Assembly: GCA_018333995.1 (NCBI GenBank)
Contig: JAGXSG010000028.1
Coordinates: forward strand, 62,001 to 126,000
DNA from: Clostridiales bacterium
Lineage (GTDB): Bacteria > Actinomycetota > Coriobacteriia > Anaerosomatales > SLCP01
Direction of reading: 5' to 3'
DNA: 64,000 nucleotides
Positions 1 through 64,000 of the stretch are shown here, one piece after another. Position numbers and translations under genes: made by a program. Each line of letters opens with the position of its first letter. The first letter of the stretch is position 1. The notes under the pieces are model-generated. The model did no database searches. It saw only the letters and a list, made by a program, of their open reading frames with translations, and was not told where the DNA came from.

Positions 1-1038
1 TTCGATCTGGAGGAACTTAAGCTCGCGATCGAGAAGGCGCTTGCGGTCCGTGATCTCACGGCCGAGGTCGAGAGATTGCGCGAAGAGCTCGACAAGGAGT
101 ACGACGTTGAAGGGATCGTCGCGGCCGACTCCTCAATGATGGCGGTCATTGAGAACGTGCGCAAAGTGGCTCCCACCAACGCGACCGTGATGATTTACGG
201 TGAGTCGGGAACAGGCAAGGAGCTGGTCGCCCGGGCGATCCATAGCCTGTCGTCGCGAGACGGCAAGCCGTTCATCTCGGTGAGCGCCGGCGCGCTGCCC
301 GAGACCCTTCTCGAAAGCGAGTTGTTCGGCTACGAGAAGGGCGCATTCACGGGAGCGGTGAGTGCCAAGCCCGGCCGTTTTGAGATGGCTAACGGCGGGA
401 CAATCTTCTTAGACGAGATTGGTGACATCACGCCAGCGGTCCAGGTGAAGCTGTTACGTGTCCTTCAGGAGCGCCGATTCGAGCGCCTCGGCGGAACCAG
501 GACGGTCGAAGTCGATGTGCGGGTGGTCGCCGCAACCAATCGTGACCTCCAACAGCTCATTGCCGATGGTGGCTTCCGGGAGGACTTGTTCTACCGTCTC
601 AACGTAGTTCCGGTCACCCTGCCTCCGTTGCGCGTACGATCAGGTGATATCCCCTTACTCGTCGCACATTTTCTTGAGAAGCTCAACGCGGGAGCCAAGA
701 CTATCTCGCAAAAAGCGATGGAAGCCCTACTCGCATACCGGTGGCCGGGCAACATCCGCGAACTTGAAAACACGATCGAGCGCATCGTGATCCTCTCCCA
801 CGGCGAAGAGATCGGAGTTGAAGACCTTCCGCTCGAAATTCGCCTCAACAGCGGTGTTTGTTCGGACGCTTCGGGAGGTTTCACGTTGCCGGAGGAGGGT
901 GTTGATCTCGAGGAGGTCGAGCTCGATCTGGTCCGCCAGGCGCTCGATCGCGCTGGTGGCAACGTACCCAAGGCGGCCAAGCTTCTCGGGCTGACAACCA
1001 AGACACTTGAGGCCAGGATGCAGCGGCTCGGAGTGTAG
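1..1038 (+). CDS. Sigma-54-dependent response regulator (NtrC family), 5' end outside window
   Basis: The frame is open from the first base, so the start and the receiver domain lie upstream; the first visible residues (FDLEEL...) look like the linker that follows the conserved Lys-Pro of a receiver. The AAA+ domain has a Walker A motif GESGTGKE near visible residue 67, the sigma-54-contacting loop GAFTGA at 114-119, and the Walker B-like FLDEIGD. A Fis-type helix-turn-helix ends the protein (GGNVPKAAKLLGLTTKTLEA). It should hydrolyse ATP to open sigma-54 promoters, presumably after phosphorylation by a histidine kinase not visible here. A -24/-12 promoter begins six bases after its stop, so the downstream cluster is the obvious target. 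The family call is firm; the signal is unknown. Confidence 0.95.
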   Translation, partial: FDLEELKLAIEKALAVRDLTAEVERLREELDKEYDVEGIVAADSSMMAVIENVRKVAPTNATVMIYGESGTGKELVARAIHSLSSRDGKPFISVSAGALPETLLESELFGYEKGAFTGAVSAKPGRFEMANGGTIFLDEIGDITPAVQVKLLRVLQERRFERLGGTRTVEVDVRVVAATNRDLQQLIADGGFREDLFYRLNVVPVTLPPLRVRSGDIPLLVAHFLEKLNAGAKTISQKAMEALLAYRWPGNIRELENTIERIVILSHGEEIGVEDLPLEIRLNSGVCSDASGGFTLPEEGVDLEEVELDLVRQALDRAGGNVPKAAKLLGLTTKTLEARMQRLGV

Positions 1039-1043
1039 CGAAT

Positions 1044-1060
1044 TTGGCACACCCCTTGCA
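1044..1060 (+). promoter_or_regulatory. Sigma-54 (-24/-12) promoter
   Basis: TTGGCACACCCCTTGCA aligns with the consensus YTGGCACGRNNNTTGCW. The invariant GG (1046-1047) and GC (1058-1059) have the exact required spacing. Transcription would start near 1071, giving a leader of about 30 nt that contains the GAGGAG before the GTG at 1101. It sits just after a sigma-54 activator gene. Confidence 0.82.
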
Positions 1061-1100
1061 CCTCCATGAAAGAAACACAGCCCCTCCGAGGAGTCCCCAC

Positions 1101-1448
1101 GTGTCTCGCTGGTTTCGCTCGCCTCAAGCGTTGCTTACCGCCGCCGCGATCGGCGCGGCGGTGTTTGGAGTTCTCGCCGTCGTGTTTGCTCTTGGACCGT
1201 GTTCCGGAGCGCAGATTGGCACATTTGGCGCGGCGCTCGCGAGCGGGATGCTCGTCGGCGTGACGACGCTCATGCTCCTTGCCTCCCGTCCTGTCGGGGG
1301 TGACTTCGAGGTTGATCTGGACGGCGGCCCCTGCGCTTCGTGCGGAGCGCCGCTTGTGGCGGGGTGGCGTCTGTGTCCATACTGCGGCGAGATGCTGGAT
1401 CGCGACGTCAGTCATCCGGTAGATGCCGGGCGAACACTCCGCTTCTAA
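1101..1448 (+). CDS. Small membrane protein with C-terminal zinc ribbon
   Basis: A 115-residue protein. I place the start at GTG 1101, which has GAGGAG upstream; a longer frame from TTG 1044 would run through the sigma-54 promoter and is unlikely. Two hydrophobic segments (about residues 9-30 and 39-60) come first. A zinc ribbon with two CxxC knuckles (CASC and CPYC) follows in the last third and is probably cytoplasmic. I do not recognise the family. It is the first gene behind the -24/-12 promoter and precedes a metal-binding HMA protein and CcdA, so a role in metal or thiol handling is possible but only inferred from position. Confidence 0.75.
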   Translation: MSRWFRSPQALLTAAAIGAAVFGVLAVVFALGPCSGAQIGTFGAALASGMLVGVTTLMLLASRPVGGDFEVDLDGGPCASCGAPLVAGWRLCPYCGEMLDRDVSHPVDAGRTLRF

Positions 1449-1465
1449 GAAACAGGTGACCTCGT

Positions 1466-1687
1466 ATGTCCGAGACCAAGACCGTGCGCCTCGCCACGAC
1501 AGGGATGCACTGCGGCTCGTGCGCGATGCTGATTGATATGACACTTGAGGACGCGACCGGCGTGAGAAGCGTCAAGACCGAGTACGCATCCGGAACGACC
1601 GAAGTCACCTTCGACCCGGAGGCGATCGACATCGACGGGATCGTAGCGGCGGTCAGGTCGATCGGTTATGATGCCACAGCTCTCTAA
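1466..1687 (+). CDS. Heavy-metal-associated (HMA) domain protein, CopZ-like
   Basis: A 73-residue single-domain protein with the ferredoxin-like HMA fold. The metal site is GMHCGSC near residues 14-20, the usual MxCxxC signature, followed by the expected valine-rich strand and a C-terminal IGYDA. Such proteins carry Cu(I) or similar soft metals to membrane transporters or enzymes. AGGTGA lies a short way before ATG 1466. It lies 17 bp after the zinc-ribbon gene and 34 bp before ccdA, so the three probably share one sigma-54-driven transcript. Copper specificity is assumed from the motif. Confidence 0.88.
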   Translation: MSETKTVRLATTGMHCGSCAMLIDMTLEDATGVRSVKTEYASGTTEVTFDPEAIDIDGIVAAVRSIGYDATAL

Positions 1688-1721
1688 CGGTTAATTCGCG
1701 ACAGAACAGGGAATTCGCCCC

Positions 1722-2447
1722 ATGGATGTTGCTTCGGTGAGTCTTGCCGCCGCGTTCGCGGCGGGCGTCGTGTCCTTTCTCTCTCCGTGCGTACTGCCGC
1801 TCATACCGGGCTACCTCTCATTCATGACGGGCATGGCTGTCGGTGACCTGTCTGGAGGCGAGGCACGCCGAAGGGTTCTTGTCCCGTCGCTGCTGTTCGT
1901 CGCCGGCTTTTCTGTCGTCTTCACAGCTCTTGGCGCCTCAGCGAGTGTGCTCGGAGGGTACCTCGTCGATCATCGCGAGACTATCGAGCGAGTTGCCGGT
2001 CTTGCTGTCATTGGGCTTGGCGTTCTAATGCTCGGCATCTTTAAAGTGCCGTGGTTGTATGGTGAGGCCCGGTTCGATCTTGGCCGGGCTGGTGCGTTTG
2101 GACGAGGAGCCGCGTTTGTGATGGGAGCCGCGTTCGCATTTGGATGGACGCCATGCGTGGGGCCTGTGCTTGGCGCGGTACTCGCGCTCGCGGGAACCTC
2201 AGGCGATGTCGCTCAGGGCGCGACGCTGCTCCTTGCGTATTCAGTTGGACTCGGGGCGCCGTTCGTAGCCACGGCGTTACTGTTTGGCTCCGTGCGTCCG
2301 CTGCTCACGCGCCTCAATCGTCACGCGCTTACCGTCAACAGGGTGGCCGGAGCGCTACTGATCGCCGTGGGTGTGCTTATAGTGAGCGGTACGATGTCGG
2401 CGCTCGTGTCAGTGCTCACAAGGGCGTTTCCCGGTTTGACCCCCTAA
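1722..2447 (+). CDS. ccdA: CcdA-type thiol:disulfide transporter
   Basis: A 241-residue, six-helix membrane protein of the DsbD-beta/CcdA family, which passes reducing equivalents across the membrane to extracytoplasmic thioredoxin-like proteins for cytochrome c maturation. Both redox-active cysteines are present, in SPCVLPLIPGY (helix 1) and GWTPCVGPVLG (helix 4), each beside the family's prolines. No ResA/thioredoxin partner is adjacent. Its neighbour upstream is an HMA protein, an association also seen as HMA-DsbD fusions in other bacteria, so electron delivery to a metal-linked target is an alternative. Family assignment is firm, partner unknown. Confidence 0.9.
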   Translation: MDVASVSLAAAFAAGVVSFLSPCVLPLIPGYLSFMTGMAVGDLSGGEARRRVLVPSLLFVAGFSVVFTALGASASVLGGYLVDHRETIERVAGLAVIGLGVLMLGIFKVPWLYGEARFDLGRAGAFGRGAAFVMGAAFAFGWTPCVGPVLGAVLALAGTSGDVAQGATLLLAYSVGLGAPFVATALLFGSVRPLLTRLNRHALTVNRVAGALLIAVGVLIVSGTMSALVSVLTRAFPGLTP

Positions 2448-2539
2448 CCGGCTCGTGAACGCTCCAAGGTTGGCCTTGCCCTTCAGGTGACGTACGATGT
2501 GCATGCGTAGTCGAACCTGAAGAGAGCGGTCGACAGCAG

Positions 2540-5500
2540 TTGTTCAGACGGCGTAGCAGCGGCGGAACCCTCGCTTCGAACATTATCCTGCTCACACTGC
2601 TGATGGTCTCGCTGACAGTGACCATGGGTGCCCTCACAGCGCTCGGAGGAGTGTACGATCTGGCGCGAGGGGAGGTTTCGGCGCGCCACACCGCGTATCT
2701 GCACGCGGTTGTTGGCGACGTTTCGCTACGGCTCGATCCTGCAGGCCGTCTCGTGTCTCGAGCGATATCTGTCGCGGTTGATCCCCGTGACGGAGCGATC
2801 GACCGCGGAGCGCTAGCGGCGCAGTTCGACACGGGCGTCGAGTACGTTGATAGGCTGATGTTCGTGCAACGCGATGGTACGGTGATCAGTGCGCACCCAG
2901 CGTTTCAGGCGCCTCGCGAAGGAATCGACAATCCGGTCGTCGCCGCGGCGGTGCCAGACCGTCCCATCTACCACTACGAGCGCGTTCCGGGAAGCTTGGA
3001 GTCGTGGTTGTGGGTGGCTCGTTCCGTGGCCGGACACGACGACCTCGTGATGCTCGCGCGTGTTCGTAGCGGTTTCGTCCAGCTTGTCGTCGACCGGTTC
3101 TCCGATGCCGCAGATGGACGGAGTGTCATGCTCGTCACCCCGTACGGGGTGACCGTCGCACAAAGCGGCGGAATGGCTGCGCCGATGCGGGAAAGCGTCG
3201 TCTTCACGCCCGAGGAGCCTGGTGCGGATTCGGGCACGGTTTCAGCGGTAGTGGACGATGGTTCCGTGGTGTGGGGGCGGTGGGCTGACATCGCGCAATA
3301 CGAAGGTCTTGAGTGGCGTGCGCTGATCTTCGAGCCGCGATCGGTAATGGTGCTCGCGACGGTGCGCGCCCTTACTCCTGCGGTGGTCGCGCTCGCGTTG
3401 AGCGGACTCTTCTCCCTTGTGCTCGCAGCCGTGTTCGCAGGCAAACTTGTCTCGCCGCTCACTCGACTCGAGGAGCGTGCGCGAGAAGCGGTGACCGGCG
3501 CCTACGTGCATCAGCTCGCGAGTGATCGCTCCGACGAAGTCGGTCGTCTCGCCGAGGCGTTCAACGCGATTGCCGTACGGCTCAATGCGCTGCACGACCT
3601 CGCACAGCTCCTCGCGAGCTCGTCTCGGTTGGATCAGGTGCTCGACGGGATCGTAGCCACGATCGGGCATCTTGTTCGTAGCGCGAGCGTCGCTGTCTTC
3701 CTCGTTGACGACCAGTCGGGGACACTGTCGCTCGCTCGTTCCAACGCGTCCGCGGGGGGTAGCCCGCCCGCGATTCCCCTCGCGGCCGACACGTGGCTAG
3801 TCGACGCTATGCATTCGAGCGGTCCTGAGGTGCGCCTCTCACTCGGTGCCGACATGGCCTCCCTTGTTCCCGGCGAGTATGGCAGGTCAGTCACCGTGTT
3901 GACCGCCCCACTCGTCGTGGGGACTGAACCGCTTGGCGTGGTAGTGGTTATCGAGAGTGCCGGTCACGGCTTCACTGACGCGGAGACCGAGATGATCCGC
4001 ACGTTCTCCGCGCAGGCGGCGGTTGCCGTCCATAACTCCCGCCTTTTCGAAATTGAGACACGTTCCAGGACCGAGGCCGAGGTGCTTCGCGCGGTTGCCG
4101 AGCAGCTTTCGCGACCCCAGGCGCTCGGCGCGGCGTTGAGGAGCGTACGGGAGCCGACGTCGATTCTGCTCGGCGCGTCCGGTGATGCGATGGCGGTGTT
4201 CAAGCGATCGGCGTTTGGATTGCCCGCTGCTCGTGACACCGTCCGTGAGCAGATGCTTACGGAGGCGTGGCGCCAGGTTGCGACGCCGGGTCGCCCGACG
4301 GTAGTTCTCGAACGGGGCGAAGCCGGTCCAAGCGACACATTCCTCGACGGGTTTGAGGCATCAAGAGCGCTTGTCGCAGCGGTGGAGTTCGATGGCGAGC
4401 CGTGCGCGGTTCTCGCATTTGCCCGCCGCGGCGAGCGCCGATTCACAGCGCGGGACCATCGGCTCGCCGCCGCGATCGCGAGCCAGGTCTCTTTGGCTTT
4501 TGAGAGCGCGTTTCATTACGAACGGGCTCGATCGAAGGCCGAAAGTCTTGAGACCATCTTCCGCATCAGTCAGGTGGTTAGCTCGTCGCTTCAGGCTAAG
4601 GTCGTTCTCAACCGCGTACTCGATGTGGTGCAGCGGGTGTTTGAGGCCGATGCGGTTTCACTCATGACCTACGACACGGACGCGCAGAAGCTACGTACTG
4701 AGATGGCGCGCGGACTCGTCTCATCTGCGATCCTTCGATACGCGGCCGATTCAGGGACCGACCTAGTAGGTCAGGTCTTTTCCGGAGGGGAGCCAGTGCG
4801 TGTCGATGACCTCATCACCCACGGTGGTGAAGTATGCACCCTCGCCCATGAGCAGGGGATGCGCTCTTTGATCTCAGTACCCCTGCTCGCCCGGGGCCGC
4901 AGCATAGGCGTGCTGACCGTATTCTCAACCGCCAAAGGCGCATTCTCGGACGAAGACATGGGCCTCCTGCACACGTTTGCGTCTCAGGCCGCGCTGGCGA
5001 TCGACACGGCTAAGCTGTACGGCAAGGAACACATGGTGGCATCCGTGCTCCAGGCATCGATCCTGCCTGACACGCTTCCGGAGTTTGAAGAAATTGAATC
5101 GAGCAGCGTCTATCTGCCAGCAGGCGTGGAGGCTGACATCGGTGGTGACTACTATGATCTGTTTTGCGGTCCAGAGGGATCGATCTTTACGGTCATGGGA
5201 GACGTGTGCGGGAAAGGTGTCGCCGCCGCAACCAAGACATCGATGATCAAGTACACGGTCCGTGGACTCGTGGCCGCGGGACTCGGGCCGGCGCGCGTGC
5301 TCAGTGAGGTGAACAAGGCGGTTGCGAGCAGTGGTGATCCGAGCGACATTGTCACATTGTGGATAGGAGCAATCGACACAGACAATAGGGTGCTTCACTA
5401 CGCGAACGGCGGTCATCCTGCCGCACTGCTTCGCAAAGCCGACGGTGTGATCTTGAGGTTGCCGCCAACGGGTCCGCTTCTCGGGGCCATGGCTCTGGCA

Positions 5501-5761
5501 CCGTACGAACAAGAGAGCGTCGCGGTGGAGGAGGGAGACTTGCTACTCCTCTACACCGATGGAGTGACGGAAGCTCGCCGTGGGAATAAGTTCTTTGGCG
5601 AGGGCAGAGTACGCTCAGCGCTCAAGCGGGGCAGGGATGCCGATGGAGTCACTCAGGAGCTGCTCGCCGCGCTCGACAGGTTCGTGCCGGGTACCATCCG
5701 TGACGACGCGGCGGTGTTAGCCGTGCGTATCCGCGCGAAGCTCGCGCCCGGCGAAGGTTAG
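2540..5761 (+). CDS. Membrane sensor SpoIIE-type PP2C phosphatase (HAMP-GAF)
   Basis: A 1073-residue protein. An arginine-rich N-terminus leads into a membrane helix (about 13-37), an extracytoplasmic sensor region (about 38-270), a second helix (about 276-300) and a HAMP linker. GAF-like domains follow (about 357-505, a weaker one about 513-660, and about 670-826), then a SpoIIE/RsbU phosphatase domain from about 833 to the end. Metal-binding signatures include GGDYYDLF and GDVCGKGVAA. RsbU-type enzymes dephosphorylate STAS anti-anti-sigma proteins. The next gene, 21 bp on, is a STAS-HATPase fusion and is its likely substrate. The TTG start is supported by the short basic stretch before helix 1 but has only a weak GAGAG upstream. 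Confidence 0.9.
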   Translation: MFRRRSSGGTLASNIILLTLLMVSLTVTMGALTALGGVYDLARGEVSARHTAYLHAVVGDVSLRLDPAGRLVSRAISVAVDPRDGAIDRGALAAQFDTGVEYVDRLMFVQRDGTVISAHPAFQAPREGIDNPVVAAAVPDRPIYHYERVPGSLESWLWVARSVAGHDDLVMLARVRSGFVQLVVDRFSDAADGRSVMLVTPYGVTVAQSGGMAAPMRESVVFTPEEPGADSGTVSAVVDDGSVVWGRWADIAQYEGLEWRALIFEPRSVMVLATVRALTPAVVALALSGLFSLVLAAVFAGKLVSPLTRLEERAREAVTGAYVHQLASDRSDEVGRLAEAFNAIAVRLNALHDLAQLLASSSRLDQVLDGIVATIGHLVRSASVAVFLVDDQSGTLSLARSNASAGGSPPAIPLAADTWLVDAMHSSGPEVRLSLGADMASLVPGEYGRSVTVLTAPLVVGTEPLGVVVVIESAGHGFTDAETEMIRTFSAQAAVAVHNSRLFEIETRSRTEAEVLRAVAEQLSRPQALGAALRSVREPTSILLGASGDAMAVFKRSAFGLPAARDTVREQMLTEAWRQVATPGRPTVVLERGEAGPSDTFLDGFEASRALVAAVEFDGEPCAVLAFARRGERRFTARDHRLAAAIASQVSLAFESAFHYERARSKAESLETIFRISQVVSSSLQAKVVLNRVLDVVQRVFEADAVSLMTYDTDAQKLRTEMARGLVSSAILRYAADSGTDLVGQVFSGGEPVRVDDLITHGGEVCTLAHEQGMRSLISVPLLARGRSIGVLTVFSTAKGAFSDEDMGLLHTFASQAALAIDTAKLYGKEHMVASVLQASILPDTLPEFEEIESSSVYLPAGVEADIGGDYYDLFCGPEGSIFTVMGDVCGKGVAAATKTSMIKYTVRGLVAAGLGPARVLSEVNKAVASSGDPSDIVTLWIGAIDTDNRVLHYANGGHPAALLRKADGVILRLPPTGPLLGAMALAPYEQESVAVEEGDLLLLYTDGVTEARRGNKFFGEGRVRSALKRGRDADGVTQELLAALDRFVPGTIRDDAAVLAVRIRAKLAPGEG

Positions 5762-5782
5762 ACTCACGAGGACGGCTAGCAC

Positions 5783-6577
5783 ATGGACTACTCGATCGAC
5801 CGCCGAGAAGAGCATCACGCGTGCGTGGTACGAGTTGATGGCGACATCGATTTGGGAGCGGTGCCTGAGTTACGCCAGGCACTCGACCAGGTGATAGAGA
5901 CCGGGTGCTCAAATGTCGTGATCGATCTGACCGGCGTGACGTACGCGGACAGTTCCGCTCTCGGCTTGCTGGTCTGGCTTGACCATCAGCTGCAGCCGCG
6001 GAGCGGCAAGGCGGTTCTGGCGGGTGCGAATCGCGATGTCGAGCGGATCTTCGAGCTCTCAGGCTTGTTCCTGGCTACAGGATGTCTCGAGGAGACCGAT
6101 GATCTCGCGAGCGCCATGGCGTGCCTCGACACGGTCTCGGACACGACCGAGGTCGAGCGGGGACACTCTCTAAGTATCGCGGCCGACGTGCAGCGTCTCG
6201 CCGAAGCCAGAGAACGGATTGTCGCCTTGATCCGGGATCTCGATTTTTCCGACTCAGCGCTCTTCGATATACAGGTAGCCCTTGGCGAGGCGCTCGCTAA
6301 CGCCGTGCGTCACGGTTCGCGCGGACAGGATGGTGCGGTGGTGACTGTTGCGATTGCAGTTCACACCGATAGGGTTGTCTTCGAAGTCACGGACATGGGT
6401 AGCGGGTTCGACGGTGAACACACGTGCAGTGACGATCTGTATGCGGTGGGGGGACGGGGGGTCATGTTCATGAGGGCGCTCATGGATTCAGTCTGTTTCG
6501 CTTCCGCCGAAGGTGGAGGGACTACCGTGCGTCTCGTGAAGCATCGTGCGGTCGACGCGCCCAGTGCTCTACGGTAG
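5783..6577 (+). CDS. STAS - HATPase fusion (RsbV-RsbW-like in one chain)
   Basis: A 264-residue protein. Residues 1 to about 110 are a STAS domain with the phosphoacceptor region YADSSALGLLVW. After a short linker, residues about 130-260 form an RsbW-type serine kinase/ATPase with N-box EALANAVRHG and G1 box DMGSGFD. In partner switching the two activities are normally separate: the kinase binds a sigma factor or phosphorylates the STAS partner, and a SpoIIE phosphatase reverses this. Here both are fused directly behind such a phosphatase, so the switch may be intramolecular. No sigma factor gene is nearby, so the output is unknown. Confidence 0.9.
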   Translation: MDYSIDRREEHHACVVRVDGDIDLGAVPELRQALDQVIETGCSNVVIDLTGVTYADSSALGLLVWLDHQLQPRSGKAVLAGANRDVERIFELSGLFLATGCLEETDDLASAMACLDTVSDTTEVERGHSLSIAADVQRLAEARERIVALIRDLDFSDSALFDIQVALGEALANAVRHGSRGQDGAVVTVAIAVHTDRVVFEVTDMGSGFDGEHTCSDDLYAVGGRGVMFMRALMDSVCFASAEGGGTTVRLVKHRAVDAPSALR

Positions 6578-6613
6578 CGTGGGCGTCTAACGACCTGCGA
6601 AGGAGTCCAAAAC

Positions 6614-7732
6614 GTGCCTCGTCGACAACGCGTACTTGTGCTGAGCGCCTCTTTTGGAGGAGGTCACTGGTCCGCCGCGCGGGCGGTACAGGAGTATCTC
6701 GCTACGCATCATGGTGACTCCGTCGAGGTGAAGGTCATCGATTTTTTCGAGGAGTTTGTGCCGAGCCTGAACGTGCTCGCGAAATTCGCGTACCAGCAGT
6801 CCATCCAGTTCCTGCCAGTGGCATACGGAACTTTTTTCGATCTGTCGAACAAACTTCCGGCAAACCCTGTTGTCCACGAACTGCGTATCATGGGACTTGC
6901 CCGCGCCGCCGAGTTCATTGACTCGTGGGATCCCGACGCGGTGGTGTCTACGTTCCCGGTCGCCGGAGGTGTGGTGGCCGATTTGAAGGAGACCAGGCCG
7001 ATCGTGTCCGCGACGGTCATCACGGATTTTGGAGCTCATCGCACGTGGCTTCACCCGGCGACCGACCTCTACTTTGTGGCCTGTTCCGAGGTGCGCGATG
7101 ACCTCGTTGCCCGGGGCATCGCGCACGAGCGGGTTGTCGTGTCAGGAATACCGATTAGGGAGCGCTTCGCCGAACAGGCTGGCAAGAGCGCCGCGCGAGC
7201 GTCGCTTGGCTTAGCCGAGGAATTCACTGTGATGCTCGCTCCCATAGCGGGGGGAACATCAGACGCGGTATCCCTCGCGTCTGCACTTAAGGATCTGGGG
7301 GTTCAGGTACTCGCGGTGGCCGGATCCAGTGAGCGCCTGAAGAAACGCCTCGATGCCGTCGCCAGAGGCGGCAGCCGCGTTCGAGTGTTCGGCTACGTGG
7401 AAGATATCAACAGAGTCATGCAAGCCGCCGATATACTGGTTGGAAAGGCGGGTGGGCTCACGGTTTCCGAAGCGCTCGCGTTGAAGCTTCCGTTACTGAT
7501 ATACAATCCAGTTCCAGGGCAGGAACTCTACAATGTTGACTTCCTCGTTAACTACGGCGCTGGCCTGATGTGCCGAGACGAAGACGACGTGGTCGAGAAG
7601 GTACGTTTCATGGCAACACACCCGCAACGTCTGCAGCAGATGGAAGACAACGCCGGGGCGCTCGGCAAACCAGCGGCGTCCCAAACGATCTGTGAGCGGG
7701 TTCTCGCGGAAGTGCGGACAGAGACAAAGTGA
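6614..7732 (+). CDS. Glycosyltransferase, MGDG synthase / UgtP-like (GT28)
   Basis: A 372-residue protein with the N-terminal glycine-rich loop SASFGGGHWSAA typical of MGDG synthases and processive diacylglycerol glucosyltransferases. The C-terminal nucleotide-sugar site includes GYVEDINRVMQAADILVGKAG and GGLTVSEALA. These enzymes add a hexose from UDP-sugar to diacylglycerol at the inner membrane face. GTG 6614 has GAAGGAG upstream. Its stop overlaps a possible GTG of the next gene. Which sugar and acceptor are used cannot be read from the sequence. Confidence 0.88.
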   Translation: MPRRQRVLVLSASFGGGHWSAARAVQEYLATHHGDSVEVKVIDFFEEFVPSLNVLAKFAYQQSIQFLPVAYGTFFDLSNKLPANPVVHELRIMGLARAAEFIDSWDPDAVVSTFPVAGGVVADLKETRPIVSATVITDFGAHRTWLHPATDLYFVACSEVRDDLVARGIAHERVVVSGIPIRERFAEQAGKSAARASLGLAEEFTVMLAPIAGGTSDAVSLASALKDLGVQVLAVAGSSERLKKRLDAVARGGSRVRVFGYVEDINRVMQAADILVGKAGGLTVSEALALKLPLLIYNPVPGQELYNVDFLVNYGAGLMCRDEDDVVEKVRFMATHPQRLQQMEDNAGALGKPAASQTICERVLAEVRTETK

Positions 7733-7746
7733 AGGTGAGAGATACG

Positions 7747-8316
7747 ATGCAGTTGTTCGAGGCGATAGAGAAGCGGCACTCCGTACGCGCTTTTAGGTCC
7801 GACACGGTACCGCGTGAGGCGCTCGAGAAGATCATGCGGGCCGCCGCTCTCGCTCCGTCAGCTCTCAACGAGCAGCCGTGGCTCTTCTATGTGACTAGTG
7901 GCGAGACGCGCCGGCGGGTAGGCGAGATCATGGCGCAGTCGACCACTCATCTTGAGGAGTACGTAGACTTGATCGGACCCGAACGGATGTCAGAAGCGGT
8001 CCGGTGGTACTCAGAGCTCGGTAACGCTCCAGTCGTCATAGTGTGCGCGATGCCCAAAGCCGACGATCCGTTTGGACGACTCAACAAGCAGATATCTGTG
8101 GGTGCCGCGATTCAAAACGTCCTGCTCGCGGCGACAGCCATCGGGCTTGCCGCGTGCAACATCACGTTCGCATTTTGGGTGCGCGACGAGCTTGCTTCAC
8201 ACCTTGGCGTGCCGAAAGACCACGAGATCGTCACGATCATCGCACTCGGGTACAGCGCTGAACACGAGCCTGTATCGCCTCCGCACAAGAGCGACATCGC
8301 CGAGTATCTCGACTGA
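7747..8316 (+). CDS. Nitroreductase-family flavoprotein
   Basis: A 189-residue FMN-dependent oxidoreductase. The start MQLFEAIEKRHSVRAF with the R-H-S-V-R FMN-phosphate motif, LAPSALNEQPW and the C-terminal ALGYSAEHEP are all family hallmarks. I choose ATG 7747 because GAAGGTGAG sits eight bases upstream; a GTG at 7729 overlapping the previous stop would add six residues. Such proteins reduce nitro compounds, quinones or enones with NAD(P)H. The physiological substrate is unknown. The HAD gene follows after four bases, suggesting co-transcription. Confidence 0.9.
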   Translation: MQLFEAIEKRHSVRAFRSDTVPREALEKIMRAAALAPSALNEQPWLFYVTSGETRRRVGEIMAQSTTHLEEYVDLIGPERMSEAVRWYSELGNAPVVIVCAMPKADDPFGRLNKQISVGAAIQNVLLAATAIGLAACNITFAFWVRDELASHLGVPKDHEIVTIIALGYSAEHEPVSPPHKSDIAEYLD

Positions 8317-8320
8317 TCGA

Positions 8321-9046
8321 ATGGTCCGCGCAGTCTTCTTTGATGTTGGCAACACCTTGCTCTTTCCGTACCCGAGCGTGGCCGAGGTGTGCCGCGAGGT
8401 TTTCGCCGACGCTGGTCACGACCGGGAGCGTACCGACATCGAGGGATTGATGCCTCTCGTCGACGAGTACTACGAGGACGCGTACGGACGCGACGACACG
8501 TTCTGGGCCGATGAGAATCGAACCGCTGAGGTGTGGATCGGGATGTATTCACTCCTCGCGCGAAAACTCGGGATACAAGATGAGGCCGTGGCGGCCGCCC
8601 TCGCGGATCGGATATATCGTGAGTTCGGGAATCCTGCTAGGTGGATGCCGTATGCCGATGTTGCGTCGGCGTTTGAGCGCCTACGCGCGCGCGGTGTTGG
8701 CATCGGCATCATCTCAAACTGGGACAGCAGACTTGAGTCGATACTTGCGGAACTGGGTCTTGGGCGGATGATCGACGTGGTGGTCTCATCGGCGGCTGTT
8801 GGACTGCACAAACCCGATCCGCGCATCTTCGAGCACGCGTGTGAGGCACTTGGTGTCCTGCCCCACGAGGCTGTTCATGTCGGCGACCACCACTACGCCG
8901 ACATTATCGGGGCGAGTGCGGCAGGCTTGCGACCGGTCCTCATCGACCGTCACGGCATCGACCGTCACGGCAGCGCGCTTGCGACGCTCGATCTGCTCGA
9001 GTACTCGCTGGGTTGGGTGGATGTACCTGCCGAACTGCCGGTATAG
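8321..9046 (+). CDS. HAD-superfamily hydrolase
   Basis: A 241-residue haloacid dehalogenase-like phosphatase. Motif I is FFDVGNTLL near residue 6; motif II is the ISNWDSR stretch; the lysine motif is GLHKPDPRIF and motif IV GDHHYADIIGA. Note that motif I is DxGNT rather than DxDGT: the second aspartate, the usual acid/base in phosphatases, is glycine-asparagine here, as in several characterised HAD subfamilies. A 15-bp tandem duplication adds a second IDRHG near the C-terminus. The substrate is unknown. Start ATG 8321 lies four bases past the nitroreductase stop. Confidence 0.85.
   Translation: MVRAVFFDVGNTLLFPYPSVAEVCREVFADAGHDRERTDIEGLMPLVDEYYEDAYGRDDTFWADENRTAEVWIGMYSLLARKLGIQDEAVAAALADRIYREFGNPARWMPYADVASAFERLRARGVGIGIISNWDSRLESILAELGLGRMIDVVVSSAAVGLHKPDPRIFEHACEALGVLPHEAVHVGDHHYADIIGASAAGLRPVLIDRHGIDRHGSALATLDLLEYSLGWVDVPAELPV
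8941..8970 (+). repeat. 15-bp perfect tandem repeat inside the HAD gene
   Basis: CATCGACCGTCACGG occurs twice head to tail, an in-frame duplication giving IDRHG-IDRHG near the protein's C-terminus. It looks like a recent slippage event. Confidence 0.9.
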
Positions 9047-9117
9047 TTCGACGTGCAGGGTATCGGCAGTGCGCGCGGCGTATCTCCGGGGTGAAATCGC
9101 ACCAAGAAAGGGGCACC

Positions 9118-10611
9118 ATGGCTCTGCGAGACCTGCGAGAGTACATTGCACTGCTTGAGTCGAAAGGGCAGCTCAAACGGATTTCAGTCGAGGTCGATCC
9201 CTTGCTTGAGATCGGTGAGATCACCGACCGCGTGAGCAAGGCGGCCGGGCCGGCGCTGCTTTTTGAAAACCCCGTCGATCGCGCAAGTGGTCGCCGCTAC
9301 GGCCATCCGGTCGCAATCAATCTTATGGGTGGTTACGACCGCATGTCCTGGGCGCTTGGGGTCGACGCCGGGACTGGTACGTGGCGCGATCTTGACGCGA
9401 AGGGTCGTCAGCTCATGGAGCTCTTGCCCCTTGATATGCCCGCTTCGATGAAGGACAAGCTGGGCGTGCTCATGGGGCTCAAGGACCTCGCGGGGGCGGG
9501 CGCCAAGGAGATCAGGCAGGGGAAAGCTCCGTGCCAGCAGGTCGTGCTACGTGGCGGCGATGTTGATCTGACAAAGTTGCCGGTACTTACCACGTGGCCC
9601 GGGGACGGCGGCCCGTTCATCACGTTGCCGATCGTGGTGACTCGAAGCCTCAAAGGCCGTCCCAACCTGGGGATGTATCGGTTGCAGGTTTTTGATGGCA
9701 AGACAACTGGAATGCACATTCATGAGCACCACGACGGCGCGAAGAACCTGCGCGAGTGGACAGCGGCGGGGCACGATCGCATGCCGGTATCCGTCGCGCT
9801 TGGTGCCGACCCCGTCACGATCTTCTCGGCCACCGCTCCCGTGCCGCCCATGATCGACGAGTACCTGTTTAGCGGCATTTTGCGTGGAGAGCCGGTGGAG
9901 GTGGTGAAGTGCGTGACTAACGACCTCCTCGTGCCCGCTCACGCAGAGATCGTGCTGGAGGGTTACGTGCCTGTCCACGAGATTCGGCTTGAAGGTCCAT
10001 TTGGCGACCACACTGGGTACTACTCGCTTGCCGACCAATTCCCCGTGTTCCACATCGAGGCGATCACCATGCGCGGCGACGCAATCTATCCCACGACCAT
10101 CGTAGGCCGTCCACCAATGGAAGATTGCTTCATGGCCAAGGCGACCGAGAGGATATTTCTTCCGGTCATTCGCGCGATGATGCCCGAGGTGATCGATTAT
10201 GATCTTCCGCTCGAAGGAGTCTTCCACAACTGCGCGATATTCCAGATCAAGAAGGAGTTTGCTGGCCAGGCATTTCGCGTCATGAACTTCGCCTGGTCGA
10301 TGGGGCAGATGATGTTCACCAAGTACGTGATAGTGGTCGATGAGGATGTCGATTGCCATGACTACAGCCAAGTCGCGTGGCGCTGCTTTAACAACGTGGA
10401 TCCGAGTCGTGACATTCTCATAAGCAAAGGGCCGCTCGACAAACTTGATCACGCGAGCAATTTCGAGAGCTTTGGCTACAAAATGGGCATCGACGCTACC
10501 AAACCGCTCCCCGGGGAAGGTCACGAGCGAGAGTGGCCAGAGGCGCTCGAGATGTCGCCTGCGGTCAAGGCTCGGGTAGACGCGATGTGGGACGAACTCG
10601 GCCTTGGGTAG
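9118..10611 (+). CDS. ubiD: UbiD-family decarboxylase, likely MqnL
   Basis: A 497-residue prenylated-FMN-dependent decarboxylase spanning the full UbiD length, starting MALRDLREYIALLESKGQL and containing the conserved EGPFGDHTGYY segment. The start is ATG 9118 with AAAGGGG upstream. UbiA- and UbiX-type genes follow at once, and this trio matches the late futalosine menaquinone steps (MqnP prenyltransferase, MqnL decarboxylase, MqnM cofactor enzyme). The earlier mqn genes are not here, so a classical quinone or other aromatic-acid substrate cannot be excluded. A -10-like TATAGT lies at 9042-9047 in the tail of the previous gene. Confidence 0.9.
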   Translation: MALRDLREYIALLESKGQLKRISVEVDPLLEIGEITDRVSKAAGPALLFENPVDRASGRRYGHPVAINLMGGYDRMSWALGVDAGTGTWRDLDAKGRQLMELLPLDMPASMKDKLGVLMGLKDLAGAGAKEIRQGKAPCQQVVLRGGDVDLTKLPVLTTWPGDGGPFITLPIVVTRSLKGRPNLGMYRLQVFDGKTTGMHIHEHHDGAKNLREWTAAGHDRMPVSVALGADPVTIFSATAPVPPMIDEYLFSGILRGEPVEVVKCVTNDLLVPAHAEIVLEGYVPVHEIRLEGPFGDHTGYYSLADQFPVFHIEAITMRGDAIYPTTIVGRPPMEDCFMAKATERIFLPVIRAMMPEVIDYDLPLEGVFHNCAIFQIKKEFAGQAFRVMNFAWSMGQMMFTKYVIVVDEDVDCHDYSQVAWRCFNNVDPSRDILISKGPLDKLDHASNFESFGYKMGIDATKPLPGEGHEREWPEALEMSPAVKARVDAMWDELGLG

Positions 10612-11482
10612 ACTTGCCGAGAAGACGCGCATGCTGCTCGAACTCGTCAAGTTCGAGCACTCGGTGTTTGCGCTTCCGTACGCCTATATTGGCGCGGTAT
10701 ACGGCGCGGCACACACCGCGGCGGCATGGCCGCCGGTAGCCGCGCTTGGGTGGATCACCGTAGTGATGGTCGGTGCGCGAGCGTTCGCATTCGTCGTAAA
10801 CCGGGCGGTTGACAAGGAGATCGACGCGCGCAACCCGCGAACCGCCGGCCGCGCAGTGCCCGCTGGACTTATCAAAGCGGGAGAGTTGTGGGCCTTTGCG
10901 GCCGTGATGCTCGCAGCGTATTTGGCAGGGGTCTGGCAGCTCGATCCTATCGTACGCGTGCTTTGGCCCATACCCCTTGTGGCGTTCATCGCGTACCCCT
11001 ACATGAAGCGTTTCACGTGGGCGTGCCACTACTGGCTTGGGCTATGTCTCGGGCTGGCGCCCGTGGGCGGTTGGGTCGCGCTCGGTGCGCCGATCGCGCA
11101 CCCCGCACCATGGCTGTTTGGCCTCGCGGTCATGGTGTGGACGGCTGGCTTCGACATCATCTACGCGACGATGGATTACGAGTGTGATGTTCGCGACGGT
11201 GTTCACAGCGCGCCGGCAAATCTGGGTATCCGTAAGGCGTTGTTGATGACACGCGCCCTGCACGTGCTCACCGTGGTAGTGTTTGTAGGGGCCGGAGTCA
11301 TGGTCGGGGCGGGTTGGCCCTACTTCGGCGCGGTCGCCGTGGCGGCGGTCTTGCTCGCATACGAGAATTCGATCGTCTCGGCCAAGGATCTGTCACGAGT
11401 GGACGCCGCGTTTTTCACGTTTAACGGTGTGATTGCGATGGTCATCTTTGCGGGAGTGCTTGTCGATCGGCTCATCGCCTGA
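10604..11482 (+). CDS. ubiA: UbiA-family prenyltransferase, likely MqnP
   Basis: A 292-residue polytopic membrane enzyme with two aspartate-rich prenyl-diphosphate sites: NRAVDKEIDARNPRT (first) and the YATMDYECDVRDG region (second). The N-terminal ELVKFEHSVFALPYAY is typical of the clade that prenylates the futalosine-pathway intermediate. TTG 10604 overlaps the ubiD stop by 8 bp; ATG 10631 is an alternative that would remove nine residues. It should transfer a polyprenyl chain onto the aromatic acid that the UbiD enzyme then decarboxylates. Family certain; pathway from context. Confidence 0.9.
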   Translation: MGRLAEKTRMLLELVKFEHSVFALPYAYIGAVYGAAHTAAAWPPVAALGWITVVMVGARAFAFVVNRAVDKEIDARNPRTAGRAVPAGLIKAGELWAFAAVMLAAYLAGVWQLDPIVRVLWPIPLVAFIAYPYMKRFTWACHYWLGLCLGLAPVGGWVALGAPIAHPAPWLFGLAVMVWTAGFDIIYATMDYECDVRDGVHSAPANLGIRKALLMTRALHVLTVVVFVGAGVMVGAGWPYFGAVAVAAVLLAYENSIVSAKDLSRVDAAFFTFNGVIAMVIFAGVLVDRLIA

Positions 11483-11502
11483 GTCTTTGGAAGGGGAGTG
11501 TG

Positions 11503-12099
11503 ATGGGTCGGTATACGGTGGCGATCACGGGGGCATCAGGTAGTGTGTACGGTCTTCGTGCTGTCGAGCGACTGCTCGAACAGGGCCATGAGGTCACGTT
11601 TCTTATGACCGAAGCGGGCCGGGAGGTCACCGCTTACGAGACGGGTTTCGAGCTGCCGGCTGAGGACGCGGGCACGGCTCTGGCACGCTTTCTTGAGCTG
11701 CCGTCTGCGGCACTGCTACGGGTAGCGAGCTGCGAGGACTTGTTCGACCCGATCGCGTCGGGTTCTTACCGGGTTGACGGGATGTTGGTCATTCCTGCAT
11801 CGATGGGTTTCTGCGCGGCGATTGCCTCGGGAATTGCTTCGAATCTTGCCGAACGGGCCGCCGATGTCATGCTCAAGGAACGCCGCCCTCTGGTTCTTGT
11901 GCCGCGTGAGACACCATTCTCGCTCGTGCATCTGCGAAACCTTACCGTGCTGACGGAAGCTGGCGCGATCGTCGCGCCCGCTTCACCGGGGTTCTATCAT
12001 CGGCCTGAGACCCTCGACGATCAGGTGAATTTTGTTGTCGGCAAAGTGTTCGACGTGCTTGGCATCGAACATAAGCTGTTCGATCGTTGGGGTGGATGA
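11503..12099 (+). CDS. ubiX: UbiX-type flavin prenyltransferase
   Basis: A 198-residue flavoprotein with the N-terminal VAITGASGSVYG, the PASMGFCAAIASGIASNL segment and the late LVLVPRETPFSLVHLRN motif, all UbiX hallmarks. It makes prenylated FMN, the cofactor of UbiD enzymes, matching the ubiD gene two places upstream. AAGGGGAG precedes ATG 11503, although the spacing is short; GTG at 11500 is possible but even closer to it. It closes a three-gene operon of prenyltransferase, decarboxylase and cofactor maker. Confidence 0.93.
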   Translation: MGRYTVAITGASGSVYGLRAVERLLEQGHEVTFLMTEAGREVTAYETGFELPAEDAGTALARFLELPSAALLRVASCEDLFDPIASGSYRVDGMLVIPASMGFCAAIASGIASNLAERAADVMLKERRPLVLVPRETPFSLVHLRNLTVLTEAGAIVAPASPGFYHRPETLDDQVNFVVGKVFDVLGIEHKLFDRWGG

Positions 12100-12110
12100 G
12101 CGCGAGCAAC

Positions 12111-12140
12111 TTGACTCGCGCAGGCTCATCGCGTCAGAAT
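12111..12140 (+). promoter_or_regulatory. Possible sigma-70-type promoter for the small ORF
   Basis: TTGACT (12111-12116) and CAGAAT (12135-12140) are separated by 18 bases. It lies between the ubiX stop and the 50-residue ORF at 12228. The -10 is only a 4/6 match, so this is a candidate. Confidence 0.4.
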
Positions 12141-12227
12141 ATTCGATCATAGGGTCCAATAGAAGTCGCTCAGTACTCGCAGTAGCACTAAACGTCGCAG
12201 CATTAGTCGTAGCATGGAGGTGGCAGC

Positions 12228-12380
12228 ATGACCCTGTCGCAGGCGCGAAAGCGCTTCCCGCTTGTGCCCGCCGAGATCATCCAGTGGGCGATCGAGAACA
12301 TCGCCGATCCGCGTGACGTCGAGCGCGGGCTGTTCAGGCTTGAACAGTCGAGGCGGATTCAGATCAAGTATTCCGCCTGA
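12228..12380 (+). CDS. Small protein of unknown function (50 aa)
   Basis: ATG 12228 has GGAGG eight bases upstream and opens a 50-residue frame beginning MTLSQARKRFPLVPAEII and ending IQIKYSA. It is soluble, charged and probably helical, with alternating acidic and basic residues (ENIADPRDVERG). I do not recognise a family. A strong hairpin follows its stop and a candidate promoter precedes it, so it looks like a self-contained small gene. It could be a conserved lineage-specific small protein; a chance ORF cannot be ruled out. Confidence 0.55.
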   Translation: MTLSQARKRFPLVPAEIIQWAIENIADPRDVERGLFRLEQSRRIQIKYSA

Positions 12381-12408
12381 GATTGACCCGGTCACCCAGT
12401 AATGAGAC

Positions 12409-12431
12409 AGGCCGCCCACTCCGGGCGGCCT
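12409..12431. terminator. GC-rich hairpin between the small ORF and tRNA-Cys
   Basis: AGGCCGCCC and GGGCGGCCT form a perfect 9-bp stem with a 5-base loop. It could end both the plus-strand small ORF and the minus-strand tRNA transcript. There is no clear T tract on either side. Confidence 0.65.
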
Positions 12432-12442
12432 GATCGCTGTTC

Positions 12443-12516
12443 TGGAGGCGACGCCCGGATTCGAACCGGGGATGAGGGCTTTGCAGGCCCCTGCCTTACC
12501 ACTTGGCCACGTCGCC
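12443..12516 (-). tRNA. tRNA-Cys (GCA)
   Basis: The 74-nt cloverleaf on the minus strand begins GGCGACGTGGCC and ends with discriminator U and an encoded CCA. The anticodon loop is CTGCAAA with anticodon GCA; the T arm reads GGTTCGAATCC. U73 is the expected cysteine identity base. Confidence 0.96.
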
Positions 12517-12607
12517 ATCAACGATGTCCAGCGACATCGTACTACCGAAAAGACCGACCCCGTGTGTCGCTATGAAGCCTCCAGGACCGGCCTTCGTATG
12601 GAATCGA

Positions 12608-12682
12608 TGGAGCGGACGAAGGGATTCGAACCCTCGACCCCCACCTTGGCAAGGTGGTGTTCTACCACTGAACTACGTCCGC
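12608..12682 (-). tRNA. tRNA-Gly (GCC)
   Basis: The 75-nt minus-strand tRNA starts GCGGACGTAGTTCAG and carries anticodon GCC in loop TTGCCAA. The T arm is GGTTCGAATCC and the CCA end is encoded. It lies upstream of tRNA-Cys in the same transcript, 91 bases apart. Confidence 0.96.
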
Positions 12683-12691
12683 GCAAAGGGT

Positions 12692-12720
12692 AGTCTAGCA
12701 ATCGCCCCCCGGCGAGGCAA
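12692..12720 (-). promoter_or_regulatory. Promoter for tRNA-Gly and tRNA-Cys
   Basis: On the minus strand TTGCCT and TAGACT are exactly 17 bases apart, with the -10 ending ten bases before the tRNA-Gly 5' end. A good sigma-70-type match at the expected place. Confidence 0.7.
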
Positions 12721-12875
12721 GCCGCTTTCGTGCAGGTTTCGTGCTGGTACGCCGCCGCTTGAGGGCTTTGGTTTCTGGGAGCGAGGTTTGCCGTTTGGCG
12801 GACCACCACGAGCGTCTTGTCAGTAAACATCCCACCGAGCGACCCTGCCGGCGCTTGGCGGTTGCGTGATTCGCG

Positions 12876-12903
12876 TTGCGCTCTGCCCGGGAGTTGGTAC
12901 AAT
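12876..12903 (+). promoter_or_regulatory. Promoter for tRNA-Val
   Basis: TTGCGC and TACAAT are 16 bases apart; transcription would begin about 20 bases before the tRNA-Val 5' end. Otherwise the 250-base stretch between the divergent tRNAs shows no gene. Confidence 0.7.
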
Positions 12904-12932
12904 GTCCGTCGTCGCGCTTGATGGCGTGCCAT

Positions 12933-13007
12933 GGGCGATTAGCTCAGGGGGAGAGCACTTCCTTGACACGGAAGGGGTCAGAGGTTCAAATCCTCTATCG
13001 CCCACCA
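12933..13007 (+). tRNA. tRNA-Val (GAC)
   Basis: A 75-nt tRNA beginning GGGCGATTAGCTCAG. The anticodon stem-loop CTTCC-TTGACAC-GGAAG gives anticodon GAC; the T arm is GGTTCAAATCC and CCA is encoded. A strong terminator hairpin follows ten bases later. Confidence 0.96.
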
Positions 13008-13016
13008 TGGATGATG

Positions 13017-13062
13017 AAACGCCCCTTCGGGATCTCTGCGGAGATATTCGAAGGGGCGTTTT
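13017..13062 (+). terminator. Rho-independent terminator after tRNA-Val
   Basis: AAACGCCCCTTCG pairs with CGAAGGGGCGTTT over 13 bp around a loop that itself contains a short hairpin (ATCTC/GAGAT); TTTT follows. A diverged copy of this element occurs about 1.1 kb downstream, after vapC. Confidence 0.88.
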
Positions 13063-13116
13063 AGCTGGCAGGAGCCGATAGCGCAGTCGGTGAGCTCTGC
13101 GTTCAAAGGGACCGCT

Positions 13117-13260
13117 TTGAAACAAGCACGGTTCACCGAGGCCCAGATCGTCGACATCCTCGCCCAAGCTGCCTGGGGCAACATGACGGGCAAAGACGTC
13201 TGCGGTCGCCCGGGAGTCCACGCACACCCGTCTCCGTCCGCGCACGGACAGTTATGGTAG
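13117..13260 (+). pseudogene. IS3-family OrfA transposase remnant
   Basis: A TTG-started 47-residue frame begins LKQARFTEAQIVDILAQA, then continues with KDVCGRPGV. This matches the N-terminal helix-turn-helix of IS3-type OrfA proteins (the K-x-R-F-T-E-x-Q-I-x-x-I-L pattern followed by a D-x-C-R-x-x-G-V/I helix). The frame stops shortly after, with no OrfB or terminal repeats visible, so this is a decayed fragment. It lies between the tRNA-Val terminator and vapBC, marking this interval as an insertion site. Confidence 0.72.
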
Positions 13261-13305
13261 ACTACTCGGTAGCACTACTAGTCGGCACTACTATCTGGAG
13301 CTACT
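13261..13305 (+). promoter_or_regulatory. Four-copy 13-bp-periodic operator of vapBC
   Basis: ACTACT or GCTACT occurs at 13261, 13274, 13287 and 13300, a period of exactly 13 bp; the middle two copies share the longer GCACTACTA. A -10-like TAGACT (13258-13263) overlaps the first copy and the last ends just before ATG 13309. This is a likely cooperative binding array for the ribbon-helix-helix antitoxin. Confidence 0.65.
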
Positions 13306-13308
13306 GAC

Positions 13309-13587
13309 ATGGCCAAGATCAACATCAGTCTTCCTGACCACCTGCTCAAAGAGCTCGACGCCATCGCCGTCGAGCTGCATGGATCCCGGAGCGGCTTCGT
13401 TGCCGAGGCAACCGCACGGTACGTGGCGACGTTGACCGAGGAGCGAACTCGGGCCGAGCGACAGAAGCGCATCGATCGGGCACTGGAGCAGGCAGCGGCT
13501 CTTGGGGAGAAGTTCGGCTCATTCGATGCGATGGCATCAGTCCGGGAAGACCGCGACCGGGACGAGCGCGTGGGTGCCGACACGTGA
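13309..13587 (+). CDS. vapB: VapB-type ribbon-helix-helix antitoxin
   Basis: A 92-residue protein with an N-terminal ribbon-helix-helix: strand AKINISLPDHLL, then helices around ELDAIAVEL and SGFVAEATARYV. A long charged helix and an acidic tail (REDRDRDERVGADT) should bind and block the toxin. It overlaps vapC by 4 bp, the usual coupling. The protein probably represses its own promoter through the ACTACT array immediately upstream. The antitoxin role follows from its pairing with a PIN-domain gene. Confidence 0.9.
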   Translation: MAKINISLPDHLLKELDAIAVELHGSRSGFVAEATARYVATLTEERTRAERQKRIDRALEQAAALGEKFGSFDAMASVREDRDRDERVGADT

Positions 13588-13997
13588 GCGCCTTCGTGGT
13601 GGTCGACTCTTCGGTTGCCTTCAAGTGGTTCGCTCAGGCCGCCGAGGAGGGGGTTGACCCCGCCCGAGCTCTGCTCGGTCGGCATCGGGCAGAGACGATC
13701 ACGCTGGCTGCGCCCACCCTCCTGCGCCTCGAAGTACTCAACGGGTTCTGGAAGCGCAAAGCCACTTCGGCCGATCTCGCGATGATTGCCGCTACGCTCG
13801 ATGACTTCGCCCTTGCGTGGTTCGATCTGACGGTCGAGCTTTCGTCGCATGCGGCGCACGTCGCCGCCGAGCATCGCCTCACCGTCTACGACTCAGTGTT
13901 CGTCGCTCTCGCGCTGCAACTCGACTGCGAACTCATCACCGAAGACCGTGAGGTCATCCGCACAGGAGCGTGCCAGCTGCTGTCACTCGGCGGGTAG
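13584..13997 (+). CDS. vapC: VapC-type PIN-domain toxin RNase
   Basis: A 137-residue PIN nuclease. The acidic active-site residues are visible: Asp in VVVDSSVAFKWF near the N-terminus, Glu in LRLEVLNGFW, Asp in TVYDSVFVALA and Asp in LITEDREV. VapC toxins cut tRNA or rRNA when the antitoxin is degraded. GTG 13584 shares GTGA with the vapB stop. The catalytic set looks complete, so the module is probably active. The pair sits between an IS3 remnant and a second terminator copy, consistent with horizontal arrival. Confidence 0.92.
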   Translation: MSAFVVVDSSVAFKWFAQAAEEGVDPARALLGRHRAETITLAAPTLLRLEVLNGFWKRKATSADLAMIAATLDDFALAWFDLTVELSSHAAHVAAEHRLTVYDSVFVALALQLDCELITEDREVIRTGACQLLSLGG

Positions 13998-14134
13998 CCA
14001 CCTTCGCCGAGCGGTGTGCGCGACGGTGATAAGACGCATGTGGGCTCACTCGGCGGATGGCTGACCCGCGATCATCGCTCACAACTGCGGCCTGGGGCGC
14101 GCCGCACTGGCTGTGAGAGTAGCCGTGAGAGGAA

Positions 14135-14176
14135 GCCCCGGATTATCCGCAGAGATGTTCGAACGGGGCGGTTTTT
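14135..14176 (+). terminator. Terminator after vapBC, diverged copy of the tRNA-Val terminator
   Basis: GCCCCG and CGGGGC (14164-14169) form the stem, followed by GGTTTTT. The interior GCAGAGATGTTCGAA matches GCGGAGATATTCGAA of the element at 13017 in 13 of 15 bases, so the two are related. The rest of 13998-14306 holds no gene that I can support. Confidence 0.7.
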
Positions 14177-14306
14177 GTTGCACGCGCGTGGCACTTCGTC
14201 AGATTCGAAGCGGTTCTCACGCCTTGGCGTGGGTACAAACTGCGAAACGGTAACTCACGCTATCAAGGAGTCGTGAGCCGGAATTAGGGTGGTGGCTGTG
14301 GTGTAT

Positions 14307-14666
14307 GTGTCGAGGATCCGCACGGTCTTGCTTATGAGTCTTGCCGCGGCGCTTGTATTGGGTGCGGTGGGATGTGCCGAGGGTGGAGGGGAGAACGCCG
14401 CACCGGAGTCGCCCGAGACGGAGGAGTCGCCGGCACCTGAGGAAGAAGATGATGCCGACTCTGAGTCGATGGACACAAATCCCGACAGGACACTTGTCGA
14501 GAGCACCTGTTCCGGCTGTCACGATCTGGCGCAGGTGTGGGCCGCTGAATATGACCGGGCAGGCTGGGAAGCCGTCGTTACCCGGATGGAGTCGAACGGG
14601 TTGGAGATCTCCGACGATGACCGTGCGAGGGTGATCGAGTATCTCGCCGGAGGGAGCGGTAGTTAG
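14307..14666 (+). CDS. Lipoprotein with a single haem c site
   Basis: From GTG 14307 the protein has 119 residues. A basic N-terminus and hydrophobic stretch end in AVGC (Cys23), a plausible lipobox. An acidic, proline-rich linker follows (about 29-60), then CSGCH at 68-72, the haem c attachment motif, and a short helical domain of roughly 45 residues. It would be anchored on the outer face of the membrane as a small electron carrier. Several in-frame GTG codons upstream (14289 and others) make the start uncertain. Which partner it serves is unknown; ccdA at 1722 could help mature it. Confidence 0.75.
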   Translation: MSRIRTVLLMSLAAALVLGAVGCAEGGGENAAPESPETEESPAPEEEDDADSESMDTNPDRTLVESTCSGCHDLAQVWAAEYDRAGWEAVVTRMESNGLEISDDDRARVIEYLAGGSGS

Positions 14667-14695
14667 CTAACGCACCCGCTGTGTGCGTACGTGTG

Positions 14696-14744
14696 TTCCG
14701 AAGGGCGTCGGGTTACGGTATAGTTGTGCACAATGTTGTACACA
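14696..14744 (+). promoter_or_regulatory. Promoter with overlapping palindromic operator upstream of the oxoamine synthase
   Basis: A weak -35 (TTCCGA) lies 17 bases from TATAGT (14719-14724). Directly after it is a near-perfect 20-bp inverted repeat, TGTGCACAATGTTGTACACA (14725-14744, one mismatched pair), covering the expected start of transcription. A dimeric repressor bound there would block initiation. Confidence 0.6.
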
Positions 14745-14798
14745 CCGCGCGCCGTCATGGCGAAGCGGCATGCCGAGGCCACAGAGAGGGGACGCCCG

Positions 14799-16019
14799 AT
14801 GTCGGACTCCGTGATCGCGCTCAGCGACGGCATCAACGCCCGAGTAGACGCGTTTGTTGAGCGTCGTGATGCGCTCAAGGACGCCGATCGTTACTTCTAT
14901 CTGCAGGCGACGACCGGACGCACCAATCATCGGGTGCGGATGGTGGACGGTCGCGAGATGGTCCAGCTCGCCTCGTACAGCTACCTCGGGCTGATCGGAC
15001 ATCCGCGTATTGAGGCCGCCGCCAGGGAGGCGATCGATACCTACGGCACGGGGGCTGGCGGTGTGCGCCTGCTGACAGGCACGACTGATCTTCACGAGCG
15101 GCTCGAAGCGCGCATCGCCCGGTTCTGCGCCCGTGAGGACGCGTGCGTCTACTCGAGCGGTTACGTAACAAACATTGCGATCATCACGGGACTCACCGGC
15201 CCCGGAGACCTCGTGCTGATGGACAAGCTCGATCACGCCAGCATCGTTGACGGATGCCTGCTCTCGGGTGCGAAGTGGCGCACCTATCGTCACAACGACA
15301 TGGCGCACCTTGAGAAGTTGCTTGCGGACTCCGCCGGCGAGTACAACACGGTTCTCGTCGTTGCGGATTCGGTCTTCTCGATGGACGGCGACATCATGGA
15401 CTTGCCTGCCACACGGGCGCTGTGTGATCGCTACGGTGCTCGCCTTATGGTTGATGAGGCCCACTCGATCGGATCACTCGGAGCTACCGGTCACGGTATC
15501 GAGGAACACTTCGGCATGGTGGGCTCGATCGACCTCAAGATGGGCACACTGTCCAAGTCGATCCCGAGTGTTGGAGGCTACCTTGCTGGCGCATCAGATC
15601 TGGTGGACTACCAGCGCCACATGTCTCGGCCTTTCATCTTCTCGGCGGCCCTTCCGCCTGCGCAAACCGCCGCCGCACTTGCAGCGTTCGACGTCATAGA
15701 GGATGAACCCGAGCGCGTTGCGCGACTTCATGACGTGACGCGTCGCTACAGCGTCGGCCTGAAAGCGCAAGGCTGGAACACGATGGATTCCGAGACGTGC
15801 GTGGTGCCGGTTTTGGTTGGCGATGAGGCGCAAACGATGGATCTGACCCGGATGCTTTTCGACAGAGGGGTGTTCGTGTGCCCCATCGTCCATCCGGCTG
15901 TCCCGCGCGGGATGGATCGCTTGCGTACGTGCTTGATGGCGACGCACACGGATGAGGACATCAGACATTCGCTCGACGCGTTTGCAGAGGCTGGCTCAGC
16001 ACTCGGTCTGATCGCGTGA
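14799..16019 (+). CDS. Alpha-oxoamine synthase (BioF/KBL/SPT family)
   Basis: A 406-residue PLP enzyme of fold type I. The Schiff-base lysine lies in GTLSKSIPSVGGY, the PLP-binding aspartate in MVDEAHSIGSLG, and the substrate loop in ASYSYLGLIGHPR. Family members condense an amino acid with an acyl-CoA, releasing CO2: 8-amino-7-oxononanoate synthase, 2-amino-3-ketobutyrate ligase or serine palmitoyltransferase. No biotin genes are adjacent, so the choice stays open. ATG 14799 has GAGAGGGGA at ideal distance; an upstream ATG at 14757 is possible but lacks a site. A palindromic operator precedes it. Confidence 0.88.
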   Translation: MSDSVIALSDGINARVDAFVERRDALKDADRYFYLQATTGRTNHRVRMVDGREMVQLASYSYLGLIGHPRIEAAAREAIDTYGTGAGGVRLLTGTTDLHERLEARIARFCAREDACVYSSGYVTNIAIITGLTGPGDLVLMDKLDHASIVDGCLLSGAKWRTYRHNDMAHLEKLLADSAGEYNTVLVVADSVFSMDGDIMDLPATRALCDRYGARLMVDEAHSIGSLGATGHGIEEHFGMVGSIDLKMGTLSKSIPSVGGYLAGASDLVDYQRHMSRPFIFSAALPPAQTAAALAAFDVIEDEPERVARLHDVTRRYSVGLKAQGWNTMDSETCVVPVLVGDEAQTMDLTRMLFDRGVFVCPIVHPAVPRGMDRLRTCLMATHTDEDIRHSLDAFAEAGSALGLIA

Positions 16020-16133
16020 CAATGCCGCGCAGCGCTCTTCGGTTGTCGTATACTGCGGGTCAGTACCACATCTTGTGCTCCGCGCGCGCCGTTCGCGGCG
16101 GAGTGTGACGGCTCGCGCGGAGAGGCGGGTGAT

Positions 16134-18293
16134 GTGACGAAGTCTGGGCCGCTTGACCGGCACGCGTCGGGAGCGCCTGTCACGGCTGCCTTGCTCGGCG
16201 TGGGGGTACTCGTAGCCGCTCACATCGCTGTTCCTTTCGACGTTGCGTACGGGTCTGCCTGGAGCCGGTTTGAGCTCGTGCTCTACACGATCGCACAGGC
16301 GCTTGCGGTCGTAGGCGCAGGGATCGCCGCTTTGCGCGTCGTGTCGGATCGACTGTTCTGGTCGCTGCTGACCCTTGCCTGCACGTTCGTGCTCGTATAC
16401 GACCTGCCGTGGACTTTCACCGTGTGGCAAGGGAACCCTCCGCCGACCGACGGCACAACCGCATCACTATTCCTCGTGATTCTTCCAGCAACGCTGTTTC
16501 TCATCCTGATTGCAACGATGACGCGGATGGACGAGCTTGCCTGGCCAGCGCGTCTGAAGTTCATCGTCGGCGGTCTGATCGTGCTCACCGCCGTATTTGT
16601 TGCTTACCTAGTGATGTTTGTCCGTCCGCTCTTCAGCGCGTGGGAGTCCGCCGAGGTCACGCACGTGCTGCGGTTGAGCTTGCACGGGAGTATCGGTGTG
16701 GGGATGCTCCTGGGCACGGCAGCGACTGTGATGTGGCTAAACGTATCCGCGTGGCGACCATGGGAGAAGCTGTTTGTCGCCGCGTTCACCGTCTACGGAT
16801 CTACACTCGCGCTTACGCCAATCTACAACGTAGTCGTTCGTCTCGCCCCGTCTCCGTACTCACAGCTTCACGAAACGCTGCTCATGGTCGGTCCGGGACT
16901 CGTGTTCGCGGCCGCGGTCGCCCGTCTGGGGGACGGCAGGGACCACGCGCCGCTCATTCGATACGGCCCAACAGGTTACGGGCGTGTGTGGATAGCCACG
17001 GTCTTCGCTTGCGGCGCGATTGCCGTAGCGGGGTTCTTGGCCCTGGCAGCGGTCCTTGCGCCCAGCGGATCCTTCGACGAGGCCCTCTATGCGTCTGCCG
17101 CCACCATCATGCTCGTCCTTCTCGGCGCATGGCTCATCATGTGCGGGTACGAAGTTGCCGGAATCATGCGGGCGGTCACCGTCGATCGCGTCTCCGGCGC
17201 GCACAGTGTCGCGCACTTTCACGAGACGCTCGCCCGCGAGCTCGATCTTTCTCACCGTCACGGCGCCCCTCTGAGTGTCCTCTTCGTTGACATAGATGGT
17301 TTTCACCGATACGTGGAGACAAGCGGTGCGGAGTGCGGAGAGCGCTTGTTACGGCAGGTCGCAGAAGCGATACGAGAGGTCATCGGTTCCCTGGACCGGG
17401 TTTGCCGCTTAGAAGACGATCTCTTCGCGTGCGTGTTTCCTGGCATCGAGCGAAGGGGAGGGCATCGAATCGCGGAGTCGATCAGGGCCGCTGTCCGCGA
17501 GGAGTCTGCGATGACGGTTTCTGTGGGCGTGGCGGTCTTCCCCGAGCATGGATTTGCGACCGCCGAGTTGGTCGATGCGTGCGCATCGGCGCTTCGATGG
17601 GCGAAGGTTCACGGAAAAGACAGGGTAGAGTTTTTCTCGGAAGATCAACGCAAGACCGTCGTGCCGTCGAGCGAGGCCGCTGTCCCCGAAGGTCACGCCC
17701 ACGTCGCTTCGGTCCGATCGCTTGCGGCGGCCGTGGACTCCCGCCATCTTGACACGCGCTACCACTCCCAAGGGGTCGCCGATCTCGCGGTGTTGGTCGC
17801 GAGAGATCTAGGGCTCGACGACGAGCGCGTGCGGCTGATTGAGCAAGCGGCGCTGATGCACGATATAGGAAAGATCGGACTGCCCGACGCGATACTCGGC
17901 AAGCCGGGTCGATTGACGGCCGAGGAGTATGCTCGCGTACAGGAGCACCCTGTTCTTGGTGAGCGGATTGTTGCCTCCACCGCTCTTGCGCATGTCGCGC
18001 CATGGATACGTTCCCACCACGAGAGGTGGGATGGCACGGGCTATCCCGACGGCTTGTCTGGAGGGGCGATTCCGCTGGAGTCGCGAATCATCTCGGCGTG
18101 TGACGCGTACGATGTCATAACCTCGCCGAGAGCGTATCGCGCGCGCCTCTCGGCGGATGCGGCGGTGCAAGAGATCGATTTGGGAATGGGCACCCAGTTC
18201 GATCCGGTCGTCGGCGAAGCCCTCATCGCGGTGGTCCGTCGAGCCGTACACCCTCCCGAGCCGCGTGGGCGTCATGCCTTTCCAGCGGCGTGA
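16134..18293 (+). CDS. Membrane protein with degenerate GGDEF and intact HD-GYP domain
   Basis: A 719-residue protein. About 350 N-terminal residues contain some eight to nine membrane helices. A diguanylate-cyclase-like domain follows, but its active-site loop reads RLEDDLF (from about 425) in place of RxGGDEF, so synthesis of c-di-GMP is unlikely. The C-terminal HD-GYP phosphodiesterase is intact, with HDIGKIG near residue 576, HHERWDGTGYPDGL and the DAYDVITSPRAYR helix. It should hydrolyse c-di-GMP in response to a membrane signal, the degenerate domain perhaps sensing GTP. GTG 16134 has GAGAGG upstream. Confidence 0.9.
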   Translation: MTKSGPLDRHASGAPVTAALLGVGVLVAAHIAVPFDVAYGSAWSRFELVLYTIAQALAVVGAGIAALRVVSDRLFWSLLTLACTFVLVYDLPWTFTVWQGNPPPTDGTTASLFLVILPATLFLILIATMTRMDELAWPARLKFIVGGLIVLTAVFVAYLVMFVRPLFSAWESAEVTHVLRLSLHGSIGVGMLLGTAATVMWLNVSAWRPWEKLFVAAFTVYGSTLALTPIYNVVVRLAPSPYSQLHETLLMVGPGLVFAAAVARLGDGRDHAPLIRYGPTGYGRVWIATVFACGAIAVAGFLALAAVLAPSGSFDEALYASAATIMLVLLGAWLIMCGYEVAGIMRAVTVDRVSGAHSVAHFHETLARELDLSHRHGAPLSVLFVDIDGFHRYVETSGAECGERLLRQVAEAIREVIGSLDRVCRLEDDLFACVFPGIERRGGHRIAESIRAAVREESAMTVSVGVAVFPEHGFATAELVDACASALRWAKVHGKDRVEFFSEDQRKTVVPSSEAAVPEGHAHVASVRSLAAAVDSRHLDTRYHSQGVADLAVLVARDLGLDDERVRLIEQAALMHDIGKIGLPDAILGKPGRLTAEEYARVQEHPVLGERIVASTALAHVAPWIRSHHERWDGTGYPDGLSGGAIPLESRIISACDAYDVITSPRAYRARLSADAAVQEIDLGMGTQFDPVVGEALIAVVRRAVHPPEPRGRHAFPAA

Positions 18294-18324
18294 TCCGGGC
18301 GGCGCGCTGCTTCTCCACCTCGCC

Positions 18325-18341
18325 GCGAGAATCACTCTCGC
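18325..18341. terminator. Short convergent terminator hairpin
   Basis: GCGAGA-ATCAC-TCTCGC is a perfect 6-bp stem between the converging HD-GYP gene and korB, ending one base before the korB stop codon begins. Confidence 0.4.
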
Positions 18342-19226
18342 TTACCGCAACGTGTCGATGACAGCAGCGATGTCGCGTGGTCTTTCGGCACGCTTCCATG
18401 CGGATGTACTCGCGGCGGGCACTCCAGCGTTGTAGCTCGGCACATCCGCGTCGAAGTAAAAGATGCCGATCGGTATTTGGCACTCGTCGGGCGCGCACGT
18501 CATCTCGTCGAACGCAGACATCGCAAGCGTGAGAGCGGCGACGCGATCAGAGGCGTCGTGGCCGCTCTCTTCGAGCTTGTAAACACGCTCCCGGAACCAG
18601 CTGAAGGTGTTCAGCTTGTTCCACGTCACGCATGGCTGAAACACGTCGACGAGGGCGAAGCCGGGGTAGCTGAGTGCTTTGCGGTAGAGCTCTGTGAGGT
18701 GAGGAATGTCACCTGCAAACCCGCGGGCCACGAACGGCGCGCCCTGCGAGAGCGCGAGTCCTATCGGGTTCGCGGGTTGTTCGAGAACGCCCGAGGGAGT
18801 GGAGACGGTCTTGATCAGGTGTTCGGTAGTTGGGGACGCCTGCCCGGTCGTGAGGCCGTACACTTGGTTGTTGTGAGCGATGCAGGTCAGGTCTACGTTG
18901 CGCCGCAGAGCGTGCGCGAAGTGCCCCATCCCGAGCCCGTACCCATCTCCGTCACCCATCTCGACGATGACCTTGAGATCCGGTCGAACAAGCGAGAGCG
19001 CAGAGGCGACCGGCAGTGCTCGTCCGTGCAGCGCGTGGAAGCCAGCTGTCACGGTGAAATCGGCGCCATTGCCGTGGCACCCGATCCCCCACACAATCGA
19101 GTAGTCGGTGAAGTCCATCTCAAGTTGAGCGAGAGCTCGCTTGAGCGCCTCCCACATGCCGTAGTTGCCACAACCCGGGCACCACGTAGGTTTGTTGGGC
19201 GACGCGTACTCCTTGACCTCAGGCAT
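18342..19226 (-). CDS. korB: 2-oxoacid:ferredoxin oxidoreductase beta subunit
   Basis: A 294-residue thiamine-diphosphate subunit. CPGC at residues 16-19 plus later cysteines ligate a [4Fe-4S] cluster; GDGDGYGLGMGHFAH is the TPP/Mg motif, with the N-N pair in AHNNQVYGLTTGQ. It works with the alpha subunit to oxidise a 2-oxoacid to acyl-CoA and CO2 while reducing ferredoxin, or in reverse. The length and the two-subunit arrangement (gamma fused to alpha) fit 2-oxoglutarate-type KorAB. ATG overlaps the korA stop by ATGA, so translation is coupled. Pyruvate or branched-chain substrates are not excluded. Confidence 0.92.
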   Translation of the reverse strand: MPEVKEYASPNKPTWCPGCGNYGMWEALKRALAQLEMDFTDYSIVWGIGCHGNGADFTVTAGFHALHGRALPVASALSLVRPDLKVIVEMGDGDGYGLGMGHFAHALRRNVDLTCIAHNNQVYGLTTGQASPTTEHLIKTVSTPSGVLEQPANPIGLALSQGAPFVARGFAGDIPHLTELYRKALSYPGFALVDVFQPCVTWNKLNTFSWFRERVYKLEESGHDASDRVAALTLAMSAFDEMTCAPDECQIPIGIFYFDADVPSYNAGVPAASTSAWKRAERPRDIAAVIDTLR

Positions 19227-20980
19227 CAGCCAAGCACCTCCTTTACGAACGCGACGATTTGTTCGGGCGAGAACGGTCGTCCGTCGTATCTGCGGAGCGT
19301 GTGATCGACATCGGTAAGGCAGTGCTCGCGAACGAGACTCTGAAGCTGACCCGTGTAGTTGCCTTCTACGATCGCGCTGCGCTTCGCCTTGCCGAGAAAG
19401 GCCGAGACCTCATCGGCAGGAAACGGCCAGACGGTGACGACTTGCATGAGATTCACGGTTACGCCTTCACGCTCAAGCCACCGCATCGCTTCTCGAACCG
19501 GCATTTTTGTCGTGCCGAAGACGAGCACCGAGAGGTCCGCGTCTTCGGGGCCGAAGGTGGCTGGAGGCGGGACGAGCGTGCGTGCTAGAGCAAGTTTGCG
19601 CATACGTTTTTCGTTTTGAGCGATCCGGTTCTCAGGGATCTCTCCGGCGGCACCGTAGCCAGACTCATCGTGCTCGTAGGAGTTGACGATCTGCTCAGCG
19701 CCACGCACCCCCGGCAGCGCACGGGGGGAGACTCCCGACGGGGTAACGCGGTATCGCAGGTAATCGCTTACCTCCCCCTCACAGATGAGCTCGCCGCGGT
19801 CGATTGCGACGTTCGATGCATCGAAGGGCGCTGTTGAGCGCCGGTTGTCCGACAGGTATGTGTCGCCAAGGATGATGACGGGAGTTTGCAGGATGTCGGC
19901 GAGATTGAAGGCGTGCCAGGTGAGGGTGAACGCGTCGTCATGGTCGCCGGGAGCGAGCACGACGCGAGGGAATTCGCCTTGCGAAGCGTGGATGGCGAAT
20001 CGCAGGTCGCTTTGCTCGGTCCACGTGGGCATCCCGGTCGCGGGTCCGGGCCGGGTGAAGAGCCCGACAACGACCGCTGATTCGCTCACGCCCGCCAGAC
20101 CGAACGCCTCGACCATGAGGGAAAATCCGCCGCCGGAAGTGGCGCACATGGCGCGCGCTCCGCCAAAGGCGGCCCCGACGACCATGTTCATCGCTGCGAT
20201 CTCGTCTTCCGTGTGCTTGACGATGACTCCGTCGCGCTCTCCATGGTGTGCCATGAAGTGAAGAAGACTGGACGCGGGTGTCATCGGATACGCGCAGTAC
20301 ATACCTATTCCAGCGGCGAGCGCGGCAAGACCAACTGACTCGTTGCCATCGACAAGGATGCGTTCGTCGTTACGCTCACGCGGCGCGAGAGCGAACGGGA
20401 AAGCGCACTCGTTTTTCGCGGCGTACACGTAGCCCGCTGTCGCGCACGCGACGTTTTGCTCGGCGATCTCAGGTTCCTTGTGGGCGAACTGCCGCCTAAT
20501 TGAGTCGGTAAGGTGTTCGAGCGGAAATCCGACGTAGCCGAGCACAGCGCCGAGCGCCGCTGTGTTGCGCATGATCTTCTTGCCGCCAGACTCTCGCACG
20601 ATGTCGTCGAGCGGCACGGGGACGACACACACAAGCTCGGGGATATCGGCGATCGTCTCTATGTCTACCGCGCCAGGGTCGAAGATAATTGCGGCGCCCT
20701 CGGTCAGCTCGCCAAGGTGCAGCTCGATACTCTGCCTGTCGAGGGCGACGAGCACGTCGACTGGCTCGACGTGACTGTGAATCTCCTCGGCCGAAACGCG
20801 AAGATGATAGCTGTTGTGTCCGCCTTTGATGAGTGACGGATACTCAGTCAGATCGAAGGTCTCATATCCTGCCCTCACGAAGAGGCGGGCGAGTGTCTGG
20901 CCGGCCGCCTTAATTCCGAAGCCCGCCGGCCCTCCGATCTTGATACGGACTTCAGGAGTATCGGGCGCGTGGTCTGACAT
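19226..20980 (-). CDS. korA: 2-oxoacid:ferredoxin oxidoreductase, fused gamma-alpha subunit
   Basis: A 584-residue protein with an N-terminal gamma domain (about 1-190, starting IKIGGPAGFGIKAAGQ and including the SLIKGGHNSY segment) and a C-terminal alpha domain with YPMTPASSLLHFMA and TSGGGFSLMVEAFGLAG. The start at 20980 has AGGAAGG six bases upstream; a longer frame to 21073 lacks support. With korB it forms the ferredoxin-reducing complex. No ferredoxin-like delta subunit is encoded here, so a free ferredoxin such as the one at 54081 would be the acceptor. The 205 bases before coaBC carry divergent promoters but no gene. Confidence 0.92.
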   Translation of the reverse strand: MSDHAPDTPEVRIKIGGPAGFGIKAAGQTLARLFVRAGYETFDLTEYPSLIKGGHNSYHLRVSAEEIHSHVEPVDVLVALDRQSIELHLGELTEGAAIIFDPGAVDIETIADIPELVCVVPVPLDDIVRESGGKKIMRNTAALGAVLGYVGFPLEHLTDSIRRQFAHKEPEIAEQNVACATAGYVYAAKNECAFPFALAPRERNDERILVDGNESVGLAALAAGIGMYCAYPMTPASSLLHFMAHHGERDGVIVKHTEDEIAAMNMVVGAAFGGARAMCATSGGGFSLMVEAFGLAGVSESAVVVGLFTRPGPATGMPTWTEQSDLRFAIHASQGEFPRVVLAPGDHDDAFTLTWHAFNLADILQTPVIILGDTYLSDNRRSTAPFDASNVAIDRGELICEGEVSDYLRYRVTPSGVSPRALPGVRGAEQIVNSYEHDESGYGAAGEIPENRIAQNEKRMRKLALARTLVPPPATFGPEDADLSVLVFGTTKMPVREAMRWLEREGVTVNLMQVVTVWPFPADEVSAFLGKAKRSAIVEGNYTGQLQSLVREHCLTDVDHTLRRYDGRPFSPEQIVAFVKEVLG

Positions 20981-21185
20981 GTCGTACCTTCCTGCCGGGC
21001 GCGGGCTGGTGGACGCCGGACGTGGCTCGATGTGCGATGCGGCGCTACGCCGGACGGATACAGTGTGGTTCATTCCCGTTCGTCGAGGGATGACGCCGCG
21101 TGCGATAATCGGCGGGAAAAGTGGTCGCGCTCATCGGGCCGGCGCATGGCGGCACACGCGCCCACTTGGGACAGAGAGGGATTCG

Positions 21186-22430
21186 ATGACAGAGCCACGC
21201 GTCACGGTTGTGCTCGGCGTGACGGGATGCATAGCGGCATACAAGGCGTGCGAGATCGTTCGCGCGCTCACGAGTTCCGGTGTGCGCGTGAAGGCCGTGA
21301 TGACTGAGGCCGCCGCTAAGTTCCTCGGCCCGCTCACGCTGCGCACGCTAACTGGCGAGCCGGTCACGACCTCGCTATGGGACGAGCCGACCGCGGGTCG
21401 CGTCTTTCACGTCTCGCTTGCCGAGGAAGCCGGAGTCTTCGTCATCGCTCCTTGCACGGCGAACGTTATCGCGAAGCTCGCGCATGGGATCGCCGACGAC
21501 ATGCTCACGACAACCGCTCTTGCCACTGAAGCGCCGCTGGTGATCGCGCCCGCCATGAACACGCACATGTGGCGTGACGAGGCCACGCGCGCAAATCTCG
21601 CGGTGCTTCGCGAGCGGGGGGCCGTCATAGTGGCGCCGTCCGCGGGAGAGCTTGCGTGCGGAGACGTTGGAGAGGGGCGTCTTGCGGCGGTGAGCGACAT
21701 CACCGATGCGATACTTGCCGAGGTGGTCCGCGTCCGTGACCTCGACGGGGTGCGGCTCCTCGTGACCGCCGGGCCAACGTACGAGCCGATCGACGCGGTG
21801 CGATTTATCGGTAACCGTTCGTCTGGCAAGACTGGATACCACATCGCTGAGGAGGCTTCGCGCAGGGGGGGCGAAGTCACACTGGTTTCTGGCCCCACCT
21901 CACTGCCGGACCCCTTTGGTGTGCGCACGGTGCGCGTCGAGACGGCCGCCGAGATGTACGAGGAGGCGATGGCGGCGTTCGCGGTAGCCGACGCCGTGAT
22001 CGCGACTGCCGCTGTGGCCGACGCGCGGCCTGTTCACGTTGCGAGCGGCAAGCTCAAGAAGCACGAGGTGGCAGGGTCTCTCGAGCTTGAGAGGACTGTC
22101 GACATTCTCGCCGCGATGGGTGAATCGAAAGGTGAGCGTGTACTCGTTGGGTTTGCCGCCGAGTCCGGCGACCTTATCGGTTCTGCGCGTGACAAGCTCG
22201 TCCGCAAACGGCTCGATCTCGTGGTAGCCAATGACATCACGCTTGAAGGACTCGGGTTTGCTTCGGAGCGCAACACGGTTACGCTCGTTTCGGCGGAAGG
22301 TGTCGAGGAGGTTCCAGAGATGGCCAAGCGTTTGCTCGCGAAGGTTATCTGTGATCGGCTAAGCGCGCTGGTGGCGGGCGGGCGCGCGACACGCTCGTCA
22401 CGCGCGCAACAGGAAGGAGCGACCTCATGA
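21186..22430 (+). CDS. coaBC: Bifunctional CoaBC (phosphopantothenoylcysteine synthetase/decarboxylase)
   Basis: A 414-residue enzyme for two steps of coenzyme A synthesis. The N-terminal flavin-dependent decarboxylase has GVTGCIAAYKA, VIAPCTANVIAKLAHGIADD and PAMNTHMW with the catalytic His/Asn region. The C-terminal synthetase begins near LLVTAGPTYEPIDAVRFIGNRSSGK and contains KKHEVAGSLELERTVDIL. ATG 21186 has GAGAGGG upstream. It overlaps the DUF190 gene by 4 bp. Full length and motif-complete. Confidence 0.95.
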   Translation: MTEPRVTVVLGVTGCIAAYKACEIVRALTSSGVRVKAVMTEAAAKFLGPLTLRTLTGEPVTTSLWDEPTAGRVFHVSLAEEAGVFVIAPCTANVIAKLAHGIADDMLTTTALATEAPLVIAPAMNTHMWRDEATRANLAVLRERGAVIVAPSAGELACGDVGEGRLAAVSDITDAILAEVVRVRDLDGVRLLVTAGPTYEPIDAVRFIGNRSSGKTGYHIAEEASRRGGEVTLVSGPTSLPDPFGVRTVRVETAAEMYEEAMAAFAVADAVIATAAVADARPVHVASGKLKKHEVAGSLELERTVDILAAMGESKGERVLVGFAAESGDLIGSARDKLVRKRLDLVVANDITLEGLGFASERNTVTLVSAEGVEEVPEMAKRLLAKVICDRLSALVAGGRATRSSRAQQEGATS

Positions 22431-22783
22431 CGCTGACAGGCACCGCGAAACGGCTCGCGGTCTATATCGGTGAAGCTGACCGGTACGATGACAAGCCGCT
22501 GTACGAGGCGTTGATGGAGTCGGCGCGGGTGGCAGGGTGCGCCGGCGCGACGGTCTTGCGCGGCATGATGGGATTTGGCGCGACGAGCCGCGAGCACGCC
22601 AAGCACGGCATGCGTATGTCCGTTGACCTCCCCGTGGTAGTGCAAGTGATAGATGTCCCCGACAGGATCACCGCGCTCGCCGAGGTGTACGCCGCGATGA
22701 TCGGTGACGGACTCATCACTGTAGAAGATGTCAATGTGCTGCTTTACCAGGGAGGCATCACAGGAGGTCCACACACGGCATAG
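22427..22783 (+). CDS. DUF190 PII-like protein
   Basis: A 118-residue DUF190 protein, a family with a PII-like ferredoxin fold. The segment ATVLRGMMGFGATS and the following strand VDLPVVVQVIDVPDRI are characteristic. DUF190 genes often sit by fluoride channels (crcB) or other transport genes, but no channel is adjacent here; it is translationally coupled to coaBC. Small-nucleotide binding is likely for the fold; the target is unknown. Confidence 0.85.
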   Translation: MTLTGTAKRLAVYIGEADRYDDKPLYEALMESARVAGCAGATVLRGMMGFGATSREHAKHGMRMSVDLPVVVQVIDVPDRITALAEVYAAMIGDGLITVEDVNVLLYQGGITGGPHTA

Positions 22784-22839
22784 TCCATGCTGGTATAGTT
22801 ACGTGTCGTATGTGTCATCCGTCGAGATAGGAGTGTGCG

Positions 22840-23262
22840 GTGGGTTCGAACAAGAGTAAGACAAACGGGTCCGGACAGTCACAACCTGTGGAGGCCGCTC
22901 CTGCCAAGAAGAAGATTCCGATGGTTCCAGCGACGATCGCCTTCGTGGTTGTGATCATTGCTATCGTGTTCATAGCTAGCACTAATGCGGGCACCGTTCG
23001 CATTGTCGACGGGAAGATCTCCCGGACGATGGCGACGGTCGACGAGTGCGCTGAGTTCACGGCGCCTCTGGTGGTTCCAGAAGGGCAAACGATAGAACAG
23101 GTTGCCGAAACCATCTTCGACTCGCTTTCTCAGACGACAGGCGTAGGCCTCGTGACTATCTACGTCGATGATCCGCGGGTCGATATCAACTACTGTCAGT
23201 CGTACTCGAATGAGCCAGCACTCTCTGAGATACTTGCGACAGCGGGTTACCTCGGCGAGTGA
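22840..23262 (+). CDS. Membrane-anchored protein of unknown function
   Basis: A 140-residue protein. A 28-residue lysine- and serine-rich N-terminus precedes one membrane helix (about 29-48, VPATIAFVVVIIAIVFIAST), then an exported domain of about 90 residues with two cysteines (DECAEF and NYCQSY) that could form a disulfide. I do not recognise the family. GTG 22840 follows a short purine-rich stretch, and a -10-like TATAGT lies at 22794-22799, so it may have its own promoter. It converges on the lipid kinase gene. Confidence 0.65.
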   Translation: MGSNKSKTNGSGQSQPVEAAPAKKKIPMVPATIAFVVVIIAIVFIASTNAGTVRIVDGKISRTMATVDECAEFTAPLVVPEGQTIEQVAETIFDSLSQTTGVGLVTIYVDDPRVDINYCQSYSNEPALSEILATAGYLGE

Positions 23263-23303
23263 TCTTGTTCAGCCACCACGCGGTGATGCCGGTTTGATCT
23301 TGA

Positions 23304-24191
23304 TCACGGCACGATCATTCGTGTGGCACGTGGAAGTGCTCGTACCGTTAGCGGAGTTGAAGCACTGACGGCTTCGCCGTCGTACTGAATCTTCAGGGCT
23401 GGTTTTGCGACGAGCCGCACCGTGCTCGCGGTGTGAACCTCGAGTCCGGCGGAGCGGTCGGGGTTGTCGATGAAGCGGTCGAGAAACGCTCCCCAGACCG
23501 CAGGAATCAGCTCGGGCACGCTGCGTGTTCGCAGCACGACGACTTCGAACAAGCCGTCACTCGGGTCACTCGAACGAGTAAGCGCGAGGTCAAACTGTAC
23601 TTTGACGACATTCATCACGAGGACAGCCATGCCCTCGCTCTCAACGGTTCGCCCGTCAAGGTCGAGCGTGAAGTGCGAGATCGTCGGGGCGAAGTGCTGC
23701 AAGGCGCCAACGAGATACGCGAGGGGGCCGAGAGTTGGTTTGTAGCGCTCGGCTGTCGCCATTACCTCGGCGTCGTAGCCGGCCCCGGCGGCGACGATGA
23801 AACCGGTTGGAGTGCTTCCGTCTTCGTAGGTGATCTCTCCCAGATCGATCTCGGTCGTCGAGCCCTCCACGGTGACACGGGCGAGTTCGAGGGGATCAGA
23901 CGGGATCTCGAGATTCAAGGCCAAGAGGTTCGCGGTTCCAGCCGGATAAGCGAGGACTGGTATGCCTGTGCGGGCAAGGCGATAACAGACGGCGGAGACG
24001 GTGCCATCGCCTCCAGCGGCGACGACGCGGTCGAACGCGTCAGCGTCCCTGAGCAGGTGTGCGAGGTCCGCCCCCAAGCCCAGGAAGCGCATGGTTACTT
24101 CCACGTCTGCGCGCCCGAGGGCTCGCACATAGTCGTACAAGCCGGCGTCACCTTGGCCGGACCTGAGGTTAACGACCATGAGTACTCTCAC
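23304..24191 (-). CDS. Diacylglycerol/sphingosine kinase-family lipid kinase
   Basis: A 295-residue lipid kinase of the DagK/YegS family. The phosphate-binding loop is VVAAGGDGTVSAV near residue 60, and the PAGTANLLALNL segment replaces the usual GTGNDFAR box, as in BmrU/YegS-like members. The C-terminal beta-sandwich domain includes the LKIQYDGEAV stretch. It should phosphorylate diacylglycerol or a related lipid alcohol. A second member of this family lies at 55061. The lipid substrate is not evident. Confidence 0.88.
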   Translation of the reverse strand: MRVLMVVNLRSGQGDAGLYDYVRALGRADVEVTMRFLGLGADLAHLLRDADAFDRVVAAGGDGTVSAVCYRLARTGIPVLAYPAGTANLLALNLEIPSDPLELARVTVEGSTTEIDLGEITYEDGSTPTGFIVAAGAGYDAEVMATAERYKPTLGPLAYLVGALQHFAPTISHFTLDLDGRTVESEGMAVLVMNVVKVQFDLALTRSSDPSDGLFEVVVLRTRSVPELIPAVWGAFLDRFIDNPDRSAGLEVHTASTVRLVAKPALKIQYDGEAVSASTPLTVRALPRATRMIVP

Positions 24192-24315
24192 GGGATCGTC
24201 CTCCGAGTTGTCGAGTGCGCGTGGTGTGTTTGCCAGCGCTCTGGCCTTACATGCTATATCGTGTCGTGTCAGACCTGTGATTTATCGTTGGATGTACCCG
24301 AAACGGAGGTGAGGC

Positions 24316-25476
24316 GTGTACGTACGTGACGCGGCGGGGTTGCGCGAATGCATTGGCCGCATTCAGAGTTCGCCGTTCATCGCGCTCGATACCGAGTTCA
24401 TGCGCGATAGAACGTACTATGCGCGCCTGTGCCTGATCCAGATCGCCACGGACGACATGCAGGCGATCATCGATCCCCTGGCGGTGCGTGAGCTATCTCC
24501 CCTGCTCTCCGTCTTGGCGGACGTTCACGTGACCAAAGTCTTGCACGCTGGTTCGCAGGATCTCGAGATATTTTGGCAACTTATGGGGCGGGTTCCGGCT
24601 CCTGTGTTCGACACTCAAGTCGCGGCTACTCTCGCCGGTTTCCCGACACAGGTTGGGTACGGTGCGCTCGTCGAAAATATGCTCGGTGTCAAGCTCGACA
24701 AATCAGACACATTCACTGACTGGTCTCGCCGTCCGCTCTCGGAGAATCAGATCGAATACGCTCTCAACGATGTGCGCTACCTTCCGATGATCTATCGCGA
24801 GCTGCGCGGACGCCTTGAGACAGAGAATCGCCTCTCATGGCTCGAACCCGACTTCGATCGCATGGTCGACCCAGCGACGTACGATCTACTGCCTGAGGAG
24901 CAGTTCAGAAGGGTGAAGCGCGTCGCGTCGCTCACCCCTCGGCAGCTTGGCGTGCTGATGTGCGTGACCGCGTGGCGAGAGAACGAGGCCCGGCGCAGGG
25001 ACGTTCCCAGGCGCTGGATCATTGGCGACGAGAGCCTGGTGGAGATTGCACGCAGGGTGCCGCTTGACGCCGTTCAGCTCGGTGCGATCCGCGGAGTTGG
25101 CGACAAGCTCGGGAAGTCTTCGTATCCCGGAGTGCTTGAGGCCGTCACCGATGGGCTCGCCCTGCCCGATGAGCGATTGCCGCACATCGAACGCCGCCGC
25201 CGCCGCCCGCTCGATATCGATGCCGCAGTTGATCTTATGGCTGCCCTGGTGCGTCTCCGGGCGAAAGAACACGGCGTCGCGGCGCCCCTGCTCGCTTCGC
25301 GCGACGATCTCAAGAACCTCGCCGCCGGAGAACGCGATGGAAATGCGTTGCTTGAGACGTGGAGACGGTCGATCGTTGGGGAAGAACTTATAGACCTTCT
25401 CGACGGGCGTTTGGCTCTACGCCTTGAAGAAGGAAAGCTTGTGGTAGAGGAAATGGGTTGTGATGACGCTGTGTAG
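24316..25476 (+). CDS. rnd: Ribonuclease D-like 3'-5' exonuclease
   Basis: A 386-residue DEDDy exonuclease. Exo I is FIALDTEFMRDRTYY near residue 20, Exo II HAGSQDLEIF, and Exo III YALNDVRYLPMIYREL with the catalytic tyrosine and aspartate. An HRDC domain follows (about 205-290), with a further C-terminal helical region. RNase D trims tRNA and other small RNA 3' ends. GTG 24316 is preceded by GAGGTGAGG. The 124 bases upstream separate it from the divergent lipid kinase gene. Confidence 0.92.
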   Translation: MYVRDAAGLRECIGRIQSSPFIALDTEFMRDRTYYARLCLIQIATDDMQAIIDPLAVRELSPLLSVLADVHVTKVLHAGSQDLEIFWQLMGRVPAPVFDTQVAATLAGFPTQVGYGALVENMLGVKLDKSDTFTDWSRRPLSENQIEYALNDVRYLPMIYRELRGRLETENRLSWLEPDFDRMVDPATYDLLPEEQFRRVKRVASLTPRQLGVLMCVTAWRENEARRRDVPRRWIIGDESLVEIARRVPLDAVQLGAIRGVGDKLGKSSYPGVLEAVTDGLALPDERLPHIERRRRRPLDIDAAVDLMAALVRLRAKEHGVAAPLLASRDDLKNLAAGERDGNALLETWRRSIVGEELIDLLDGRLALRLEEGKLVVEEMGCDDAV

Positions 25477-25583
25477 CCCGACGTTCCGCACGGGCTCTGG
25501 CAGGACGTTTGCACAGTAGAAGGAGACCCCGCATTGGGGGGCGATTCTGCTACCGGGTACGGAGTCTACGGAGGTCACTAAGG

Positions 25584-26252
25584 ATGTTCGGTTCTTACCT
25601 ATACATATTGATCTTGGCTGTTGGGTTGGGCGTGCTAACCCAGTGGTACGTCAGCTCGTCGTTCAAGCGCTACGCTAAGGTTCCGCTCGCGACGGGACGT
25701 AGCGGATACGAGGTGGCTCGTGCGATGCTCGATGCCGAGGGGCTACATGGTGTCGGAATAGAGCGGGTGTCCGGACACCTATCGGATCACTACGATCCGC
25801 GTGCTCGGGTACTGCGCTTGTCGAAGGATGTGCACGACGGGCGCAGCGTGGCCGCAGCTGGCGTGGCGGCACACGAGGCTGGGCATGCAGTACAGCACGC
25901 GCGGTCGTTCGCACCTGCGGCCGTGCGTCAACTGCTGGTTCCCGCTGCGAACATCGGGTCTCAGGCTGCGCTTCCGCTTATCTTGCTCGGCGCGTTCATG
26001 GCGATTCCTGGCTTGATGTCGCTCGGCGTGCTTCTCTTTGCCGGTGCGGTTCTCTTTCAGTTGGTGACTCTGCCGGTCGAGTTCGACGCTTCGCGTCGCG
26101 CGCTCAGCTCCCTCACGGCTGGCAACGTGTTGCCAGCCGATCAGGTCAGAGGCGCTCGTAAGGTTCTCACCGCAGCTGCGCTTACGTACGTCGCGGCTAC
26201 ACTTATTGCGGTCTTGCAGCTGCTCTATTTCTTGGGTCTGGCGCGCCGTTAG
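25584..26252 (+). CDS. Membrane zinc metallopeptidase (YugP family)
   Basis: A 222-residue integral membrane protein with an N-terminal helix, the zinc signature AAHEAGHAVQHA around residue 95, and two to three C-terminal helices. The distant third zinc ligand is probably the glutamate in LPVEFDASRRA, matching the YugP/PF04298 pattern. ATG 25584 has GGAGGTCA at good distance, so the longer frame from 25509 is rejected. The role of these peptidases is poorly known; membrane protein turnover is the usual suggestion. Confidence 0.88.
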   Translation: MFGSYLYILILAVGLGVLTQWYVSSSFKRYAKVPLATGRSGYEVARAMLDAEGLHGVGIERVSGHLSDHYDPRARVLRLSKDVHDGRSVAAAGVAAHEAGHAVQHARSFAPAAVRQLLVPAANIGSQAALPLILLGAFMAIPGLMSLGVLLFAGAVLFQLVTLPVEFDASRRALSSLTAGNVLPADQVRGARKVLTAAALTYVAATLIAVLQLLYFLGLARR

Positions 26253-26333
26253 CCGTAACGCGTGGAGAGCCGTCGTGCGCGACTCGGTTTCCTCTGTGGT
26301 GCCGGCCGTGCCACACAAGGGGGAGGTGTGGGC

Positions 26334-27608
26334 GTGACGAACGAGCGGACTTTAAGCGTGACCGAAGCGATGTCTGTCGCGAAAAGGGCGCTCGAGTCGA
26401 TCACGCTTACTGTCATCGGTGAAGTCTCGGAGTTCTCGGACAAGCCCGGTTACAAGGCGACCTACTTCACGGTGTGCGACGCAGGAGCGTCGATGAGCTG
26501 TCTCATGTGGCAAGACGCGTACCGGGCTTCCGGGATCACGCTGCGCTGCGGGATGCTTGTCGAGCTGACCGGGCAGTTCTCGGCGTATCTTCCCAAGGGG
26601 CGGATGCAGTTCGTCGCTCGCAGGATTGCGCTGGCAGGAGAAGGCCACCTCAGAATGCGCGTGGCAGAGCTCACCCGGCGCCTTGATTCAGAGGGCCTCA
26701 TGTCTGTGGTGAGAAAGCGGCAACTGCCCGCACTTCCGGAGCGGATCGCCGTTGTCACCTCGCCGCGAGGAAAAGCTGTACACGACGTGATTCGCACGCT
26801 TAAGCGCCGGTATCCGCTTGCTGAAGTGCTCGTCGCGGGAGTGCCCATTGAGGGTGTAGAAGCGGCGAGCTGCATTTGCGAGGGTCTTGCCACAGCGGTT
26901 CGCGCGGACGTCGATGTGGTATTGCTGGTTCGTGGCGGCGGTTCGTACGAGGATCTGATGCCGTTCAATGATGAAACGGTAGCTCGTGCGATCGTCGCGT
27001 GTCCGGTACCCGTCGTCACGGGGATTGGACACGAACCAGACACGACCATCGCTGATCTCGTCGCTGACCTCAGGGCTTCGACGCCCACCGCGGCGGCGGA
27101 GGCGGTGGTGCCCTCTTGTGAAGAGCTGGAGTCGATGCTTGGCGCGGTGTCCCGCCAATTAGCTAGAGCGCTGGAGCGAAAGGTGCGTGACGTGGCGCAC
27201 CGTGTTCGCTTACTCGCTGACAGGCCTGTGTTTCGTGAACCGGTAGCGCTTCTTGGCTCGGCGATGCAAGCCGTAGACCAGGCGGAGGCCTCCCTCGCTC
27301 GCGCGATTCCCATAAGGATGGAGCGGGATGCGGACCGGCTGCGCTACGCACGAGAGGGACTTTTCCGGATCGGTCCCCGCCTCATTGACCGAGCAGGGGA
27401 AGACATCGGCCGCAACGCGTCTCGCTTGCACGACCTGTCGCCCCTTGCGATTCTCGGCCGAGGCTACGCCGTGGTCTTCGGGCCGGACGAGGTCACGGTG
27501 ATCCGCTCTGCGGCCGAGGTCGCTCCCGGCGATGTCGTCCGGGTTCGCGTGCGTGAGGGACGGCTACGATGTATCGTGGATTCTACCGAGGAAGGAACTC
27601 TGTCATGA
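26334..27608 (+). CDS. xseA: Exodeoxyribonuclease VII large subunit
   Basis: A 424-residue protein with an N-terminal OB fold (VIGEVSEFSDKPGYKATYFTV) and a catalytic middle domain with VTSPRGKAVHDVIRTLKRR, LLVRGGGSYEDLMPFNDE and GIGHEPDTTIADLVADLRAST, all typical of XseA. Coiled-coil helices and the ILGRGYAVV segment end the protein. It degrades single-stranded DNA with XseB. GTG 26334 has GGAGGT six bases before it; upstream starts lack a site. Its stop overlaps xseB by ATGA. Confidence 0.95.
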   Translation: MTNERTLSVTEAMSVAKRALESITLTVIGEVSEFSDKPGYKATYFTVCDAGASMSCLMWQDAYRASGITLRCGMLVELTGQFSAYLPKGRMQFVARRIALAGEGHLRMRVAELTRRLDSEGLMSVVRKRQLPALPERIAVVTSPRGKAVHDVIRTLKRRYPLAEVLVAGVPIEGVEAASCICEGLATAVRADVDVVLLVRGGGSYEDLMPFNDETVARAIVACPVPVVTGIGHEPDTTIADLVADLRASTPTAAAEAVVPSCEELESMLGAVSRQLARALERKVRDVAHRVRLLADRPVFREPVALLGSAMQAVDQAEASLARAIPIRMERDADRLRYAREGLFRIGPRLIDRAGEDIGRNASRLHDLSPLAILGRGYAVVFGPDEVTVIRSAAEVAPGDVVRVRVREGRLRCIVDSTEEGTLS

Positions 27609-27847
27609 GTGACGAACGACATCCCAGCCCGGACGAGATGACGTTTGGTGATGCCCTCTCGGAGCTCGAGGGCATTGTCCGCGCACTCGAAGGCGGTCAA
27701 CTCGAACTTGAAGAGAGTATGAGCCGATACGAGCGCGGAGTTGTGCTGCTCAAGGCGCTGCAGGGCAAGCTCGAAGGCGCCCAGCAGAAAGTGACCATGC
27801 TCCTCGGCGAGCTTGACACCGGTGAAGGCGATGATCAGCGGGTGTAG
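27605..27847 (+). CDS. xseB: Exodeoxyribonuclease VII small subunit
   Basis: An 80-residue XseB. The two-helix pattern MTFGDALSELEGIVRALEGG and LELEESMSRYERGVVLL is diagnostic. ATG 27605 overlaps the xseA stop, giving coupled synthesis of the two subunits, of which several small copies coat each large one. Normal length. Confidence 0.95.
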   Translation: MSDERHPSPDEMTFGDALSELEGIVRALEGGQLELEESMSRYERGVVLLKALQGKLEGAQQKVTMLLGELDTGEGDDQRV

Positions 27848-27875
27848 CTGACCTCACCCAGGGGAGGGAGTAGCG

Positions 27876-28226
27876 GTGACCGAGTGCCTGTTCTGCAAGA
27901 TCGCAACAAGAGAGATACCTGCGGAAACGGTGTTTGAGGACGATCTCGTGCTCGCCTTCGATGACATCTCCCCGCAGGCGCCAGTGCACACGCTCGTGAT
28001 ACCCAAGGCGCACTATCAAAACCTGTCCGATGATGTGGAGCACTCGGTGCTCACGGCATTGTTTGCGGCGGTTCCCACGGTCGCCCGACTCAAAGGAGTT
28101 GCTGCGTCCGGATACCGTGTCATTGTGAACAACGGATCAGACGCCAACCAAACCGTGGGCCATCTGCACGTTCATGTGATCGGCGGGGCGCCTATGTCGC
28201 ACGGCATGGTTGAGCTTGCGCCATGA
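27876..28226 (+). CDS. HIT-family (HinT-like) nucleotide hydrolase
   Basis: A 116-residue histidine-triad protein with CLFCKIATREIP at the N-terminus (paired cysteines probably bind zinc) and the catalytic HLHVHVIGG near residue 98. HinT enzymes hydrolyse AMP-lysine and other purine phosphoramidates. GTG 27876 has GGGAGGGAG upstream. Its stop shares ATGA with a 16-codon frame. Confidence 0.93.
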   Translation: MTECLFCKIATREIPAETVFEDDLVLAFDDISPQAPVHTLVIPKAHYQNLSDDVEHSVLTALFAAVPTVARLKGVAASGYRVIVNNGSDANQTVGHLHVHVIGGAPMSHGMVELAP

Positions 28227-28359
28227 CGGAGCCGATCAAGACGACGGTGGCGATAGAGAGCGATGTGGCGTGAGTGCGCTTCATTTTCTCGAGAACGGCT
28301 CGGTGTTAGTTGCGCACACCGGCGTCGTCCGGGCGGCCGTGTTTCCTCCTGAGGAATAA
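28223..28359 (+). other. Two chained mini-ORFs between the HIT and RACo-like genes
   Basis: ATG 28223 (overlapping the HIT stop) opens a 16-residue frame to 28273. GTG 28270 overlaps that stop and opens a 29-residue frame (SALHFLENGSVLVAHTGVV...) to 28359, two bases before the next gene's GTG. The stop/start chaining suggests translational coupling, but neither peptide resembles anything I know and both may be chance. Confidence 0.3.
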
Positions 28360-28361
28360 GC

Positions 28362-29933
28362 GTGCCGTCCGAGGCAGTGCCTGTCACCTTCCTGCCATGT
28401 GGCTCGACGGTGGACGTCGTACCCGGAACACCGCTGCTTGCCGCAGCGAGAGCCGCCGAAGTGTCGCTCGTGGCACCGTGCGGAGGCCGTGGACAGTGTG
28501 GATTGTGCGCTGTCCGGGTCGTGGAGGGGGAACTAGATGCGCCCGGAGACGTGGAATCGGCGGTCCTCGCGAAGACTCGACGACGCGATGAGCGCATTCG
28601 GCTCGCGTGTCGAGCGCTCGTAGGGAATCGCCCGGTCACAGTGATGCCACTCCTGTCGCAGGGGGACGCGAGGGTGGTTTCGCGAGTGAGGCACGGGGTC
28701 GGCGGCGCGATCGGCGCTGCTGTCGACCTGGGGACGACCAACGTCTCTCTACGTCTCATCGATATGCGGTCCGGGAGTGTTCTCGCTGACGGTGACGCGC
28801 CGAATCGCCAGGCAGCATACGGTGCGGACGTGGTGAGCCGCATCGAGGCGGCCATCTCGGGCGAAGCGGCGCCGCTTGCCGAAGCGGCGAGGAGCTCTAT
28901 CATGTCGGCGCTGGCGGCTGCTATGGACGTGCCTAACGGCAACACCGTCTTGCTCGACAAAATGCTGATCGCGGCAAATCCCGCGATGGCGGCGCTCCTT
29001 CTCGGTGTCGATGTGAGCACGATGGCGGCACACCCTTTCGTTGTGGCGCTGCAAGATGGCGACGAGGCGGCGCTTGCTCGATCACTGCGAGTCACCGAAG
29101 CGCATGTTGTTCCGGCCATCGACGCGTTCGTAGGCGGTGACCTTGTGGCAGGCGCAGTCGCGGCGGGACTCACCAAGGGGGCCGATGGATTGCTCTACGT
29201 TGACATCGGCACGAACGTTGAGGTCGCGTTTGCGCTTCCGCATGCGACATTTGCCGCCTCGGCCCCGGCTGGTCCGGCGTTTGAGGGCGTAGGGATCTCG
29301 TGCGGCGGAGGCGCGGGTCCGGGTGGTATCACGCGAGTCAGCATCGACGGGAGCCGCATAGCCCTTGAGACGAGAGGTCTCGTCGCGACTCATTTCACAT
29401 CTTCTGGAATGCTGTCCGCGCTTGATGCACTCCGAAGTTGCGGGCAGCTTGACGCCGACGGCACTCTGCGGCCTCGCGGACCGCTCGCGGACCGTCTGTT
29501 TGCCAGCGATGGGATTCGGGCGATTGCGCTGGGAGAGGAGCCGGAAGACAGGTCCATCTACCTCACGCAGCTTGACATTCGGACCGTTCAGTCAGCAAAA
29601 GCGGCGGTCGCGGTGGCGGTTTCGGGGGTGCTTGACGCCGCCGGAGAACACCAGCTTGCTCAAGGAGCCATAGTATCGGGGGCGTTGGGCGCCGCGATCG
29701 ACAGTGAGGTACTGGTGAGACTGGGATTGCTGCCGAGTAGCGTGGCGGGCAACATCGTGGTCATGCCAGACGCCGTCTTGTCTGGAGCGGCCGCCATGCT
29801 CGTGTCTGACTGTGCTCTTGAGGCGGCGCGGCATTTCGCGCAGACCGCCAAACATGTTGACCTTGCCGCGGGTGAGGGCTTCTCGGCGGCGTTTATGTCG
29901 GCGCTCCAGCTCAAGCCGTACATGCCGGAATAG
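28362..29933 (+). CDS. RACo-like [2Fe-2S]/ASKHA protein (corrinoid activation family)
   Basis: A 523-residue protein. The N-terminal ferredoxin-like domain has Cys40, Cys46 and Cys49 (PCGGRGQCGLC) and a fourth cysteine in RLACRALVG, binding a [2Fe-2S] cluster. From about residue 110 an ASKHA ATPase domain follows (AVDLGTTNVSLRLID, later DIGTNVEVAF and CGGGAGPGGI). RACo proteins use ATP to reduce inactivated Co(II) corrinoid proteins in methyl-transfer systems such as the Wood-Ljungdahl pathway or O-demethylation. No corrinoid protein or methyltransferase is adjacent, so the client is unknown. GTG 28362 has CTGAGGA upstream; a strong hairpin follows the stop. Confidence 0.87.
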   Translation: MPSEAVPVTFLPCGSTVDVVPGTPLLAAARAAEVSLVAPCGGRGQCGLCAVRVVEGELDAPGDVESAVLAKTRRRDERIRLACRALVGNRPVTVMPLLSQGDARVVSRVRHGVGGAIGAAVDLGTTNVSLRLIDMRSGSVLADGDAPNRQAAYGADVVSRIEAAISGEAAPLAEAARSSIMSALAAAMDVPNGNTVLLDKMLIAANPAMAALLLGVDVSTMAAHPFVVALQDGDEAALARSLRVTEAHVVPAIDAFVGGDLVAGAVAAGLTKGADGLLYVDIGTNVEVAFALPHATFAASAPAGPAFEGVGISCGGGAGPGGITRVSIDGSRIALETRGLVATHFTSSGMLSALDALRSCGQLDADGTLRPRGPLADRLFASDGIRAIALGEEPEDRSIYLTQLDIRTVQSAKAAVAVAVSGVLDAAGEHQLAQGAIVSGALGAAIDSEVLVRLGLLPSSVAGNIVVMPDAVLSGAAAMLVSDCALEAARHFAQTAKHVDLAAGEGFSAAFMSALQLKPYMPE

Positions 29934-29935
29934 AC

Positions 29936-29965
29936 GAAGATCCCGGCCTTCGGGCCGGGATCTTC
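29936..29965 (+). terminator. Terminator hairpin after the RACo-like gene
   Basis: GAAGATCCCGGCC and GGCCGGGATCTTC form a perfect 13-bp stem capped by a TTCG tetraloop, three bases after the stop. The following bases (ACATTCCTT) are only loosely T-rich. Confidence 0.85.
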
Positions 29966-30071
29966 ACATTCCTTCCCCTGCTTACCCCTGAGTCTCTGCG
30001 GGCCACCACGGTCAACAGCCTGGTTGTCCACCGCGAATCGGGATGCCGGTCGCCGACGCCCGCCTCTTGTC

Positions 30072-30094
30072 GCTCTTCGGATCCCCCGAAGAGC
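30072..30094. repeat. Perfect 9-bp inverted repeat in the acs upstream region
   Basis: GCTCTTCGG-ATCCC-CCGAAGAGC. It lies in the 473-base gene-free stretch 29966-30438, before the candidate acs promoter. It could be a second terminator or a protein site. Confidence 0.5.
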
Positions 30095-30138
30095 ATTGCT
30101 GGGAAGGGAAACCGTTCTGAGCGAAATGTACCTGATGA

Positions 30139-30166
30139 TTGGATTCACTGCAACATTTGTTACAAG
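30139..30166 (+). promoter_or_regulatory. acs: Candidate acs promoter
   Basis: TTGGAT and TACAAG are 16 bases apart in the most AT-rich part of the interval (about 30115-30180). Transcription from about 30173 would give a leader of roughly 265 nt before the acs ATG. Confidence 0.45.
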
Positions 30167-30181
30167 ATTCTTTCGATTTCT

Positions 30182-30271
30182 GGGCCTGTTACCATGGCAC
30201 CGATCGTTCGCTGTCCCGTCTGAGGAGTGTGCGATTTCGGTTTGATCGCCGCCCACCGAACGATCAGGGCC
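30182..30271 (+). promoter_or_regulatory. Structured 5' leader of acs, possible cis-regulatory RNA
   Basis: GATCGTTCG (30202-30210) pairs perfectly with CGAACGATC (30257-30265). Inside it GCGAT (30231-30235) pairs with ATCGC (30245-30249), and GGCCT (30183-30187) can pair with AGGGCC (30266-30271) through a bulge. This nested fold starts about ten bases after the predicted transcription start. It fits no riboswitch consensus I can recall. The rest, to 30438, is untranslated leader with no gene. Confidence 0.45.
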
Positions 30272-30438
30272 GTCTACCTGATGTGAAGGGTATTTCGCGA
30301 CCAATGAACCGTTACGATTGCTGGGCACATATCTGCGTCGATCGCCGAGGACCGTCCTAGCCGCTGAACCGGCGTAAGGGTTGCGGCCGGGAATCAAGTT
30401 CATGCGTGCGATTTGACTGATGACAGGGAGGTTCAGGA

Positions 30439-32433
<1,995 letters not shown>

Positions 32434-32459
32434 CCCGTAGTCGAAGTCAGCGGGATACG

Positions 32460-32504
32460 GACCCCGGCGGTACCTCCTCCGTGAGGCGCGCCGGGGTCTG
32501 TTTT
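32460..32504 (+). terminator. Rho-independent terminator after acs
   Basis: GACCCCGGCG pairs with CGCCGGGGTC (32489-32498) over 10 bp, followed by TGTTTT. The loop holds a further CCTC/GAGG pairing. Confidence 0.88.
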
Positions 32505-32608
32505 GTGCGGCGTTCTGTGCGGCGTACCACACCCACGGCTATTCGGTTCGTGATAGACTTTCGTGCGGCTTTACGTGAGTTTCGCGATGCGAAAGGAAGA
32601 CTTCCCTT

Positions 32609-33679
32609 ATGGCGTTCAACGACCTGTTCTTGCGTGCTGCACGTCTTGAATCTACCGAGCGCACCCCGGTATGGATGATGCGTCAGGCTGGCCGGTACAT
32701 GGAGGAGTATCGAGCGATTCGCGCCAAGTATGGCTTTCTCGAAATGTGCCGAACGCCCGACCTCGTGGTCGAAGTGACGCTGCAACCTGTCGATCTCGTG
32801 GGTGTCGACGCGGCGATCCTGTTCTCCGACATCCTGGTCTCGTTCCCGGGCATGGGTTTGGACCTCGAGTTCGCGAAGGGAGAAGGGCCGGTCATCCACA
32901 ACCCCATCCGCAGTGTCGCCGACGTCGAGAAGCTCGTCGTTCCCGATCCCTACGAAGCGACCGGCTACGTGATGGAATCGATCACGATGCTCAGGCGCGA
33001 GCTCGAGCACAAGGTGCCCCTGATCGGTTTTGCGGGTGCCCCGTTCACGCTCGCAAGCTACGCGATCGAGGGTCACGGCACGCGTGATTACGAGTACACG
33101 AAGGCACTCATGTGGGGTGAACCGGCCGCATGGGACCTGCTCATGACCAAGTTTGGCGACACTACCATCGCGTATCTGAAGGCGCAGATCGACGCCGGCG
33201 CCCAAGTGGTGCAGTTGTTCGACAGTTGGATCGGATATATGGCTCCGCGAGATTACGAACGCTACGTGCTGCCTCATACCGCGCGGGTTCTCGCCGAGGT
33301 CAAGGCGCACGGTAACGCGGTGGTTGACGGAGGCGTACCGGTCATCCACTTTCCCAACGGCGCCACTTCGATGCTCGATCTCGCACAGAAGGCTGGCGGA
33401 GATATCATCGGTGTTGACTGGCGAATCGATATGAGGAAGGCCGTCGACATCATCGATCCGAGTTTTGGCATCCAGGGCAATATCGATCCGGTTGGACTGT
33501 TCGCGCCCGACGATGAGCTTGAGAAGATGGTGGTCGAGATTCTCGAGGCGGTCGGAACCCGGCCTGGTCACATCTTCAACCTCGGCCATGGGATCCACAA
33601 GACGAGCGATCCGGAGAAGGCCCGCTCTATGATTCGCTTCGTGCACGAGCACTCCGATCGTATCAGGAGCGGTCGTTGA
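32609..33679 (+). CDS. hemE: Uroporphyrinogen III decarboxylase
   Basis: A 356-residue UroD. The N-terminal signature is TPVWMMRQAGRYMEEYR near residue 20; ILFSDILVSFPGMG contains the aspartate needed for pyrrole binding, and GFAGAPFTLASYAIEG is typical. It converts uroporphyrinogen III to coproporphyrinogen III. GAAAGGAAGA precedes ATG 32609. It overlaps hemH by TTGA and leads a three-gene haem cluster. A -10-like TAGACT lies about 55 bases upstream. Confidence 0.96.
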   Translation: MAFNDLFLRAARLESTERTPVWMMRQAGRYMEEYRAIRAKYGFLEMCRTPDLVVEVTLQPVDLVGVDAAILFSDILVSFPGMGLDLEFAKGEGPVIHNPIRSVADVEKLVVPDPYEATGYVMESITMLRRELEHKVPLIGFAGAPFTLASYAIEGHGTRDYEYTKALMWGEPAAWDLLMTKFGDTTIAYLKAQIDAGAQVVQLFDSWIGYMAPRDYERYVLPHTARVLAEVKAHGNAVVDGGVPVIHFPNGATSMLDLAQKAGGDIIGVDWRIDMRKAVDIIDPSFGIQGNIDPVGLFAPDDELEKMVVEILEAVGTRPGHIFNLGHGIHKTSDPEKARSMIRFVHEHSDRIRSGR

Positions 33680-34674
33680 TAGCGGCTGACGGAAGTGTGT
33701 CCACGAGTGCGGTCCTGTTGATCGGCTACGGAGGTCCCCACTGCCTCGACGCGGTCGAGCCCTTCATCGCCCGGCTCATGGGGAGGACTCCCGAACCGGA
33801 GCTCCTAGAGGAGGTCAAGCGGCGATATCTCACGATCGGCGGTTGCTCCCCCATGCTTCCGATCGCTCAGCTGATCGCCCAGGGCGTCGAAGAGAGACTT
33901 CTCACACGGGGTCACGAAATTCCGGTGGCTATCGGCATGCGCTACGCTCCTCCGATGATCGGAGATGTTCTTCGCGCCATGTACGAGAGGGGTGTTCGCA
34001 AGGTCGTCACGGTGTCGCTTTCTCCGTACGAGTCCGCGATCTCGACGGGTGCGTGCCGTGATGCGATCGACGATGCGTGTGCGGAATTGGCAGACATGGA
34101 AGTGATCTCCACCGAGCTGCTGCACACGCTTCCCGCATTCAGCGGACTACTCATCGGCGGAGCTGCCGCCGCGATCCATGAGCTCAAGGACGTTGCTTCG
34201 AAACTCGTCATTTTCACGGCGCACAGTCTGCCCGTGTCCGACATCGATGACGACGATTCGTACGTCGTCCAGCTTCGGAGCGTGCTCAACAGGATCGTTT
34301 CCGGACTCCTGATGGCCGAGGGAACTGAGCTCGATGGCGCTTCGGAGAAGCTTGCGGGCATCGAGGCGTACGGCAATCTCGGCGATCCGCAGCCTTGGGT
34401 GTTCGCGTATCAGTCGAAGGGTCGTAAGCCAGGTCCTTGGCTCGGCCCAGATCTCGATGATGTGATAGGTGCCGCCATACAGGGGGGCTTTGAGGGTGTC
34501 GCGCTGTGTCCTATAGGGTTTGCGATCGACAACATGGAGACTCGGTACGACCTCGATGTCGCCTCTGCCGATCGTCTTCTCGGAGCGGATATCGAGTACA
34601 GCAGAGCAGCCCTTCCCAACGATGATCCGCTGATTCTCGACGCGATCACGGATATGGTGGAGCCGCTCGTGTAG
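33676..34674 (+). CDS. hemH: Ferrochelatase (HemH/CpfC)
   Basis: A 332-residue ferrochelatase with the iron-binding histidine in FTAHSLP (His183), the glutamate region PIGFAIDNMETRYDLD and the AYQSKGRKPGPWLGP loop. It inserts Fe(II) into a porphyrin. TTG 33676 has CAGGAG six bases before it and overlaps the hemE stop. Together with hemE and an oxygen-type porphyrinogen oxidase it matches the coproporphyrin-dependent route of Gram-positive bacteria, but no hemQ/chdC is visible, so the substrate (coproporphyrin or protoporphyrin) is open. Confidence 0.94.
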   Translation: MIAADGSVSTSAVLLIGYGGPHCLDAVEPFIARLMGRTPEPELLEEVKRRYLTIGGCSPMLPIAQLIAQGVEERLLTRGHEIPVAIGMRYAPPMIGDVLRAMYERGVRKVVTVSLSPYESAISTGACRDAIDDACAELADMEVISTELLHTLPAFSGLLIGGAAAAIHELKDVASKLVIFTAHSLPVSDIDDDDSYVVQLRSVLNRIVSGLLMAEGTELDGASEKLAGIEAYGNLGDPQPWVFAYQSKGRKPGPWLGPDLDDVIGAAIQGGFEGVALCPIGFAIDNMETRYDLDVASADRLLGADIEYSRAALPNDDPLILDAITDMVEPLV

Positions 34675-34731
34675 CGGAATGGCAGTGATCGAAGACGGCC
34701 GACCGTTTGGAGCGTGAAGGAGAAGGCGTCC

Positions 34732-36225
34732 ATGAAGCACATAATTGTGATCGGTGGGGGCGCTGCGGGTCTTGGCGCGGCGTACAAGGTCAAACGTGCG
34801 GCCGAGGAAGGCCACGACGTGACCTTCACACTCATCGAGAAGGATCCACGTCTTGGCGGGAAGATCGCTTCGGAAATGGTCGCTGACCCCGAGGGTGCGG
34901 GCGATTTCATAGTCGACGGGGGCCCCGATTGCTTTCTCACCGAGAAGCCCGGAGTGCACCGTATCGCCAAGCTTGCTGGCATCTTCGACGAGGAGCTGCC
35001 GACCGATGACGCACGCAAGCGAACCCACATCCTTTCGCGCGGACAGCTTCATGATCTTCCTGACGGCGTGATGATGTTCGCGCCAACCAAACTGGTCCCA
35101 TTCGCGACGACAGAACTGTTTTCGTGGCCGGGCAAGATCAGAATGGGCCTGGACCTGTTCATCCCCCGAAGGACATGGCCGGTGGGCGAGCGCAGGGATG
35201 AGACACTTGAGAGTTTTGTCGTGCGCCGGATGGGGCGTGAGTGTCTTGACCGTATCGCCGAACCGCTCGTGGGCGGGGTTCATGCGTCCGATCCGGCCAA
35301 GATGAGTCTTGCAGCCACCTTCCCGCGGCTGCTTGATATGGAACAGACGTACGGCGGCATGATCAAAGGCTTTCTTGCGGCACGCAAGAAGGTCGAAGAG
35401 ATTCGAATGAAGTACCCGCCCAAGCCAGGCGCAAAGCCACGCACCTTCTTTACCTCGTTTGACTCTGGCATGCAGCGCCTTACTGACGTCATGGCCGACC
35501 GCGCTGGCCGCGACTCTATGCGGATCGGCGTGGCGGTCGTTGCGGTCGAAAGAAACGGTGATCGGTGGGTTGTGACCTTGGCAGACGGTGAGCGCGTCGA
35601 AGGCGACGCCGTCATTGTGGCCACTGAGTGTTGGGCTGCCGAGCCCCTCATGCGTACCGTCGATGAGAAGATCGCCGACGCGCTTGCCGGCATAGAGTCG
35701 TCCTCCTCGGCGACGATCTCGCTTGGCTTCAAGGAAGACGAGGTCGGCATCGACATGAACGCGTTTGGACTACTCTGTCCGATCGTGGAGAACCGTCAGA
35801 TGATGGCAGCTTCGTTCTCGTCGACCAAGTGGCCGGGTCGCGCGCCCGCCGGTCGCGTGCTGTTGCGCGGCTTTGTGGGTGGTCCTCACAATCAGTCGAT
35901 CATGGAGGAAAGCGACGAGCGTCTCGTCGAGATAGTCCTCTCAGAGATGCGTGACATCCTGGGGGTGAAGGGCGACCCGCTGTTTAGCCGAGTCTACCGG
36001 TGGCATCTTGGCATGCCGCAGTACACGATCGGCCATCTCGACCGCGTCGAAACGATCGAGTCGCGTGCCCGCGAGATTCCGGGACTGTGGCTCGGTGGCG
36101 GGTCGTACCGGGGCGTGGGTATTCCCAACTGCATCGAGGGCGGCGAGGCGGGCGTAAGCAAGGTTCTCGGCGAGTGGAATATGAGCATGGCCGAGGACTC
36201 TGAGGAGCCCAAGCGCTACTACTAG
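34732..36225 (+). CDS. hemY: HemY/CgoX-type porphyrinogen oxidase
   Basis: A 497-residue FAD enzyme. The N-terminal dinucleotide fold IIVIGGGAAGLGAAYKV is followed by LIEKDPRLGGKIAS; VDGGPDCFLTEKP and the C-terminal GLWLGGGSYRGVGIPNCIEGG are characteristic of HemY. It oxidises coproporphyrinogen or protoporphyrinogen, classically with O2; in an anaerobe another acceptor would be needed. AAGGAG precedes ATG 34732; the GTG at 34714 is rejected. It ends the hemE-hemH-hemY run and converges on the IMPase gene. Confidence 0.94.
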   Translation: MKHIIVIGGGAAGLGAAYKVKRAAEEGHDVTFTLIEKDPRLGGKIASEMVADPEGAGDFIVDGGPDCFLTEKPGVHRIAKLAGIFDEELPTDDARKRTHILSRGQLHDLPDGVMMFAPTKLVPFATTELFSWPGKIRMGLDLFIPRRTWPVGERRDETLESFVVRRMGRECLDRIAEPLVGGVHASDPAKMSLAATFPRLLDMEQTYGGMIKGFLAARKKVEEIRMKYPPKPGAKPRTFFTSFDSGMQRLTDVMADRAGRDSMRIGVAVVAVERNGDRWVVTLADGERVEGDAVIVATECWAAEPLMRTVDEKIADALAGIESSSSATISLGFKEDEVGIDMNAFGLLCPIVENRQMMAASFSSTKWPGRAPAGRVLLRGFVGGPHNQSIMEESDERLVEIVLSEMRDILGVKGDPLFSRVYRWHLGMPQYTIGHLDRVETIESRAREIPGLWLGGGSYRGVGIPNCIEGGEAGVSKVLGEWNMSMAEDSEEPKRYY

Positions 36226-36258
36226 CGGCAGTCGTTTCCGGGCGTCGCGCGGCGGTCT

Positions 36259-37062
36259 TCAGCCCCCCAGGATGACAGCGGTCATCCGTTTGTGGAGACT
36301 CGGGTTGGCAGCGATGATTCCGGTTGACGCGACCGACCACGGCTCGCCGTTGATGCCGGTGACGTGTACGCCTGCCTCCTCGCAGATGATGACCCCCGCG
36401 GCCATGTCCCACGGCTTGAGGCCAAACTCCCAGTATCCATCCGCACGTCCGCCTGCAACGTGAGTGCAGTCGATTGCCGCGGAGCCGGTACGCCGGATCC
36501 CATGCACGGGAACGCGAAGGAACGCCCCCAGAATTGCGAGCTGACGGTCGAGAGGCGCACCGCGGTCGTAGGGAAAGCCGGTGATGAGTAGCGATTCGCC
36601 GAGCGCGCCAGCTGCAGAGCACTGGATCGGTGCCCCGTTGCGGGTGGCACCGATGCCGGCGGCGGCCGCAACGATCTCGGCAGATGGCACGTTTACCACC
36701 GCTCCCGCGACGGGCGTTCCCCGTCGGAGCAGGGCGACCGAGACCGAATACGCCGGAAAGCCATGCACAAACGATGTCGTTCCGTCGAGTGGATCGACAC
36801 ACCAGACCTCGTCGTCGTCGAGCGAACCACGACGGGCGCTCGCGAGTCCGTATACTTCTTCCTCCTCGATCACGAGGCGCGCCTGAGAGTCGCGCTTAAC
36901 GATCGCCTCCCACACGGCGACACCTGCGGCGATATCCGTCTCAGTGACGAGGTCGATAGATGAGCTCTTCGAACGCGTCACTTTCCTGTCCGAGTCGGCG
37001 GCACGGATGACGTCAGCCCCCGCTGTAGCTGCCGCGATAACTGCTGCGAGCTCCTCTTGCAC
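36259..37062 (-). CDS. Inositol monophosphatase-family protein
   Basis: A 267-residue metal-dependent phosphatase. Metal ligands are visible in VIEEEEVYG, WCVDPLDGTTSFVHGFP and the C-terminal LKPWDMAAGVIICEEAG. Members hydrolyse inositol-1-phosphate, histidinol phosphate, fructose-1,6-bisphosphate or PAP; I cannot choose between these. AAGGAGG lies five bases before the GTG at 37062 and only two before that at 37065, so I use the former. It is divergent from the transketolase gene across a 120-base spacer. Confidence 0.92.
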   Translation of the reverse strand: MQEELAAVIAAATAGADVIRAADSDRKVTRSKSSSIDLVTETDIAAGVAVWEAIVKRDSQARLVIEEEEVYGLASARRGSLDDDEVWCVDPLDGTTSFVHGFPAYSVSVALLRRGTPVAGAVVNVPSAEIVAAAAGIGATRNGAPIQCSAAGALGESLLITGFPYDRGAPLDRQLAILGAFLRVPVHGIRRTGSAAIDCTHVAGGRADGYWEFGLKPWDMAAGVIICEEAGVHVTGINGEPWSVASTGIIAANPSLHKRMTAVILGG

Positions 37063-37183
37063 CACGTCCTCCTTATGGATGAAGGCCTTAAGATCGTTGT
37101 GTTCCTGCTCGCAAGGCGCAATGATTGCAGCAAGCGGGGTCGATTGCTCAGTCTATCTGTTTCTGAGGTCATGGAGGTAGCGG

Positions 37184-39100
37184 ATGTTTAACCGCGGATT
37201 CGCCCACTCACTCACACCCGCGGCGGCCGAGGAACTCTCGGCCCGCGCCCTACGATCGCGAGGTGTTGCGCTGACGGCGACTACGGTCGCCGCTTCCGGG
37301 CATCCGGGCGGTTCGCTTTCTTCAATGGAGCTCTACACCGTCCTGTTGGGATGCGCACGTTTGCGGCCGGACAGGCCTCAGTGGGACGGACGTGACCGAA
37401 TAGTGGTGAGTCATGGTCACACGTCACCAGGACTGTATGCCGCGCTCGGCGAGGCGGGCTTTTTCGATCCAGCCGAGGTCGAAGCACACTTCCGTCAAGC
37501 TGGCAGCATCTTTGAGGGTCACATCGAGCACAGCGTGCCGGGGGTGGAGTGGTCCACGGGCAATCTGGGACAGGGGCTGTCCGCTGGCATAGGGATGGCG
37601 CTCGCGGCACGGGTAACCGGGCACGCTTGGCATACCTTCGTGGTCATGAGCGACGGCGAACAGAACAAGGGTCAGATTGCTGAGGCTCGCCGACTTGCGG
37701 TGAGCGAGGGGCTATCGGACGTGACGGTTCTCATCGACTGCAACGGCATTCAGATTTCCGGCAGAACCGCTGAGGTCATGCCGGTAAACATCAAAGCGGG
37801 CTTTGAGGCGGACGGATGGGGAGTGATCGAGGTCGATGGCCATGACATTGCCGCTCTTCATTCAGCGATTTCCCAGGCGGTATCTGACTCCGGTAGGCCG
37901 GTAGCGATCCTCGCTCGAACGCGAATCGGGTGGCCAGTCTCCTTTATGCTCGATGATGAGGAGTACCACGGTCGCGGCCTGACGGACGAAGAGTATGAGC
38001 GGGCGATGGCTCAACTTGGGCTTCCGTCGCGCCTCGCCGTGGCGAAGACTCGGCGAGATTGCGCGCTCGAGGTCTCGGAGGTGTCTCACCACGTCGCGCC
38101 GCCGGATCTTGCGGCCGGTCCGCCAAGGGAGTACTCACCTGACGATCTGACAGACAATCGTTCAGCGTGGGGAGCGGCGTTGCTCGATATCGCCGAGGCA
38201 AATCCGGACGTGCCGATGCTCGTGTTCGATTGTGATCTCGCGGCGTCGGTCAAGACCGCGGCGTTTGCATCACGCTTTCCTCGGCGGTTCGTGCAATGCG
38301 GCGTGGGAGAGCACAACGCCGCGACTGCGGCTGGCGCAGCCTCGGCGAGCGGCACCTTAGTGTTCTGGGCGGACTTTGGCGTCTTTGGGATCGATGAAGC
38401 CTACAACCAGCAGCGGCTAAACGACATCAACGGCGCCGCGCTCAAGCTCGTCCTCACCCACTGCGGTGTCGACGTGGGCGAGGATGGCCGGACCCATCAC
38501 TGCCTTGATTACATCGGGCTGCTGCGTAACATGTTTGGATGGCGCGTCATCGTTCCAGCCGACCCCAACGAGACTGACCGCGCGATACGCTGGATGGCTC
38601 GCGTCCCAGGTAACGTCGCGATTGCGATGGGGCGAAGCAGGCTTCCGGTCATCTGTGACCGCGAGGGGACGCCGTTGTTTGGTGGTTTGCGCGAGTTCGA
38701 GTATGGACGCATGACTCCAGCGCGCAAAGGAGCCGCAGCATGCATCCTGGTGGCAGGCACTCCATGCGGCGAGGCGGTGCTGGCCGCGGACAAGCTCCGT
38801 GAGGAAGGCTTCGATATCGCAGTCGAGTGCGTGTCTTCACCGCTCGATCTCGATGATCTTGGAATGGAGCGCGCGCTTGCCACCCCACTTCTCGTCACCG
38901 TCGAGGACCACCACGTCAGGACCGGCCTCGGAGGTTCGGTGGCGGAGTGGCTGGCGTTGCGCGGCCATGCGCGTGCCTTAATTCGAATCGGTCACGGCGC
39001 ATACAAGTCGAGCGGTCCGGCACGCGATCTGTTCGCGACGGCTGGCATGTCAGCCGAGGGGATCGCAAGGACCGTGCGTGACGCTCTGGGCAAACGGTAG
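37184..39100 (+). CDS. tkt: Transketolase
   Basis: A 638-residue single-chain transketolase. The N-terminal half has ASGHPGGSLSSMELY, HSVPGVEWSTGNLGQGLS and the TPP motif VMSDGEQNKGQ. The C-terminal half has GVGEHNAATAAGAASASG with the catalytic glutamate, then DVGEDGRTHH. It shuttles two-carbon units in the pentose phosphate pathway. The sequence pattern (short N-terminus, GEQNKGQ) resembles the split archaeal/bacterial type, here joined in one frame. ATG 37184 has GGAGG upstream. Confidence 0.9.
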   Translation: MFNRGFAHSLTPAAAEELSARALRSRGVALTATTVAASGHPGGSLSSMELYTVLLGCARLRPDRPQWDGRDRIVVSHGHTSPGLYAALGEAGFFDPAEVEAHFRQAGSIFEGHIEHSVPGVEWSTGNLGQGLSAGIGMALAARVTGHAWHTFVVMSDGEQNKGQIAEARRLAVSEGLSDVTVLIDCNGIQISGRTAEVMPVNIKAGFEADGWGVIEVDGHDIAALHSAISQAVSDSGRPVAILARTRIGWPVSFMLDDEEYHGRGLTDEEYERAMAQLGLPSRLAVAKTRRDCALEVSEVSHHVAPPDLAAGPPREYSPDDLTDNRSAWGAALLDIAEANPDVPMLVFDCDLAASVKTAAFASRFPRRFVQCGVGEHNAATAAGAASASGTLVFWADFGVFGIDEAYNQQRLNDINGAALKLVLTHCGVDVGEDGRTHHCLDYIGLLRNMFGWRVIVPADPNETDRAIRWMARVPGNVAIAMGRSRLPVICDREGTPLFGGLREFEYGRMTPARKGAAACILVAGTPCGEAVLAADKLREEGFDIAVECVSSPLDLDDLGMERALATPLLVTVEDHHVRTGLGGSVAEWLALRGHARALIRIGHGAYKSSGPARDLFATAGMSAEGIARTVRDALGKR

Positions 39101-39111
39101 CGCCCACCGAA

Positions 39112-39666
39112 TCAAGCGCTGGGCATCTGATCTTTCGTTCTGATGGCGCTGATGATCGCGCCATCATCGGTCGCAGCGGGGCTCGTGCGTTGCCGCGCGG
39201 ATACTCCCCGCTCGGCCAGAATGGTGATGACCGCATCGACCGCGGTTGGAAGCGCGGCTTCAACCTCAGGTGTCAGTTCGGTGACCCACTGCTCCATGCT
39301 GCCGACTTGAATGCCGACGCACTCGGCGTCGGGTTTCAGGCCGCACAACTCGGCTGCCTGAAGGACATCGACGAAACGGATGTCGTGCAGCGAGTGCATG
39401 ATTTGATTGGGTGCGAGATCCTCGGGCGTGAGCCGCACGACCGTCCCGGGGGGGTGTCCTGTGCGATCAATTGCGTCTACCACCACTATGAGCCGGGTGT
39501 CCCGGAACATGTTGAGCATGCCAAGCCCCATCGTGCCAGCGTCTACGACTTCGACACCATCTGGGAAGTCGAAACCGTTCATGAGGAGTTCCGCGACGCG
39601 CACGCCAGCCCCTTCGTCGCTCATTAGCGGGTTGCCAATGCCAAGAATGAGGGTACGCTCAGTCAT
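39112..39666 (-). CDS. hyaD: Hydrogenase maturation endopeptidase
   Basis: A 184-residue HyaD/HybD-family protease. The nickel-sensing residues are in LGIGNPLMSDEGAGV (Glu) and VVDAGTMG/VVVDAIDRTG (Asp), with the histidine in IMHSLHDIRF. It removes the C-terminal tail of the hydrogenase large subunit once nickel is inserted; here the predicted tail is 20 residues after the His of DPUVGCGVH. ATG 39666 has GGGAG upstream. It ends the hydrogenase locus, one gene after the HemN-like protein. An acidic/serine-rich C-terminal extension of about 25 residues is unusual. Confidence 0.93.
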   Translation of the reverse strand: MTERTLILGIGNPLMSDEGAGVRVAELLMNGFDFPDGVEVVDAGTMGLGMLNMFRDTRLIVVVDAIDRTGHPPGTVVRLTPEDLAPNQIMHSLHDIRFVDVLQAAELCGLKPDAECVGIQVGSMEQWVTELTPEVEAALPTAVDAVITILAERGVSARQRTSPAATDDGAIISAIRTKDQMPSA

Positions 39667-39695
39667 CAAAACTCCCTATCCGCATCGGTCCTAGT

Positions 39696-41018
39696 TTAGC
39701 CTGCGGCTCGCTCGGTCGTTGGTGAGTAGCAGGTCTCGCCTTCCAACAGGAGTAGCCGCTCTTCGAGAGGTAGCGCTTCTCGGGCCTTGTCGCGCAGGTC
39801 GTTTGAGGATGCGAGCGTCTCCCGCATCATGACCATAAGCAGGTAGCGGCCCTTTTCCGTGAGCGTGATATAGCGCCCGTCGTCACCGGCGATTCCGCCC
39901 GCTGCGAACATGAATGCCAGTTCCGGGGCGAGCGCCCGTTCGACAGGCATTGCGAAGTCGCGGCGGAAACGTTCCTTGTCAAGTTTGAGCCCGAAAAGAT
40001 CGGTGACAAAACGATAGCGTCGGCGCGCGGTCGCAGAGTAGGGTCGTCCAGACTTGCACACCGACATTCGGCCCTCGGTGATTGCGCGAGAATACTCTTT
40101 GAGCGAGAAGTTATTCGCATACATCCTTCCGTTGAGAAAAGAGATCGCGCCAGAACCGATTCCAACGTACTCCCCGTAATCAACGATGTACTCGTCGATC
40201 ATTGCATCGACATCGCGGGAGTATGTCCATGCTGATGCGGGAACGTAGTGACCGGCCAGACGATCTGCGATTAGGCGGTAGTAGCGGGCTTCTCTTGCGT
40301 AATCGATATGTCCTACCGCGCGGGCGAGCTCGACGCGTGTTGCGGGTGAGGCCATGAGCGGGTAGAACGTCGTCTGGTTGGCGCCGCTCGCCTTCACAAA
40401 TGCGATGTCACGCTCGAGGATGGTTTCAGTTTGGGATGGAAAATTGAAGATCATATCCACGTTGAGCGAGTGGAACTCGCCGGCGACAGAACGGAGCCGG
40501 TCGAGCGTGGCGCGTCCGTCCCCATACTTCTCGTATCGGTCCATCTGCCGGAGGAGTCCATCGTCGAAGCTCTGAACTCCCACGGAGAGGCGCTGCACCC
40601 GTTTGGACAAGACTGAAACGAGATCCGGACCGAGGTGGTTGGGACTTGTCTCGCACGACACCTCGCGGATCGAAAAAAGGCTACGAGCAAGATCGATAGT
40701 CTCAGCGAGTTCGTCGAGCAGGACCGTTGGTGTGCCCCCGCCGATGTAGAGGGATGGGAAATCGTATCCGAGATCAGCGACCATGCGCATCTCGCGGCGC
40801 AACTCGCCAAAGTAGGTGCGCGCACGGTCCTCCCGGTAGAGGAAGCGGTTAAACGAGCAGTACAGGCAGAGGCGCTCACAAAACGGTACGTGCGCGTAGA
40901 GCACGTACGCCCGGCCTTCGACGGGTCCGGGAAGTGAAGTGATCGAATCGGGTTTCAGTTCTAGGTAGCGCGGGTTGAGGATTCGGAGGGCACCGGTGAT
41001 CAACCGTTCAGAGATCAT
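39696..41018 (-). CDS. HemN/HemW-family radical SAM protein
   Basis: A 440-residue radical SAM enzyme. The cluster motif CERLCLYCSF (CxxxCxxC) is preceded by VLYAHVPF; LYIGGGTPTVL, RLSVGVQSFDDGLLRQMDR and NVDMIFNFPSQT are all HemN-family signatures, and a HemN-type C-terminal domain follows. Family members decarboxylate coproporphyrinogen (HemN), insert haem (HemW) or open the haem ring (HutW/ChuW-like). Its place between hydrogenase cytochrome b and protease suggests a haem-related job for this locus, but no specific reaction can be assigned. Confidence 0.82.
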   Translation of the reverse strand: MISERLITGALRILNPRYLELKPDSITSLPGPVEGRAYVLYAHVPFCERLCLYCSFNRFLYREDRARTYFGELRREMRMVADLGYDFPSLYIGGGTPTVLLDELAETIDLARSLFSIREVSCETSPNHLGPDLVSVLSKRVQRLSVGVQSFDDGLLRQMDRYEKYGDGRATLDRLRSVAGEFHSLNVDMIFNFPSQTETILERDIAFVKASGANQTTFYPLMASPATRVELARAVGHIDYAREARYYRLIADRLAGHYVPASAWTYSRDVDAMIDEYIVDYGEYVGIGSGAISFLNGRMYANNFSLKEYSRAITEGRMSVCKSGRPYSATARRRYRFVTDLFGLKLDKERFRRDFAMPVERALAPELAFMFAAGGIAGDDGRYITLTEKGRYLLMVMMRETLASSNDLRDKAREALPLEERLLLLEGETCYSPTTERAAG

Positions 41019-41087
41019 GCAGTTCTCACATTCTTGTTGGAAAGTTCATCCGGTGTGCGGGCAAGTGTCTCCGGCAGTGGCCCGTAC

Positions 41088-41119
41088 GAGGCCCCGGACC
41101 CATGTGGCTCCGGGGCCTC
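41088..41119 (-). terminator. Strong hairpin between hydrogenase cytochrome b and the HemN-like gene
   Basis: GAGGCCCCGGA (41088-41098) pairs perfectly with TCCGGGGCCTC (41109-41119), an 11-bp stem with a 10-base loop. It could end or attenuate the hydrogenase transcript before the last two genes. Confidence 0.7.
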
Positions 41120-41150
41120 TCTTGCTTACGGTAGGGCTCAGCGCGCAGGG

Positions 41151-41828
41151 CTAGTGGCCTTTACCGCCAATGACCTTTCCCTCCGCGTCGAACTGAAGGC
41201 CCTCACTCTCCTTCCAGGAGAAGATCAGCTTGGAGGGATCCCTGCTTTCGACGTTGGCCAGGTACGCGTGGATCGCGGTGAACACGATGAACGCCCACAT
41301 GATGTAGTAGTGGATGATGCGCATGTGCATCGGTCCGCCTACAGCGTCCGTGCCAACCGTGAAGATAGCCCAGTTCATCACTGGCGCATAGATTGCAAAG
41401 CCAGTGTAGGCTGCCGCCAGCGTCAGTGGAACGGTCGCAATGTAGGCGATCTTCTGTAACACGCCGTACTTGGCTCCGATCGGGTGTTCCTTCTTCAGGA
41501 ACAGGTAGTACTTGAGCCACGGGATGAACTGGTGTCTATTGAGCTTCTGTGGAAGCCAGTTCTTGATGTCCGTGTCCATCTCACGCGAGCCGAGACGTGT
41601 GGCTGTCTTCACGAAGAAGGCGGCGACGATGCGCACGACAAGGTTGATGAGGAGCACGAACATGAAGACGAAGTGCATACCGCGGGCGACACCCATGAAG
41701 CCGTCGACGAACGGATAGTGAATGTAGAAGCCCGAAATTACGAGGGCTACTATGGAGATCAGGTTGATCCAATGAGTCATCACGAAGATGAACGGATGCG
41801 CCTCCCGGTAGTGCGCGGGATGAGCCAT
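41151..41828 (-). CDS. hyaC: [NiFe]-hydrogenase b-type cytochrome subunit
   Basis: A 225-residue membrane protein with four to five helices and histidines placed for two b haems (for example FVMTHWINLISI, GMHFVFMFVLL, MRIIHYYIMWAF and FTAIHAYLA). It anchors the hydrogenase and passes electrons from the small subunit to the quinone pool. Its start lies two bases after the large-subunit stop with GGTGAGG upstream, so the three subunits are co-translated. A menaquinone acceptor fits the quinone genes at 9.1-12.1 kb. Confidence 0.93.
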   Translation of the reverse strand: MAHPAHYREAHPFIFVMTHWINLISIVALVISGFYIHYPFVDGFMGVARGMHFVFMFVLLINLVVRIVAAFFVKTATRLGSREMDTDIKNWLPQKLNRHQFIPWLKYYLFLKKEHPIGAKYGVLQKIAYIATVPLTLAAAYTGFAIYAPVMNWAIFTVGTDAVGGPMHMRIIHYYIMWAFIVFTAIHAYLANVESRDPSKLIFSWKESEGLQFDAEGKVIGGKGH

Positions 41829-41830
41829 CT

Positions 41831-43477
41831 CTACCTCACCCCCATCGGCTTGGTGTAGACGGTGGCTTCCTTGCCGGTCTTGGGTTCAAACACGTGAACC
41901 CCGCACCCTACTCAAGGATCGAAGCTGCGTGCGACGCGGCACGCCTCAAGCGGCCGTTCGACTTCTTCAATCGGGGTGCCGATAAGTGCTTCTTCCATCG
42001 GCCCGCGGACGCCGTCAGCGTCACGCGAGGAGACGTCCCACGTCGACGGGGTCACGACCTGGTAGCGGTCGATCTTCCCGCCCTTGATGTCGATCCAGTG
42101 ACCGAGCGCGCCGCGAGGCGCCTCCCACAGGCCACCGCCCTGACCATCGCCGCCGTTGCTGGGCTCAAAGTACTTTGAGTCGCCGCCAGCAATGGCGGCG
42201 ATGAGTTCGTGGCACCACTGGAGCGACCAGTCGGCGACAACCTTCGTCTCAAGGTTGCGTGCCGCGACACGGCCGAGCAATGAGACGAGTACCTCGGGCT
42301 TGCCAGGAGCGCCGAGCGCGGTGAGCGTGCTGTCGATGATGTCCTGAACGGGAGAGACGCCCCTTAGGTACGCCACAAGCATCCGCGACAAGGGGCCAGC
42401 TTCCATAGGCAGGCCGTCGTAGCGGGGCGCCTTGTTCCATGAGTAGCGTGCGTCCGTGTTGTACTCGTCAAACATGGCATTTGTTTCTCCCACTGCCGGG
42501 TTAAGACCGGTGGGGGAGTCGTACCACGCGTGTTCGATGTACTCGGCGACTTTTGTCTCGTCCGGGTCTTCCACCGTCAGGCCCTTGCTGGTCACTACAA
42601 CACCGCCTGGCATGTAGCGGTCCGTAAGCTCAGGTGATTCGGTGTTGAACACACCCCAGGCAAGGAAGTTGCCATGGCCGCCGCCGTACTCGAGCGCGCT
42701 TGCGTAGAACGGGGCGATCGCGAGTGTGTCAGGGATCATTGTGTTGGTGACCCAGTCGTTGAGGCGCATAAGACGGAAGAGAATGTCGTCGAGCTTCTGC
42801 TCGGTCGGGACGAATGTCGTGCCGCCCGGAAGCGAAGTCATGAAGTGTGGGAACTTGCCGCCCATGATGGCGATGACCTCAGCTGCGACGGCCTGCATCT
42901 CAAGTGCCTCAAGGTAGTGCGCCACTGCGATCAGGTGCAGCTCCGCTGGCATGTCCTGTGCGTAGGCCGGATGGCCAAACCAGCCGTTGGTAAAGATCGA
43001 GAGTTGGCCGTTGTCGACAAACGCTTGGAGACGCCTGGCCACCGCTCCGAAGTCCGACACGCCGGTACCAGCCTCATGCGCAAGCGCGTAGGTGTCGGCA
43101 ATGTCAGCGGTGAGCGCTTTTACGGGGTCCACGTAGTCGAGCGCGGCGAGCGTGTAGAACCACAGGATGTGACTGTGAATGTACTGCGCCGCCTCGATCA
43201 GGTTGCGGATAATCCGGGCGTTGTTAGGGATGGTGATTCCGAGCGCTTTCTCGGTCGACATGGTTGACGCGTGACCATGGGAGATCGGGCACACGCCGCA
43301 TATGCGCTGTGATATGTAGAATGCGTCGGCGGGTTCACGGTCGAGGAGGATGGTCTCCAGTCCGCGATATAGTCCGCCGGAAACCCAAGCGTCGGTTACG
43401 ACGCCATCGTTGACCTCGACCTCGAAACGCAGGTGTCCTTCAATTCTGGTCAACGGATCAATTACCGCGCGGGCCAC
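41831..43477 (-). CDS. hyaB: [NiFeSe]-hydrogenase large subunit, UGA = selenocysteine 522
   Basis: A 548-residue catalytic subunit if UGA at 41912-41914 is read as selenocysteine. The N-terminal nickel motif is RICGVCPISH (Cys60, Cys63). At the C-terminus the frame reads SFDP-UGA-VGCGVHVFEP and continues to TAG 41831-41833. This restores DPUxxCxxH (Sec522, Cys525, His528), the second nickel motif, followed by a 20-residue tail for the maturation protease. Stopping at the UGA would leave 521 residues without half of the active site. A SECIS-like hairpin follows the UGA. GTG 43477 overlaps the small-subunit stop by one base. Exchange of one base (TGC to TGA) by error is the main alternative. 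Confidence 0.9.
41882..41914 (-). promoter_or_regulatory. Selenocysteine UGA codon and bacterial SECIS-type hairpin
   Basis: In mRNA sense, UGA (41914-41912) is followed by 10 nt, then GGGUUCA-CGUGUU-UGAACCC: a perfect 7-bp stem with a 6-nt loop. The loop begins 17 nt after the UGA and has G as its second base. Both agree with published bacterial SECIS rules (apical loop of 3-14 nt, 16-37 nt from the UGA, G among its first two bases). Confidence 0.8.
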
Positions 43478-44643
43478 TATTTACCGCCTCCCTTCTTCAT
43501 CCGCTTCGCATCGTGCTCCTTCGCCGCTTCGTACGGCGCTCCGTCGCCCATACGTCCGGCCACTTTCATCCCGATTCCATGAGCGATGAGGCCAGCCGCG
43601 GCGACACCGGCAACAGCTCCCGCGATAGTAACCGGCCGTGTGTTGCCGATGTTTGGCAACGGCAGGTCGCGGTGGCGGTTGAGGAAGGGGGCGCCGACGT
43701 CGACCCAGTTCAGGCTCCCGCAGCCGATGCATGGAGCACCAGATTCGACGCACCAGCTCGTACGGCGGTTCCATCGAACGATCGGACAGTTGGTGAATGT
43801 CTGCGGCCCCTTGCATCCGACCTTGTATAGACAGTAGCCGAGCGCCTCTTCTTCAGTGCCAAACTCCGAGACGAACGCTCCGTTCTCAAAGTGGCCGCGA
43901 CGTGGACAGTTGTCGTGGATGGTCTGCCCGAAGATGTACTTAGGCTGGCCGAAGCGGTTGAGCTTGTTCAGAATCGCGCCAGTTTCGAGCGAACCAAGAA
44001 GAAGGACGTCAACAACGATCGCGACAACCCACTCGGGGTTTACTGGACACGTGGGCAGGTTGATGACCGGGGTGGCAATGCCTTTCTCCTCCAGGTACAT
44101 CGACACGCCTGTTGCGTCTGCGGGATTGGGGCGAGCCATCACGAATCCGCCGTCAACCGCACACGAACCGACGGCGATGATCGCCGCCGCGTTGGGTGCG
44201 CCGAGCTCGAGTTCCTTAAGACCGGTCTTCCCGCCGACACGCAGCGTGTTGCCGTCAAAGCCCTTCATGACCGAGCCCTCGTAAATCAAGATGTAGCCAG
44301 GCTCTTCGAATACTGCTTCCGCCGCGTCGAGGGCGTCTTGACCCTGCGCCATCGAGAGCGTCGCCGAGAAGTTCAGCGAGAGCAGCTCAAGCACGATGGT
44401 GGCCACATCGGGCGTGTCAGCCTGAGCGACCGACTCGGTGCAACCGGTGCATGCGCCACCGTGGAGCCAGACCGCAGGCTTAAGCTTTGCGCCCTTGGTG
44501 ACCGCAGCAGCGATCTGGGGGACGTATGCTTCCGAGAGCCCGAGTAGTGCTGCGATCGATCCGCAGTACTTGAGGAAATCGCGACGCGACACCCCCCGTG
44601 CTGCCAGGAGATCGTAGATCGCGTCGTGGTCCTCATGCGCCAT
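43477..44643 (-). CDS. hyaA: [NiFeSe]-hydrogenase small subunit, Tat-exported
   Basis: A 388-residue iron-sulfur subunit. A twin-arginine signal (SRRDFLKYCG, about 19-28) marks export with the large subunit, and a C-terminal membrane helix (about 337-358) anchors it. Proximal cluster ligands lie at Cys65, Cys68, Cys161 and Cys199, distal at His243, Cys246, Cys271 and Cys277, medial at Cys286, Cys305 and Cys308. Cys298 (SWCVESGAPC) replaces the proline that normally makes the medial cluster [3Fe-4S], so it is probably [4Fe-4S] as in NiFeSe enzymes. AAGGAGGTG precedes ATG 44643; an upstream GTG at 44745 has no usable site. Confidence 0.95.
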   Translation of the reverse strand: MAHEDHDAIYDLLAARGVSRRDFLKYCGSIAALLGLSEAYVPQIAAAVTKGAKLKPAVWLHGGACTGCTESVAQADTPDVATIVLELLSLNFSATLSMAQGQDALDAAEAVFEEPGYILIYEGSVMKGFDGNTLRVGGKTGLKELELGAPNAAAIIAVGSCAVDGGFVMARPNPADATGVSMYLEEKGIATPVINLPTCPVNPEWVVAIVVDVLLLGSLETGAILNKLNRFGQPKYIFGQTIHDNCPRRGHFENGAFVSEFGTEEEALGYCLYKVGCKGPQTFTNCPIVRWNRRTSWCVESGAPCIGCGSLNWVDVGAPFLNRHRDLPLPNIGNTRPVTIAGAVAGVAAAGLIAHGIGMKVAGRMGDGAPYEAAKEHDAKRMKKGGGK

Positions 44644-44834
44644 GCTATACACCTCCTTGTACCGTCGATAGAGTGCGAACAGATTACGCCGGGGAGTAAT
44701 CGCGCGCATTGTCGCGGTAATCCCCAGGCTACGAGAGGGCCACACCTCCTTCCCCCCGGGACGAGCGGAAAGTAGTCAGCATTATGCAGTGAGAACACGT
44801 GCGTTCGCGAGAACACCCCCGTCCCGATACTGGT

Positions 44835-44863
44835 ATTCTACCCGCAACCCTTGCGCCCGCCAA
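44835..44863 (-). promoter_or_regulatory. Candidate hydrogenase operon promoter
   Basis: On the minus strand TTGGCG and TAGAAT are 17 bases apart. Transcription from about 44828 gives a leader of roughly 185 nt. GAGAACAC is repeated at 44791-44798 and 44809-44816 (18-bp period) just downstream of the start. GATTAC/GTAATC can form a hairpin in the leader. The 320-base interval 44644-44963 has no other gene. Confidence 0.55.
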
Positions 44864-44963
44864 AGTTGGCCACGGTATATGATAGATTAACGGATGTGAG
44901 CGGCCTTAGCCACGATACCACTGTGATTTTGGCCGTGCGTGAACCGGTGAATGGAGCCCCGAC

Positions 44964-45248
44964 GTGTTGCACGATTCTGTTTCGCCCCCTAATGGCGTGG
45001 GAAGCAGGCTCGTTGTCGATGTTCGCGGGTGCTCTCCCGCCATTCGCCGAGAGATTGTCGTGTGCATCGTTGACAAACTACTCCAGCTCGATGCCAGAGA
45101 TAGTCTCGTGGTGATCTGTGATCATGAGCCGGTAGCTCTTGGTTACGGAATCGACCTGCGCAAGGAGACTCGCGGGAGGTTCGAGTACTTCTATGATCGG
45201 CGCACTGACGGCGCATGGGTCGCACTCATCAGACGCAAGCCGGAGTGA
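44964..45248 (+). CDS. DUF2249-family protein
   Basis: A 94-residue protein with the DUF2249 pattern: VVDVRGCSPAIRREIV (family DVRxLxPxxRH-type start), then LVVICDHEPVALGYGID and a closing beta-strand segment with GAWVALIRRKP. The family occurs in denitrifiers and other respiratory bacteria, often near redox genes; the function is unknown. GTG 44964 has GGAG seven bases upstream. It is transcribed away from the hydrogenase operon across a shared promoter region, so co-regulation is plausible. Confidence 0.78.
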   Translation: MLHDSVSPPNGVGSRLVVDVRGCSPAIRREIVVCIVDKLLQLDARDSLVVICDHEPVALGYGIDLRKETRGRFEYFYDRRTDGAWVALIRRKPE

Positions 45249-45276
45249 CAGCGCCGCTTTGCCGGTGGCAGCGTGT

Positions 45277-45981
45277 CTACCTGCGCTCGATGAGGAATGG
45301 CAGAGTGATAGCCAGAGTTTCGAGGTCGCCTCGGTAGTCAGCGGGCGCATCAGGATCCGTGCCTACGTAATACGTCTTCATTCCGACATCGGAGGCGGGA
45401 AGGTCGAGGACGCGGTCGTCGCCGACCATGAGGCAGCTGGTTGGTTCGACGCCGAGCGCTTCGGCGGTCTGCCTGAAGTACTCGGCGTACGGCTTGCACG
45501 CGTGCATCGTCTCGTAGCTTGTGACAACGTCGAACTCAAACCCATCAAGTCCGGCCCATGCCAGACGGTGTTCGACGGCCCTGCGGGGGAACAGGGGGTT
45601 TGTAGCTACGGCGATTCTAAGCCCGAGTTCGCGTGACGTTTGCAGGGCGGTGTGCGCTCCACGCATCGGTCCATAGCCGTCGCGCAGCGCGGGGAACTCC
45701 TCATCGTAGAATTGATCGAACACGTCGCGATACTCGTTGAGATCGACCCCGGTCAGCCGCTCAAACTCCTGGTTGAATCTCTCCTGGTTCGTTGTACCGG
45801 GGTGTGGGAGCATCATGGCCTCGGTCGCTTCGTGTACTGCGCGCATGAGTGATTCACCGGTGCCGTGTTGTGGGCCGATACGCCGCATCGCGTTACTGAG
45901 GGCAATAAAGTATCGGCCGATAAATGATCTGAGGTCGATGTCGAGCAGTGTCCCGTCGAGGTCGAACAAGATGCCTTGCAT
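45277..45981 (-). CDS. HAD-superfamily hydrolase, phosphoglycolate phosphatase-like
   Basis: A 234-residue HAD phosphatase with all motifs: ILFDLDGTLLDID (nucleophile and acid/base aspartates near residue 7), AVATNPLFPRRA (motif II), ACKPYAEYF (lysine) and MVGDDRVLDLPASDVG (motif IV). The helical cap is inserted after motif I. The substrate cannot be told from the sequence. It converges on the DUF2249 gene with a 28-base gap. Confidence 0.9.
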   Translation of the reverse strand: MQGILFDLDGTLLDIDLRSFIGRYFIALSNAMRRIGPQHGTGESLMRAVHEATEAMMLPHPGTTNQERFNQEFERLTGVDLNEYRDVFDQFYDEEFPALRDGYGPMRGAHTALQTSRELGLRIAVATNPLFPRRAVEHRLAWAGLDGFEFDVVTSYETMHACKPYAEYFRQTAEALGVEPTSCLMVGDDRVLDLPASDVGMKTYYVGTDPDAPADYRGDLETLAITLPFLIERR

Positions 45982-46075
45982 GAGGGGTTCAAACCTCCGA
46001 TGGTGGGTGGCGCCGCGACAGACGGCGTGAGAACCTCATCCGTACACGATGGTACCTGAGCGCGACTGTGCGTGC

Positions 46076-46099
46076 GAGGCGATCGATGAGGCGATCGAT
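46076..46099 (+). repeat. 12-bp tandem repeat upstream of the Crp/Fnr gene
   Basis: GAGGCGATCGAT occurs twice in direct tandem, each copy containing the palindrome CGATCG. It lies ten bases before the CRP-like site. Confidence 0.8.
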
Positions 46100-46108
46100 G
46101 TGGCCGTG

Positions 46109-46124
46109 TGTGTCTCAAGTCACA
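46109..46124 (+). promoter_or_regulatory. CRP-like operator upstream of the Crp/Fnr gene
   Basis: TGTGTCTCAAGTCACA matches TGTGA-N6-TCACA at 9 of the 10 defined positions and ends 26 bases before ATG 46150. This suggests autoregulation by the encoded Crp/Fnr protein. Confidence 0.6.
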
Positions 46125-46149
46125 GTCGAGGCGGGCCGATATCTTGCGT

Positions 46150-46848
46150 ATGGAGTCAACGACGGTGGACATACGAACCCAAGACAGATTGCGCGCGAAC
46201 TCTCTGTTCGCCGCGTTAGAGCGCCATGAACTTGAAGTTCTTGCGGGGATCGTCGTGTTGCGCAGGTTCCGTAAGGGCTCGTTCATCCTCACGCAGAGTC
46301 ATCCGGGCACATGCATGTACCTGCTTGTATCGGGAAGGGTGAAGCTCTCGGTCGCCTCGCCGGACGGCAAGGAGATTGTGCTAGAGCACATGGAGGCACC
46401 CGGGCACTTTGGCGAGATGGCGCTCGTGGACGAGAAAGTCCGGTCATTCGATGCGATCGCGATGACGGATGTCGAGGCCTTTGCGCTTGACGCCAAGGAC
46501 CTTGTAGCGGCCGTGCGGGTGCAACCTGAGCTTGTGCTCTCGCTCATCGCGACGCAAGCGCGGCGGATTCGCGAGCTCGTCGACAGGCTTGAGGACCTCG
46601 CGTTCAACGACGCGACCGCTCGCGTCATGCGCGTTGTGCTCAACATCGCCACCGCCCGGTATGAGACGGAAGGTATCCCAATGGTCAAGGGGATGACGCA
46701 CTACGACATCGCCACCTTGGCCGCAACGTCCCGCGAGACGGCGAGCCGGGTTATCTCGGCGCTCACCAAAGACGGCATCATACGGTCGAAAGGTCGCACG
46801 CTCGTCGTTGACGTGATAGCGCTGCGCGAGCGCATGGGTTCCGCCTGA
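46150..46848 (+). CDS. Crp/Fnr-family transcription regulator
   Basis: A 232-residue regulator. The cyclic-nucleotide-binding beta-roll spans about 18-130 (MYLLVSGRVKLSV, GHFGEMALVD), then a dimerisation helix and a winged helix with DIATLAATSRETASRVISAL as recognition region. The cAMP-phosphate arginine/serine pair of true CRP is not clearly present, and there is no N-terminal cysteine cluster for an FNR-type Fe-S sensor, so the effector is unknown. The start is ATG 46150. A CRP-like palindrome lies at its own promoter; the nearby hydrogenase and cytochrome b5 genes are candidate targets. Confidence 0.92.
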   Translation: MESTTVDIRTQDRLRANSLFAALERHELEVLAGIVVLRRFRKGSFILTQSHPGTCMYLLVSGRVKLSVASPDGKEIVLEHMEAPGHFGEMALVDEKVRSFDAIAMTDVEAFALDAKDLVAAVRVQPELVLSLIATQARRIRELVDRLEDLAFNDATARVMRVVLNIATARYETEGIPMVKGMTHYDIATLAATSRETASRVISALTKDGIIRSKGRTLVVDVIALRERMGSA

Positions 46849-46976
46849 CTGCGGGAAAGGCTAACTCACGCCGTTGCACGAGTCGTGATGCCGCACTGCC
46901 GCATGTCGCGCGCGCCATGTATCGCTGACGCGTTTGGGGATATATGTGGCAGTGTCGCCGAGGCCAGGAGGGATTC

Positions 46977-47204
46977 ATGAAAGAGTTCACACTCGAAGAA
47001 CTCGCAGCGTTCAACGGTAAGGACGGCAAGCCCGCATTCGTCGCATACAAGGGTACGGTCTACGATCTCACGCAGAGCGCGATGTGGGATGAGGGTGACC
47101 ACGAGGCGATGCATGCCGCCGGTGCCGATCTCACCGGCGAGCACGAAGACGCGCCGCACGACGAGCACATATTGGACTTTCCCGTAGTAGGAACAGTCGT
47201 CTAA
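46977..47204 (+). CDS. Small cytochrome b5-like haem-binding protein
   Basis: A 75-residue cytochrome b5/steroid-binding-like domain: FTLEELAAFNGKDGKPAFVA, then VYDLTQSAMWDEGDHEAMHA with GADLTGEHEDAPHDEHIL. Histidines in GDHEAMHAAG and near the end could ligate haem; the classical HPGG is absent, as is common in this short bacterial subgroup. AGGAGGG precedes ATG 46977. Its last four bases overlap the converging methyltransferase gene. Haem versus other ligand is not settled. Confidence 0.82.
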   Translation: MKEFTLEELAAFNGKDGKPAFVAYKGTVYDLTQSAMWDEGDHEAMHAAGADLTGEHEDAPHDEHILDFPVVGTVV

Positions 47205-48520
47205 GGTAGCCGCTCGCCGTTTTGCCTGAAGATCACGACCGTCTCGACATGGTACGTCTGAGGAAACATGTCAACTGGCGTGACGCGTGTGATCCGGTAG
47301 TTCCGGTTTACCAGCTCCCGGGAGTCACGCGCGAGCGTTGCGGGGTCGCACGACACATACGCGATGGCGCGCGGGTTTGCCGAGACCACAGCGCGAAGCG
47401 CTTCGGGGCTGAGGCCTTGTCGGGGCGGGTCGACGACAGCGAGGTCAAACGCTCCGGCAGTCAAGAGTTCACGCGCGGCGTCCCCTCCCACGATGTCCGC
47501 GGGAAGACCGGCGCGATCAAGGTTACGGCGCAGGTCGGCAAGGGCATGGCGTGAGCCCTCGAATGCCACCACCTCACCGGCGGCTTGAGCGAGCGGCAGG
47601 GTAAACGTGCCAGCGCCTGCATACATGTCGGCTACGCGGTCGGTCGCGGCTGGATTGAGTCCGCTCATGACGAGTTCAACAAGAAAGTTCGCTGACGCGG
47701 TGTTGACCTGGAAGAACGATGGAGCTGAAATCGCGTAGTCAAATCCCGAGAGTGTCTCAACCCAGTTTCCGCGACCCGTAAGAACCTCGACGCCCGCGAT
47801 ACGGCGGCGAGCCTCAGTGTCTCGAGCTAGCACACGGACAACACTTGTTGCCCCTGCCGCGTCGGTGAGTGTGGCTCCAACCGCTGCTCGCGGAAAGGAC
47901 GCCGGACGCGTCCATAGTGCGATTTCGAGGTCGCCGCGTTTCGCGGCCGCGCGCACTCCCACACGGAGTATGCCGAGGTCCCCGAACCGACCTGAAAGGT
48001 AGCGGAGCGCTCCGGTCAACGATCGGGGGAGTCCCTGCGCGCGCTCAGGGAGGAGCATGCACCTGTCAATTGCGACGATCTCCTCGGAGCGGGGTCGATG
48101 GTATCCCAGACCTGCCCTGCCGCTGGAAACGTCCCAGACGAGTTCGATCTTGTTGCGGTAGCCGAGTGGAGACTGAGACGCGCGAACTTCATCGACCACG
48201 ACGCCATCCAGGCGGGCGATGCGCTCAAACGCGTCGGCCACGATACGGTGCTTGGCATCAAGTTGGCGCTCGTAGGCAATGTGTTGCCACTGGCATCCTC
48301 CGCACGCCCCGGCGTACGGGCACGGAGGAGTGATCCGGTCAGGTGAGGGAACGATGACGCGATCTATTGTGGCGCGCGACCAGTTCTGGTGTTCCTCGAT
48401 CTCGGCCAGCGCGACCTCGTCTCCAGGACACGCTCCTTGGACGAACACGGTTCGTCCTCCGGGCAGGCGGGCAACCCCGTCGCCACCGTACGCAAGACTT
48501 TCGATGATTACCGATATCAC
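47201..48520 (-). CDS. rlmD: 23S rRNA (uracil-5-)-methyltransferase, RlmD/RumA type
   Basis: A 439-residue RNA m5U methyltransferase. A TRAM-like N-terminal domain (VIIESLAYGGDGVARL) is followed by the [4Fe-4S] motif CPYAGACGGCQWQHI, the SAM-binding DMYAGAGTFTLPLA, VDPPRQGL, and the nucleophile in AYVSCDPATLARD. It methylates a uridine in 23S rRNA; RlmD, RlmCD or a tRNA-specific TrmA-like role are hard to separate. GTG 48520 has GGAG six bases before it; the longer frame to 48634 is unsupported. Confidence 0.9.
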   Translation of the reverse strand: MISVIIESLAYGGDGVARLPGGRTVFVQGACPGDEVALAEIEEHQNWSRATIDRVIVPSPDRITPPCPYAGACGGCQWQHIAYERQLDAKHRIVADAFERIARLDGVVVDEVRASQSPLGYRNKIELVWDVSSGRAGLGYHRPRSEEIVAIDRCMLLPERAQGLPRSLTGALRYLSGRFGDLGILRVGVRAAAKRGDLEIALWTRPASFPRAAVGATLTDAAGATSVVRVLARDTEARRRIAGVEVLTGRGNWVETLSGFDYAISAPSFFQVNTASANFLVELVMSGLNPAATDRVADMYAGAGTFTLPLAQAAGEVVAFEGSRHALADLRRNLDRAGLPADIVGGDAARELLTAGAFDLAVVDPPRQGLSPEALRAVVSANPRAIAYVSCDPATLARDSRELVNRNYRITRVTPVDMFPQTYHVETVVIFRQNGERLP

Positions 48521-48617
48521 TGGAAGCTCCGAAGGACGTGGCGCGCAGATGCGTGTGCGTGCGGGTGAGCGGCGGTCGCGTCGCGAGCATGGTAGCATCA
48601 CACAAAGGTGCACGTAT

Positions 48618-48646
48618 TTGCACGCGTTGCGCAACGTGCCGATAGT
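48618..48646 (+). promoter_or_regulatory. Candidate promoter of the receiver-PilT gene with palindrome in its spacer
   Basis: TTGCAC and GATAGT are 17 bases apart. The spacer holds the perfect palindrome GTTGCGCAAC (48626-48635) flanked by GCAC and GTGC. Weak hexamers; a candidate only. Confidence 0.3.
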
Positions 48647-48723
48647 TATAGATGTATTGCTTTGCGAGTGGTGTTGAGCGGAGGGGTGGAAGATCCGCCC
48701 GATGATCCGAGAGGGGCCGTGGC

Positions 48724-50439
<1,716 letters not shown>

Positions 50440-50513
50440 CCGTCATACGGTGCCGTGCGCGGACGCTGTCCCGCTCCTCGGAGGCAACGCGATGCGGCAG
50501 GATGGAGATCGTC

Positions 50514-50960
50514 ATGGATACGATTACCGCGCGTTGGAGTGGGAACCGGCAGTTCGTCGCGTGGGATAGGGCTGGTCACGGGGTGGTTATGGACGCGACC
50601 GCCGAGTACGCTGGTGAAGGCACGGGGGTGCGGCCCATCGAGATGGTCCTGTACGGGCTAGCCGGGTGCACCGCCATGGACGTCGTGTCGATCTTGGAGA
50701 AGAAGCGCCAGGCGATCACCGGGCTTGAGGTGCGCGTGAACGGCACCCAGCGCGCCGAGGAGTATCCGCGATACTACGAGCGTGTCGAAGTCCACTTTGT
50801 GGTGACGGGTTACGGCGTGGCCCCTGAGGCGGTGCGCCGCGCCATCGAGCTTTCAGAGGAGAAGTACTGCTCGGTCAAGGGCATGTTTGGACCCCAGGTC
50901 GGAATGACGACGACGTTCGAGATCAGGGAGGCGCTGGCCGAGGGAGCCGTGCAGCAGTGA
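50514..50960 (+). CDS. OsmC-family peroxiredoxin-like protein
   Basis: A 148-residue OsmC/YhfA-like protein. Both conserved cysteines are present, in LYGLAGCTAMDVVSIL and LSEEKYCSVKGMF, with the arginine/glutamate partners in the N-terminal strand region GVRPIEMVLYG. OsmC reduces organic hydroperoxides with its cysteine pair. I choose ATG 50514 because GGAG lies six bases upstream; ATG 50502 would add four residues. Confidence 0.9.
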   Translation: MDTITARWSGNRQFVAWDRAGHGVVMDATAEYAGEGTGVRPIEMVLYGLAGCTAMDVVSILEKKRQAITGLEVRVNGTQRAEEYPRYYERVEVHFVVTGYGVAPEAVRRAIELSEEKYCSVKGMFGPQVGMTTTFEIREALAEGAVQQ

Positions 50961-50987
50961 TCACGGGGAGGCCGGGACTGTTTCGCG

Positions 50988-51698
50988 ATGTCTGATGCTG
51001 TTGTGCTTCCGGTCTATAACGAGGAGCTGACGGTCGACTCGGTTCTGGACGCTGTCGCTTGTCACTTCGACGGAGATATCCTCGTCATCGACGACGGATC
51101 GACTGACGCTACAGTCGAAGTCCTTGGACGAAGGAAGGACATCTCGGTCATCACGCACCCGGAAAATCTCGGCTATGGCCGTGCTCTCGCCGAGGGGATA
51201 TCTGTGGCCCGAGCGCGCGGTGTGAGCCGGGTCGTGACAATGGACTGTGACGGTCAACATGAGCCCGGACATATACGGGAGTTCCTGTCTGTGCTCGATG
51301 AAGGCTACGATGTGGTTTCCGGCAGCAGGTATCTGCCCGGAAGCGAGGCTTTCGGGCATGCTCCTGCGGAGCGGCGCGCCGTCAATGAGAAGGTGACCGA
51401 GGTGATCAACCGGGTAACCGGGTGGGGACTCACCGATGCGTTCTGTGGCTTCAAGGCCTACAGGCTTAGCGCACTCGCCTCGATTTCTCTCAAGGAACCG
51501 GGGTACGCCATGCCTATCGAGTTGTGGGCGAAGGCGTACCGGGAGGGACTGCGAGTCACCGAGCGTCCGATCGCTCGCATCTACCGTGACCATAGCCGGT
51601 CGTTTGGAGGTGCGCTCGACGACCCTCGAACCCGGATGGAGTACTACATGCGCGTGTGGAACACAGCGCTTCTCGGCGATGACGGAGAAGGGGGATGA
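50988..51698 (+). CDS. Family 2 glycosyltransferase (dolichyl-phosphate-mannose synthase-like)
   Basis: A 236-residue GT-A fold enzyme with VLPVYNEELTVDSVLDA, IDDGSTDAT, the metal-binding MDCDGQHEPGHI and GSRYLPGS. It has no membrane helices, so it is the soluble type that transfers a sugar to a polyprenyl phosphate or a small acceptor. It overlaps the PIG-L deacetylase gene by ATGA and probably works with it: a glycosyltransfer followed by N-deacetylation. Start ATG 50988 has no close ribosome site (GGGGAG is 17 bases away). Confidence 0.88.
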   Translation: MSDAVVLPVYNEELTVDSVLDAVACHFDGDILVIDDGSTDATVEVLGRRKDISVITHPENLGYGRALAEGISVARARGVSRVVTMDCDGQHEPGHIREFLSVLDEGYDVVSGSRYLPGSEAFGHAPAERRAVNEKVTEVINRVTGWGLTDAFCGFKAYRLSALASISLKEPGYAMPIELWAKAYREGLRVTERPIARIYRDHSRSFGGALDDPRTRMEYYMRVWNTALLGDDGEGG

Positions 51699-52384
51699 GC
51701 GTGGTCGACATCGTGTGTATCGGGGCACACCCCGACGATGTGGAGATAGGGATGGGCGGCACGATCGCGGCGCTGGTCGCCGAAGGTCACGAGGTCGCGC
51801 TTATCGACCTCACCGATGGTGAGCCTACTCCGGCTGGCTCTGTCGAGACACGAATCGCCGAGGCGAAAGAGGCCGCGCGTCTGCTCGGCGTCACGGAGCG
51901 GCGGACGCTCACGCTCCCCAACCGCTATGTGTTCGACTCTGTGGAGGCCCGGATCGAGCTTGCCGAGGTGTTACGCGAACTTGGGCCTCGTGTTGTGTTC
52001 GCGCCGTATCCCCTTGACGCTCATCCCGACCATGTGGCGGCGGCGGCGATCGTGGACGGTGCCCGCTTCTATGCCAAGTTCACCAAGACGTCGATGACAG
52101 GCGAGCCTCACTATGTGCCGCGGCTCTACCGTTACCTGGCGGTCCACCTGCGGCTCGCTCGTGCGCCAGCGTTTGTGTTTGACGTCTCGGCGCACCTAGA
52201 CGCGAAGCTTCTCGCGCTGCGTGCCTATCGCTCTCAATTTGTCGCCAACGAGCGCAATGCTGGTGCGATCGATTCGATCGAGGCCGCCGCGAGGGCGTGG
52301 GGCGCAATGATTGGAGTGGCGGCAGGTGAGCCGTTCTTCAGCGAAGAGCTGATCGGGGTACGCTCGATCGAGACGCTCGTGTGA
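51695..52384 (+). CDS. PIG-L/LmbE-family N-deacetylase, BshB1-like
   Basis: A 229-residue zinc deacetylase. The zinc motif AHPDDVEIGMGGTIA is near residue 11 and the third ligand is in YPLDAHPDHVAAA. The sequence pattern (NRYVFDSVEARIELAEVLR, MTGEPHYVPRLYRY) resembles BshB1, which deacetylates GlcNAc-malate in bacillithiol synthesis. Coupled upstream to a GT2 gene and followed one base later by a BshC-like protein, it may act in a bacillithiol-like or other aminosugar pathway. No bshA is visible. Confidence 0.9.
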   Translation: MSVVDIVCIGAHPDDVEIGMGGTIAALVAEGHEVALIDLTDGEPTPAGSVETRIAEAKEAARLLGVTERRTLTLPNRYVFDSVEARIELAEVLRELGPRVVFAPYPLDAHPDHVAAAAIVDGARFYAKFTKTSMTGEPHYVPRLYRYLAVHLRLARAPAFVFDVSAHLDAKLLALRAYRSQFVANERNAGAIDSIEAAARAWGAMIGVAAGEPFFSEELIGVRSIETLV

Positions 52385-52385
52385 G

Positions 52386-53990
52386 GTGGATGTGGACCGG
52401 CTTCCTGAGGTCCCCGCGGCCAACGGCGAGCTTGCCGCGGTTCCGCCGATTGGGACGTGGGGGGCGCGTGCGAGCGAGGGTTTGCTTGCCGCCCGATCGT
52501 CAGGTTTCGAGGTGTGCGGACGCCCGGTAACCGAGGCGATTGCCGACGCCCGCTTGGAACTCGTCAAACTTGCCTTTTCGTACTCAAGTGGTCTCGGAGT
52601 CGTTCAAAGCGGTGGTAGTGAGGGAGCAGAGTCCGCCCTCGCAGCCGGGGCGCCCATAGTGGTTGCCGGACACCAGCCCGGCTTTGTCCATCCCGGAGTG
52701 TGGGTGAAGTACTTTGCGATTCAACGCGTTTCCGATGAGACCGGTGCCATCGCGATAGACCTCGTTGTCGACACGGACTCAGTCAAGCAGATCTCGGCCA
52801 CCCTGCCGCGTGCGGATGGGGAAGTGTCTCGAACCGCGATCGGACTCTGCAGCGCGACCACTGGGACGTATCCTCGCGCGACATCCGTTCCCGGCGAGCG
52901 TTCGATCGCGGAGTTTCTAGCGCAGGCGCGCACGACGCTGAAGACTTTTCCTGAGGCGACAGCTCTTCATCAACGCCTCGAACGCTTTAGCGGCGCAATG
53001 TATGCCGCCAGTGTGAGCGCCGGCGACATGGGATCGTTTTTGACCGCCACGAGAAGGAGGTACGAAGGGGACCGCAACACCTATCTCGAACTGCCCGTCT
53101 CTTCGCTGTCCCGGTCTGCCGCGTATCTCGAGTTCGCCGCCGCGTTGATCTCGGACGCAGGACGGTTTGCCCACGTCCATAACTCGGTCCTCGCTGAGTA
53201 TCGGAAACGACACGGCATTCGCACCGCGGCACAACCGTTTCCTGATCTGAAGATCGCGGACCACGCTATTGAGGCGCCCTTCTGGCTGCTTGTCGACGGG
53301 CGTCGCGAGCGGGTGTTCGTTCGTGAAGCCAGAGGCCGAATCGAGCTCGTTGCCGGCTCTGTGACCAGGCAGGTGCCCCGCAGGTGCGATCTGCTCGCTG
53401 AAGTTCTCGCAGGAGAAGAACATGTTCTGGCGCCAAGGGCTCTCACGCTCACCATGTTCGCTCGCACCATGCTCGCGGATCTATTTGTGCACGGCATCGG
53501 AGGCGCGCGATACGACAGGGTGACCGACGCGGTCGCGTCGTCATACTGGGGCGAGCATATTCAGCCCTATGCCGCCGTGACACTGACGATGCATGCGCCG
53601 CTAGGCATGCCCGTGGTCTCAGCCGAGGCGATCGCCGAGGCGACGCGGGCGGTAACCCGCATCACTCGCAAGCCCGATGAGTTCCTCGGTGAGGCGGGAT
53701 TTGAGTCCGTCGAGGCAAGCGCGGACGCGTTTCGCCTCGCCGCCGAGAAACGTGCGCTTGTCGATGCGATATCGGCGCCGGGAGCGAACCGAAGGAGCCT
53801 GGGCGCGAGAATCCGGGCCGTAAACGACGAACTCGCGATCGTTTTGGCACCGTACGCGGCCACGCTTGCCGAGCGGCGCGACGCGCTGAGGGCTGAGCTG
53901 GCGACGGCGGAGGTGCTCACTGACCGGACGTACCCCTACTTTCTTTGGGATCCGGAGAAGATCGAGCGAATCGTGCGCGTAGCGCCCTGA
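52386..53990 (+). CDS. Uncharacterised protein, possibly distantly BshC-like
   Basis: A 534-residue soluble protein. Notable stretches are VVAGHQPGFVHPGVWVKYFA near residue 95 and LADLFVHGIGGARYDRVTD near residue 365; the C-terminus is helical and coiled-coil-like, ending YPYFLWDPEKIERIVRVAP. Length, the G-x-Q-x-G-type loop and position after a BshB1-like deacetylase suggest a relative of BshC, the cysteine ligase of bacillithiol synthesis. However, the GQQAG...GPLYT and EDHD signatures of true BshC are not matched. Function is open. GTG 52386 versus GTG 52392 as start is unclear. Confidence 0.6.
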   Translation: MDVDRLPEVPAANGELAAVPPIGTWGARASEGLLAARSSGFEVCGRPVTEAIADARLELVKLAFSYSSGLGVVQSGGSEGAESALAAGAPIVVAGHQPGFVHPGVWVKYFAIQRVSDETGAIAIDLVVDTDSVKQISATLPRADGEVSRTAIGLCSATTGTYPRATSVPGERSIAEFLAQARTTLKTFPEATALHQRLERFSGAMYAASVSAGDMGSFLTATRRRYEGDRNTYLELPVSSLSRSAAYLEFAAALISDAGRFAHVHNSVLAEYRKRHGIRTAAQPFPDLKIADHAIEAPFWLLVDGRRERVFVREARGRIELVAGSVTRQVPRRCDLLAEVLAGEEHVLAPRALTLTMFARTMLADLFVHGIGGARYDRVTDAVASSYWGEHIQPYAAVTLTMHAPLGMPVVSAEAIAEATRAVTRITRKPDEFLGEAGFESVEASADAFRLAAEKRALVDAISAPGANRRSLGARIRAVNDELAIVLAPYAATLAERRDALRAELATAEVLTDRTYPYFLWDPEKIERIVRVAP

Positions 53991-54080
53991 CTCGGTGTGG
54001 AGCGGGTGTTCGCGTGATATCATGCATCGCACCTCGCGCACGCGTGGCCATTGGCCTCCCGGAGAAAGGAAGACGGACCT

Positions 54081-54254
54081 ATGGCTCTCCCAGTCGTTGA
54101 CAAGGATCTCTGTACCGCTTGCGGCATCTGTGTTGATGAGTGTCCCCAGAGCTGTTATGACCTCGGGGACGTAGCCGTTCTGTCTCGTCCCGATGACTGT
54201 ACCGAGTGCGGCATCTGCGTCGATGTTTGTCCGAGTGAAGCCATCTCGATGTAG
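54081..54254 (+). CDS. 2[4Fe-4S] ferredoxin
   Basis: A 57-residue ferredoxin with two complete cluster motifs, CTACGICVDECP and CTECGICVDVCP, each CxxCxxCxxxCP. It should carry two low-potential clusters and serve as electron carrier for 2-oxoacid oxidoreductase and Rnf, both encoded in the window. ATG 54081 has GGAGAAAGGAAG upstream. A strong bidirectional hairpin follows. Single gene, own transcript. Confidence 0.96.
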   Translation: MALPVVDKDLCTACGICVDECPQSCYDLGDVAVLSRPDDCTECGICVDVCPSEAISM

Positions 54255-54268
54255 TCGCAGGAGCCGCC

Positions 54269-54314
54269 GGATGATAGCGATGAGGGTCGGCTTCGTGCCG
54301 GCCCTCTGTCATCC
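54269..54314. terminator. Bidirectional terminator between ferredoxin and plsY
   Basis: GAGGGTCGGC (54282-54291) pairs with GCCGGCCCTC (54297-54306) with one G-U pair around TTCGT, and an outer GGATGA/TCATCC extends it. It overlaps the last codons of plsY. Confidence 0.75.
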
Positions 54315-55073
54315 GCGCGGTCCCATGCCGTCGTCGACGTAGAGTTTGGGCTCTCGTCCCTTGATCAGTCCGGCGAATCGCCGGTGATGCCGCGCGTAGA
54401 CGATCCCGGATAGCAGTAGCACGAACAGCAGGTCGGGCTGTCCGGTTATGAGCACATACAGCGGCAGCGCGAGTGTCGCCGCGACTTGACCGGCCATCAT
54501 GTACCGTGTCAGCGCGATAACGAGAAGACCGCTGATCAACACCACGAGGAAGTAGCGCCAATCGTACGCGAGCAGCGCTCCTGCGCCGGTAGCGAGCCCT
54601 TTTCCGCCGAGTACCCTGCGTTTGCCGAGGCTCAGCCACAGCGAGTAGTTGTGCCCGAGCACCGCGCCCAAGACAACGGCTGGCGGCCCAATCACCGCGG
54701 CGCCGACCGCGACCGCCGCAGGGCCGCTCCACGCCGCGCCTCCCGCCGGAAGGGACGGATCGAGGAACATCGCAGGCACAGTGGTGGCTGCGATGGTGGG
54801 AAGGAACCCTTTGAGCGCGTCAGCGAACATCGCGACGGTAAACCATGTCCACGACCCGGTCGTGCGTCTCACGTTCATCGCGCCAACGTTGCCTGTGCCG
54901 TGCTCGGTAATGTCTTCTCCGGTAATCCCGCGGACGATGATGTATGCAAACGGTATCGAGCCGATGAGATACGCGAGCACGAACATCGCCGCCGCCGGCC
55001 ACATGAGGTCGGGCACTCGCTCCAAACCCGCCTCAGCGATAAGGGCGAGAAGCGAAGTGTTCACGGTCTCCAC
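54309..55073 (-). CDS. plsY: Acyl-phosphate glycerol-3-phosphate acyltransferase
   Basis: A 254-residue polytopic enzyme with the three PlsY motifs: YLIGSIPFAYII, GTGNVGAMNVRRTTG and GHNYSLWLSLGKR...GGKGLATG. It makes lysophosphatidic acid, the first phospholipid intermediate. The protein is somewhat long for the family (about 200 usual), with an extra N-terminal segment, an inserted alanine-rich stretch around residues 100-130 and a soluble tail. Its GTG overlaps the lipid kinase stop by 13 bp, linking two lipid genes in one transcript. Confidence 0.92.
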   Translation of the reverse strand: METVNTSLLALIAEAGLERVPDLMWPAAAMFVLAYLIGSIPFAYIIVRGITGEDITEHGTGNVGAMNVRRTTGSWTWFTVAMFADALKGFLPTIAATTVPAMFLDPSLPAGGAAWSGPAAVAVGAAVIGPPAVVLGAVLGHNYSLWLSLGKRRVLGGKGLATGAGALLAYDWRYFLVVLISGLLVIALTRYMMAGQVAATLALPLYVLITGQPDLLFVLLLSGIVYARHHRRFAGLIKGREPKLYVDDGMGPRG

Positions 55074-55972
55074 CGCCTCGGCACCAAGACTTCCACCGCG
55101 CTTGGTTCGATGTGGATGTCGTAGACGGTAGAAAGCATGACCTCTCCATCGAGTTGGCCTTCGAGGGGTGTTTCCGACTCGAGGCGGATGGAGCGATGGA
55201 GCCCCATCTTCACGGGGCTCATTTGAGTGTGATTACCCGTGATGACAAACGGAAGGCGCCACAGTGCCGAGCCGAGCCCGACCCGGTCGATCGTGCACAC
55301 GTCGAGCAAGCCATCATCAGGAACGGCGTCGGGCGTGATGCGGAATCCACCGCCGTACGTGGGTCCGTTTGTGATGGCGATCAGGAGGATTTCAACGGCT
55401 TGCGGCGGCGAGCCATCGATTGAGAGCACAACCGGGTGCGAGTAGAAGCGCCGCAGCAGGATGTACATCAGGGCGCGAAGATAGAGCGGGAGTCCTGACC
55501 AGCCGGTCGACATCTTGATCTCCGCGGCGCGCGCGGTGACACGGGCATCGAGTCCTATCGCTATGGAGTTCGCGAAGTACACGCCGTTGACCACACCGAC
55601 GTCCAGACGTACCCGGACGCCATCGAGAAGTTCGCGGACGGCACTAGTGAGATCAGAGGGTATCCCCAGGGTGCGGCGGTAGTCGTTCCCTGACCCGGTA
55701 GGAAGTACGGTGAGGATCGGACGGTCACTGGCAGGGATGCGCATGAGTCCATTGAGCACCTCATGGACGGTTCCGTCCCCGCCCACTGCGATCACGGTGT
55801 CATATTGGGCTGACCCGGATGCGATCTCGGCCGCGTGGCCTGGGTGTTCGGTGAGAACGGTGTCGTGATCGATATGGCCCTCTAGAAGTGAGGCTACGAC
55901 GGGTACGAGACTCCGTGTGATCCCGTGACGGGCGGTTGGATTGATGATTACCAGTGTGCGTCCGTGTGACAC
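55061..55972 (-). CDS. Diacylglycerol kinase-family lipid kinase
   Basis: A 303-residue DagK/YegS-family kinase. VIINPTARHG opens the protein; the nucleotide loop is VIAVGGDGTVHEVLNGLM, and the LPTGSGNDYRRTLGIP box is the classical GTGNDFAR-like motif. The C-terminal sandwich has ITNGPTYGGGFRITPDAVPDDGLLDV. It phosphorylates diacylglycerol or a related lipid, returning it to phospholipid synthesis, which fits the overlapping plsY. GTG 55972 has GGAGGG upstream. It is more canonical than the paralogue at 23304. Confidence 0.92.
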   Translation of the reverse strand: MSHGRTLVIINPTARHGITRSLVPVVASLLEGHIDHDTVLTEHPGHAAEIASGSAQYDTVIAVGGDGTVHEVLNGLMRIPASDRPILTVLPTGSGNDYRRTLGIPSDLTSAVRELLDGVRVRLDVGVVNGVYFANSIAIGLDARVTARAAEIKMSTGWSGLPLYLRALMYILLRRFYSHPVVLSIDGSPPQAVEILLIAITNGPTYGGGFRITPDAVPDDGLLDVCTIDRVGLGSALWRLPFVITGNHTQMSPVKMGLHRSIRLESETPLEGQLDGEVMLSTVYDIHIEPSAVEVLVPRRWRP

Positions 55973-56054
55973 ACGACCCTCCTCGGCCGTGGGAGCGCTG
56001 CTGCGCGCGGCGCTCTGTTCCCTGTACGTACGGTATGCTAGAGTTCGGTGTCGC

Positions 56055-56130
56055 GCCCTCGTAGCTCAGTGGATAGAGCGTCTGCCTCCGGAGCAGAAGG
56101 CCACAGGTTCGAGTCCTGTCGAGGGCACCA
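56055..56130 (+). tRNA. tRNA-Arg (CCG)
   Basis: A 76-nt tRNA starting GCCCTCGTAGCTCAG with anticodon loop CTCCGGA (anticodon CCG), T arm GGTTCGAGTCC and an encoded CCA. A -10-like TATGCT lies at 56034-56039. Confidence 0.96.
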
Positions 56131-56169
56131 CGTCAGATTGCGCGACCGTGTGTTTTGACCGGTCGAGTG

Positions 56170-56206
56170 CGCGCGCCGGGGCGGTGTGCGGCCGCCCCGG
56201 CGCGCG
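56170..56206. terminator. Long GC hairpin between tRNA-Arg and the EF-G-like gene
   Basis: CGCGCGCCGGGGCGG (56170-56184) pairs perfectly over 15 bp with CCGCCCCGGCGCGCG (56192-56206). It probably ends both converging transcripts. Confidence 0.8.
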
Positions 56207-56212
56207 CGTGTT

Positions 56213-58279
56213 CTACGAAGACTCCCTTTCAGCCTTTGCTCTCTCGATGACCTTAGCGGCCATGTCGCCAGGGACTTGCTCGTAGCCCTCGACCTTGATC
56301 GTGTAGCTTCCTGTTCCACTACTCAGTGAGCGAAGGTGCGGCGAGTAGTGGACGACTTCCGCGTAGGGGAGTTGGGCATGGATATGCTGACGTCCCTCGG
56401 TGCTGTCCATGCCGAGAATCCGTCCGCGCATCGAACTGATATCTCCCATCACCGCGCCCGCATACTCGTCGGGAACCTCGATGTCGAGAGTCGCGATCGG
56501 TTCGAGGAGAACCATCTCGGCTTTCTCGGCAGCTGATCGGAAACCGATGCGTGCGGCCGTCTTGAATGCGATCTCGGAGGAGTCAACGCTGTGGTAGGAG
56601 CCATCGTACACAGCGACTCGAATATCCACCATTGGGTACCCGGCTAGCACGCCTTGCACCATGGTCTCCTGCACACCCTTGTCTACCGCTGGGATGAACT
56701 GGCGAGGGATCCTGCCGCCAACGATCTCGTCGACGAACTCGTACCCGCCCCCTGGGTTGGGCTCCAGGCGCAGCCAGCAGTCGCCAAACTGGCCTGAACC
56801 GCCGGTCTGCTTCTTGTGGCGGCCCTGGGCCTGTGCCGTTTTTCGGATCGTCTCGCGATACGGGATCCTCAAGTCAATGGTCTCCGCGTCAGCGTGGTAC
56901 CGGTCGCGGAGACGCGCGATCGCGATATCGATCTGCACATCGCCGAGCCCCGCAAGAACGGTCTGGTGGGTCTCCTCGTCGCGGACGAGCTTGAGGGTGG
57001 GTTCCTCCTCCACGAGCTTGTTGAGCGCCACACCGAGCTTGTCCTCGTCGGCCTTGGTCTTGGCTTGTATGGCGACTGGGTAAAGCGGTTCAGGAAACGG
57101 CATGGGCTGGTAGGTGACCGAACCGTCCGCTGAGAGCGTGTCGCCGGTGAGCGTCTCGGAGAGCTTGGGAAGCACCGCGATGTCTCCCGCGGGTACCGCC
57201 GAAACGTCAACCGTTTCCTTGCCGGTCATTTTGAGTACGTGCCCGACGCGTTCTTTCTTGCCGGTCCGGCTGTTGATGAGCTCACTGCTGGGTGTCAGCG
57301 TGCCCGATACGACCTTGACGAGACTCAGGCGTCCCACATACGGATCGGACACCGTCTTGAACACGAACGCCGAGACGGCGCCGTCGATGGTGACCTCGCG
57401 AGTGCCGCCGTCTGCAGTGGGGATCGGCCCGTGAGCCGTGGGCTCCGGGAAGAAGGTGACGATCTCATCGAGCAGGTCCTCGATGCCTTGGACGGAAATG
57501 GCCGAGGCGACAAATGCGGGTATGAAGATGCCCTGGGCGATCGCCTTGTTAAGCAGCGTTTCGAGTTCGCCCTGGTCGAGTGGCTCACCTTCGAGCAGGT
57601 ATTTTTCCATCAGGTCGTCGTCCGCCTCGGCGACGAGCTCTGTGAGTTTGTCGCGGGCGCTCTCCGCTGAATCGGTGAACTCGGCGGGGATATCTTCTAC
57701 CACCTCGTGGTCCCCCTCGTGGTGGTAGGACTTCATGCGGATGATATCGATGACGCCGCGAAATCCGGATTCCGCACCCATGGGTATCTGCACCGCGCCG
57801 ATACGGTGACCGTAGCGATCTTCGAGCTTGCGCATGGTGGCCTCGAAGTCCGCATTGTCCTTGTCGAGCCGGTTGATGAGGATCGCTCTGGCCACGCCCA
57901 TCTCTCCGGCGAGCTTCCAGAGCCGGTCGGTCTGAACCTGTGGACCCGAGACGGCGTCGACGACGAACAGGGCCATCTCGGCGGCGGAAAGTCCAGCGAT
58001 CGCGTCACCGATGAAGTCGGCGTACCCCGGGGTGTCGATGACGTTGATCTTGATGCCGTTGTGAACGAGCGGTGCGAGAGCGAGGTTCACAGAACTCTTG
58101 CGACGGACTTCCTCGGAGTCGTAGTCGAGATTCGAGTGCTCTTCGTCTACCGATCCGAGGCGGGTCGTCACGCCCGCGACGTGGAGCATGGCCTCCGCAA
58201 GGGAGGTCTTGCCCGCTCCTCCGTGCCCGACGAGCACGACGTTGCGGACCTTGTCGGTGCTGGGTGCGCCCAAGTGCAT
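56213..58279 (-). CDS. fusA2: Elongation factor G-like protein (EF-G2 type)
   Basis: A 688-residue translational GTPase with all five EF-G domains. G1 is GHGGAGKT (residues 18-25), unlike the AHIDAGKT of the main EF-G; G3 is DTPGY and G4 NRLDKD. The domain IV tip region includes RHKKQTGGSGQFGD and ends with the GYEQVPGDMAAKV segment. These features place it with the EF-G-like paralogues whose job is uncertain (translocation under stress, or ribosome recycling). No rps or tuf genes are near, which supports a paralogue. GAGGAGGAG abuts ATG 58279, so TTG 58273 may be the true start. Confidence 0.9.
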   Translation of the reverse strand: MHLGAPSTDKVRNVVLVGHGGAGKTSLAEAMLHVAGVTTRLGSVDEEHSNLDYDSEEVRRKSSVNLALAPLVHNGIKINVIDTPGYADFIGDAIAGLSAAEMALFVVDAVSGPQVQTDRLWKLAGEMGVARAILINRLDKDNADFEATMRKLEDRYGHRIGAVQIPMGAESGFRGVIDIIRMKSYHHEGDHEVVEDIPAEFTDSAESARDKLTELVAEADDDLMEKYLLEGEPLDQGELETLLNKAIAQGIFIPAFVASAISVQGIEDLLDEIVTFFPEPTAHGPIPTADGGTREVTIDGAVSAFVFKTVSDPYVGRLSLVKVVSGTLTPSSELINSRTGKKERVGHVLKMTGKETVDVSAVPAGDIAVLPKLSETLTGDTLSADGSVTYQPMPFPEPLYPVAIQAKTKADEDKLGVALNKLVEEEPTLKLVRDEETHQTVLAGLGDVQIDIAIARLRDRYHADAETIDLRIPYRETIRKTAQAQGRHKKQTGGSGQFGDCWLRLEPNPGGGYEFVDEIVGGRIPRQFIPAVDKGVQETMVQGVLAGYPMVDIRVAVYDGSYHSVDSSEIAFKTAARIGFRSAAEKAEMVLLEPIATLDIEVPDEYAGAVMGDISSMRGRILGMDSTEGRQHIHAQLPYAEVVHYSPHLRSLSSGTGSYTIKVEGYEQVPGDMAAKVIERAKAERESS

Positions 58280-58459
58280 CTCCTCCTCGATGTCTCACGT
58301 CGTTGAAGTGCGTTCCTGGAACTCGAGCCGTGCGGTTGGCACGGATGCAACCCGTCCCGATAGCATACTCCTTTCTCGCCTCTCGGCCACCCTGGTAGAA
58401 TGAGAAACCGTGTCTGGTCTCCCGGCACGCCGGGTACTCGGATTCGGAAGGACTCGCAA

Positions 58460-59119
58460 TTGATTCGTTCGATTCGCGCCACAGTGATAACGCTGCTACT
58501 TGTAAGTGCGTTGCTGACTGCGGTCCTGCTCGTTCCCGGATGTTCTCCGGAGATGGATTCGCCACAGATGGGTGAGGTTGCCCAGTCGGATTCCGAGGCC
58601 GGACCGCCGACCGCTCTGCCCGCTACCGAGGAGGATGAGTTGTACACGCCTACGTACAAACCCGCAGGCAACGAGGTCGCCGTCATCACGACGTCGAAGG
58701 GCGTCATCAGGTTCGAGTTCTTTACGGAAGACGCGCCTAATCACGTCGCCGCCTTCATCGAGCTTGCCGAAAAAGGCTTCTATGACGGAGTGAAGTTTCA
58801 CCGTGTGGAGCCGGGCTTTGTCATCCAGGGAGGCGATCCGTACTCCAAGACCGATGACCCGATGGTCGGTAGAGGAGGGCCGGGTTACACGCTTGCCGCA
58901 GAGTTCAACGAGCGTCTGCATCTCGACGGTACCGTGTCGATGGCGCGCGGTCAGAGTCCGGACTCGGCGGGATCGCAGTTCTTCATTTGCCTGGGTCCCC
59001 AGCCATTTCTTGATGGTCAGTACACGGTGTTCGGTCAGGTGATTGAGGGTCTCGACGTCGTCCACGCGATTGCAGTTGGTGACGTGATGCAGAGTGTGCG
59101 TATCGAACGCGCCGAGTAG
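58460..59119 (+). CDS. Cyclophilin-type peptidyl-prolyl isomerase lipoprotein
   Basis: A 219-residue lipoprotein. The signal segment ends in LLVPGC (lipobox), followed by an acidic linker and a cyclophilin domain with FHRVEPGFVIQGGDP, GSQFFICLGPQPFLDGQYTVFG and the GLDVVHAI end. It should speed folding of exported proteins at the outer face of the membrane. TTG 58460 has GGAAGGA eight bases upstream; the longer frame from ATG 58400 starts inside a -10-like TAGAAT (58396-58401) and is rejected. Confidence 0.92.
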   Translation: MIRSIRATVITLLLVSALLTAVLLVPGCSPEMDSPQMGEVAQSDSEAGPPTALPATEEDELYTPTYKPAGNEVAVITTSKGVIRFEFFTEDAPNHVAAFIELAEKGFYDGVKFHRVEPGFVIQGGDPYSKTDDPMVGRGGPGYTLAAEFNERLHLDGTVSMARGQSPDSAGSQFFICLGPQPFLDGQYTVFGQVIEGLDVVHAIAVGDVMQSVRIERAE

Positions 59120-59133
59120 GGACGAGGACGCAA

Positions 59134-60450
59134 GTGGATACCGCACGCTTCGAAGAGGGCAAGCAGGCCTACGCGGCCAAGGAGTATCGCGCGGCGGCGA
59201 AGGCGTTCATCGCGGCGGCGGACCGCGGGGATGGTAACGGTGCCGCGTATCACATGGCTGGCAACTCGCTCGTTCGGCTGCGCAGGTTTGGCGACGCGGT
59301 TACGGTATATCGCCATGCCCTGATCGATGAGGTTTACGACAAGCGTGCCGCGGTGCACGTGAACCTTGGCATGGCACTCACCGAGCTTGGTGAGTACGCT
59401 GAAGCTATCACGTCGTATCAGGCGGCTATCGACGATCCCGCCTATACCGGCGTGCATCGCGCGCTGCAGGGCAAGGCCGCAGCGCTTTGTGAGATGGGTG
59501 AGATTGAGCACGCGGCCATCGCGTACCGTCAGGCGGCGCTGGATTCCGAGAATCCCGACCCCGGCAAAGCGCTCAACAACCTCGGCTTGTGCTTCATGGC
59601 AATGCGACGTCCCGGTGACGCCGTTGAGGCGTACCGCGCCGCCCTCGGATTCGACACGTACGAGGCGCGGGGCAAGACGCTCGCCAATCTTGGCCAGGCG
59701 TACCACGCACTCGGTCGCCACGAGGAGGCGGTGCGCGCGTTTGAGAAGGCCACGGGATTGCATAATTACTCCCTTTCCGCCTCGGCGGCGCTTGAGTTCG
59801 AGAAGAGCGCGCATGCGCTTACGCCCGGCCGCCGGGAGACCGTTGAGGGCTGGAGCACCGGCGAGATGTCTCCGCTGTTGGAAGAGACGATCGAACCGGT
59901 TGGGCCGAGTGACGGGCCGCTCATGCCGACGCCTCCAGCTATTCGGATGGGCGATCAAGAGGAGGTGTCGAGCTTCTTTGCGATGACCGACGATGAGATG
60001 CGCGAACGGGATCGGGCGGCGAGGCGCATGGAGCGTGACGCTCGGCGCGCGGAGCGCAATCCGTGGGCGCTCGTAGGCGTGATCGTGGCTGTCGTCGCCA
60101 TCGTTGGCGGGGGTATTGCGGCGGCGTTCGCGCTGGGACTCGGATACCCCACTCAAAGGATGACCGTCACTGCGATGCTTGAGGCGCGGGCGGCGGGTCA
60201 GCCAGTTGCGCAGTACTGGGTGGCGGTCCCCACCTCCGATGTAGACAAGGAGATGGCGAAGCTTCCGCCGATGAAGGAGTTTGCGCTCGGCGACGTCGAA
60301 CGTTCGCCGCGCACATCAACGGTCACGGTGACTGTCACTCCTGAGAGCGGCGCACCACTCTACTATCAGGTGACTCTTGTGCGTGAGGGCGTGGGCTGGA
60401 AGGTGAACGGAGTCGACAACGACTGGAGGTCGACGGGCGGCGGTTCATAA
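59134..60450 (+). CDS. TPR-repeat membrane protein
   Basis: A 438-residue protein. About six tetratricopeptide repeats fill residues 1-220 (for example GVHRALQGKAAALCEMGEIE and KALNNLGLCFMAMRRPGDAV). A charged linker (about 225-310) precedes one membrane helix (about 310-335, ALVGVIVAVVAIVGGGIAAA) and an exported C-terminal domain of about 100 residues. The repeats are therefore cytoplasmic. It probably scaffolds protein partners; which ones is unknown. It starts 14 bases after the cyclophilin gene and may be co-transcribed with it. Confidence 0.82.
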   Translation: MDTARFEEGKQAYAAKEYRAAAKAFIAAADRGDGNGAAYHMAGNSLVRLRRFGDAVTVYRHALIDEVYDKRAAVHVNLGMALTELGEYAEAITSYQAAIDDPAYTGVHRALQGKAAALCEMGEIEHAAIAYRQAALDSENPDPGKALNNLGLCFMAMRRPGDAVEAYRAALGFDTYEARGKTLANLGQAYHALGRHEEAVRAFEKATGLHNYSLSASAALEFEKSAHALTPGRRETVEGWSTGEMSPLLEETIEPVGPSDGPLMPTPPAIRMGDQEEVSSFFAMTDDEMRERDRAARRMERDARRAERNPWALVGVIVAVVAIVGGGIAAAFALGLGYPTQRMTVTAMLEARAAGQPVAQYWVAVPTSDVDKEMAKLPPMKEFALGDVERSPRTSTVTVTVTPESGAPLYYQVTLVREGVGWKVNGVDNDWRSTGGGS

Positions 60451-60519
60451 GCGATACTGCCGACCGGCGCGCGAAATTCGCTCGTCAACATCGAAGTTAC
60501 CATGATGAAAGGCGCACAC

Positions 60520-60924
60520 GTGGATCAGAGCACATACATCATGATCAAGCCCGACGCCGTTCTTCGCGGCTTGATTGCGCCGGTGATTGCTCGATTTGAG
60601 CGGACGGGGCTTTGTATCGAGCGTCTCGAGCTTGGCATGGTCTCTCGCGAGCAGGCCGAGGCGAACTATGCGGAGCACGAGGGCAAACCATTTTACGAGA
60701 GTCTTGTCGAGTACATCACATCGGGACCTGTTGTCAAAATGGTCATTTCGGGTCCCGAAGCCGTTGCGGTCTGCCGTAAGCTGATGGGTTCCACCAATCC
60801 GCGTGAAGCGGCCCCGGGCACCATTCGCGGGGATTTTGGCCTCAGCCTGGAGGCGAACATTGTTCACGGCTCAGATTCCCCCGAATCAGCGAAGCGCGAG
60901 ATCGCCATCTTCTTCACCGGTTAA
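60520..60924 (+). CDS. ndk: Nucleoside diphosphate kinase
   Basis: A 134-residue Ndk. STYIMIKPDAVLRGLI opens the fold and the phosphohistidine lies in NIVHGSDSPESAKREI. It balances nucleoside triphosphate pools. I choose GTG 60520 with AAAGG upstream, which gives the usual length; ATG 60502 would add six residues. Motif-complete. Confidence 0.95.
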   Translation: MDQSTYIMIKPDAVLRGLIAPVIARFERTGLCIERLELGMVSREQAEANYAEHEGKPFYESLVEYITSGPVVKMVISGPEAVAVCRKLMGSTNPREAAPGTIRGDFGLSLEANIVHGSDSPESAKREIAIFFTG

Positions 60925-61066
60925 ACGTGCGACGTGACTTGGCGGTGTGCGCCGGTTGCACGCTTGCCAGGTATCGGCGTGATGCGCGGGCTGAGAGGAA
61001 CGAGGGCCGAGCTCTAGAATCAAGCACATCACAGGGGACTCTCTGATGCCGGGAGGGACACACCAC

Positions 61067-62365
61067 GTGCTTTCGCACGGGTTCAGGGGCGGGATACGCC
61101 CGCACGACCACAAGGAATCGACGAGAGACAAGCACACTGCACGGCTGCCTGTCCCGCGCCGTATCGTTGTGCCGGTACTTCAACACCTCGGCGTGCCCAA
61201 TGCGCCAGTTGTCGCCGTGGGGGACACGGTGAGGCGCGGACAGCTGATCGCCTCGGCGGGTGATGTGGTGAGCGCTCCGATTCACTCGCCGGTAACCGGT
61301 GTGGTCGTTTCGATCGGCGACACCCTTACCATTAACGGAGCTATCGTCCCCGCCGTCTATATCGAGCCTGATCCGGTTCAAGAGTGGGACGGTTACGTGC
61401 GGGTCGAGGTGACGAGCGTCGTGCGCACAGTTCGTGCGGCGGGAGTCGTAGGGCTCGGCGGCGGAGCGTTCCCGACCGCCGTCAAGCTCACACCGCCGGC
61501 GGACTCTCCGGTGTCGACGCTTATTTTGAACGGGTGCGAGTGCGAGCCGTATCTGACGTGCGACCATCGCACCATGCTCGAACGTCCGGCCAGCGTTGCT
61601 TCCGGCGCGCGCCACATCGCCAGCGCCCTCGGAGCGTCACGCGTTGTCGTAGGCATCGAAGCCAATAAGCCCGACGCAGTCGATGTCATGCGATCCGCCA
61701 TGGGCGCCTCGGCGGAGGTGCTCATGCTCGCCACCCGGTATCCGCAAGGGGCCGAGAAGCAGCTTATACACACCGTACTTGGCAGGGAGGTGCCGCACGG
61801 AAGGCTTCCCGCGTCGGTGGGAGCGCTCGTCCACAACGTCTCCACCGCCGCAGCCATAGCGGATGCGCTCGATGAAGGCAAACCGCTCATGGAGCGGGTT
61901 GTGACCGTCACGGGCCAGGTGGCTCGGCCGGGCAACTACATCGTGCCAATCGGGATGCTTGTGGCCGATCTCCTCGAGGCGGTCGGCGGCGTGATCGAGG
62001 GCGCGGGGCGCGTGGTGGCTGGAGGGCCGATGACAGGCATCGCTCTGGCCGATCTCCACGTGCCGGTAGTCAAGGGGACCGGGGGAGTTGTCGTGTTGCC
62101 CGCCAGGAGCGTGGCACCGGCGATCCAAGGCGATCAGCCGTGTATCCGGTGCGCGCGGTGCGTGGCTGGATGTCCCATGTCGCTTGAGCCGTACGCGCTC
62201 GGCATTTACGCCAACCGCAGGCAGTGGGATGCGACGGATCGCCTCCATGCGATGGATTGTATCGAGTGCGGGTGCTGCGCCTACGTTTGTCCCACGAATC
62301 GGCCCCTCGTGCAGCTCATCCGCCGGGCGAAGCAAGTTCTGATCGAGCGAGTGGCCAGACCGTGA
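61067..62365 (+). CDS. rnfC: Rnf complex subunit RnfC
   Basis: A 432-residue subunit that binds NADH/FMN and two [4Fe-4S] clusters. The start HGFRGGIRPHDHKEST is typical; GLGGGAFPTAVKL and NGCECEPYLTCDHR belong to the Nqo1-like fold, and CIRCARCVAGCP with CIECGCCAYVCP bind the clusters. GTG 61067 has GGGAGG nine bases upstream, better than ATG 61046. It opens an rnfCDGE operon. Rnf moves electrons between ferredoxin and NAD while pumping Na+ or H+. A -10-like TAGAAT is at 61015-61020. Confidence 0.95.
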   Translation: MLSHGFRGGIRPHDHKESTRDKHTARLPVPRRIVVPVLQHLGVPNAPVVAVGDTVRRGQLIASAGDVVSAPIHSPVTGVVVSIGDTLTINGAIVPAVYIEPDPVQEWDGYVRVEVTSVVRTVRAAGVVGLGGGAFPTAVKLTPPADSPVSTLILNGCECEPYLTCDHRTMLERPASVASGARHIASALGASRVVVGIEANKPDAVDVMRSAMGASAEVLMLATRYPQGAEKQLIHTVLGREVPHGRLPASVGALVHNVSTAAAIADALDEGKPLMERVVTVTGQVARPGNYIVPIGMLVADLLEAVGGVIEGAGRVVAGGPMTGIALADLHVPVVKGTGGVVVLPARSVAPAIQGDQPCIRCARCVAGCPMSLEPYALGIYANRRQWDATDRLHAMDCIECGCCAYVCPTNRPLVQLIRRAKQVLIERVARP

Positions 62366-63375
62366 GCGCTCAGTCGTCAAAAGCCACGACGATCCTCGTC
62401 GCGCCAGCGCCACACGTCGTAGCGAAAAGCACGTGCCGAGGGACGATGCTTTGGGTCATAGGGGCACTGATGCCCGTGACGGCATGGGCAATCTGGAACA
62501 TGGGCTCTGTCGCCGTGGCGCTGCTTGCGGCGTGTATAGGCTCAGCGCTTGCCACCGAGGGGCTCTGGAACCGGCTTGCGCGGCGTCCTCAGACACTTCT
62601 CGACGGGTCCGCGCTGCTGACAGGGCTTTTGCTCGCGCTAGCACTTCCTCCGCGCACTCCGTGGTGGATCGCGGTCGCTGGCGGGATCGTCGCGATCGCG
62701 CTCGGCAAGATGATCTTTGGAGGACTGGGCTGGAACCTGTTCAACCCGGCGCTCGTCGGGCGAGCCTTCATCTCCATTTCCTGGGCGGGTGTGCTTTCTG
62801 AAGTGAGCCCGTATCCCGGGGGATGGTATAGCGCGATCGATGTCCCGGGCACGGCGGATCTCGACGCCATCAGCGGTGCGACGCGGCTCGCCATCGCCGC
62901 CGCTGACCGGGATGCGGGAGGCGCGTACGGGTTCGACCTTTCCGGCCACTACGACGCGTTACTCTTCCGCAACCTGGAAGGATGCCTTGGTGAGGTCTCG
63001 GCGGCGCTTCTGTTGCTCGGCGGAGTAGCGCTTATCATCCGTGGGATTATCGATTGGCGTATTCCCGCAGGATATATCGGCACGGTTGCGCTGCTATCGT
63101 GGGCGTTTGGCTCCGATCCGGTGTTCCACGTGCTTGCGGGCGGGCTCATGCTTGGAGCGTTCTTCATGGCCACCGACTACGTTACTTCGCCGATGACGCC
63201 CCTCGGCCGTTTTGTCTTCGGGGTCGGCTGCGGAGTGTTCAACGTCGTCGGGCGCTTTTTTGGGCCGATGCCCGAGGCGACCACGTTCGCGATCCTGTTC
63301 ATGAACGGCCTTGTCCCCCTTATCGACCGAGGTTTGCGGCCACGAACGTTCGGTTGGAGGCGGGGCGATGCGTAG
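62362..63375 (+). CDS. rnfD: Rnf complex subunit RnfD
   Basis: A 337-residue membrane subunit with about nine helices. The covalent-FMN threonine is in DAISGATRLA, the [S/A]GAT motif. MIFGGLGWNLFNPALVGRA and ATDYVTSPMTPLGRF are conserved in RnfD/NqrB. GTG 62362 overlaps the rnfC stop by GTGA, and its own end overlaps rnfG. It forms part of the ion-translocating path. Confidence 0.95.
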   Translation: MSAQSSKATTILVAPAPHVVAKSTCRGTMLWVIGALMPVTAWAIWNMGSVAVALLAACIGSALATEGLWNRLARRPQTLLDGSALLTGLLLALALPPRTPWWIAVAGGIVAIALGKMIFGGLGWNLFNPALVGRAFISISWAGVLSEVSPYPGGWYSAIDVPGTADLDAISGATRLAIAAADRDAGGAYGFDLSGHYDALLFRNLEGCLGEVSAALLLLGGVALIIRGIIDWRIPAGYIGTVALLSWAFGSDPVFHVLAGGLMLGAFFMATDYVTSPMTPLGRFVFGVGCGVFNVVGRFFGPMPEATTFAILFMNGLVPLIDRGLRPRTFGWRRGDA

Positions 63376-63967
63376 GGCCCAGTCGACACCCTTCAACATG
63401 GTGGGAGCGGTCCTCCTTACCTGCGTGGTCGCCGCTACCTCACTCGCGCTGACCTACGAGGTCACTCGTGACCGGATCGCCGCGCAGGAGCGAGCGGCTG
63501 AGGAGCGCGCTTTGAGGGCGGTGGTTCCGGATGCCGAGGGATTCGAGGTCGCTGACGACGTGCTTGAACAGTCGGTCGATGCGGCGCAGGAAATCGCCGT
63601 GACCGCCGTCTATCGCGCGCTAGGGCCTGAGGGAAACGTCGTTGCGTGGGGCGTGCGCGTCGCGCCACGGGGCTACGCCGGTCCTATCCAGCTCGTTGTG
63701 GGATTGGATAGAGATGGGGAAGTCCTTGGTGTCAGTATCATCTCCATGACCGAGACGCCAGGTCTGGGAACTAAGATCGCCACGGTCGACGGGTGGCTCG
63801 ATCAGTTCATCGGGTGGAGCGGAGCGGATATCAACGCCTCGGCGCGAGAGTTTGACGCGATCGCAGGTGCGACAAAGTCGTCGGTCGCTGTTCGTGAGGG
63901 CGTGGTTGCCGCTGGACGGGTGTGGTCCGCGGCGCTGAGTGGGCGGGAGGAGGTAGATGCGCCTTGA
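63368..63967 (+). CDS. rnfG: Rnf complex subunit RnfG
   Basis: A 199-residue subunit anchored by one N-terminal helix (about 10-30) with an exported flavin domain. The flavin attachment threonine is in DAIAGATKSSVAV near residue 170, and SIISMTETPGLGTKI is the conserved FMN-domain segment. It overlaps rnfD by 8 bp and rnfE by 4 bp, so the operon is tightly coupled. Confidence 0.94.
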   Translation: MRRAQSTPFNMVGAVLLTCVVAATSLALTYEVTRDRIAAQERAAEERALRAVVPDAEGFEVADDVLEQSVDAAQEIAVTAVYRALGPEGNVVAWGVRVAPRGYAGPIQLVVGLDRDGEVLGVSIISMTETPGLGTKIATVDGWLDQFIGWSGADINASAREFDAIAGATKSSVAVREGVVAAGRVWSAALSGREEVDAP

Positions 63968-64000
63968 GTGAGTGGGTTGCGGTGTTCAAGCGTGGGCTGG
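63964..64000 (+). CDS. rnfE: Start of rnfE (cut by the window end)
   Basis: TTG 63964 overlaps the rnfG stop (TTGA) and opens a frame reading LSEWVAVFKRGL, like the short cytoplasmic start of RnfE, next in the usual C-D-G-E-A-B order. Only twelve residues are visible, so the call rests mainly on gene order. Confidence 0.6.
   Translation, partial: MSEWVAVFKRGL

Follow-up and report, generated by a model that had tools for sequence, protein, structure and literature searches.

An in-frame UGA at the nickel site of a Coriobacteriia uptake hydrogenase, almost certainly read as selenocysteine

The locus raises a direct question: does the TGA within this hydrogenase large-subunit gene end translation, or is it read as selenocysteine (Sec) at the nickel site? 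The window, i.e., the whole 64,000-nucleotide stretch analyzed here, belongs to a 1.95-Mb, 34-contig assembly that is 98.9% complete. An earlier note, made from the letters alone, had proposed read-through and a [NiFeSe] hydrogenase.

The interrupted frame and its operon

The genes and elements concerned are the following.

43477..44745, minus strand: hydrogenase small subunit, with a Tat signal (SRRDFLK) and a C-terminal hydrophobic anchor (TIGR00391, 291 bits)
41831..43477, minus strand: large subunit of a predicted [NiFeSe] hydrogenase, running from GTG to TAG; 548 aa, residue 522 being Sec (Pfam PF00374, E 1e-163, residues 38-528)
41912..41914, minus strand: in-frame UGA, predicted Sec codon, terminal Ni ligand of DPUxxCxxH
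41834..41893, minus strand: C-terminal peptide of 20 residues following the motif His; its removal by the maturation protease is expected from known [NiFe] maturation
41151..41828, minus strand: cytochrome b subunit, quinone-side partner (TIGR02125, 108.6 bits, below the cut-off of 121.5; PF01292, 79 bits, above cut-off)
39696..41018, minus strand: HemN-like radical SAM protein (NF006385, 487 bits)
39112..39669, minus strand: HyaD/HybD-type hydrogenase maturation protease (TIGR00072, 129 bits; PF01750)

The large-subunit frame opens with GTG at 43477, overlapping the small-subunit gene by 1 nt, and closes with TAG at 41833-41831; the only in-frame stop between them is the TGA at 41914-41912. 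This codon stands where the C-terminal nickel motif would have its first cysteine; the aligned stretch of the closest solved enzymes reads SFDPCIACGVHV, and the position given for the TGA in the earlier note is correct to the base. The read-through C-terminus is ...SFDP-U-VGCGVH-VFEPKTGKEATVYTKPMGVR-TAG, so that a Sec codon coincides with the terminal Ni ligand in the DPxxxCxxH pattern near the C-terminus and two bases are left between the TAG and the next ATG (41828). The length of the tail and this short gap agree with those proposed before, as does the cost of halting at the TGA: the product would be 521 aa long, 27 residues shorter, and would be without both C-terminal Ni ligands, consistent with the dead enzyme that had been foreseen.

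Conservation of the codon is readily apparent among relatives. In Coriobacteriia, the TGA occupies this position in 66/66 distinct TGA-bearing sequences read, and all nearby homologues without TGA have TGC or TGT. The tail beyond Sec is 25-27 aa long in all Sec-clade loci, with a pN/pS of about 0.5. Furthermore, the gene order small subunit, large subunit, cytochrome b is kept in the Coriobacteriia relatives with a locus long enough, and in those operons the cytochrome b gene adjoins the large subunit whether the enzyme carries Sec or Cys. The operon in the window is intact and has its own maturation protease, as had been claimed; hypD was also found in the genome.

These observations bear directly on the possibility that the UGA is a real stop, leaving a decaying gene or a truncated, inactive large subunit. 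TGA is an ordinary stop in this DNA (19/42 long window ORFs end in it), and standard annotation would end the gene there. Nevertheless, such a stop is very unlikely, taking into account that the TGA is conserved in 66 distinct sequences across many families together with the tail and a hairpin, that the operon is intact down to the protease, and that the shortened protein would have lost its Ni ligands.

The radical SAM gene, located between the cytochrome b and protease genes, is present in some but not all of the Sec clade (families such as f1, f4, f6-f10, f12 and f13), and it was not seen in f2 nor in any Cys operon examined. Its product is perhaps tied to haem for the cytochrome b.

The hairpin and the selenocysteine machinery

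Shortly downstream of the codon lies a candidate SECIS element, identified by its fold, by conservation with pair changes and by comparison with synonymous-codon nulls.

41882..41901, minus strand: predicted SECIS hairpin, 7-bp stem and 6-nt loop CGUGUU, 10 nt after the UGA

The stem pairs GGGUUCA (41901-41895) with UGAACCC (41888-41882), and the distance from the UGA to the loop is 17 nt. The 45-nt fold has an energy of -15.7 kcal/mol with z = -2.2; a single z-score of this size is modest and was set aside as too weak for proof, and a comparative, codon-aware test was used instead. All seven pairs are formed in 42/63 distinct TGA-bearing Coriobacteriia sequences. Redrawing synonymous codons gives an expectation of 0.3 all-paired sequences (maximum 2 in 200), and shuffling synonymous codons within each column gives 12.7 ± 2.9 (maximum 22 in 300). 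Against both nulls, the observed count rules out chance as the source of the hairpin, and by this comparison the hairpin is conserved far beyond what the protein sequence explains. The two basal pairs vary among GC, CG and AT, both arms of the stem having changed, and in family f2 and its kin eleven sequences carry the hairpin in a shifted register (GTCCAC...GTGGAC). Among the Cys homologues, the stem was found in 0/37. The predicted element therefore has the features of a bacterial SECIS, namely an in-frame stem-loop soon after the UGA, a small apical loop with an early G, and conservation beyond codon constraint; the earlier description of it is borne out by both the fold and the comparative test.

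The refuting observation named in advance, a genome with no sel genes, was looked for, and the genes found are these.

C2:5415-7301: selB (380 bits)
C2:7345-8700: selA (605 bits)
C2:8873-9790: selD (L018, genome G000), with its own in-frame TGA, ...SSKAG-U-AAKWG... (364 bits)
C19:548-640: tRNA-Sec, anticodon UCA, single copy (74 bits)

On contig C2 the genes selB, selA and selD are neighbours, and together with the tRNA-Sec (selC) they make up the set by which an organism can make and insert Sec. The selD gene, adjoining selA and selB, is itself a selenoprotein gene.

Decoding of the UGA as some other residue (Cys or Trp, through a suppressor or a locally altered code), without any part for selenium, would also restore the frame, and a Cys at this position would give a working [NiFe] enzyme. 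This explanation is about as improbable as the real stop. TGA serves as a stop in the window, and the 19 long ORFs ending in it speak against a genome-wide change of the code as the explanation; moreover, the genome has the full Sec machinery, the SECIS-like hairpin is under selection, and selD of the same genome has a matching in-frame TGA arrangement. On these sequence grounds, the in-frame UGA of the large-subunit gene almost certainly specifies a selenocysteine in the nickel site.

Across the 398 Coriobacteriia genomes searched, a homologue was found in 220, and 69/398 have a hydrogenase gene with one in-frame TGA. A selA match occurs in 57/69 of the TGA-hydrogenase genomes vs 116/329 of the others (Fisher p = 3e-13, a test that ignores phylogeny). 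Genome G022, which is 99% complete and of the same order, carries a Cys copy alone, and neither selA, selB nor tRNA-Sec was found in it over the cut-off. The selA match is absent in 12/69 Sec-gene genomes, most of them incomplete. Three genomes rated 96-98% complete and carrying a TGA hydrogenase (G047, G051 and G075) have no detectable selA or selB, nor a convincing tRNA-Sec; because the sel genes are clustered, one missing contig could account for this.

Class assignment and distribution

The name [NiFeSe] hydrogenase, as given in the earlier note, stands for the predicted active-site composition; it does not stand for membership of the Desulfovibrio HysA clade (HydDB group 1a). In trees of 135 rows and, more carefully, of 41 rows, the Sec clade is sister to the Coriobacteriia Cys enzymes with 100% support, far from the solved [NiFeSe] enzymes of Desulfovibrio and Desulfomicrobium, and a forced union with the latter is rejected (p-AU 3e-7). 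The best solved relatives of the large subunit are periplasmic [NiFe] hydrogenases, at 441 bits vs about 350 for solved [NiFeSe] enzymes. The HysA model NF045518 gives 422 bits against a cut-off of 780, and the broader NF033181 gives 514 of 600.

Horizontal transfer of a Desulfovibrio-type enzyme (HysAB) would account for the Sec position, the UxGC motif and the four-Cys medial cluster of the small subunit, all of which are in common. Taking into account the tree and the scores, and that the medial Cys is also common to the Cys relatives, this origin is less probable still than the two explanations weighed above. In the window the fourth ligand of the medial cluster is Cys (WCVESGAPCIGC), and the alignment has Pro there in 1h2a_S. 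The four-Cys cluster was initially considered a [NiFeSe] hallmark and was dropped, as it also occurs in Coriobacteriia Cys enzymes and has Pro instead in the small subunits of L154-L156 and L158, which lie outside the class. These Pro small subunits, of the kind found with a 3Fe-4S medial cluster, stand beside Sec large subunits, which indicates that Sec and four medial-cluster Cys do not always go together.

As far as tree and scores can place it, the window enzyme is a Coriobacteriia-type uptake hydrogenase in a Sec version and not a Desulfovibrio HysA. It falls in the clade of the uptake hydrogenases of Coriobacteriia and has cytochrome b and protease genes in its operon, as for group 1i, a label carried over from the paper on isolates of the same order rather than obtained from the HydDB classifier. 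These Anaerosomatales isolates, Anaerosoma tenue and Parvivirga hydrogeniphila, were described as having 'Group 1i [NiFe]' hydrogenases, with selenium unmentioned (PMC9686372). Their enzymes share with the window the operon of small subunit, large subunit, cytochrome b and protease, the tree clade and the four-Cys medial signature; in contrast, the window clade has Sec for Cys at the Ni ligand, and a predicted SECIS. HysAB of Desulfovibrio and Desulfomicrobium (a group 1a variant; PDB 5jsu, 4kl8) shares Sec at the Ni ligand, Gly two residues on, and an in-frame UGA with SECIS, but forms a separate clade by the AU test; the window operon also differs in its partner gene for cytochrome b and in the lineage of its small subunit. 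The methanogen F420-reducing and F420-non-reducing [NiFeSe] enzymes (groups 3a and 3c, e.g., VhuU) have UxxC at the nickel site as well, but belong to a different hydrogenase group. In archaea, the SECIS is located outside the reading frame.

Homologues 81-86% identical to the window enzyme occur in Coriobacteriia and Anaerosomatales (former OPB41) MAGs (L055, 82%), which puts the window in or close to Anaerosomatales. The Coriobacteriia Sec clade takes in the greater part of the window's order as well as orders next to it. The residue two after the Ni ligand separates the two forms in this class: it is Gly with Sec in 66/66 and Ala with Cys in 35/35, the Gly of the Sec clade being as in HysA. 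One Cys enzyme (L063 and L109, genome G038) is nested in the Sec clade and retains the Gly; L063 is probably a Sec-to-Cys reversion, a reading to be held alongside the p-AU of 0.277 for its placement outside the Sec clade. Genome G038, 62% complete, is not among the genomes listed with selA. In three genomes (G031, G045 and G123; L102, L103 and L105), Sec and Cys copies of the hydrogenase occur together. A selenium-dependent switch between Sec and Cys hydrogenases is known in methanogens, and by analogy these pairs could possibly act in the same way.

A phylum-wide search of 396 genomes spread over Actinomycetota gave more TGA-bearing large subunits in other families, at 42-50% identity. These loci (L145, L148-L151, L153-L167) have the in-frame TGA at the Ni ligand and form at least two further clades, one of them near Desulfovibrio [NiFeSe]; for L163 and L165 the best match is to the solved [NiFeSe] enzymes. 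At least 5 Sec/Cys changes are needed on the tree. A single Sec origin, with all Sec sequences on one side of a branch, was rejected (p-AU 6e-51), a test of the grouping and not of the direction of change (gain or loss). A sequencing or assembly error with TGC as the true codon, conceivable in a 34-contig draft, has a negligible probability and is excluded in practice, because the TGA recurs in dozens of other independently assembled genomes, including the single-contig G003, and the downstream hairpin occurs only where the TGA is present.

Proposed function and significance

The frame with its UGA, the conserved hairpin and tail, the sel genes and the operon are directly observed, and on the genetic side the assignment is about as secure as sequence evidence allows. 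Taken together, they point with high confidence to a membrane-anchored, periplasm-facing H2-uptake hydrogenase in which the first C-terminal Ni ligand is Sec. In the mechanism proposed, SelB with Sec-tRNA(UCA) would recognize the hairpin at 41882-41901 and insert Sec at the UGA (41914-41912), and translation would run on to the TAG at 41833-41831. HypA-F would then load the metal centre, after which the operon protease would cut off the peptide following His528; the Tat system would export the complex, and electrons from H2 would pass via cytochrome b to quinone. Sec insertion, Ni-Se ligation, export and the electron route are expected steps of this scheme, and selenium incorporation into the large subunit is what we infer from the gene. 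The presence of selenium in the enzyme, like any gain in activity or O2 tolerance, would follow by analogy with HysA.

In HydDB, [NiFeSe] variants are listed for no groups other than 1a, 3a and 3c, and 1i is termed putative (PMC5037454). A 2026 review restricts [NiFeSe] hydrogenases to sulfate reducers and methanogens (PMC13188914), although a VhuU with Sec has been reported from Asgard archaea (PMC11291895). Annotation of HysA truncated at the opal codon was described earlier (PMC4730141). The type of mis-annotation is accordingly already known, and the Sec hydrogenase of the Coriobacteriia lineage appears not to have been known before: the literature search turned up no publication that names Sec hydrogenases from Coriobacteriia or from any other Actinomycetota, with bioRxiv and subscription papers outside its scope and an earlier report possible there.

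It seems rather likely that Sec entered the group 1 uptake hydrogenases more than once, in HysA, in the Coriobacteriia 1i enzymes, in a clade from other Actinomycetota families (f46, f48 and f54), and in a clade nearer HysA (f34, f46, f60 and f79), and that a large, unrecognized set of selenium-dependent H2-oxidizing enzymes in anaerobic subsurface Actinomycetota is hidden by truncating annotation. Since gene callers drop the catalytic motif, the Sec enzymes will be thrown out or misinterpreted in surveys that use the C-terminal Cys motif as a check. The finding would place Sec in another hydrogenase group across a whole bacterial lineage, common in the subsurface, in which selenium hydrogenases were not expected, and would tie H2 oxidation in the bacteria of the Coriobacteriia Sec clade to selenium supply. 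Cultured members of the window's order exist, and the naturally occurring pairs of Sec and Cys sister enzymes, some of them in a single genome, offer a test of the role of Sec in O2 tolerance and activity.
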